Part shown: one piece after another, positions 1-24,325 of the stretch
How the letters are laid out: every line of letters begins with the position of its first letter
How positions within the stretch are numbered: the stretch's first letter is position 1
Source of the DNA: a virus
Reading direction: 5' to 3' (one strand)
DNA: 24,325 nucleotides
Virus record (IMG/VR): IMGVR_UViG_3300040809_000169
Span: 1-24,325 of that record
The notes under the pieces: generated by a model
Databases searched by the model: none
What the model was told of the DNA's origin: nothing
Seen by the model: the letters and a program-made list of their open reading frames with translations, nothing else
Program-made: the position numbers and the translations under genes

Positions 1-29
1 AATATCAAGCACAACAGTCAATTTTATAG
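1..29 (+). CDS. 3' end of an upstream virion gene (partial, frame uncertain)
   Basis: The window opens inside a gene. One frame reads YQAQQSIL then TAG at 27-29. This places the next gene's AGGG Shine-Dalgarno sequence on the stop codon, the tight packing used elsewhere in this genome. A second frame closes with TAG at 34-36, so the frame is not certain. By position, just before two large internal virion proteins, it could be the gp14-like internal core protein of T7-type podoviruses. That is inference from gene order only. Confidence 0.35.
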
Positions 30-38
30 GGTGTAGTT

Positions 39-1958
39 ATGGTTACTGTTCCAAGATATACAGGTTCATTAGGTAGAGATCCAATTAGAAGCGGAAGAAC
101 GCTAAAGACTGGTACAGCTGGCGCTGAAGCATTAATGCAACTTGGCAGCACATTGTCAAATGAATTGCTTGCTTACAATGAAAGAAAGATTGAAATAGAG
201 AAGCAATTCAGAGAAACAGAGATTAAAAACAAAGGACTTCGTGCTTATGCTGATACTCAAGCGGCTATTCTTTCGGCAGAAGATTATTTAAGAACACAAT
301 CAGATTACAAAACATTTGATTCAGAATATAAAAAAAGATGGAAAAGAAATACAGATAGGATTGTAAAAGATCATTTTACTAGCAATGGTGTATTTGATGA
401 ATACGCATTTAGACAGTATGAAGCTAATCATGGGAATTTAGCTTATGTTGATGGATTGCAAAAAGTAAATAATTTAATTAACGAAAGAAGAATTGCAGAA
501 ACAATAACATCTTTTGATACAGCAACAAAAGTAGGGCTTGAATCATTAGATAGATCAAAAACTAAACTTGAATTAAAAACTAATTACAAAATCTTAACAG
601 AAGAACTAAATGCTTACAATGGGATATTATCAGCAGATGCGGTCATTGAAACTAAAAATAATATTGAAGCTACTGCAAATAGAAAAATTCTTTTGCTTCA
701 ATCTGGGGGTGGTACTTTGCCAACAATGACAGATCCATTAGGAAACCAAAGAACTGATTGGGGGCTTATGTTTGATAATTTAAACAATAAAATTGGCGAG
801 TACACAGATATTAATGAAAACGTATTAACTGTTGACAGTGATGCGTACCAAAGCACTTTAGATTTTTTAAAAGAGCAATCTGTGAATCAACAGTGGCGTA
901 TAGCAACTGAGATAGAAAGAAACAACAATGATCTTTTTGACACAAATTATAAAAAAGTTTTAAATGAGGGTTTAACAGTATCTGAAATTAACAAATTGTC
1001 TTTTTCAAAAGATGGAGAAGGAGTTAGATTAAAGCAGTCACTAAGCGATTTAGCTATGAATAAATATCAAGGGTTAATACCAAACGAATCAGATGTTGAT
1101 ATTTTTAGAGATGTTAGAAAAATGTCTTTGCAAAATAAAATAAAATCATTGCATGAAAAATCATACATTCCTTCTGCAAATAGTAAGTTCGCAAAAGATG
1201 AAGAATATAAAGAAGGAATGAGTATTTTAGACTTAGTAAACGAAGGCGCTATTAGTGAAAATGATTTAACAAGAATTTCTGGAATATTAGAAAGTCCAAT
1301 GACAGCTAGAGAATTGCAAGATTTGGATAGGCTTATTGATAGGTTTATTCCTCAAGTTCAAGGGTTATTTAAAGACAAAGATTTAAGTACTGGGAGAAGG
1401 GTTTACGAATTTGAAACTTTAGTAGAGCAAGCTTATGAAGAAGGAAAGTATGTAAAGGAAATTCCTGCTTCAGAATTGCTAGATCCATTTAGTGATAATT
1501 TTATTATAACAGATGATTTGATAGATAAATACGCAATAAGCGTAAATAAACAAGCAGAAAATATTGCTAATATGTTTTCAAAAGATGTTACTCAAAAAAA
1601 ACAATCCACATACACTGAAACAAATGGCCCTCAATGGGATGACGCTAACAAAGAAAAATTTAATAATGATTTTGATCTTTTTTACAATAGCGAAGAAGTG
1701 CAAGAGTGGATAAAAAACAATCCAGAACTTTTTGAACAAGAAGAAATGGATTTGATTTCAATAGATTCAAACACAATGATTAAAGACACTAAAACCATGA
1801 ATGGCACAACATTTAATATATATTTAAATGAAACAGTTGATCCAAGGCCAAATCCAACAATTATGATTAAACCAAATGTATACAGAGATAATCCAGATTA
1901 TTTGGCGTGGAATAAATTGTTTGAAAGAACTCATACCCCAGATGGAAAATTAAAATAA
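39..1958 (+). CDS. Internal virion protein, T7 gp15-like position
   Basis: A 639-residue, mostly helical, charged protein with no signal peptide or membrane segment. The first 80 residues hold a Gly/Arg-rich start followed by a long charged helix (about residues 35-70). The rest is rich in Asn, Asp, Lys and Glu. I recognise no catalytic motif. It ends TAATG, so its stop overlaps the next gene's ATG by one base. A protein of this size just before a 1400-residue protein and a T7-type fibre matches the gp15-gp16-gp17 order of T7-like podoviruses, where gp15 and gp16 are ejected to form a channel across the cell envelope. The role is inferred from order and size, not a sequence match. AGGG at 28-31 supports the start at 39. 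Confidence 0.55.
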   Translation: MVTVPRYTGSLGRDPIRSGRTLKTGTAGAEALMQLGSTLSNELLAYNERKIEIEKQFRETEIKNKGLRAYADTQAAILSAEDYLRTQSDYKTFDSEYKKRWKRNTDRIVKDHFTSNGVFDEYAFRQYEANHGNLAYVDGLQKVNNLINERRIAETITSFDTATKVGLESLDRSKTKLELKTNYKILTEELNAYNGILSADAVIETKNNIEATANRKILLLQSGGGTLPTMTDPLGNQRTDWGLMFDNLNNKIGEYTDINENVLTVDSDAYQSTLDFLKEQSVNQQWRIATEIERNNNDLFDTNYKKVLNEGLTVSEINKLSFSKDGEGVRLKQSLSDLAMNKYQGLIPNESDVDIFRDVRKMSLQNKIKSLHEKSYIPSANSKFAKDEEYKEGMSILDLVNEGAISENDLTRISGILESPMTARELQDLDRLIDRFIPQVQGLFKDKDLSTGRRVYEFETLVEQAYEEGKYVKEIPASELLDPFSDNFIITDDLIDKYAISVNKQAENIANMFSKDVTQKKQSTYTETNGPQWDDANKEKFNNDFDLFYNSEEVQEWIKNNPELFEQEEMDLISIDSNTMIKDTKTMNGTTFNIYLNETVDPRPNPTIMIKPNVYRDNPDYLAWNKLFERTHTPDGKLK

Positions 1959-4900
1959 TGGCTATAGATCCTTATCAATATATCTTTGAAGCAAGTGGCG
2001 CTTCTCAAGACAAAAATCTAATAAAGGAAATGGATAGGAAAAAGTTTATTTTAGGTAGGCTTTCAGGAGCAAATGATGAAGAAATACTTGGCATAAATAA
2101 AAAAGAAACTTTGATGGAGGAGGAGAGTAGGTCTTGGTGGAAAAAAACTTTAGAGGGTGTAGAAGATTGGGCAGTTGGAGAAGATGCTGATTGGGGTACA
2201 TACTGGGAAAGAGGTTTAGGAAAATCTAATATTAATCTTTGGCTGCAAAGCAGGGAAGCTCAAGGGAAAAAAAGGTTTAGTGGTGGTATAGATTGGAGAA
2301 AGGCATACGCTCCAGAGCCAGAAGATACAGGGGCATTAGAAAGGGTTTTTGAATCTTTGGTTGCTTTGGGTGCGGATACACCTACATTTGTCGCAGGGGC
2401 AGTTCCTGCTGCTTTGGTTACTGGGGGGAGTCCTCTTGCAAGTGGGTTTGCAGCAGGTTTTGTAAATGATTCTATTAAGGGTATGTTTTTAGGGGCGTTA
2501 CAAAGAGGTGATGTTGATACATTTGGGGAGTATTGGGATCAGTTTTTAAAACATGGCATAGAAGAAGGTTTAAAGGGTGGTTTAATTGCTGGAGGAATGA
2601 CTGTTGCCCCTAATGTTTTGCCTATATTAAAACTCCCTGTAAATAAATTTACGGTTGCTGGATCAAGGTGGTCTGCTTTAACAGGTATTGGAGCAGCTGT
2701 AGAAGGAGAATTGCCAACTAAAGAAACAATGGTCAACAATGCAATTTTATTAGGTGCATTTGGATTTTTTGATCCAAAAGCAAGAATGATGTTAGAAAAC
2801 AGCGCTGTAAAAAACAAAGGTAATCCTTTGGAAATATTGAAAGATACGTTAGATGACAATCTTATGAAAGAGGAAGCTGGTAGCAAAAACATTAAAACCT
2901 TTTCTAAAGATAGAAAGATTGTAGAAGCGGAAGTTAGAAACTTAAAAGAAGAACTAGCGGAACTAAACAAGCTAGAGCAAGATGCTTTGCCAACAGTAAT
3001 TAAAAGCAAAAGTGCAGAGATTAAAAAAGTTGAAAGTGAAATAAAGACTTTAGAAAAGAACATATTAGAATCTACTACAGAATCAGCAAAAAAATTAAAC
3101 GAAACACAATTAGAAATAAGAAGGCAAGATTTGAAAGATCTTGTTGAAGATACTGGAAGGTTTATTGAATCAAAAGATGTTGCTGCCTTTAAAAAAGAAC
3201 AAGCAACTAGATCAAAAGAACAGCTTGCCGAACTGGAAAAACAGCAATCTAATATAATGATTGAACTTAATGAACTAAAGCAAAAGAAAAATAAAAACGA
3301 ATTTTATGACGAAAAGAGATTAAAAAAGCTAAATAAAGACGCAAAAGATATTAAGCAACAGATTTCCAACACATCAAAACTTGTTAATAAAGAGAAACGA
3401 ATTAAACAAATAGAAAAAGAATTAGAAAATAACGGTCAATATATAGAAAGAACATACGACAAAAATAAAGAATTTGGCAAGCATGAAAACGCAGATGTAA
3501 ATTTTATATTGGGCAAGACTGAAATTGGTAAAATTAAATTAGATACAAAAGACATTCAATTATCTAAGTCTGCTATTGTAACAAGTTTATTAGATAGACT
3601 TTATCCCATAAAAGAAGCTGTGCAACAAGCTAGGGATAAAGGAATTGCCATGAGTTCTTTTGATTTTTATCAAAAAAGTAGAATACAAATGGGGAATATA
3701 GGGAAGGGGTTTCATTTTATAAAAAAAGGAACATTTGACTACAACACTTTAAAAATTAATGGCAAATCTTTTATGGAGATTTTTAAAGATGTAATTGACA
3801 CTCCAAGAAAATACGAAGAATTTACAGCTTACGCAATAGCAAAAAGAGCTATGGAAAAATACAACCAAGGTATATCAACTGTTTACTCATTAACAAAATC
3901 AGATAGAGCAAAGCTAAACAATGTTATAAAAAATTACAACAAACAATACTCTCAAGCATTTAAAGAAATGAATGAATATCAACAGAGAGTGTTAACTTAT
4001 TTGCAAGATGCTGGTATATTGTCGCCAGAATTATATAGAACAATTTTAGATTTAAATAGGGATTATGTTCCTTTAAATAAAGTTTTGGATCTTTCCTTAA
4101 CCACAGCCGCTAAAAAAACCGATACTGGGTTAGGAACGCTAGTTAGGAATCCATTGAAAGAAATGAAAGGCACAACAAAAGAATTGGCTGCGGCTGATCC
4201 TATAGAAACTATGCTTTTGAATACATTGCATTTTGTGCAAATTGCCGAAAAAAATGCAGTAAACAAAGGGTTTATTGAATTAGCTTTAAAATATCAACAA
4301 AGCAAAAACATTTCTAAATCAGAAAAGATTGGTAGTTTTTTTGATGAAGTTAAAGAAGTAAAATCATTAAAATCAACAAAACTTACACCAAAAGAAATTG
4401 ATGCTTTGTTTGATAAAAAAACAAAAATTAGCGAAAGCGCTAAAGATGGTTTGACAATTTTAAGAAAGCAAGATGGATGGTTGAAGGAAAATCAAATTGC
4501 TTTTTATGAAAAAGGAAAATTGAAAATTTATGAAGTGCCACAAGAAATAGCAACAAGTTTAAAAGATGTTAGTAAATATCAAGCGGAATTGTTTTACAGA
4601 ATGGCTGCCATTCCCACAAGACTTTTAAGGGCAGGTGCTACATTAGATCCTGAATTTATTGCAAAAAACTTTGGCAGAGATACATTTTTTGCCGCTGCAT
4701 TTTCTCAAAATAATTTTATACCGTTTATTAGTTCTATGAGAGGTATGTTTCGTTTGTTGAAAGATAAAGTAAAAGGGGATGCTTTGTTTGCTGATTACAT
4801 GAAATCAGGCGCTATGCAATCTACAATGATTTCTTTTGATAGAAGGTATTTTAGATCTGGAGAAATGCTTAATGAATTAACTGGAAGAAAATTGCATAAT

Positions 4901-6223
4901 TACATAAACCCTAAAAATTGGTTAGAGGGATTAAGAGCAATTTCAGAAGTTTTTGAAAATGCGTCAAGACTAGAAGATTTTAGAATGACAGTTAAAAGAC
5001 TTGAAAAAGAAAACTTAAAAAAACCAGATGCAGAAAAACTTACCCCTAGAGAAATTTTAGAATCAGCTGGTTTTGAAGCAAGAGAATTGACAATAGATTT
5101 TAGAAAAATGGGCACTGATATGGTGGGATTAAATATGCTTAATGCCTTTTTTAACGCTAGGGTTCAGGGTGCTTTAAAATTAAAAGAGGGGTTATTTGAT
5201 CCTAAAAGAAGAAAAAAAGTTATATCACAAAGCGTAATGTGGATTACCACTCCAACAATACTTCTTTGGTACAAAAACAAAGATAGCGAAGTTTATAAAA
5301 ACCTACCACAATGGCAAAAAGATTTAAATTGGATTATTATAACTAATGAAGGAACTCCAGATCAAGTTGTTTGGAGAATACCCAAACCATTTGAAATAGG
5401 TTGGTTGTTTGGTACATTCCCAGAAAAAATGTTGGACTGGGCTTATAACAAGGATAAAGATCTTTTCCCTGATGTAAAAGAATTTCTTGGTGACTATGGT
5501 ATGTCTTTTTTACCAATACCAGAATTTATAAGACCGTTTATGGAAGATTCGCAAAATAGAAGTTTCTTTTTTGATAGACCAATAGTGCCATATAGTTTGG
5601 AAAGAGTTTTGCCTGAGTATCAAACAACAGAATACACTAGCCCAACAGCAACATTAATAGCTCAAGCTGCTGCTAAATTAAGAAATACTTTGGGTTGGGA
5701 AGAACTTGTTGGGCCAAGTTTGGATAGCCCTTTAAAAGTTCAAAATTATATTACTAGTTGGACTGGTGGTCTTGGAAAGTATGTGTTAGACGTTTTAGAT
5801 TATTCTTTTAAAAAAGCTGGAATTTCAAAGCCGCCAGTAAAACCATGGTCAGATAATTGGGTTCAGAATTTATCAGAAATACCTATGGTTGGTGCATTTG
5901 TAGTTAGAAATCCTAGTGCTAGCGCAGAGCCAATACAAAAATTTTGGGAATTGTATAAACCTGTGGCTACTAACCAAGCTACTTTTGATATGTTAATGGG
6001 TGATAACAAAGTTCAAGAAGCTATAAAATTAACAGGAGGTTTTGATTCTGATATGTTTTTATTGCTTGAGACTGCCCCAATGTTAAAAGACTTAGGGGAT
6101 GTTATAGATCTAATATATCAAAATGACGAGATTAGCCCTAATGACAAAAGACAATTAATAGATCAATTTTATATGAATATGATAGATATAACAAATAACG
6201 CTTTAAAAACAATAGAAGAATAA
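1958..6223 (+). CDS. Very large internal virion / DNA-ejection protein (polyvalent type, T7 gp16-like position)
   Basis: A 1421-residue protein in the position of T7 gp16. About residues 140-280 are Gly/Ala-rich and hydrophobic, with amphipathic, possibly membrane-inserting segments. Residues about 320-500 are a long Lys/Glu coiled coil. Near residue 896 is DPEFIAKNFGRD followed by a hydrophobic stretch, which resembles the C-terminal domain of large phage polyvalent proteins (LPD38-type, from memory). The C-terminal third is rich in Trp and Pro, with PFEIGWLFGT-like segments. I see no lytic transglycosylase Glu motif of the kind at the T7 gp16 N-terminus. It is probably packed inside the capsid and ejected with the DNA. 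The gene overlaps its upstream neighbour by one base (TAATG). Confidence 0.6.
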   Translation: MAIDPYQYIFEASGASQDKNLIKEMDRKKFILGRLSGANDEEILGINKKETLMEEESRSWWKKTLEGVEDWAVGEDADWGTYWERGLGKSNINLWLQSREAQGKKRFSGGIDWRKAYAPEPEDTGALERVFESLVALGADTPTFVAGAVPAALVTGGSPLASGFAAGFVNDSIKGMFLGALQRGDVDTFGEYWDQFLKHGIEEGLKGGLIAGGMTVAPNVLPILKLPVNKFTVAGSRWSALTGIGAAVEGELPTKETMVNNAILLGAFGFFDPKARMMLENSAVKNKGNPLEILKDTLDDNLMKEEAGSKNIKTFSKDRKIVEAEVRNLKEELAELNKLEQDALPTVIKSKSAEIKKVESEIKTLEKNILESTTESAKKLNETQLEIRRQDLKDLVEDTGRFIESKDVAAFKKEQATRSKEQLAELEKQQSNIMIELNELKQKKNKNEFYDEKRLKKLNKDAKDIKQQISNTSKLVNKEKRIKQIEKELENNGQYIERTYDKNKEFGKHENADVNFILGKTEIGKIKLDTKDIQLSKSAIVTSLLDRLYPIKEAVQQARDKGIAMSSFDFYQKSRIQMGNIGKGFHFIKKGTFDYNTLKINGKSFMEIFKDVIDTPRKYEEFTAYAIAKRAMEKYNQGISTVYSLTKSDRAKLNNVIKNYNKQYSQAFKEMNEYQQRVLTYLQDAGILSPELYRTILDLNRDYVPLNKVLDLSLTTAAKKTDTGLGTLVRNPLKEMKGTTKELAAADPIETMLLNTLHFVQIAEKNAVNKGFIELALKYQQSKNISKSEKIGSFFDEVKEVKSLKSTKLTPKEIDALFDKKTKISESAKDGLTILRKQDGWLKENQIAFYEKGKLKIYEVPQEIATSLKDVSKYQAELFYRMAAIPTRLLRAGATLDPEFIAKNFGRDTFFAAAFSQNNFIPFISSMRGMFRLLKDKVKGDALFADYMKSGAMQSTMISFDRRYFRSGEMLNELTGRKLHNYINPKNWLEGLRAISEVFENASRLEDFRMTVKRLEKENLKKPDAEKLTPREILESAGFEARELTIDFRKMGTDMVGLNMLNAFFNARVQGALKLKEGLFDPKRRKKVISQSVMWITTPTILLWYKNKDSEVYKNLPQWQKDLNWIIITNEGTPDQVVWRIPKPFEIGWLFGTFPEKMLDWAYNKDKDLFPDVKEFLGDYGMSFLPIPEFIRPFMEDSQNRSFFFDRPIVPYSLERVLPEYQTTEYTSPTATLIAQAAAKLRNTLGWEELVGPSLDSPLKVQNYITSWTGGLGKYVLDVLDYSFKKAGISKPPVKPWSDNWVQNLSEIPMVGAFVVRNPSASAEPIQKFWELYKPVATNQATFDMLMGDNKVQEAIKLTGGFDSDMFLLLETAPMLKDLGDVIDLIYQNDEISPNDKRQLIDQFYMNMIDITNNALKTIEE

Positions 6224-6276
6224 ATGTGGACAAAAAACTGGTTTTTCAGTAAAATAAAACCTTATAGGAGCGGCAA

Positions 6277-9200
6277 ATGACTATAACAACTACAACAATA
6301 AAGAACAGTTACTCAGGCAACGGTAGTAACACAGTGTTCGCATACACATACAAGATCCTTGCAGAAGGGGATATTGAAGTTATTGTGCGTTCAGCTAACG
6401 GAACTGAAACTGTTAAAACACTCACAACAGATTACACTGTATCAGGTGTAGGATCTGCTGGTGGTGGTAACGTTACATTTGTTACTGCTCCATTATCAAC
6501 AGAAACAGTTGTATTACGCAGAGAAACAACACAAACACAGAGCGTTGATCTTGTAGAAAACGATCCGTTTACAGCAGAAACTGTAGAAGGTGCATTTGAT
6601 AGGGCTATTGTTATAGCGCAGGAACTACAAGAAGAAGTTGATAGATCTATAAAACTATCCAGAACAAACACTATGACTTCTACTGAATTTACAGTAGGAT
6701 CAGCAGAAAGAGCTAACAAGATATTAGCATTTGATGATAACGGTGAAATATCTGTTACACAAGAACTTGGTACTTATCAAGGAAACTGGGGATCAGCGAC
6801 TGATTATAATGCTAGGGATCTAGTTAAAGATACATCAAACAATAATATCTATTTATGTAATACATCACATACATCATCAGGATCACAACCATTATCATCT
6901 AATACAGATAGTGCAAAATGGGATTTAATTGTAGATGCTGCTAGTGCTACATCAAGCGCAACTTCCGCAGCTTCTAGCGCAACAGCCGCTGCATCATCAG
7001 CCACTGCTGCCGCTACCTCCGCAAGTAATGCTGCGACTTCAGAAAGCAACGCATCTACATCCGAAACAAATGCTAGTACATCAGCAACAAGCGCATCTAC
7101 TTCTGCTACAGCAGCTGCTACATCAGAAAGTAATGCGGCTACAAGCGAAACAAACGCTGCTAGTTCAGAAACTAATGCCGCAACATCTGCCACTTCAGCT
7201 GCAAGTTCAGCAACTTCTGCTGCATCATCAGCTACAAGTGCAAATTCTAGTGAAGCAAGTGCATTAACTTATAGAAATGAAGCAAGTACATTTGCAACTG
7301 CAGCTTCTCAAAGTGCAACTTCAGCAGCTACGAGTGCATCTAATGCGTCAACAAGTGAAAATGCTGCTCAAACATACGCAAGTAATGCGTTAACTTACTC
7401 AAACAGTGCTTCAACATCTGCTACAAATGCTGCTGCATCTGAAACGGCTGCTGCTGCTTCTTATGATAGTTTTGATGATAGATACTTAGGCCCTAAATCA
7501 TCTGCCCCTGCTTTAGACAATGATGGGGATGCTTTACTTATAGGTGCGTTATACTTTGATACAACATCAAATGCTATGAAAGTATACGGATCATCAGGGT
7601 GGCAAAATGCAGGATCTAGTATTAATGGTACATCAGATAGATTCCAATATTCTTTTAGTTCTTCAACAACAACAGTAACTGGTACAGATTCAAATGGTAA
7701 TACGCTTGTTTATGATCCACCGTATGTGGATGTATACCTTAATGGTATTAAAATGGTTAACGGAACGGATGTTACTGTTACTAGTGGGAGTAGCGTGGTT
7801 TTTGCTAGTCCTATTGGTATTAGTGGTACAGATTATGTGGATATTATTGCTTATGGTACTTTCAATGTTGCCACTATTGCGGCTTCAGCGATAACAAGTG
7901 GTACACTAGGATATGCAAGAGGTGGTACAGGACTAGGTTCTTTAGGTAGTGCTGATGAAGTATTACAAATGAATGCTGGTGGTACTGCACTAGAGTATGG
8001 CAAGGTAGATACAGCTAACATAGCTGATGATGCTGTAGGTGCTACACAATTAGATGTATCAGGCAATGGCACAAGTGGACAGATGCTTACATCAGATGGT
8101 GATGGTTCAATGAGTTGGGTAGACCAACCAAGTGCTGGATTAACTGCTGTTACTTTAAGTGGTACTACCCCTACAATAGACTGGAGTGCAGGCAATGTAT
8201 TCACACACACTCTTAGTGGCAATACCACATATAGCTTTAGTAATGTTAGTGGTGCAAAAGAGATTGAATTGTTTTTGAAGAATGTTGGTAATACTTATGA
8301 TTCAAGTGTTATTGGCAGTAGCCCTACTCAATGGGATACAGGTTCATCTGGCGTTGATGCACCTGACTTTATGCACTTTACTGATGATGGTACACAATTA
8401 ATTTTCCAACAATACATGTATGGTGGTTCTACTGGATATTGGTATATTGTTGATGCAAGTTTATCTACTGCTTGGGATATATCAACTGCTACTGTTAGTT
8501 CTAGTAGAGCAGTTACTACACAATATGCACCTCACCCTAAACATGGAGAGATAGGCAACAATGGATTATATTGGTTTGGTGGTACTGGCACAACTGTTAG
8601 GAGATATGATTTTAGTACTGCTTGGGATATATCTACATTAAATGTTGTTTATGGAAGTCCAAACCAATCTGTCGATATGGGTAGTGCTTCTTATGCAAAT
8701 TGGACTGCTGAATTTAATGGTGCTGGTGTTAATGGTGTAAGTTTTAATTCTGACGGAACTAAAATTTGTGTGGTAAATCAGGGTCATAAACTATCAACTG
8801 GTTCTTATGCTCCTAAAATTGGTACTGCTCAAGGAGTAAAAGTTTTCAGTTTATCTACAGCTTGGGATTTAACTTCTACTTGGGCACCAATTTCTTATGG
8901 AGATTTAAGTACTGCTTATTCATTAATAGGAACTGGTCGTGTTAGATCTGCTGAGGTTAGTAAAAATGGTAGAGTATTAAATGCTATAGTACAAGATACT
9001 GATGGTGGTTCTACCTATACCTTATATACTTTTACTATGGGTTCTTTTGACCCAAATACTTTACAATACTTTTCTAAATCATCAATAACACAGCAAGGTG
9101 GTGGAACTTTTTATGGTAATCCAATCATTACTGTAGGTAATAATGGTAGATATATTTATATGGGAGAATCTAACAGTGCAAACGACACTTACGAAAAATC

Positions 9201-9372
9201 TATATTCCAATATAACTTTGCTAGTGATTATACACTTACATTCCCTAGTGGTGTTACAGAGCCATTGAATATAGGGCAAGGTTCTGACCCAGCCACTACA
9301 TCATATATGAGAATAGTTACACCAGATGGTGGAACAAATTACTACACAACAGAAGAAAAAGAATTAGTATAG
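6277..9372 (+). CDS. Tail fibre with T7 gp17-like attachment domain and propeller-like repeats
   Basis: A 1031-residue fibre. Residues 1-140 (NSYSGNGSNTVFAYTYKI, then TDYTVSG and VVLRRETTQTQSVDLVEND) match the pattern of the T7 tail-fibre N-terminal domain that docks on the tail tube. Residues about 218-394 are an Ala/Ser/Thr/Asn repeat stalk (SATSAASSATAAA-like, SNAATSE). A small module at DDRYLGPKSSAPALD and a YVDVYLNGIKM module follow. From about residue 670 there are beta repeats carrying (L/F)STAWD(I/L)(S/T) near residues 728, 778 and 858, resembling blades of a beta-propeller. This end probably binds the host receptor. TAGGAG just before the ATG is a strong ribosome site. The stop TAG at 9370-9372 is part of the next gene's TAGGAG. 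Confidence 0.85.
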   Translation: MTITTTTIKNSYSGNGSNTVFAYTYKILAEGDIEVIVRSANGTETVKTLTTDYTVSGVGSAGGGNVTFVTAPLSTETVVLRRETTQTQSVDLVENDPFTAETVEGAFDRAIVIAQELQEEVDRSIKLSRTNTMTSTEFTVGSAERANKILAFDDNGEISVTQELGTYQGNWGSATDYNARDLVKDTSNNNIYLCNTSHTSSGSQPLSSNTDSAKWDLIVDAASATSSATSAASSATAAASSATAAATSASNAATSESNASTSETNASTSATSASTSATAAATSESNAATSETNAASSETNAATSATSAASSATSAASSATSANSSEASALTYRNEASTFATAASQSATSAATSASNASTSENAAQTYASNALTYSNSASTSATNAAASETAAAASYDSFDDRYLGPKSSAPALDNDGDALLIGALYFDTTSNAMKVYGSSGWQNAGSSINGTSDRFQYSFSSSTTTVTGTDSNGNTLVYDPPYVDVYLNGIKMVNGTDVTVTSGSSVVFASPIGISGTDYVDIIAYGTFNVATIAASAITSGTLGYARGGTGLGSLGSADEVLQMNAGGTALEYGKVDTANIADDAVGATQLDVSGNGTSGQMLTSDGDGSMSWVDQPSAGLTAVTLSGTTPTIDWSAGNVFTHTLSGNTTYSFSNVSGAKEIELFLKNVGNTYDSSVIGSSPTQWDTGSSGVDAPDFMHFTDDGTQLIFQQYMYGGSTGYWYIVDASLSTAWDISTATVSSSRAVTTQYAPHPKHGEIGNNGLYWFGGTGTTVRRYDFSTAWDISTLNVVYGSPNQSVDMGSASYANWTAEFNGAGVNGVSFNSDGTKICVVNQGHKLSTGSYAPKIGTAQGVKVFSLSTAWDLTSTWAPISYGDLSTAYSLIGTGRVRSAEVSKNGRVLNAIVQDTDGGSTYTLYTFTMGSFDPNTLQYFSKSSITQQGGGTFYGNPIITVGNNGRYIYMGESNSANDTYEKSIFQYNFASDYTLTFPSGVTEPLNIGQGSDPATTSYMRIVTPDGGTNYYTTEEKELV

Positions 9373-9381
9373 GAGCAACAC

Positions 9382-10350
9382 ATGACTAAAGCAAGAGATA
9401 TAGCAGATGGTGTAGATACAGCCGATATAGCTGATGGTGCTATTAGTACAGCTAAACTAGCTGATGGATCTATCAGTACAGCTAAGATAGCAGATAGTTC
9501 TATTACTAATGCTAAGATTTCTGGTATGGCTTCTAGTAAACTAACTGGTGATTTACCTGCTATTAGTGGTGCGGCTCTTACAGGTATTAGTGCAGGACTT
9601 CCTGGACCTAGAGCAGAAGTCTTTACAACATCTGGAACATTTACTGTACCAGCAGGAGTAACTGCTTGTAAAGTTACTGTTGTTGGTGGTGGTGGTGGTG
9701 GTGGAAATGCTTATAACAATAGCACTGTTGCCCCTGGTGGCTCTGGTGGGGGGACTGCAATTAAATGGATTACAGGGTTGACAGCAGGAGATACTGTATC
9801 TGTTACTATTGGTGCTGGGGGTACTGGTGGAACAGCTTATCCATCTACTTCCCCAGGAACAACTGGTGGCACTTCATCTTTTGGCACTTATTGTTCTGCT
9901 ACTGGTGGCGCAGGTGGCAGAAATTCAGGAAGTCCTCAACAAGGAATACATCTTTCAGGTCAACATGGTGGAGTAGGCACTGGTGGTGATTTGAATATTT
10001 CAGGTGGTGATGGTGCTAGGTCTATGTACGGGACGGTACCAGCCCATGGCGTTGGTGGAGAGGGTGGAGCGCCAATGGCAATTAATGGAAGAGATCCATA
10101 TTTTGAGCAAGTATCCACTGCCCATAACGATTGGGCAATTTATTGGGAATTTTTATACAAAACTGCAATAGCTGGACCTTTTGGGGGAAGGTCTGGGATG
10201 GGTGGTTGCACTATAAGTAGTTCATACTTAAATGGGGATGATGCTACAGGATATGGGTGTGGTGGTGGTGGACCAGCTACTATACAATATAATAGTATTA
10301 AGGGAATTGGTGGTGATGGTTACCAAGGAATAGTGATAGTAGAATACTAG
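9382..10350 (+). CDS. Glycine-rich tail adhesin / fibre tip protein
   Basis: A 322-residue protein. Residues 1-60 are short imperfect repeats (DGAISTAKLADGSISTAKIAD), a pattern also seen around residue 570 of the preceding fibre. Residues about 75-105 begin the domain (FTTSGTFTVPAGVTACKVTVVGG). The rest is dominated by runs of Gly with Ser, Thr and Ala, and ends GYQGIVIVEY, the usual end of glycine-rich phage fibre tips. Such proteins can fold as a sandwich of polyglycine II helices, as in the T-even gp38 adhesin, with the loops between glycine runs deciding host specificity. It follows the fibre gene directly and probably caps or decorates it. The fibre-tip class is well supported; the exact fold and receptor are inferred. 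Confidence 0.75.
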   Translation: MTKARDIADGVDTADIADGAISTAKLADGSISTAKIADSSITNAKISGMASSKLTGDLPAISGAALTGISAGLPGPRAEVFTTSGTFTVPAGVTACKVTVVGGGGGGGNAYNNSTVAPGGSGGGTAIKWITGLTAGDTVSVTIGAGGTGGTAYPSTSPGTTGGTSSFGTYCSATGGAGGRNSGSPQQGIHLSGQHGGVGTGGDLNISGGDGARSMYGTVPAHGVGGEGGAPMAINGRDPYFEQVSTAHNDWAIYWEFLYKTAIAGPFGGRSGMGGCTISSSYLNGDDATGYGCGGGGPATIQYNSIKGIGGDGYQGIVIVEY

Positions 10351-10360
10351 GAGATTATAA

Positions 10361-10591
10361 ATGACAAAGAAAGCATTAGTGAACCCATTAATAGAACTAT
10401 ATGGGAATCAAGAACAAACACAAACAGGATATAGAATAGAACAAATAGAGGATATGGAATTTGACATAGCGAATCCATTGTTTTGGATTGATGTGCCAGA
10501 TGATACAGACGCTTTGTTAAAGTACTATGACCCAGAAGATCAACAAATAAAAAGCATTTGGTTTCCCCCACTTGCAGAACTAGTAGAATAG
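10361..10591 (+). CDS. Small virion-associated protein of marine phages, unknown function
   Basis: A 76-residue, acidic, soluble protein with no signal peptide. It contains GYRIEQIEDMEFDIANPLFWIDVPDD, then YYDPEDQQIKSIWFPP. A short protein of this pattern directly after fibre genes is familiar from marine podoviruses, and I recall it only as a hypothetical or tail-associated protein. The start at 10361 is set by TAGGAG at 10348-10353, which also contains the stop of the adhesin gene. Its own stop TAG at 10589-10591 again forms TAGGAG for the next micro-ORF. Possible roles are a fibre chaperone or fibre-tip partner, from position only. Confidence 0.6.
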   Translation: MTKKALVNPLIELYGNQEQTQTGYRIEQIEDMEFDIANPLFWIDVPDDTDALLKYYDPEDQQIKSIWFPPLAELVE

Positions 10592-10599
10592 GAGTAACA

Positions 10600-10689
10600 A
10601 TGTTCAACATAATTAAAGAAGAAGAAATAGAAGGATTTAAATATGCAGTGTGGGAAGATTTCCACCCATTTGATATATTTCCAAAGTAA
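10600..10689 (+). CDS. 29-residue micro-protein, unknown
   Basis: An ATG at 10600 lies 5 nt after GGAG of the TAGGAG at 10589-10594 and opens a frame of 29 codons ending TAA at 10687-10689. The peptide is acidic and aromatic, with EEEIEGFKYAVWEDFHPFDI. It fills the gap between the 76-residue protein and the holin-like gene, leaving 4 nt before the next ATG. That spacing and the ribosome site favour real translation. No family is recognised. Confidence 0.5.
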   Translation: MFNIIKEEEIEGFKYAVWEDFHPFDIFPK

Positions 10690-10693
10690 AATA

Positions 10694-10891
10694 ATGCCAG
10701 ATACAGAGATAACATTAGCAGTGATTAGTGAGAAGATTGATAATCTGACAGATAAAGTCTGCCAGAATCAAAAAGAAATTAATGATCTAAAAGAACAGGT
10801 CAACATGGGCAGGGGTGCTGTCAAGGTTGTGTTCTGGATAGGTGCTATGCTCGGTGCTATCTATACTGGTATTAGGATGTTTGTGTCATGA
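10694..10891 (+). CDS. Small coiled-coil membrane protein, holin-like
   Basis: A 65-residue protein. Residues about 8-38 form a charged amphipathic helix (ISEKIDNLTDKVCQNQKEIND) and residues about 43-62 a single membrane helix (VKVVFWIGAMLGAIYTGI). This layout is shared by XhlA-type and other small class III-like holin or holin-partner proteins. The frame is open upstream to 10643, but the ATG at 10694 fits the end of the preceding micro-ORF. The stop overlaps the next ATG (ATGA at 10888-10891), which implies translational coupling with the second holin-like protein. Role as holin, antiholin or pinholin partner is inferred from topology and position. Confidence 0.55.
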   Translation: MPDTEITLAVISEKIDNLTDKVCQNQKEINDLKEQVNMGRGAVKVVFWIGAMLGAIYTGIRMFVS

Positions 10892-11298
10892 TACCTTTTC
10901 TAAGTTTATTATCCAATCCAATTACCAAGCTAGTAGCAGACAAGGTTATTGGTGGTGTTAAACATTCCATGGAAAAGAAACAGATGGTAAGGGAAGCAGA
11001 GATAGAAGCTATCAAGCAGACAGACTTTGCTAAGATAAAGAAAGAAGAAGCTATTGCTAAGGCAGATGCGGCAGTAAGAAAAGCACAAGCAGATGGTATG
11101 TCTAAGAGCTTTAAAGATGAATTCTTAGTAATTTTTTGGTGTGCAGTTATAGCAGCTACGTTTTTTGAGCCAACTCAACCACACATGATTAAGGGTTGGG
11201 AAGTTCTGAAACAAGCACCAGTGGAGTTCTGGTGGGTGATTCTCACTATCACGGCAGGCAGTTTTGGTGCTAACACAATAGCTAAGTGGAAAAAATAA
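10888..11298 (+). CDS. Holin-like membrane protein (resembles the GTA 3TM holin family)
   Basis: A 136-residue protein. The N-terminus is weakly amphipathic (MIPFLSLLSNPITKLVADKVIGG). Residues about 28-70 are a Lys/Glu/Ala-rich helix. Two clear membrane helices follow, FLVIFWCAVIAATFF (about residues 79-93) and FWWVILTITAGSFGANTIA (about 113-131), and the protein ends in Lys. This order resembles the holin family with up to three membrane segments described for gene-transfer-agent release. It is coupled by ATGA to the gene before it and by TAATG to the gene after it, forming a compact lysis cluster. The alternative is a general small membrane protein; I favour holin. Confidence 0.55.
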   Translation: MIPFLSLLSNPITKLVADKVIGGVKHSMEKKQMVREAEIEAIKQTDFAKIKKEEAIAKADAAVRKAQADGMSKSFKDEFLVIFWCAVIAATFFEPTQPHMIKGWEVLKQAPVEFWWVILTITAGSFGANTIAKWKK

Positions 11299-11918
11299 TG
11301 TTGCATATGTTTGAAGGAATGTTGAAGCTATTTGTTTCAACAATACTAATAGTCGTTGCTGGTACATTACTTGTCTATGGTGATGAGAACAACAATGTAT
11401 CTGGCGATAACACATTGATTAGTGGTGGCTATACATCAAGCAGTACAACTACCTACCAGTCTGGTTCAAGCAGTAACACTACAAGTACCAGCACCACCAA
11501 CAACACGAGCAATATCAAGAGTTTTCCACCTACGGCCAGTGCGCCCCCTGCACAATCAGGACTTGATGTCTGCAACATAGGAACATCATTTGGTATGCAA
11601 TCATCTATCATAGGATTAAGTTCATCAACTAATCAGCCAGACTTAACGTGTGAGAGGATCAAGCTAGCTAGGGAGCTGGCACAGGTACATAATATGCGTG
11701 TGGCAGGTATTGCTGTTTTATGTCAAGATCCAAGGGTATTTAGAGCAATGGAAGCTGCAGGATCGCCATGTCCATTTTTTGGAAAGATTGGAACAGAAGC
11801 AGAACGCTTATGGGATAAATATGATATTTTGCGCCCAGATTATGATCTGTATATAGAAACAAAAAACAAAATGGAGAAGGTACAAGCCGAACAGGTTATG
11901 TACTCTAAAGGAAAATGA
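11298..11918 (+). CDS. Secreted or membrane-anchored four-cysteine protein, unknown
   Basis: A 206-residue protein using ATG 11298 (TAATG overlap) rather than the GTG at 11286. Residues about 9-27 are a hydrophobic signal or anchor (LKLFVSTILIVVAGTLLVY). Residues 30-75 are a Ser/Thr/Asn-rich linker. The C-terminal domain holds four cysteines (DVCNIG, LTCERIK, VLCQDPRVF, GSPCPFFG), consistent with two periplasmic disulfides. The motif CERIKLARELAQ...CQDPRVFRAMEAAG...CPFFGKIG looks conserved and is known to me only from uncharacterised marine phage proteins. Lying between a holin-like gene and another secreted protein, it may act in the envelope during lysis or be a virion surface protein. No peptidoglycan hydrolase motif is visible. 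Confidence 0.6.
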   Translation: MLHMFEGMLKLFVSTILIVVAGTLLVYGDENNNVSGDNTLISGGYTSSSTTTYQSGSSSNTTSTSTTNNTSNIKSFPPTASAPPAQSGLDVCNIGTSFGMQSSIIGLSSSTNQPDLTCERIKLARELAQVHNMRVAGIAVLCQDPRVFRAMEAAGSPCPFFGKIGTEAERLWDKYDILRPDYDLYIETKNKMEKVQAEQVMYSKGK

Positions 11919-13093
11919 GATGCTTGGCACACTTATTCCTTATCTTGTTTGTGGTAACACTTGCAAGTGCAAAGACAAATGCAGAATCAAGCGGTAATTT
12001 ATTATCAAATGATTTTACTGATGGTAATTGGACAACGAATATACAGAGCTATCATGGATCTAATACAATAGCTGGTGTTGATGGTCAGTATGTAGAGAGC
12101 AAGATAACTCTATCAGACCATATGAACTCTATAGATATAGAGAACGTATACCAATCAGACTTAACTGCTGATGTTTGGTTCTGGAATAATGAAAGCCAAT
12201 CAGTTACAATAAGTCAGACTATTACTGATAGTAATGGAAAAGAATATAGCAACAATACTGTAGTGTCTGGTACTTGTGCAACATGGAATGGATGTGATTT
12301 TGGAACAGCACCAACCAACAGTATACTTATAACAGATGTGGCAAGTGATTATGATATTGTTTCTCGTTTTAGTTTTACTGTACCTAGCCAGCCTGATTAC
12401 CATTATGGAGCAGACCTCCGAAATCCCTCGCTTATATTATATTTTGAACCATTTAAAATGGATGTAGAAACTGTTGATGATGTAGATATCTGGCTTGATG
12501 ACTTTGATAAGAAGTATGAAGCTGAGTTCAAAGATGAAACATTTACATTCACTGATGTATTCAAAGAAGAAGAAATTAAAATGAATGATTATTATCTCTT
12601 TGAAGAAGATATGTATATGTTCATGGAAGAACCCAAGGATGATAAGATAGAAGAAGAATTTATTGAGGAGTTCAAAGAAGAACCAACAACAGATAAGGTG
12701 GATGAGTTTATTGAGGAGTTTGTAGAAGAAGAATTAACTGAAGAAAAAATGCCAGAGGAATTATTAGAAGAACCAGATCAAGAGATAGAAACAAGTGAGC
12801 CACAAACTTTTACAATAGGCAAAACAATGTTTGCTGAAGCTATAGATATAGATCAAACTAAGATAACCGTAATGATACAATCGCAGCCAATTATGGTAGA
12901 TCCAGAATTTTATGCGCCAATAAATATTTATGTTGAGCAAATTAGCTTGTTTGATGATAGGCAAATCTATGGTAATATTATATATGATGTTGCTAACGAT
13001 CCAGTAAACGCTTATATTAATTTAATTGAAGGGAACAAAGAGCAACAATACAAACTAAAAGAAAAGCTAGAGAGTATGACATGGATAAATTGA
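11915..13093 (+). CDS. Exported protein with acidic low-complexity domain, unknown
   Basis: A 392-residue protein with a classic signal peptide (MRCLAHLFLILFVVTLASA, probable cleavage after residue 19). Residues about 28-175 look like a beta-sandwich (LLSNDFTDGNWTTN, then SQSVTISQTITDSNGKEYSN), similar in feel to carbohydrate-binding or adhesin domains. Residues about 182-295 are extremely rich in Glu/Asp, with an internal duplication of the (E)FIEEF motif encoded by DNA repeats at 12660 and 12708. Residues 296-392 form a second compact domain. The gene is coupled by ATGA to the preceding one. Function is not recognisable. An envelope role, or a calcium- or cation-binding surface protein, are possibilities by inference. 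Confidence 0.6.
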   Translation: MRCLAHLFLILFVVTLASAKTNAESSGNLLSNDFTDGNWTTNIQSYHGSNTIAGVDGQYVESKITLSDHMNSIDIENVYQSDLTADVWFWNNESQSVTISQTITDSNGKEYSNNTVVSGTCATWNGCDFGTAPTNSILITDVASDYDIVSRFSFTVPSQPDYHYGADLRNPSLILYFEPFKMDVETVDDVDIWLDDFDKKYEAEFKDETFTFTDVFKEEEIKMNDYYLFEEDMYMFMEEPKDDKIEEEFIEEFKEEPTTDKVDEFIEEFVEEELTEEKMPEELLEEPDQEIETSEPQTFTIGKTMFAEAIDIDQTKITVMIQSQPIMVDPEFYAPINIYVEQISLFDDRQIYGNIIYDVANDPVNAYINLIEGNKEQQYKLKEKLESMTWIN

Positions 13094-13434
13094 AGAACAA
13101 CCTTGCTGGCATAGTTAGCCTTATAGGCGTTGTTGGCGCTATAGGCGCAGGCTTTACTACATACGGTCAGCTGATTGCCAACATAGAAATATTAGAAGAA
13201 AAAGTTTCAGAATTAAATGCAAGACAATATGTAATTAATGAAACTGTAGATCTAACAGATACAAATAATAAAATAAACGATAACTACGAAAGTACACTGG
13301 ATAGAATATCAGATATAAAACAAGGATTATCTGACAACAAAAACAATTTAGAGATAATAAAAACTAGACTTGATCTAATTGATAAAGAATTAAAAGGCAT
13401 TAAAGACAAAAATAAGAATCCATTAGCAAAATAG
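13081..13434 (+). CDS. Membrane-anchored coiled-coil protein, possible spanin- or holin-associated
   Basis: A 117-residue protein with one N-terminal membrane helix (about residues 9-28, AGIVSLIGVVGAIGAGFTTYG), then about 85 residues of Asn/Asp/Lys/Glu-rich heptads ending in Lys. A short N-terminal anchor plus a long periplasmic coiled coil is the shape of an i-spanin, but many phage membrane proteins share it and no partner o-spanin lipobox is visible next to it. It overlaps the preceding gene by 13 nt. Its stop TAG at 13432 forms TAGGAGG, the ribosome site of the next micro-protein. Confidence 0.5.
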   Translation: MDKLKNNLAGIVSLIGVVGAIGAGFTTYGQLIANIEILEEKVSELNARQYVINETVDLTDTNNKINDNYESTLDRISDIKQGLSDNKNNLEIIKTRLDLIDKELKGIKDKNKNPLAK

Positions 13435-13442
13435 GAGGTTCA

Positions 13443-13586
13443 ATGTTACAAAAGATAAAAGAGATCGCACATAAATGGCCATACAGTAGCCTATTCTTTG
13501 AAAGATGTGGCTGTGGTTACAAAAAGCCTAAACCTTCTCTATGGGCTTCTCTGGCTGTTCTAGGGGCTATTCTATTTTTACTGTAA
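13443..13586 (+). CDS. 47-residue tail-anchored membrane peptide
   Basis: ATG at 13443 follows TAGGAGG (13432-13438) at ideal spacing and runs 47 codons to TAA at 13584-13586. Residues 21-25 are RCGCG, within a basic segment ending KKPKPS, and residues about 33-47 are a terminal hydrophobic helix (LWASLAVLGAILFLL). The layout suggests a C-terminal membrane anchor with the basic Cys-containing part on the cytoplasmic side. It is the last plus-strand gene of the lysis/envelope cluster. No family is recognised. Confidence 0.6.
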   Translation: MLQKIKEIAHKWPYSSLFFERCGCGYKKPKPSLWASLAVLGAILFLL

Positions 13587-13596
13587 ATTAGTAAAA

Positions 13597-13627
13597 GAAA
13601 AGGCGGCCCAAGGGAATAAGACCGCCT
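13597..13627 (-). terminator. Rho-independent-like terminator reading on the minus strand
   Basis: AGGCGG at 13601-13606 pairs with CCGCCT at 13622-13627 (6 bp, 15-nt loop). Read on the minus strand the stem is followed at once by TTTTCTTTTAC, a T-rich tail. On the plus strand it is followed by AATCATC and would not terminate. It sits just downstream (minus direction) of the alternating-strand island and would stop minus-strand transcripts before they run antisense into the envelope and virion genes. Confidence 0.55.
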
Positions 13628-13699
13628 AATCATCACCAACATAAATATAAATATTATAAAAACATTTACAATTATTGTTTTAACATGAACGTATAGTTA

Positions 13700-13834
13700 A
13701 TGTCAATGAAAAAGATTGCGCAAGAATATATAAGAACAAGTAAGGGATCTTCTCAGGGAAGAAATCCTATTACATCTACTATGAATAAAGCAAAGCGCAG
13801 AAGTTTTAAGAAGTATAGAGGGCAAGGTAAATAA
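13700..13834 (+). CDS. 44-residue very basic protein
   Basis: The frame runs from ATG 13700 (or ATG 13706, third codon) to TAA at 13832-13834, overlapping the next ATG (TAATG). Of 44 residues, 13 are Lys/Arg and only one is acidic; the C-terminus reads NKAKRRSFKKYRGQGK. No Shine-Dalgarno sequence precedes either ATG, although TATAGT at 13692-13697 could be a -10 box placing transcription start near the ATG. Small proteins of this kind may bind nucleic acid. It begins a three-gene plus-strand run (44, 86 and 123 residues). Function is unknown. Confidence 0.55.
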   Translation: MSMKKIAQEYIRTSKGSSQGRNPITSTMNKAKRRSFKKYRGQGK

Positions 13835-14094
13835 TGGCTACAGATCCAAGACTGAAAAGAGCAGGTGTTAGTGGTTACAACAAACCAAAAAGAACTCCTA
13901 GCCACCCTAAGAAATCTCATGTTGTTGTTGCTAAATCAGGAGATCAAGTAAAGACCATAAGATTTGGGCAGCAAGGGGTAACAGGCGATAAAACACCAAC
14001 CAAAAGACAAAAGTCATTTAAGGCGCGCCATGCAAAGAATATAGCTAAGGGGAAAATGTCTGCTGCTTACTGGGCAAACAAAGTAAAATGGTAG
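13834..14094 (+). CDS. 86-residue basic protein conserved in marine phages
   Basis: An 86-residue protein with 22 Lys/Arg and 3 acidic residues. It begins MATDPRLKRAGVSGYNKPKR, contains TIRFGQQGVTG, and ends FKARHAKNIAKGKMSAAYW and then a short basic tail. I recognise this pattern from many marine and cyanobacterial phages, where it is annotated hypothetical. Nucleic-acid binding, or DNA packing in the virion, would fit the charge but is unproven. It is coupled by TAATG upstream and overlaps the DUF1937 gene downstream by 7 nt (14088-14094). Confidence 0.7.
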   Translation: MATDPRLKRAGVSGYNKPKRTPSHPKKSHVVVAKSGDQVKTIRFGQQGVTGDKTPTKRQKSFKARHAKNIAKGKMSAAYWANKVKW

Positions 14095-14459
14095 ACTTAA
14101 AACCTATCAGTTATTTAGCTGCGCCATATAGTTTAGATGGTGTTAGTAGTGAATACGATAGGATGCAACGGTACGGTATGGTAACGCGTGCTGCTTGGGA
14201 ATTGTTTAGCATGGGCATAAATGTATACAGCCCTATTACACATCATCACACAATACAAAGATACGGTAGAATACAAATGCCAAGCAAGGAATGGATGAAA
14301 TATGATCTTGCTTTTTTAGAAGTGTCAGAAAAATTATATGTATTAATGATTGACTTCTGGGATTTATCCAGAGGAGTACAATTAGAAATTAAATACGCAA
14401 CAGACAATGAAATACCTATTGTGTTTTTAGAGCCTAGTGAATTTGTATTAGGTGATTAA
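14088..14459 (+). CDS. DUF1937-family protein (nucleoside 2-deoxyribosyltransferase-like)
   Basis: A 123-residue protein. Residues 7-15 (ISYLAAPYS) begin a Rossmann-like strand and loop typical of DUF1937. Then come FSMGINVYSPITHHH (about residues 40-55), a conserved Trp/Met segment (MPSKEWMKYDLAFLEVSEKLYVLM) and DLSRGVQLEIKYATDNEIPIVFLEP. DUF1937 is related to nucleoside 2-deoxyribosyltransferases; several of these cleave or modify nucleosides, nucleotides or tRNA, but this family's reaction is not established. The gene meets the minus-strand metallophosphoesterase tail to tail: the four bases TTAA at 14456-14459 hold both stop codons. Confidence 0.75.
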   Translation: MVDLKPISYLAAPYSLDGVSSEYDRMQRYGMVTRAAWELFSMGINVYSPITHHHTIQRYGRIQMPSKEWMKYDLAFLEVSEKLYVLMIDFWDLSRGVQLEIKYATDNEIPIVFLEPSEFVLGD

Positions 14460-15154
14460 ACTATCTTACCAATCCAATCGCCATTATCATTCAAGACCAT
14501 AGGCAACAGTCTTGGCCAACCTTCAATAATAATCCCACAACCTAATACAAATCTTGTGGAAAAGTTTTTAGCATAAGCAAATGCCATAGATTTTTGATTG
14601 ATTAAACAGCCCACATTCATTCCCCAATACAGATCGTTAGGATTGGCCCAGAACTGAATATTATGCTTCGTATGATAGTGGCCTTGCACACAAGACATAC
14701 TCATAGCCTGAGATACCTTCAGAACATCTGCTGATTTACCATGAGTGAAATGCACCTTCTTGCCGTTAGACATATCTAATGTAAGATCATCTACCCATTC
14801 CCATTTCTTTGTGCCTAGGAACTCACCATAAGGCCTGAGAAACTGAGCAGACAAACCATACTTTAATGCTCTACGGTATACCAAAGAACTATGGTTACTG
14901 TGGACTTCAACAACTTCTGGGAACATACTTTCTAATTCTTTAATATATTCTTTTGATATTGTTAATTCATCTCCTATTGATGGTAGGTCAGGATTGTGTT
15001 CATGAAAGCTGATTGAATGCATATCAAGCAAATCGCCTATATTGACTACAAAATCAATTTTAAACTGCTTCTTAATTTCTTTCAAAAAAGCAAAACTATC
15101 TTTGTGATGATATGGAATGTGTAAATCACTTATTACTAGCACGCATCTATTCAT
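14456..15154 (-). CDS. Calcineurin-like metallophosphoesterase
   Basis: A 232-residue protein when started at 15154, where GAGGAGGG stands 5-6 nt upstream. The longer open frame to 15340 adds a segment that runs over a plus-strand gene and is not credible. Metal-site motifs in order: SDLHIPYHH (D-x-H), VVNIGDLLDMH (GD), VEVHSNHSSL (NH), VHFTHGKSA and CVQGHYHTKHN (GHxH). These are the residues of the two-metal phosphoesterase fold. Substrate is unknown; phage homologues range from DNA repair-type nucleases to nucleotide or protein phosphatases. It stands alone on minus with its own divergent promoter. Confidence 0.85.
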   Translation of the reverse strand: MNRCVLVISDLHIPYHHKDSFAFLKEIKKQFKIDFVVNIGDLLDMHSISFHEHNPDLPSIGDELTISKEYIKELESMFPEVVEVHSNHSSLVYRRALKYGLSAQFLRPYGEFLGTKKWEWVDDLTLDMSNGKKVHFTHGKSADVLKVSQAMSMSCVQGHYHTKHNIQFWANPNDLYWGMNVGCLINQKSMAFAYAKNFSTRFVLGCGIIIEGWPRLLPMVLNDNGDWIGKIV

Positions 15155-15155
15155 A

Positions 15156-15183
15156 TTGCCCTCCTCGCAATTTCTGATATAAT
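15156..15183 (+). promoter_or_regulatory. Sigma70-like promoter for the small basic genes
   Basis: TTGCCC at 15156-15161, a 16-nt spacer, and a consensus TATAAT at 15178-15183. It reads toward the 42-residue gene at 15222, which has AAGGAGGT 9 nt before its ATG. The -10 box overlaps that of the opposing promoter. Confidence 0.45.
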
Positions 15184-15207
15184 AACATTGTTCGTAATTT
15201 ATAACAA
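15179..15207 (-). promoter_or_regulatory. Sigma70-like promoter for the metallophosphoesterase
   Basis: On the minus strand TTGTTA (15207-15202), a 17-nt spacer and TATTAT (15184-15179) read toward the start at 15154. The implied leader is about 18 nt and contains the GAGGAGGG ribosome site. Its -10 hexamer occupies almost the same bases as the plus-strand TATAAT, so the two promoters probably compete. Confidence 0.45.
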
Positions 15208-15221
15208 GGAGGTAAGTTAAT

Positions 15222-15350
15222 ATGCCAATGGGTAAAGGAACATACGGTTCAAAAAAAGGTAGACCGCCAAAAAGCAATGGAATGACTAAGAAGCAGAAAA
15301 CATTGCCTGCTAATCTTAAAAAAGCAATTATGAAATCCAAGAAAAAATAA
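15222..15350 (+). CDS. 42-residue highly basic protein without acidic residues
   Basis: ATG 15222 lies after AAGGAGGT at good spacing and runs 42 codons to TAA at 15348-15350. Fourteen residues are Lys/Arg and none is Asp or Glu. It begins MPMGKGTYGSKKGRPPKS and ends in a Lys-rich tail. The GRPPK element recalls AT-hook cores (G-R-P), so minor-groove binding is possible. Proteins starting MPMGKGTYGS-like are familiar to me from marine podoviruses without known function. TAATG couples it to the next gene. Confidence 0.7.
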   Translation: MPMGKGTYGSKKGRPPKSNGMTKKQKTLPANLKKAIMKSKKK

Positions 15351-15499
15351 TGGCTAAAGGATTATACGCTAACATCCATGCTAAAAGAGCAAGGATTAAA
15401 GCAGGTAGCGGTGAGAAAATGAGGAAGAAGGGTGCTAAAGGCGCTCCTACTGAAGCCAACTTTAAAAGAGCAGCCAAAACTGCAAAGAAAAAATATTAG
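15350..15499 (+). CDS. 49-residue highly basic protein conserved in phages
   Basis: The frame runs from ATG 15350 (TAATG overlap) to TAG at 15497-15499 and encodes 49 residues, with 16 Lys/Arg and 2 Glu. It begins MAKGLYANIHAKRARIKAGS and continues GEKMRKKGAKGAPTEANF. This opening is recurrent in small phage proteins annotated hypothetical. Nucleic-acid binding is likely from charge alone. The gene is convergent with the minus-strand MazG-like gene and shares the four bases TTAG (15496-15499), which carry both stops. Confidence 0.75.
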   Translation: MAKGLYANIHAKRARIKAGSGEKMRKKGAKGAPTEANFKRAAKTAKKKY

Positions 15500-15714
15500 G
15501 TATCAGGATCGTTTATTAGCGTCTTTAGCTTTTCCAGATATACAATAGCATCCCATAATTCTTCTTGGGCGTCTGTAATCCAATCCTTGGTAGGTTTGGT
15601 AGCATCCTCCATTGTATCACCATACGTTAGAAATCCAGCGTTGGCTCTAATGTTAGCGCGTTCAATGATTGATGCTACCAATTTATCTTCAGTGAGTTTA
15701 AATTCTTTACTCAT
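15496..15714 (-). CDS. Small MazG-like / all-alpha NTP-pyrophosphatase-like protein
   Basis: A 72-residue protein started at ATG 15714 (MSKEFKLTED); CGGAG lies 5 nt upstream. The open frame 21 nt longer is less likely. Residues about 30-70 read LTYGDTMEDATKPTKDWITDAQEELWDAIVYLEKLK. The EELWDA helix with a following helix resembles the metal-binding EExxD helices of short phage MazG-like proteins, which may remove abnormal or signalling nucleotides. It lacks a full second motif, so catalysis is uncertain. It is the last gene of the SSB-nuclease operon; its ATG overlaps the stop of the nuclease gene at 15714. Confidence 0.55.
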   Translation of the reverse strand: MSKEFKLTEDKLVASIIERANIRANAGFLTYGDTMEDATKPTKDWITDAQEELWDAIVYLEKLKTLINDPDT

Positions 15715-16604
15715 CAGAACTCCGTATTGTTCCAATATGAACAGAACTTATTGACTGCACAATAGTGAGCGCAACGTGTATCTTCACCTTTACGCAACAC
15801 AATCAAACAACCTTTACCTTCAGTCATATTGTTGTCTTTTAGATATTGTTTTGCTTCTTCAAGTGTAGGCAGCAAGCGTAATGCAGACTTCCTACCGTCT
15901 TTCATAATAGCATACTGATCTTCTTTACGCCAACGTTCTTCAGGACTACACACAGGTGGTTCTTCCTGTTGCTCTGCTTGTTGGTGTAATGCAATACGTT
16001 CTTGTATATAAGCGTCTTGTTCTTCAGGTGTCCAACGCTTGATCGGTATCATTACGCTTTGTTGTTTAGGGTAGTTATCAGAAGTCATAGATTTTAGTTT
16101 AGACCAATCACGCAATATAGCCATAATAGATAATGACTTTACTTTTATTGGTGGTTTATCTTTACTGTTTCTAATTAGCCAATCTAATATATTTAATTGA
16201 CATTCCCATTCTGATTTACCTTTTGTCAAAGCGTCCATAGCAGACCAAGCAGATGTAACCTTAAAGTCAATTAGCCTACCGTCTTTAGATAGATAGTCAA
16301 ATGTACCTGATAGTGTCCAACCGTTAGTTATCTCGTTGTTCACAAATATTCTTGTTTCGGTAACATCATCAGTATCTTCAGACGCACGTTCAATAACGTG
16401 ATGTACTGATTGACCAAGCAAAGACCAGATACGATCCGATACATCTTCCTCTAATACTTCATAGAACCGTTGTTCAAGAGCGCGTATTCTTGGTGGTTTA
16501 AGAAGTCTTGTAGCAGATATATCACTGCCTTCAGAGTCATAAGGATCATTAGCTACTGCGCGTACAATAGCGTCAGGTAAATTTTGTTTGTTTGTTAGTT
16601 CCAT
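15714..16604 (-). CDS. PD-(D/E)XK exonuclease, Cas4/RecB-like, with four-cysteine set
   Basis: A 296-residue protein. Nuclease core: GQSVHH (G64, H68), LSGTFDY (D103), LIDFKVTSAW (D113, K115) and a helix with Q136. This is the H-D-(D)xK-Q order of Cas4/RecB/AddB-type PD-(D/E)XK nucleases. Cys219 (PPVCSPEERW) and C-terminal Cys278, Cys282 and Cys288 resemble the one-plus-three cysteine pattern that holds a 4Fe-4S cluster in Cas4 and AddB, although here the first Cys follows the core instead of preceding it. It likely degrades or resects DNA ends in replication or recombination with the SSB encoded just upstream. GGGAGAGGGAG before 16604 supports the start. Confidence 0.8.
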   Translation of the reverse strand: MELTNKQNLPDAIVRAVANDPYDSEGSDISATRLLKPPRIRALEQRFYEVLEEDVSDRIWSLLGQSVHHVIERASEDTDDVTETRIFVNNEITNGWTLSGTFDYLSKDGRLIDFKVTSAWSAMDALTKGKSEWECQLNILDWLIRNSKDKPPIKVKSLSIMAILRDWSKLKSMTSDNYPKQQSVMIPIKRWTPEEQDAYIQERIALHQQAEQQEEPPVCSPEERWRKEDQYAIMKDGRKSALRLLPTLEEAKQYLKDNNMTEGKGCLIVLRKGEDTRCAHYCAVNKFCSYWNNTEF

Positions 16605-16618
16605 ACTCCCTCTCCCTA

Positions 16619-17233
16619 TTAAAATGGTACACGATCTTCATCAGTAAAGTCAGGTAAGTCAGAACCATTGTTACTATCTCCAAAGTCCTGTGATCCTGAT
16701 AGTTCTTTACAACGTAAGATGATATTCCTAATACCTTCTGATAGTTGATTGAACGCATCACGGTCGCCTTTTTGATAATCCTCAACAGAGAACATAATGC
16801 TGTCATGGAATTGATCGTCTATCTTTTCATCTTTAGGTAATGGCATAATAGTAGCAACTCTAGGCCTACCATTCTTACCCTCCATTACATTCAGATAGCA
16901 AGAAACTCCCAATAGGTTTGTAATATCAAAACCTCTTTTCTCAGTTTCTGTAAAAGGCCTACCCCTCCAAGACGCTAGATCAGTTCCTAGATTAGACTTC
17001 TCGTGTAGCGATAGTGTATAGAATTTGCTTATGGTTAGTGTTTCTCCATTATTATTTTTGTGAGCAGGCACTTCCCATATAATCATACATTGTCTTTTGA
17101 ATGACACATTACCGTCATAATTGTTTTCCTGTGTACCAAGATCTATGACGTTTACGCACCTAGCTTTTTGTAGACCTGACGGTACTTCTGGGTAGCTAGA
17201 TTGTGTTTCGTTTGACGTTGCTATAATATTCAT
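16619..17233 (-). CDS. Single-stranded DNA-binding protein (phage type)
   Basis: A 204-residue protein. Residues about 17-135 alternate strands in an OB-fold-like way (LQKARCVNVIDLGTQ, RQCMIIWEVPAH, ISKFYTLSLHEKSNL, VSCYLNVMEGKNGRPRVATI). The C-terminus is acidic and ends SDLPDFTDEDRVPF, the SSB-type tail with a terminal Phe that recruits partner proteins. It is first in a minus operon with the PD-(D/E)XK nuclease (14-nt gap) and the MazG-like gene. AAAGGAGT is upstream of the ATG. It is transcribed divergently from the Cro-like gene, with a shared operator. It resembles phage SSB-like proteins of this size, not the bacterial Ssb; confidence is moderate. Confidence 0.65.
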   Translation of the reverse strand: MNIIATSNETQSSYPEVPSGLQKARCVNVIDLGTQENNYDGNVSFKRQCMIIWEVPAHKNNNGETLTISKFYTLSLHEKSNLGTDLASWRGRPFTETEKRGFDITNLLGVSCYLNVMEGKNGRPRVATIMPLPKDEKIDDQFHDSIMFSVEDYQKGDRDAFNQLSEGIRNIILRCKELSGSQDFGDSNNGSDLPDFTDEDRVPF

Positions 17234-17271
17234 ATTGTACTCCTTTTTTTATATTTACTATTATGTGGATC

Positions 17272-17299
17272 ATTATGACTATTATTAACAACAAGTCAA
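17272..17299 (-). promoter_or_regulatory. Promoter for the SSB-nuclease operon
   Basis: On the minus strand TTGACT (17299-17294), a 16-nt spacer and CATAAT (17277-17272) give a good sigma70 match, followed by an AT-rich leader with AAAGGAGT before the SSB start at 17233. The -35 box is the left arm of the palindrome at 17293-17314, so a protein bound there should block it. Confidence 0.55.
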
Positions 17300-17314
17300 T
17301 AGAATAGTTGACTT
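17293..17314. promoter_or_regulatory. 22-bp palindromic operator, probably for the Cro-like repressor
   Basis: AAGTCAA (17293-17299), 8-bp centre TAGAATAG, TTGACTT (17308-17314): perfect 7-bp arms with dyad symmetry. Each arm contains a TTGACT -35 box, one facing each way. It lies 50-70 bp before a Cro-like HTH gene, as expected of an autoregulated operator. Only one such site was noticed. Confidence 0.6.
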
Positions 17315-17334
17315 TAATTAACATATTTTATAAT
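17308..17334 (+). promoter_or_regulatory. Promoter for the Cro-like gene
   Basis: TTGACT at 17308-17313 in the right arm of the palindrome, a 15-nt spacer and TATAAT at 17329-17334. The short spacer is a little outside the optimum and may make the promoter dependent on regulation. The leader then carries GAGAGGTAA before ATG 17363. Confidence 0.5.
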
Positions 17335-17362
17335 ATAGTTTATATAAAATGAGAGGTAATCA

Positions 17363-17581
17363 ATGAGTGAATTATACGAATTAGCTAAAGAACGTAAGAT
17401 AGAAATAGTAGGTAAATACGGTGGAAGAAATCTTGCTAGAATTTTAAATATTAGCCACCCTGCTGTATCAAAATGGGAAGTAATTCCACCATTAAGAGCT
17501 TATCAGATCTCTAACCTAGGAGATTATGATTTAGAATATATGCGTCCTGATCTTATTAAGTCATTGTCTTTAAACAAATAA
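17363..17581 (+). CDS. Cro-like HTH transcriptional regulator
   Basis: A 72-residue protein. Residues about 15-40 (VGKYGGRNLARILNISHPAVSKWEV) form a helix-turn-helix with the recognition helix SHPAVSKWE; LRAYQI and the closing DLEYMRPDLIKSL follow. A short HTH ending in a -MRPDL- element is characteristic of Cro/YdaS-type phage repressors. AGAGGT precedes the ATG. It sits at a divergent promoter pair with a palindromic operator and probably represses the SSB operon, itself, or both. Its presence does not prove lysogeny: no CI-like repressor or integrase is visible in the window. Confidence 0.75.
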   Translation: MSELYELAKERKIEIVGKYGGRNLARILNISHPAVSKWEVIPPLRAYQISNLGDYDLEYMRPDLIKSLSLNK

Positions 17582-17763
17582 ATTATAGCACTGCTATAGC
17601 ATTGTTAAAATCTGCTATCGTTTTGCTAATGGCAAATTATAGCTCTTCAACTGCAACTGCAACTGCAACTTCATCTGCGTACAAGATCCTATACACACCT
17701 ATATCATAAAGTGGTTGACATAGGTTAATAAATCATTAGTATGTATGTTGAGGAAGGTTAAGC
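17582..17763 (+). promoter_or_regulatory. Regulatory gap between repressor and replication genes, with promoter
   Basis: A 182-nt gap. TATAGC-ACT-GCTATA at 17584-17598 is a perfect inverted repeat just after the repressor stop. TTTGC-TAATG-GCAAA at 17622-17636 is a second hairpin. Neither has a T-tract, so termination would be weak. CAACTG is repeated three times, with a fourth copy ending CAACTT, at 17648-17671. A consensus TTGACA at 17715-17720, 16-nt spacer and TAGTAT at 17737-17742 form a likely promoter for the DUF1376 gene and the replication operon, followed by GAGGAAGG before ATG 17764. Confidence 0.5.
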
Positions 17764-18135
17764 ATGAGAAAAAGATATAATGATGAACAGTCACCTGCGT
17801 TCCAGTTTTATGCAAATGATTGGATCAGCGATACAAATAGACTTAATATGAGTTTAGAAGAACAAGGCATATACATATTATTGTATTGTCATTGTTGGCG
17901 TGTCTATAAACTTACATTTGATTTCAATACACTAGCCAAGATATGTAATACTAGGCCAAACGTTATGAAAAAAGCGTGGCGTAATATGGAGCATTTGTTT
18001 ATTGTAGAAGATAATTATATCTACTGCTTACAGGCAGAAGAAGAACGCGATAGACAAACGCAGAATAGAATAAAAAAGCAACAGGCAGGAAAAAAAGGCG
18101 CAGAGGTAAGGTGGGGAGATGTACGACAAGACTAA
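17764..18135 (+). CDS. DUF1376 (YdaU-like) replication-associated protein
   Basis: A 123-residue protein. Residues 8-50 (QSPAFQFYANDWISDTNRLNMSLEEQGIYILLY) are the hallmark of DUF1376: a P-x-F-x-F-Y-x-x-D-W segment, then an E-x-G-x-Y-x-x-L helix. The remainder (CNTRPNVMKKAWRNMEHLF) looks like a winged-helix half and ends with a Gln/Lys-rich linker. DUF1376 proteins usually sit in phage replication modules and resemble the N-terminal DNA-binding part of primosomal or initiator proteins. Here it overlaps the primase gene by 17 nt, so the pair may form a split initiator-primase. The exact biochemical role is not established. Confidence 0.85.
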   Translation: MRKRYNDEQSPAFQFYANDWISDTNRLNMSLEEQGIYILLYCHCWRVYKLTFDFNTLAKICNTRPNVMKKAWRNMEHLFIVEDNYIYCLQAEEERDRQTQNRIKKQQAGKKGAEVRWGDVRQD

Positions 18136-18973
18136 ACAATATGCACGTTTTTTAAATAGCTTTGGTACGCACCATAGTTTTCAGACTTTTGGTGATAAAG
18201 GCCTGAACAAAATGCTAATCAAACAGTTTCATGGAACTATTGAACAGTATTTAGATCAGCTTTGGTCATTGAATGAACGTGGCGCAGGTGTATTTTTTAC
18301 CGTCAATCAAACTGATTTGCATGGTAGGACTGCAAACAACATCAAATCAATCCGTTCAGTATTTATTGATTTGGACGGAGCGCCATTACCTAGCAAATTT
18401 GAATTGCAACCTAATTTGATTGTTAATACATCACCTGATAAATACCATTGTTATTGGTTGGTTGATGATATGCCGTTAGAAAGTTTTAATTTATATCAAG
18501 AAGCATTAGCTTTGAAATTCAATAGTGATCCTGTTGTAAAAGACTTGCCAAGAGTAATGAGAGTTGCAGGTTTTTATCACAACAAACATAAGCCATATCC
18601 TATTGAAATCATTGAAGAATATAACACAAACAAACCGTATAAAACCAGTGAAATTCGTGATAAACTAAAACTTGAAAGACCAAAAAGTAAAATGATTGTT
18701 GGCAGAATGTTGCCAAGAACTACAACTTACAAGCGCCCTAGTATTATGCACGGTGCGCCTAAAGGGAATAGACACGAAACATTAATCAGAATGTTAATAT
18801 CAATGAGATTGCGTGGTGAAACTTTAGAGTATGCAAAGAATGAAGCTATGGCATTTGCAAACGCTTGTAATCCACCTGAAAGCATGAGAGAAGTCATGTT
18901 TCAACTAAATGATATATGGAGAAGATATGAACCTACGACAATACCAACTAAAGGCAATGTATCAAGTCGTTGA
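18119..18973 (+). CDS. RepB-like archaeo-eukaryotic-type DNA primase with PriCT-like tail
   Basis: A 284-residue protein. The catalytic D-x-D is FIDLDG (D84, D86). A strand with NTSPDKYHCYW (H110) supplies the s-x-H element, and RVMRVAGFYHNKHKPYP (R148) follows. This matches the RepB-type branch of archaeo-eukaryotic primases. Residues about 215-270 (GNRHETLIRMLISMRLRGETLEYAKNEA, NPPESMREVMFQ) resemble the PriCT-1 helical domain found after such primases. It should make primers, possibly DNA primers, at the phage origin, replacing the TOPRIM primase-helicase of T7. AAGGTGGGG precedes ATG 18119. It overlaps the next helicase gene by 47 nt. Confidence 0.8.
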   Translation: MYDKTKQYARFLNSFGTHHSFQTFGDKGLNKMLIKQFHGTIEQYLDQLWSLNERGAGVFFTVNQTDLHGRTANNIKSIRSVFIDLDGAPLPSKFELQPNLIVNTSPDKYHCYWLVDDMPLESFNLYQEALALKFNSDPVVKDLPRVMRVAGFYHNKHKPYPIEIIEEYNTNKPYKTSEIRDKLKLERPKSKMIVGRMLPRTTTYKRPSIMHGAPKGNRHETLIRMLISMRLRGETLEYAKNEAMAFANACNPPESMREVMFQLNDIWRRYEPTTIPTKGNVSSR

Positions 18974-20408
18974 TACTAGTTATCGCAATAAAAAAATATT
19001 ATTAGTAGCCCCAACAGGTAGTGGTAAGACTGTTATGGCTAGTGCGTTGATAGAATCTGCTTTAGAAAAGGGGCATAAGTGTTTATTTGTAGCGCATAGA
19101 CGCGAACTTATTATGCAATGCAGCAAAAAATTATCAGACTTTAACATTGAACACGGTGTCATAATGTCAGGTAAATCCCCTAACCCAAAAGCAAGAACGC
19201 AAATAGCAAGCATACAAACATTTGCTATAAGAAGTAAAAAAGATGATTTTAATAAACCAGACGCGTCATTGGTTATTATTGATGAAGCGCATAGAAGCGC
19301 AAGCCAATCATTTAAAGATCTAATTGAACACTATCCTAAAGCAATAATACTTGGACTTACTGCAACTCCGTGTAGATCAGACGGCAAGGGATTGGGTGGT
19401 ATCTATGACGATCTTGTTGAATGTAGTAGTATAAAAGAACTAACTGAACTTGGTTATTTAGTGCCTAGTAAAATTATTGCCCCAACTATTCCAGATCTAA
19501 AACATCTCAAGATCATGCAAGGGGATTATGAAAAGCGTGGACTAAATAAAACTATGAATACTCCTAAACTTGTAGGGGATTTAGTTACGCATTGGTTAAG
19601 GCATGCTCGCAATAGACCAACTGTTGTGTTTGCTGTTTCTATTGCGCATAGTAGATACATAGCAAAAATGTTTAATGACAATGGTATACCTTGTGGCCAC
19701 ATTGATGGTGAAATGGAAGAATACGAAAGAGAAAGAATACTGCACGATCTCAAGGTTGGCTCTATAAAAGTTATATCAAATTGCCAAGTGCTTACTGAAG
19801 GTTGGGATATGCCTAAAGTATCTTGCGTTATATTAGCTAGACCTACTAAATCTTATGGTATGTATTTACAAATGGTTGGTAGATCATTAAGACCTGCAGA
19901 AGATAAAGAAGATACATTAATCCTAGATCACGCAGGTTGTGTTTATGAACATGGTTTTCCTGATGAAACACCTGAATGGAAACTTACAGAAGATAAATTA
20001 ACGCGTGAAAGTGCGCCAAAAAATAAGCCAACAGAAAAACAACCTTTTACTTGTGTGAAATGTGATACTGTTTATCAACCAAGCAGACTTAATAGAGAAT
20101 GTCCTAATTGTCATTATGTTTTGAATGAGGTTGATAAAAAAGTTTTAATTAAACAAGGCAGACTTGTTGAGATAGAGAAAGATATTGTAAAATTAGATAA
20201 TAAAAAAGATTGGTATGCGCAACTGCTGTATTTTGCAAAACAAAAAGGTTACAAAGAAGGTTGGGCAAGTTATACTTTTAAGAAGAAGTTTGGTCATTGG
20301 CCACATTCTAAACAAGTATTCCCTAAACCAATAGGCAAAGAGGTTGAGGGGTATATTAAACATTTGCAAATTAAAAATATCAAAGGGGGTAACAATGCAA
20401 GATATTAA
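18927..20408 (+). CDS. SF2 DEAD/DEAH-box helicase with C-terminal zinc ribbon
   Basis: A 493-residue protein when started at ATG 18927, preceded by GGAGAAG; an 18909 start is possible but lacks a ribosome site. Motifs: Walker A APTGSGKT (28-35), motif II DEAH (119-122), motif III TAT (145-147), motif V LTEGWDMP (about 289-296) and motif VI QMVGRSLRP (315-323). Two Cys pairs at 376/379 and 392/395 (CVKC, CPNC) form a zinc ribbon. The closest type is the UvrB/RecG-like phage SF2 helicase (as in ResIII domain proteins), not the hexameric gp4. It likely unwinds DNA at forks or recombination intermediates together with the neighbouring primase. Confidence 0.9.
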   Translation: MNLRQYQLKAMYQVVDTSYRNKKILLVAPTGSGKTVMASALIESALEKGHKCLFVAHRRELIMQCSKKLSDFNIEHGVIMSGKSPNPKARTQIASIQTFAIRSKKDDFNKPDASLVIIDEAHRSASQSFKDLIEHYPKAIILGLTATPCRSDGKGLGGIYDDLVECSSIKELTELGYLVPSKIIAPTIPDLKHLKIMQGDYEKRGLNKTMNTPKLVGDLVTHWLRHARNRPTVVFAVSIAHSRYIAKMFNDNGIPCGHIDGEMEEYERERILHDLKVGSIKVISNCQVLTEGWDMPKVSCVILARPTKSYGMYLQMVGRSLRPAEDKEDTLILDHAGCVYEHGFPDETPEWKLTEDKLTRESAPKNKPTEKQPFTCVKCDTVYQPSRLNRECPNCHYVLNEVDKKVLIKQGRLVEIEKDIVKLDNKKDWYAQLLYFAKQKGYKEGWASYTFKKKFGHWPHSKQVFPKPIGKEVEGYIKHLQIKNIKGGNNARY

Positions 20409-20733
20409 TAAAGAAAATCAAATACATAAGTTGCGTGAGATCGGAACTAAACACGCAGAAGCCAAGCGAAAGTTAGCAATTCTTGAACACGGTAGGCAAA
20501 TACTTCTAGCAGATTTAATGAAAGAATATTTGTTACAGGGGGAGAAAACTGTTGCAGGCCAAGACCGTGAAGCTAGGGCAGACGATCGCTACAAAAATCA
20601 TATTGAAGCGCTTGGTTTTGCCATAGAAGAAGAACTGAAATGGGCATGGGAAAAGCGCATTGTTGAAATAAACTTTGAGAAATGGAAAACCGATATGATT
20701 AATAATACTATGGAGAGGAAACATTATGCCTAA
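20395..20733 (+). CDS. Coiled-coil protein between helicase and Ref-like nuclease
   Basis: A 112-residue protein started at ATG 20395, which has AAGGGGGT 5 nt upstream. The frame is open back to 20344, but that part overlaps the helicase. It is highly charged, with predicted helices at about residues 5-45 (KLREIGTKHAEAKRKLAILEHGRQ) and about 68-100 (a Trp-rich helix, WAWEKRIVEINFEKWK). No cysteine or known motif is seen. It overlaps the helicase gene by 14 nt and the nuclease gene by 8 nt, so it is translated as part of the replication operon. It may be a loader or partner protein; this is inference. Confidence 0.6.
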   Translation: MQDINKENQIHKLREIGTKHAEAKRKLAILEHGRQILLADLMKEYLLQGEKTVAGQDREARADDRYKNHIEALGFAIEEELKWAWEKRIVEINFEKWKTDMINNTMERKHYA

Positions 20734-21100
20734 ACCTATGACTAAACAAGAGCGCAAACATTTACAGGCTGTTGTTGATCTAGGGTGTATTGCTTGTGCA
20801 AAGATTGGTATTCACGATAGCCCTGCAGAAATACATCATATCAAAAGCCATACAGGTATAGGCAGAAGGGCTAGTCATTTTGAAACGATACCATTGTGTC
20901 CTAATCATCATAGAAATAGCAATCTTGCTTATCATGTTAATCCTAAAGTTTTTAGCGAAAGTTTTGGCAGCCAAAAAGAATTGCTTGATGAAGTTTTAGA
21001 TTGGTTAAATGTTGAGGGGTGTCCTTGTGGCTGTTTAGATCCTAACAATGATCCTAATCCTCATAATGTATTTGCTAGAAACGATCTATTCATTATGTAA
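20726..21100 (+). CDS. Ref-like HNH nuclease (RecA-dependent nuclease family)
   Basis: A 124-residue protein. CIACAKIG (C21, C24), EIHHIKSHTGIGRRASHFETIPLCPNHHR (H37, H38, H51, C58, H61, H62) and VFSESFGSQKELLDEVL match the core of phage P1 Ref and related RecA-dependent HNH nucleases: an HH near the active site and two zinc-type Cys/His clusters. P1 Ref cuts displaced strands of RecA D-loops. It may act likewise here, in recombination or as a junction nuclease. The C-terminal CPCGCLDPNNDPNPHN is an extra Cys-rich tail. GAGAGGAAAC precedes the ATG. It is the last gene of the plus-strand replication operon. Confidence 0.8.
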   Translation: MPKPMTKQERKHLQAVVDLGCIACAKIGIHDSPAEIHHIKSHTGIGRRASHFETIPLCPNHHRNSNLAYHVNPKVFSESFGSQKELLDEVLDWLNVEGCPCGCLDPNNDPNPHNVFARNDLFIM

Positions 21101-21144
21101 AAAAATAGGGGGTATAGTTATATCATAAAAACTAAAACCCCCTA
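21100..21144 (-). terminator. Strong rho-independent terminator for the minus-strand small-gene operon
   Basis: TAGGGGGT (21106-21113) pairs perfectly with ACCCCCTA (21137-21144), with an inner stem TAGTT/AACTA (21115-21119 with 21130-21134). Read on the minus strand the hairpin is followed by a run of seven T. It lies between the convergent ends of the nuclease gene (21100) and the minus operon (21156). On the plus strand the stem is preceded, not followed, by the A/T run. Confidence 0.75.
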
Positions 21145-21155
21145 CTGTACGGCTC

Positions 21156-21413
21156 TTAAAACGCGTTATTTTTTAATTTAATTGCTATATATTGGTAATT
21201 AAAGTCACATTTCTTCTTTTGTGTTAGTGTAATATTTCCCTTCTTATTATTGTAATATGTTAATTCGTGGATAGCTTTGGCACGTTGTCTAACATTACTG
21301 TTTTTACTTTTAAGATCTTTGGGTAAATATCCCTCATAATATATGGCACGTTGTCCATGTTGTGAATTGCTTATCCAACTTTTAACATTGTCGTATGTTT
21401 TTAATTCTTCCAT
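21156..21413 (-). CDS. 85-residue basic protein, unknown
   Basis: A soluble protein with many Lys, Asn and Tyr. It opens MEELKTYDNVKSWISNSQHG, contains YYEGYLPKDLKSKNSNVRQRAKAIHELTYYN, and ends in a beta-like segment (YQYIAIKLKNN). GGGGGGAATAACT precedes the ATG. It is the last gene of the minus operon and starts 2 nt after the stop of the zinc-ribbon gene. The pattern Y..G.LP..L......R..AK.. is seen in small phage proteins, but I cannot assign a function. Confidence 0.6.
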   Translation of the reverse strand: MEELKTYDNVKSWISNSQHGQRAIYYEGYLPKDLKSKNSNVRQRAKAIHELTYYNNKKGNITLTQKKKCDFNYQYIAIKLKNNAF

Positions 21414-21415
21414 AG

Positions 21416-21586
21416 TTATTCCCCCCTTACATTTAAATATATTACATTGTCATTTATTGATTGGTCGTAACCCAATACAATATCTTTTTCTTCTTTTGTG
21501 AATGTATGCCCACAACTACATTTTGCGTTCTCATATTCGCCCCAATATTCTTCATTACATTTTGGGCAGTATAGTTCTCTACTCAT
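21416..21586 (-). CDS. 56-residue zinc-ribbon protein
   Basis: ATG 21586 follows AAAGGGAATAACT. The frame has 56 codons and stops at 21416, 2 nt before the next start. It encodes YCPKCNEEYWG (C7, C10) and KCSCGHTFT (C23, C25), a compact zinc-binding ribbon with a C-x2-C and a C-x-C-G-H pair, followed by an acidic tail. Small zinc ribbons in early phage operons often bind host enzymes or nucleic acid. The specific target cannot be read from sequence. A structured, non-coding leader of about 128 nt precedes it. Confidence 0.65.
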   Translation of the reverse strand: MSRELYCPKCNEEYWGEYENAKCSCGHTFTKEEKDIVLGYDQSINDNVIYLNVRGE

Positions 21587-21714
21587 AGTTATTCCCTTTA
21601 TATTGTTAATCCCCCTAGCTAACGGCTACCGTTCTGCGTAAAGTGTTGTTAATAAATTGGTAACCGTCAGCTGCAAACTAGCTAGACGGGAGAATTATTC
21701 TAGCCAGTTATTCC
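21587..21714 (-). other. Structured non-coding leader between two minus-strand genes
   Basis: A 128-nt gap with more G+C than its surroundings. Hairpin A (21664-21689) pairs CCGTC with GACGG and AGCT with AGCT, with one bulged A and a 7-nt loop. Hairpin B (21621-21633) is AACGG-CTA-CCGTT. CTAGCTA followed by (G)ACGG occurs twice (21615 and 21678). An AAGGAATAAC sequence on minus right after the 177-residue gene resembles a ribosome site but is followed by CTG, not ATG. It could be a cis-acting RNA element, a processed RNA, or the remnant of a lost gene. Confidence 0.35.
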
Positions 21715-22248
21715 TTATAGTATTTTTCCTAATTCCATTTCAAATACTAATTTTAAATCTTGATACGTTGTTACTTCTTTACCTCCAACGTGCCAATCTC
21801 TTATTCTTTGTATATCTAAACCTTGATCGCCTAGATATGCTTTGCCATTTTTCCAATTATAGATAGTGAATATCCTACCGTCCGAAAATTTACCGTACCA
21901 ATTAACGTCCGTTTTGCCGTCATCACTACCTTTATAGGCTTGAATATTATGCTTGTTCATTATTTGCATAACTTCATCATATCCAATTTTCAACGTTCCT
22001 TGTAAACAAGTACCCCAGCTATCTTCAGGTCGCGCTTGTAGTAGTTGTTTAAGATCCTCATAATAATCGGACTGTAAATTCATATCGTATATATCATTAA
22101 AGTGTTTGGTGTATTTCCTAACCACTCTAACAAATTCAGTCGGATCATATTTCTCGTACTGTTTTTGTAATGCCCACATTAAATGGACTATCTTTTCAGC
22201 TTCATCTCTAACTTCATTAAAGCTATTTGGATTACTAAAGTCTAACAT
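21715..22248 (-). CDS. 177-residue early protein, unknown
   Basis: The N-terminal half (residues 1-75) is helical and charged (EVRDEAEKIVHLMWALQKQYEKYDP, VRVVRKYTKHFNDIYDM). The C-terminal half (about 88-177) is an alpha/beta domain with VNWYGKFSDGRIFTIYNWKNGKAY and IRDWHVGGKE, rich in Trp, Gly and Asp. The second half, with its FSDGR-FTIYNWK core, looks like a domain found alone in small marine phage proteins; I cannot name it. AAGGGAGT precedes the ATG. No catalytic motif or membrane segment is visible. It is the largest gene of the minus operon. Confidence 0.6.
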   Translation of the reverse strand: MLDFSNPNSFNEVRDEAEKIVHLMWALQKQYEKYDPTEFVRVVRKYTKHFNDIYDMNLQSDYYEDLKQLLQARPEDSWGTCLQGTLKIGYDEVMQIMNKHNIQAYKGSDDGKTDVNWYGKFSDGRIFTIYNWKNGKAYLGDQGLDIQRIRDWHVGGKEVTTYQDLKLVFEMELGKIL

Positions 22249-22358
22249 TGTTTCTACTCCCTTTTGTTAATCTATGTTAATACTATTCTTTATTTACTAA
22301 ATAATCAACCTCTAATTAAATTTGCGCCCTATTATGTTAAGGCGCAAGGTATTAACCA
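22249..22358 (-). other. Intergenic hairpin and possible internal promoter in the minus operon
   Basis: TTGCGCC (22322-22328) and GGCGCAA (22341-22347) form a perfect 7-bp stem with a 12-nt loop. On minus it is followed by ATTTAATTAG, not a T-tract, so it is at best a weak terminator and may be a processing or stability hairpin. Downstream on minus, TTGATT, 17 nt and TAGTAT resemble a weak promoter that could restart transcription toward the 177-residue gene. Confidence 0.35.
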
Positions 22359-22499
22359 TTAAAATTCATTCTCTAATAATTCCCTCACTTTCTGATCATC
22401 TCTATCGTATAAAGCATTTACAATATTTTCATTTTCTAATGCAATATCGGAACTAATTAAATATTCATTACAAAGTGTTTCAAATTCTAATTGTGTCAT
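22359..22499 (-). CDS. 46-residue acidic protein, unknown
   Basis: Started at ATG 22499 (MTQLEFETLCNEYLIS), 2 nt after the TAA of the 38-residue membrane peptide. The upstream extension to 22550 overlaps that peptide and is unlikely. GGTGG lies 5 nt before the ATG. It is helical and acidic, ending DDQKVRELLENEF. No family is recognised, but the spacing indicates co-translation with its neighbour. Confidence 0.5.
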   Translation of the reverse strand: MTQLEFETLCNEYLISSDIALENENIVNALYDRDDQKVRELLENEF

Positions 22500-22501
22500 A
22501 A

Positions 22502-22618
22502 TTACCACCATTTCATGAACATTACTAATTGATAGGCGCAGATCAACCAAGCTATTACAAAAAATATTGATACACCTATTGCGATCTTACTTGTTAAACC
22601 TTGTATTTTATTAAACAT
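22502..22618 (-). CDS. 38-residue single-pass membrane micro-protein
   Basis: ATG 22618 follows AAAAGGGAAAAAAT and opens 38 codons ending TAA at 22502-22504. After a short basic N-terminus (MFNKIQGLTSK) comes one membrane helix (IAIGVSIFFVIAWLICAYQLV), then MFMKWW. Tiny early membrane proteins of this kind can act in superinfection exclusion or inhibit host membrane enzymes, but nothing in the sequence decides this. Confidence 0.55.
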   Translation of the reverse strand: MFNKIQGLTSKIAIGVSIFFVIAWLICAYQLVMFMKWW

Positions 22619-22671
22619 ATTTTTTCCCTTTTCTGTTTATGAATAAATCTTAATTAATCTATTCAATATAA

Positions 22672-22688
22672 CCCCTAATAAATAGGGG
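22672..22688. other. GC-rich hairpin in a minus-operon gap
   Basis: CCCCTA-ATAAA-TAGGGG: perfect 6-bp arms with a 5-nt loop, in the 84-nt gap between the 88-residue and 38-residue genes. Neither side has a T-run, so it is probably not a terminator. RNA processing or 3'-end protection is possible. Confidence 0.4.
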
Positions 22689-22702
22689 CTATCTTCAGTA
22701 GA

Positions 22703-22969
22703 TTACCCCAATATTATATCAATCATTGTTAATTGAGTGTTTGTATCGCTTTCATTTATTCCCAATTCTTCACCGTGCCTTAATATATATTCCCTTGCGC
22801 ACCTTCTAGCTATTTCATTTTTAATTGCTTCTTTAACGTCAATATCGGCATTTTCACAATTTTTTCTTTGATTAAGCATTTGTGAAAGTGTGTAATCATT
22901 CGTATTTTTTAACATATCTTTAAACTGATCTTCATTTAAATCAAAATATATAATCTTCTTTTTTTCCAT
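22703..22969 (-). CDS. 88-residue charged protein, unknown
   Basis: It opens MEKKKIIYFDLNEDQFKDML, with helices throughout, and includes SQMLNQRKNCENADIDVKEAIKNEIARRCAREYILRHGEEL. It is mostly acidic/basic mixed helix, with two Cys (residues about 38 and 57). The TAAGGGGTAATTAA leader gives a ribosome site before ATG 22969. It lies third in the minus operon, 11 nt after the preceding gene. No known domain is recognised. Confidence 0.6.
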   Translation of the reverse strand: MEKKKIIYFDLNEDQFKDMLKNTNDYTLSQMLNQRKNCENADIDVKEAIKNEIARRCAREYILRHGEELGINESDTNTQLTMIDIILG

Positions 22970-22980
22970 TTAATTACCCC

Positions 22981-23157
22981 TTATATTGTTTTTGTTACTA
23001 CTTGGAATTGATACCCAAGTGTTTTGATGTTGGTTATATCTTCACTAGTAAATGTTTTTTTACCAATCAATCTAGCGAATTTATTAGCCGTTTCACAAAT
23101 TGGATAAACCAACTCTTTGCCGTAAACGTTTTTTATTTCTACTTCTAATTTAGTCAT
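22981..23157 (-). CDS. 58-residue phage protein with KNVYG-YP-IK-LGY pattern
   Basis: Started at ATG 23157 (MTKLEVEIKNVYGKELVYPI), which has GGGGGATAAT upstream; the longer frame to 23214 runs into the previous gene. The order VEIKNVYG, YPICETANKFARLIGKKTFT, then ITNIKTLGYQFQVV is a recurrent small phage protein that I know from many tailed phages, always without assigned function. The helix between suggests an alpha/beta fold of about 55 residues. Confidence 0.65.
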   Translation of the reverse strand: MTKLEVEIKNVYGKELVYPICETANKFARLIGKKTFTSEDITNIKTLGYQFQVVTKTI

Positions 23158-23168
23158 ATTATCCCCCA

Positions 23169-23444
23169 TTAAGCGTTTAATTCTTCTGCGATATGTTCGG
23201 CTATTTCGTACCAATTTACATTAGATACAAAAGCTTGCGCGTAACTAAATACTATTGATTGGTCATTTGCTTCATTCTCAAGTATTTCTATTACATCGGC
23301 TTCTATAATTTTTGATAATTCATAAGTATCAATTTCATTATCATCATTCATCATATCTAAATAATGATCTTGGTTACCGTCAATCATTTCTAAACTAACG
23401 CGCCACGTTGCGTAATTAGTCCAACCGTTATATTTATTTTCCAT
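23169..23444 (-). CDS. DUF7249-like phage protein (YNGWTNYATW motif)
   Basis: A 91-residue acidic protein. It starts MENKYNGWTNYATWRVSLEMIDG, the aromatic N-terminal signature of a very widespread small phage protein family that I recall as DUF7249, usually in early or accessory genes. The remainder is Asp/Glu-rich helix ending WYEIAEHIAEELNA. Its overall charge suggests a protein-binding role or DNA mimicry, which is unproven. It is the first gene of the minus operon, with AAGGGAAGT before the ATG, and follows the promoter at 23497-23526. Confidence 0.7.
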   Translation of the reverse strand: MENKYNGWTNYATWRVSLEMIDGNQDHYLDMMNDDNEIDTYELSKIIEADVIEILENEANDQSIVFSYAQAFVSNVNWYEIAEHIAEELNA

Positions 23445-23496
23445 TTTACTTCCCTTTATACTGTTAGTAATACATTAACTTACGTTAACAATAACA

Positions 23497-23526
23497 CTTA
23501 TACTATAAGTAATAATAGTATGTCAA
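23497..23526 (-). promoter_or_regulatory. Strong sigma70 promoter of the minus-strand small-gene operon
   Basis: On the minus strand a consensus TTGACA (23526-23521), an 18-nt spacer and TATAAG (23502-23497). A 15-bp palindrome, ACTTATA-C-TATAAGT (23496-23510), covers the -10 region and may be a repressor site. A second dyad, TTAAC-TTAC-GTTAA (23475-23488), lies in the leader. The first gene begins at 23444. Confidence 0.65.
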
Positions 23527-23538
23527 ACATTATTTTTA

Positions 23539-23568
23539 TTGAAGTTAACATACTTTAGGTAGTAATAT
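23539..23568 (+). promoter_or_regulatory. Promoter-like sequence for the small terminase gene
   Basis: TTGAAG (23539-23544), an 18-nt spacer and TAATAT (23563-23568). The expected start of transcription, about 7 nt later, falls on the ATG at 23575, and no good ribosome site precedes that ATG (only AGGT 14 nt away). This suggests a leaderless message, unless upstream transcription supplies the mRNA. Confidence 0.4.
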
Positions 23569-23574
23569 ACTTAT

Positions 23575-23973
23575 ATGACGGTGAAACCCTTAACAGATAA
23601 GCAAAAAGCGTTTGTTGAAAACTTTAGTAAAACTGGCAATGCTACTCAGTCGGCCATAGCTAGTGGATATAGTCCAGCAACAGCAGAACAACAGGGCTAT
23701 GAACTTAAAAAGAAGCTAGCCAATGAAATAGATCAAGCAACAAAACAGGTATTAGCTTCTTCAGTACCACTTGCAATAGATAAACTACAATCACTCATAA
23801 CAGATGATAAGGTTAATCCTTCAGTAAAGCTCGGGGCTATTAACTCAATACTAGATAGAACAGGTTATCAAACAGTACATAAAGTAGAAGATGTAACAAA
23901 GACTAAAACAGATGAAGAACTACAAGCAGAACTAAACCACCTACTAAAGAATATAAGAACAACAGAACACTAG
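23575..23973 (+). CDS. terS: Terminase small subunit
   Basis: A 132-residue protein. Residues 1-45 (LTDKQKAFVENFSKTGNATQSAIASGYSPATAEQQGYEL) match the Terminase_2 family opening: a Lys-Gln-x-x-Phe-Val helix followed by the DNA-binding turn GNATQSAIASGYS. The middle helix (PLAIDKLQSLITDDKVNPSVKLGAINSILDRTG) is the oligomerisation region. It binds the packaging site and guides the large terminase subunit, which is not in the window. An alternative start is GTG 23581. The following 308 nt non-coding stretch with iteron-like repeats may be its binding site. Confidence 0.85.
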   Translation: MTVKPLTDKQKAFVENFSKTGNATQSAIASGYSPATAEQQGYELKKKLANEIDQATKQVLASSVPLAIDKLQSLITDDKVNPSVKLGAINSILDRTGYQTVHKVEDVTKTKTDEELQAELNHLLKNIRTTEH

Positions 23974-24150
23974 ACAACTCACACTTCACACGCTCCAATA
24001 AAAAGTAACAACCTCACGCGCTATAATAAAAAGTACCATCCACACACACACACTCACGCACTCTAGCAAATTTTTTACGCGCCAACCCTCGCGCCAATTC
24101 GCGCCACCGTTCGCACATGCACATATTAATGTTTAGTAGCGTTTTTGAGG
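23974..24150. repeat. Non-coding repeat region after terS, possible packaging site
   Basis: No credible gene. A 22-bp imperfect direct repeat (18 of 22 match) with core AATAAAAAGTA lies at 23988-24009 and 24016-24037. A CA-rich tract follows at about 24042-24056. GCGCCA(A/C) occurs at 24079, 24091 and 24101, spaced 12 and 10 bp (one helical turn), then TCGCAC. The strand is strongly C- and A-rich with few G. Iterons at helical spacing beside terS suggest terminase binding (pac or cos) or a replication origin. Confidence 0.45.
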
Positions 24151-24154
24151 GCAA

Positions 24155-24223
24155 CCCCACCCCCCAAAGCCGTCGCCGTTGTATATTACTATGGATCTCT
24201 CCGTACAGCGGTGGGGGTTTTTT
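24155..24223 (+). terminator. Rho-independent terminator after terS
   Basis: CCGTTGTA (24176-24183) pairs with TACAGCGG (24204-24211), with one G-U pair, and the C-run at 24160-24165 can pair with GGGGG at 24213-24217. TTTTTT (24218-24223) follows directly. This is a convincing plus-strand terminator for the transcript through the small terminase gene, though the interior loop is large. Confidence 0.6.
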
Positions 24224-24246
24224 GATATTAACATTTGTTAACGCTA

Positions 24247-24275
24247 TTGACATGGGTATTGTCTTAGGTTAAGGT
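24247..24275 (+). promoter_or_regulatory. Possible promoter for the gene at the right edge
   Basis: A consensus TTGACA at 24247-24252 follows the terminator. The best -10 at 17 nt is TAAGGT (24270-24275), a poor match. The AAGG at 24271-24274 may instead be the ribosome site for ATG 24282, so only the -35 box is convincing. Confidence 0.3.
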
Positions 24276-24281
24276 TGTTGT

Positions 24282-24325
24282 ATGGCGGACAAAGCATGGA
24301 AACAACGAGAGCGGAAGGTCGCAGA
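24282..24325 (+). CDS. 5' end of a gene cut by the window edge, nuclease-like opening
   Basis: The ATG at 24282 opens a frame that is still open at the last base (14 complete codons), reading MADKAWKQRERKVA. AAGG lies 7 nt upstream. This opening resembles the first helix of phage PD-(D/E)XK Holliday-junction-resolvase-like or HNH-type proteins (MADKAWK-x-x-ER-x-V), often found beside terminase genes. Fourteen residues are too few to name the family with confidence. Confidence 0.5.
   Translation, partial: MADKAWKQRERKVA

Follow-up and report, generated by a model that had tools for sequence, protein, structure and literature searches.

A single Cro protein of the P22 type most probably acts as a dimer on the palindrome TTRAC-N4-GTYAA and represses host-polymerase promoters throughout the genome of a marine phage and its relatives. 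Binding, repression and the sequence of events during infection we infer, and the probability of this reading is put at about 80%. The window analyzed is the first 24,325 nucleotides of IMG/VR record IMGVR_UViG_3300040809_000169. Two of its proteins were used to search IMG/VR, yielding 65 and 80 loci and one isolate, Pelagibacter phage EXVC032P Baldr; the window is from an uncultured marine phage related to this SAR11 phage.

The Cro-type gene and its genomic setting

A Cro-like helix-turn-helix (HTH) gene had been described beside the promoters, and the search bore this out, with a match to PF14549 (P22_Cro) of 44.7 bits against a cut-off of 30.2. One such gene per record, above the curated cut-off, was found in all 43 of the longer relatives searched, and the residues ISHPAVSKW were identical in all of the relatives' proteins read. 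Structure prediction returned a best model that was all-helical (pLDDT 86; about 53 for the other four), and its best PDB fold match was P22 Cro, 1rzs (probability 0.98, with a weak E = 0.2 and TM 0.48-0.56); by sequence, the match to 1rzs was E = 0.02. Kelch-type PDB sequence matches of the same protein were set aside as artefacts arising from repeated weak domains. When the same switch was sought in bacterial genomes, one distant match was returned, in Algicola (43% over 49 residues), without prophage evidence. RNA structure 3' of the HTH gene was not notable (z = -0.9).

The head of the leftward operon had been read as an SSB gene. It fits best to NCBIfam NF046043, 'phage replication initiation protein, NGO0469 family' (E = 2e-53), and to no named SSB family. 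HTH and NGO0469-family genes were found together at 78 of 79 loci. The corresponding frame of Baldr (OQ414636.1, 31095-31691; locus L107) is intact but unannotated, with 59.5% identity to the window protein; in the public record its small neighbor (31811-32023) is labelled a PD-(D/E)XK nuclease and the Cro-like gene (32020-32235) is labelled hypothetical.

Its structural genes had also been called T7-like. A T7-type RNA polymerase (PF00940) was absent from 10 long relatives and from Baldr in a search that detected those of HTVC011P and HTVC019P, and host polymerase is therefore presumably used. Among 16 long relatives, with positive controls detected, there was no integrase of the tyrosine type (PF00589) and no HTH_3 (CI-type, PF01381) repressor; in four of the 16 the two ends overlap by 99-127 bp, which is what a complete assembly should show. 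Separately, record IMGVR_UViG_3300037963_001078 (G003; loci L108-L110) is 60.6 kb long, against 36-38 kb in its relatives, and is not a simple dimer; two stretches in it, about 37 kb apart, are 77% alike, and it is perhaps a chimera of two related phages.

A palindrome with fixed spacing at phage promoters

Non-redundant divergent regions (n = 31) were selected solely for the presence of two facing -35 boxes. GTYAA stood exactly 9 nt past the start of the rightward TTGAC in 27 of them, and at offsets 5-8 and 10-13 it did not occur. Three of the four exceptions belong to the window's clade, which has ATTAA at this place, and the fourth (L220) has CTTAA. Because GTYAA is fixed at this distance, the conserved unit is, on sequence grounds, TTRAC-N4-GTYAA, a candidate operator whose half-sites are opposite in orientation to those of the dyad discussed below.

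Exact matches to the motif numbered 154 across 43 records, and a reversed control pattern gave 4; in 41 contigs and the window 152 matches fell at N4, while the remaining spacings between 0 and 12 yielded 1-20 apiece, these counts being taken across related genomes whose records are not independent. The window holds three exact matches, where 0.22 are expected from shuffles. Pelagiphages that lack a PF14549 gene hold 0-1 copies. No report of an operator of the form TTRAC-N4-GTYAA was found in the open-access literature.

By position, 56 exact sites lie between the divergent genes, 29 follow the HTH gene on its 3' side (most of them on the promoter of the replication arm), 26 lie beside terS and 23 at the packaging/structural arm; 18 are unclassed, and by their flanks some of these belong to the terS or structural classes. 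The half-site TTGAC occurs in 34/56 divergent and 22/29 replication sites, but in 0/26 terS and 0/23 structural sites, where both halves are the plain palindrome. TTGAC stands in for TTAAC mainly where the half-site doubles as a -35 box. Sites of the terS class lie just downstream of the -10 box of a leftward promoter.

Divergent promoters and the dyad between them

Sigma-70-type promoters probably lie back to back between the two divergent genes, and both, including the repressor's own, are likely controlled by the Cro-type protein. To this extent the preliminary description, in which a Cro-like protein shuts both promoters and its own gene, is retained; the route it gave, through a 22-bp dyad, is not. 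The -10 boxes that it listed are present, CATAAT at 16 nt on the minus strand and TATAAT at 15 nt on the plus strand, but the rightward box is more likely TAATAT (17331-17336), at the canonical spacing of 17 nt. TAnnnT was found at 17 nt in 18/36 regions of the related set, against 2/36 at 15 nt, and the consensus promoter scan picks the 17-nt version.

The dyad AAGTCAA-8-TTGACTT (AAGTCAATAGAATAGTTGACTT) is indeed present at 17293-17314, with TTGACT outward on both strands. As a bare palindrome above chance it was dropped, for a shuffled A+T-rich gap gives similar dyads: the intergenic region has three 7-bp dyads with loops of 3-20, the shuffle mean is 0.96, and at least one occurs in 48% of shuffles. 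What exceeds chance is that the two -35 boxes are kept in relatives, and not the palindrome as such. The gap between the boxes in the 31 regions was 8 bp (13 regions), 5 bp (8), 9 bp (4), 7 bp (4), 10 bp (1) or 6 bp (1). Conservation of the dyad in relatives, proposed earlier as a check, therefore holds for the boxes and fails for the distance between them. The dyad was rejected as an operator on account of this variation, since a rigid dimer should not tolerate gaps of 5-10 bp, and the claim that it forms a single dimer operator is set aside in favor of TTRAC-N4-GTYAA, of which the spacing is fixed.

That one Cro dimer on these 22 bp shuts both promoters, with no other operators, would agree with the existence of the dyad and its two TTGACT boxes, with 8 bp being the commonest gap, and with the degenerate state of the local N4 operators in the window's clade. 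We consider it very improbable, given the range of gaps in relatives, a half-site order opposite to that of the conserved palindrome, and a conserved GTTAA 9 bp from the -35 box and perfect sites elsewhere that it leaves unexplained. Within the window's clade a minimal reading of this single place is less strongly excluded, because the local sites are degenerate there; perfect sites stand elsewhere, at 17715, 23475 and 24228. If instead the Cro dimer binds TTRAC-N4-GTYAA, the dyad would be a by-product of back-to-back -35 boxes, each of which supplies an operator, or what is left of one, with its inner half.

A minimal switch without a multi-operator layout had been proposed. The relatives contradict this: the majority carry two or three operators within this same intergenic region, with further copies at the replication arm, the terS-side leftward arm and the terminase/structural arm. 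Three layouts were distinguished: three operators at a pitch of 22-23 bp (G022, G024, G026, G030, G031, G035 and others); two operators 31-36 bp apart (G010, G013, G019, G021); and that of the window's clade, with TTGAC-N4-ATTAA on the right and, on the left, a site broken by N5 or, in G006/G007, TTAAC-N4-ATTAA. The right half of the site at 17308 is GTTAA in nearly all relatives outside this clade, and the left site is TTAAC-N4-GTCAA in relatives such as L036 and L046-L053. Control of the divergent pair may be weak in the window and its clade, because the operators there are degenerate (the ATTAA half-site at 17308; N5 on the left).

Two further features of these regions were observed. At L036, L038, L043, L045-L053 and related loci, a gene beginning MASV... 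separates the HTH gene from the operators; the rightward -10 box, TATAGA, sits only 6-8 bp before the ATG of this gene, and this points to a leaderless message. At L044, L062, L064 and L066 the first gene is set off from the rightward promoter by an insert of about 100 bp whose long ends are inverted (for example GAGGTAGTAAGGTTAGG...CCTAAACATCCCTTATTACCTC); these inserts differ among close relatives and may be small mobile hairpin elements or structured leaders.

Sites elsewhere in the window

Sites were scored with a PWM trained on sites from outside both the window's clade and the divergent region. The strongest in the window were, in order, those at 23475, 17715, 24228 and 22267 (Table 1).

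Table 1. Genes, promoters and candidate operators in the window (strand '.' for symmetric sites).
Feature	Position	Strand	Evidence and remarks
Exonuclease, gene 2 of leftward operon	15714..16604	-	phrog_2139, E = 8e-49
NGO0469-family phage replication initiation protein, head of leftward operon	16619..17233	-	NF046043, 180 bits
Leftward promoter	17272..17299	-	-35 TTGACT, 16 nt, -10 CATAAT; consensus scan
Degenerate left operator on leftward -35	17285..17299	.	TTAAC-N5-GTCAA; doubtful in window; PWM gives no score
Dyad of the preliminary description	17293..17314	.	everted -35 pair GTCAA-N8-TTGAC, probably not itself an operator; gap 5-10 bp across relatives
Candidate operator on rightward -35	17308..17321	.	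TTGAC-TTTA-ATTAA, one mismatch; PWM 9.4, rank 6 in window
Rightward promoter	17308..17336	+	-35 TTGACT, 17 nt, -10 TAATAT; consensus scan and related set
P22-Cro-type putative repressor, 72 aa	17363..17581	+	PF14549; recognition-helix region ISHPAVSKW
Replication-arm promoter	17715..17742	+	TTGACA-16-TAGTAT; perfect candidate operator TTGAC-ATAG-GTTAA (17715-17728) on -35; PWM 19.0
Replication arm: DUF1376/primosomal protein, RepB-type primase, helicase, downstream gene	17764..20733	+	
Candidate operator	22267..22280	.	TTAAT-CTAT-GTTAA; PWM 15.6, rank 4; 19 bp upstream of leftward gene 21715-22248
Perfect candidate operator	23475..23488	.	TTAAC-TTAC-GTTAA; just downstream of leftward-arm -10; PWM 19.1; class in 26 records
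Perfect candidate operator	24228..24241	.	TTAAC-ATTT-GTTAA; upstream of packaging/structural arm; PWM 17.9; class in 23 records
Second, weaker candidate site	24259..24272	.	TTGTC-TTAG-GTTAA; 31 bp beyond 24228 site; PWM 10.0

Of 42 records, counting the window, 24 had exact sites of the replication-arm class. Like the site at 22267, a one-mismatch site stands just before a leftward gene in G001 and G003-G005. The leftward promoter at the 23475 site is on the minus strand (-10 TATAAG, 23497-23502; -35 TTGACA, 23521-23526), and terS starts 87 bp to the right of the site. One-mismatch companions of the structural-arm site were also seen in relatives: in G019 the companion follows after 31 bp, in G021 and G023 after 19 bp. 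In G001, where gene names were read from the sequences, the structural arm runs near-continuously from the operator through a nuclease-like gene, terL, portal, capsid and tail.

A conserved stretch resembling TCCGYACAGCGGTGGGnnTTTTTT occurs just before the structural-arm operator, at 24195-24225 in the window and at the matching place in relatives; it may represent a terminator or a site of packaging (cos/pac). Several contigs, and the Baldr record too, start no more than about 250 bp from the same operator. In Baldr (OQ414636.1) exact copies of the motif stand at 233, 31765, 32459 and 38928.

Proposed mechanism and the identity of the binder

The 72-residue protein, as a dimer, would bind the 14-bp inverted repeat TTRAC-N4-GTYAA. 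The sites lie on the -35 box, spacer or start point of sigma-70-type promoters, so that a bound dimer would block host RNA polymerase. In most relatives the two or three operators between the divergent genes would cover both promoters, giving autoregulation together with shut-off of the leftward replication/recombination operon, and through the further operators the same protein would act on the replication arm, the second leftward arm and the terminase/structural arm.

Because the HTH and NGO0469-family genes travel together, co-occurrence cannot single out the Cro protein as the binder, and the assignment was made from knowledge of the family and from the operator frame. A binder other than Cro, either the NGO0469-family replication protein, with iteron-like binding and autoregulation, or TerS at packaging sites, would accord with the 'replication initiation' match to NF046043, with the constant linkage of the NGO0469-family gene to the motif and with the two site classes that flank terS. 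It is nevertheless very improbable in our judgment. The motif was absent from four freshwater phages with NGO0469 homologues, at 33-45% identity, where specificity may differ; two of these four gave weak PF14549 matches below cut-off. A short symmetric promoter site in the operator frame of P22 suits a Cro dimer better, and sites on the replication-arm -35 box and over the leftward start point suit a repressor.

Least probable is that the sites are those of a host regulator exploited by the phage, or an extended promoter element of host polymerase: they do lie on sigma-70-type promoters, but the HTCC1062 pelagiphages HTVC010P, HTVC011P and HTVC019P, of similar G+C, hold 0-1 copies, and the terS-side leftward sites lie downstream of the -10 box, which is unexpected for a promoter element.

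Implications

If a genome-wide Cro operates in this way, it might serve to halt infection for a time, to keep out a second phage or to order expression by graded operator strength, because it would hold the early, replication and terminase/structural promoters together, a role that in P22 and lambda is split among Cro, CI and antiterminators. We suggest only tentatively that one Cro-type protein, in a phage with neither CI nor integrase, does hold all three sets of promoters as a genome-wide repressor; its effect could be either mere damping of early genes, as Cro does, or silencing of the whole phage. SAR11 phages are among the most abundant marine viruses, and little is known of their regulation. 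The analysis supplies an operator code, a candidate repressor and a testable list of promoters, the cultured isolate Baldr included. The retention of a Cro-type repressor in phages that have no CI partner for it, and the presence of its operators on the structural arm, also bear on how switches of the lambda type are assembled or disassembled.

Comparison with known systems

HTVC010P-type pelagiphages, such as Polarivirus skadi, use host polymerase, have no phage RNA polymerase and are reported to carry transcriptional regulators (PMC10504331). HTVC010P is likewise a SAR11 phage without a phage RNA polymerase but, unlike the phages studied here, gives no match to PF14549 and contains the motif only once. 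Mycobacteriophage stoperators are asymmetric sites bound by a monomeric repressor, and also stop elongation (PMC9283540); there too one phage repressor has many sites genome-wide, whereas the sites here are symmetric and at promoters.

In the telomere phages N15, PY54 and phiKO2, Cro is of the all-alpha P22/N15 class; phiKO2 has three operators between its divergent genes and PY54 a leaderless cro message, the operators of phiKO2 and N15 are 16 bp (T-A-N10-T-A), and the Cro proteins of PY54 and phiKO2 bind a single operator and are paired with CI/CB (PMC4997575, PMC4488713). The class of Cro is probably common to both, and three operators between divergent genes and a leaderless message are further parallels; the single bound operator and the CI/CB partner set PY54 and phiKO2 apart, and the 16-bp operators set phiKO2 and N15 apart. 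As for the traits of a lambdoid switch, several operators between divergent promoters (two or three) are present in most relatives and degenerate in the window's clade, and in the place of a divergent CI/c2-type repressor stands the NF046043 gene.

The Cro of P22 belongs to the same family, PF14549, as the 72-residue protein. The OR and OL operators of P22 have the frame TTAAG-N4-CTTAA, so that both systems use two 5-bp half-sites around N4, with the last base of the half-site G in P22 and C here; the pitch is 23-25 bp in P22 OR and 22-23 bp here, and in both the operators overlap divergent promoters. In contrast to P22 immC, there is no c2/CI partner, the divergent gene encodes a replication protein and no integrase was found; and where P22 has operators at OL and OR only, those described here stand also at the replication, second leftward and structural arms.
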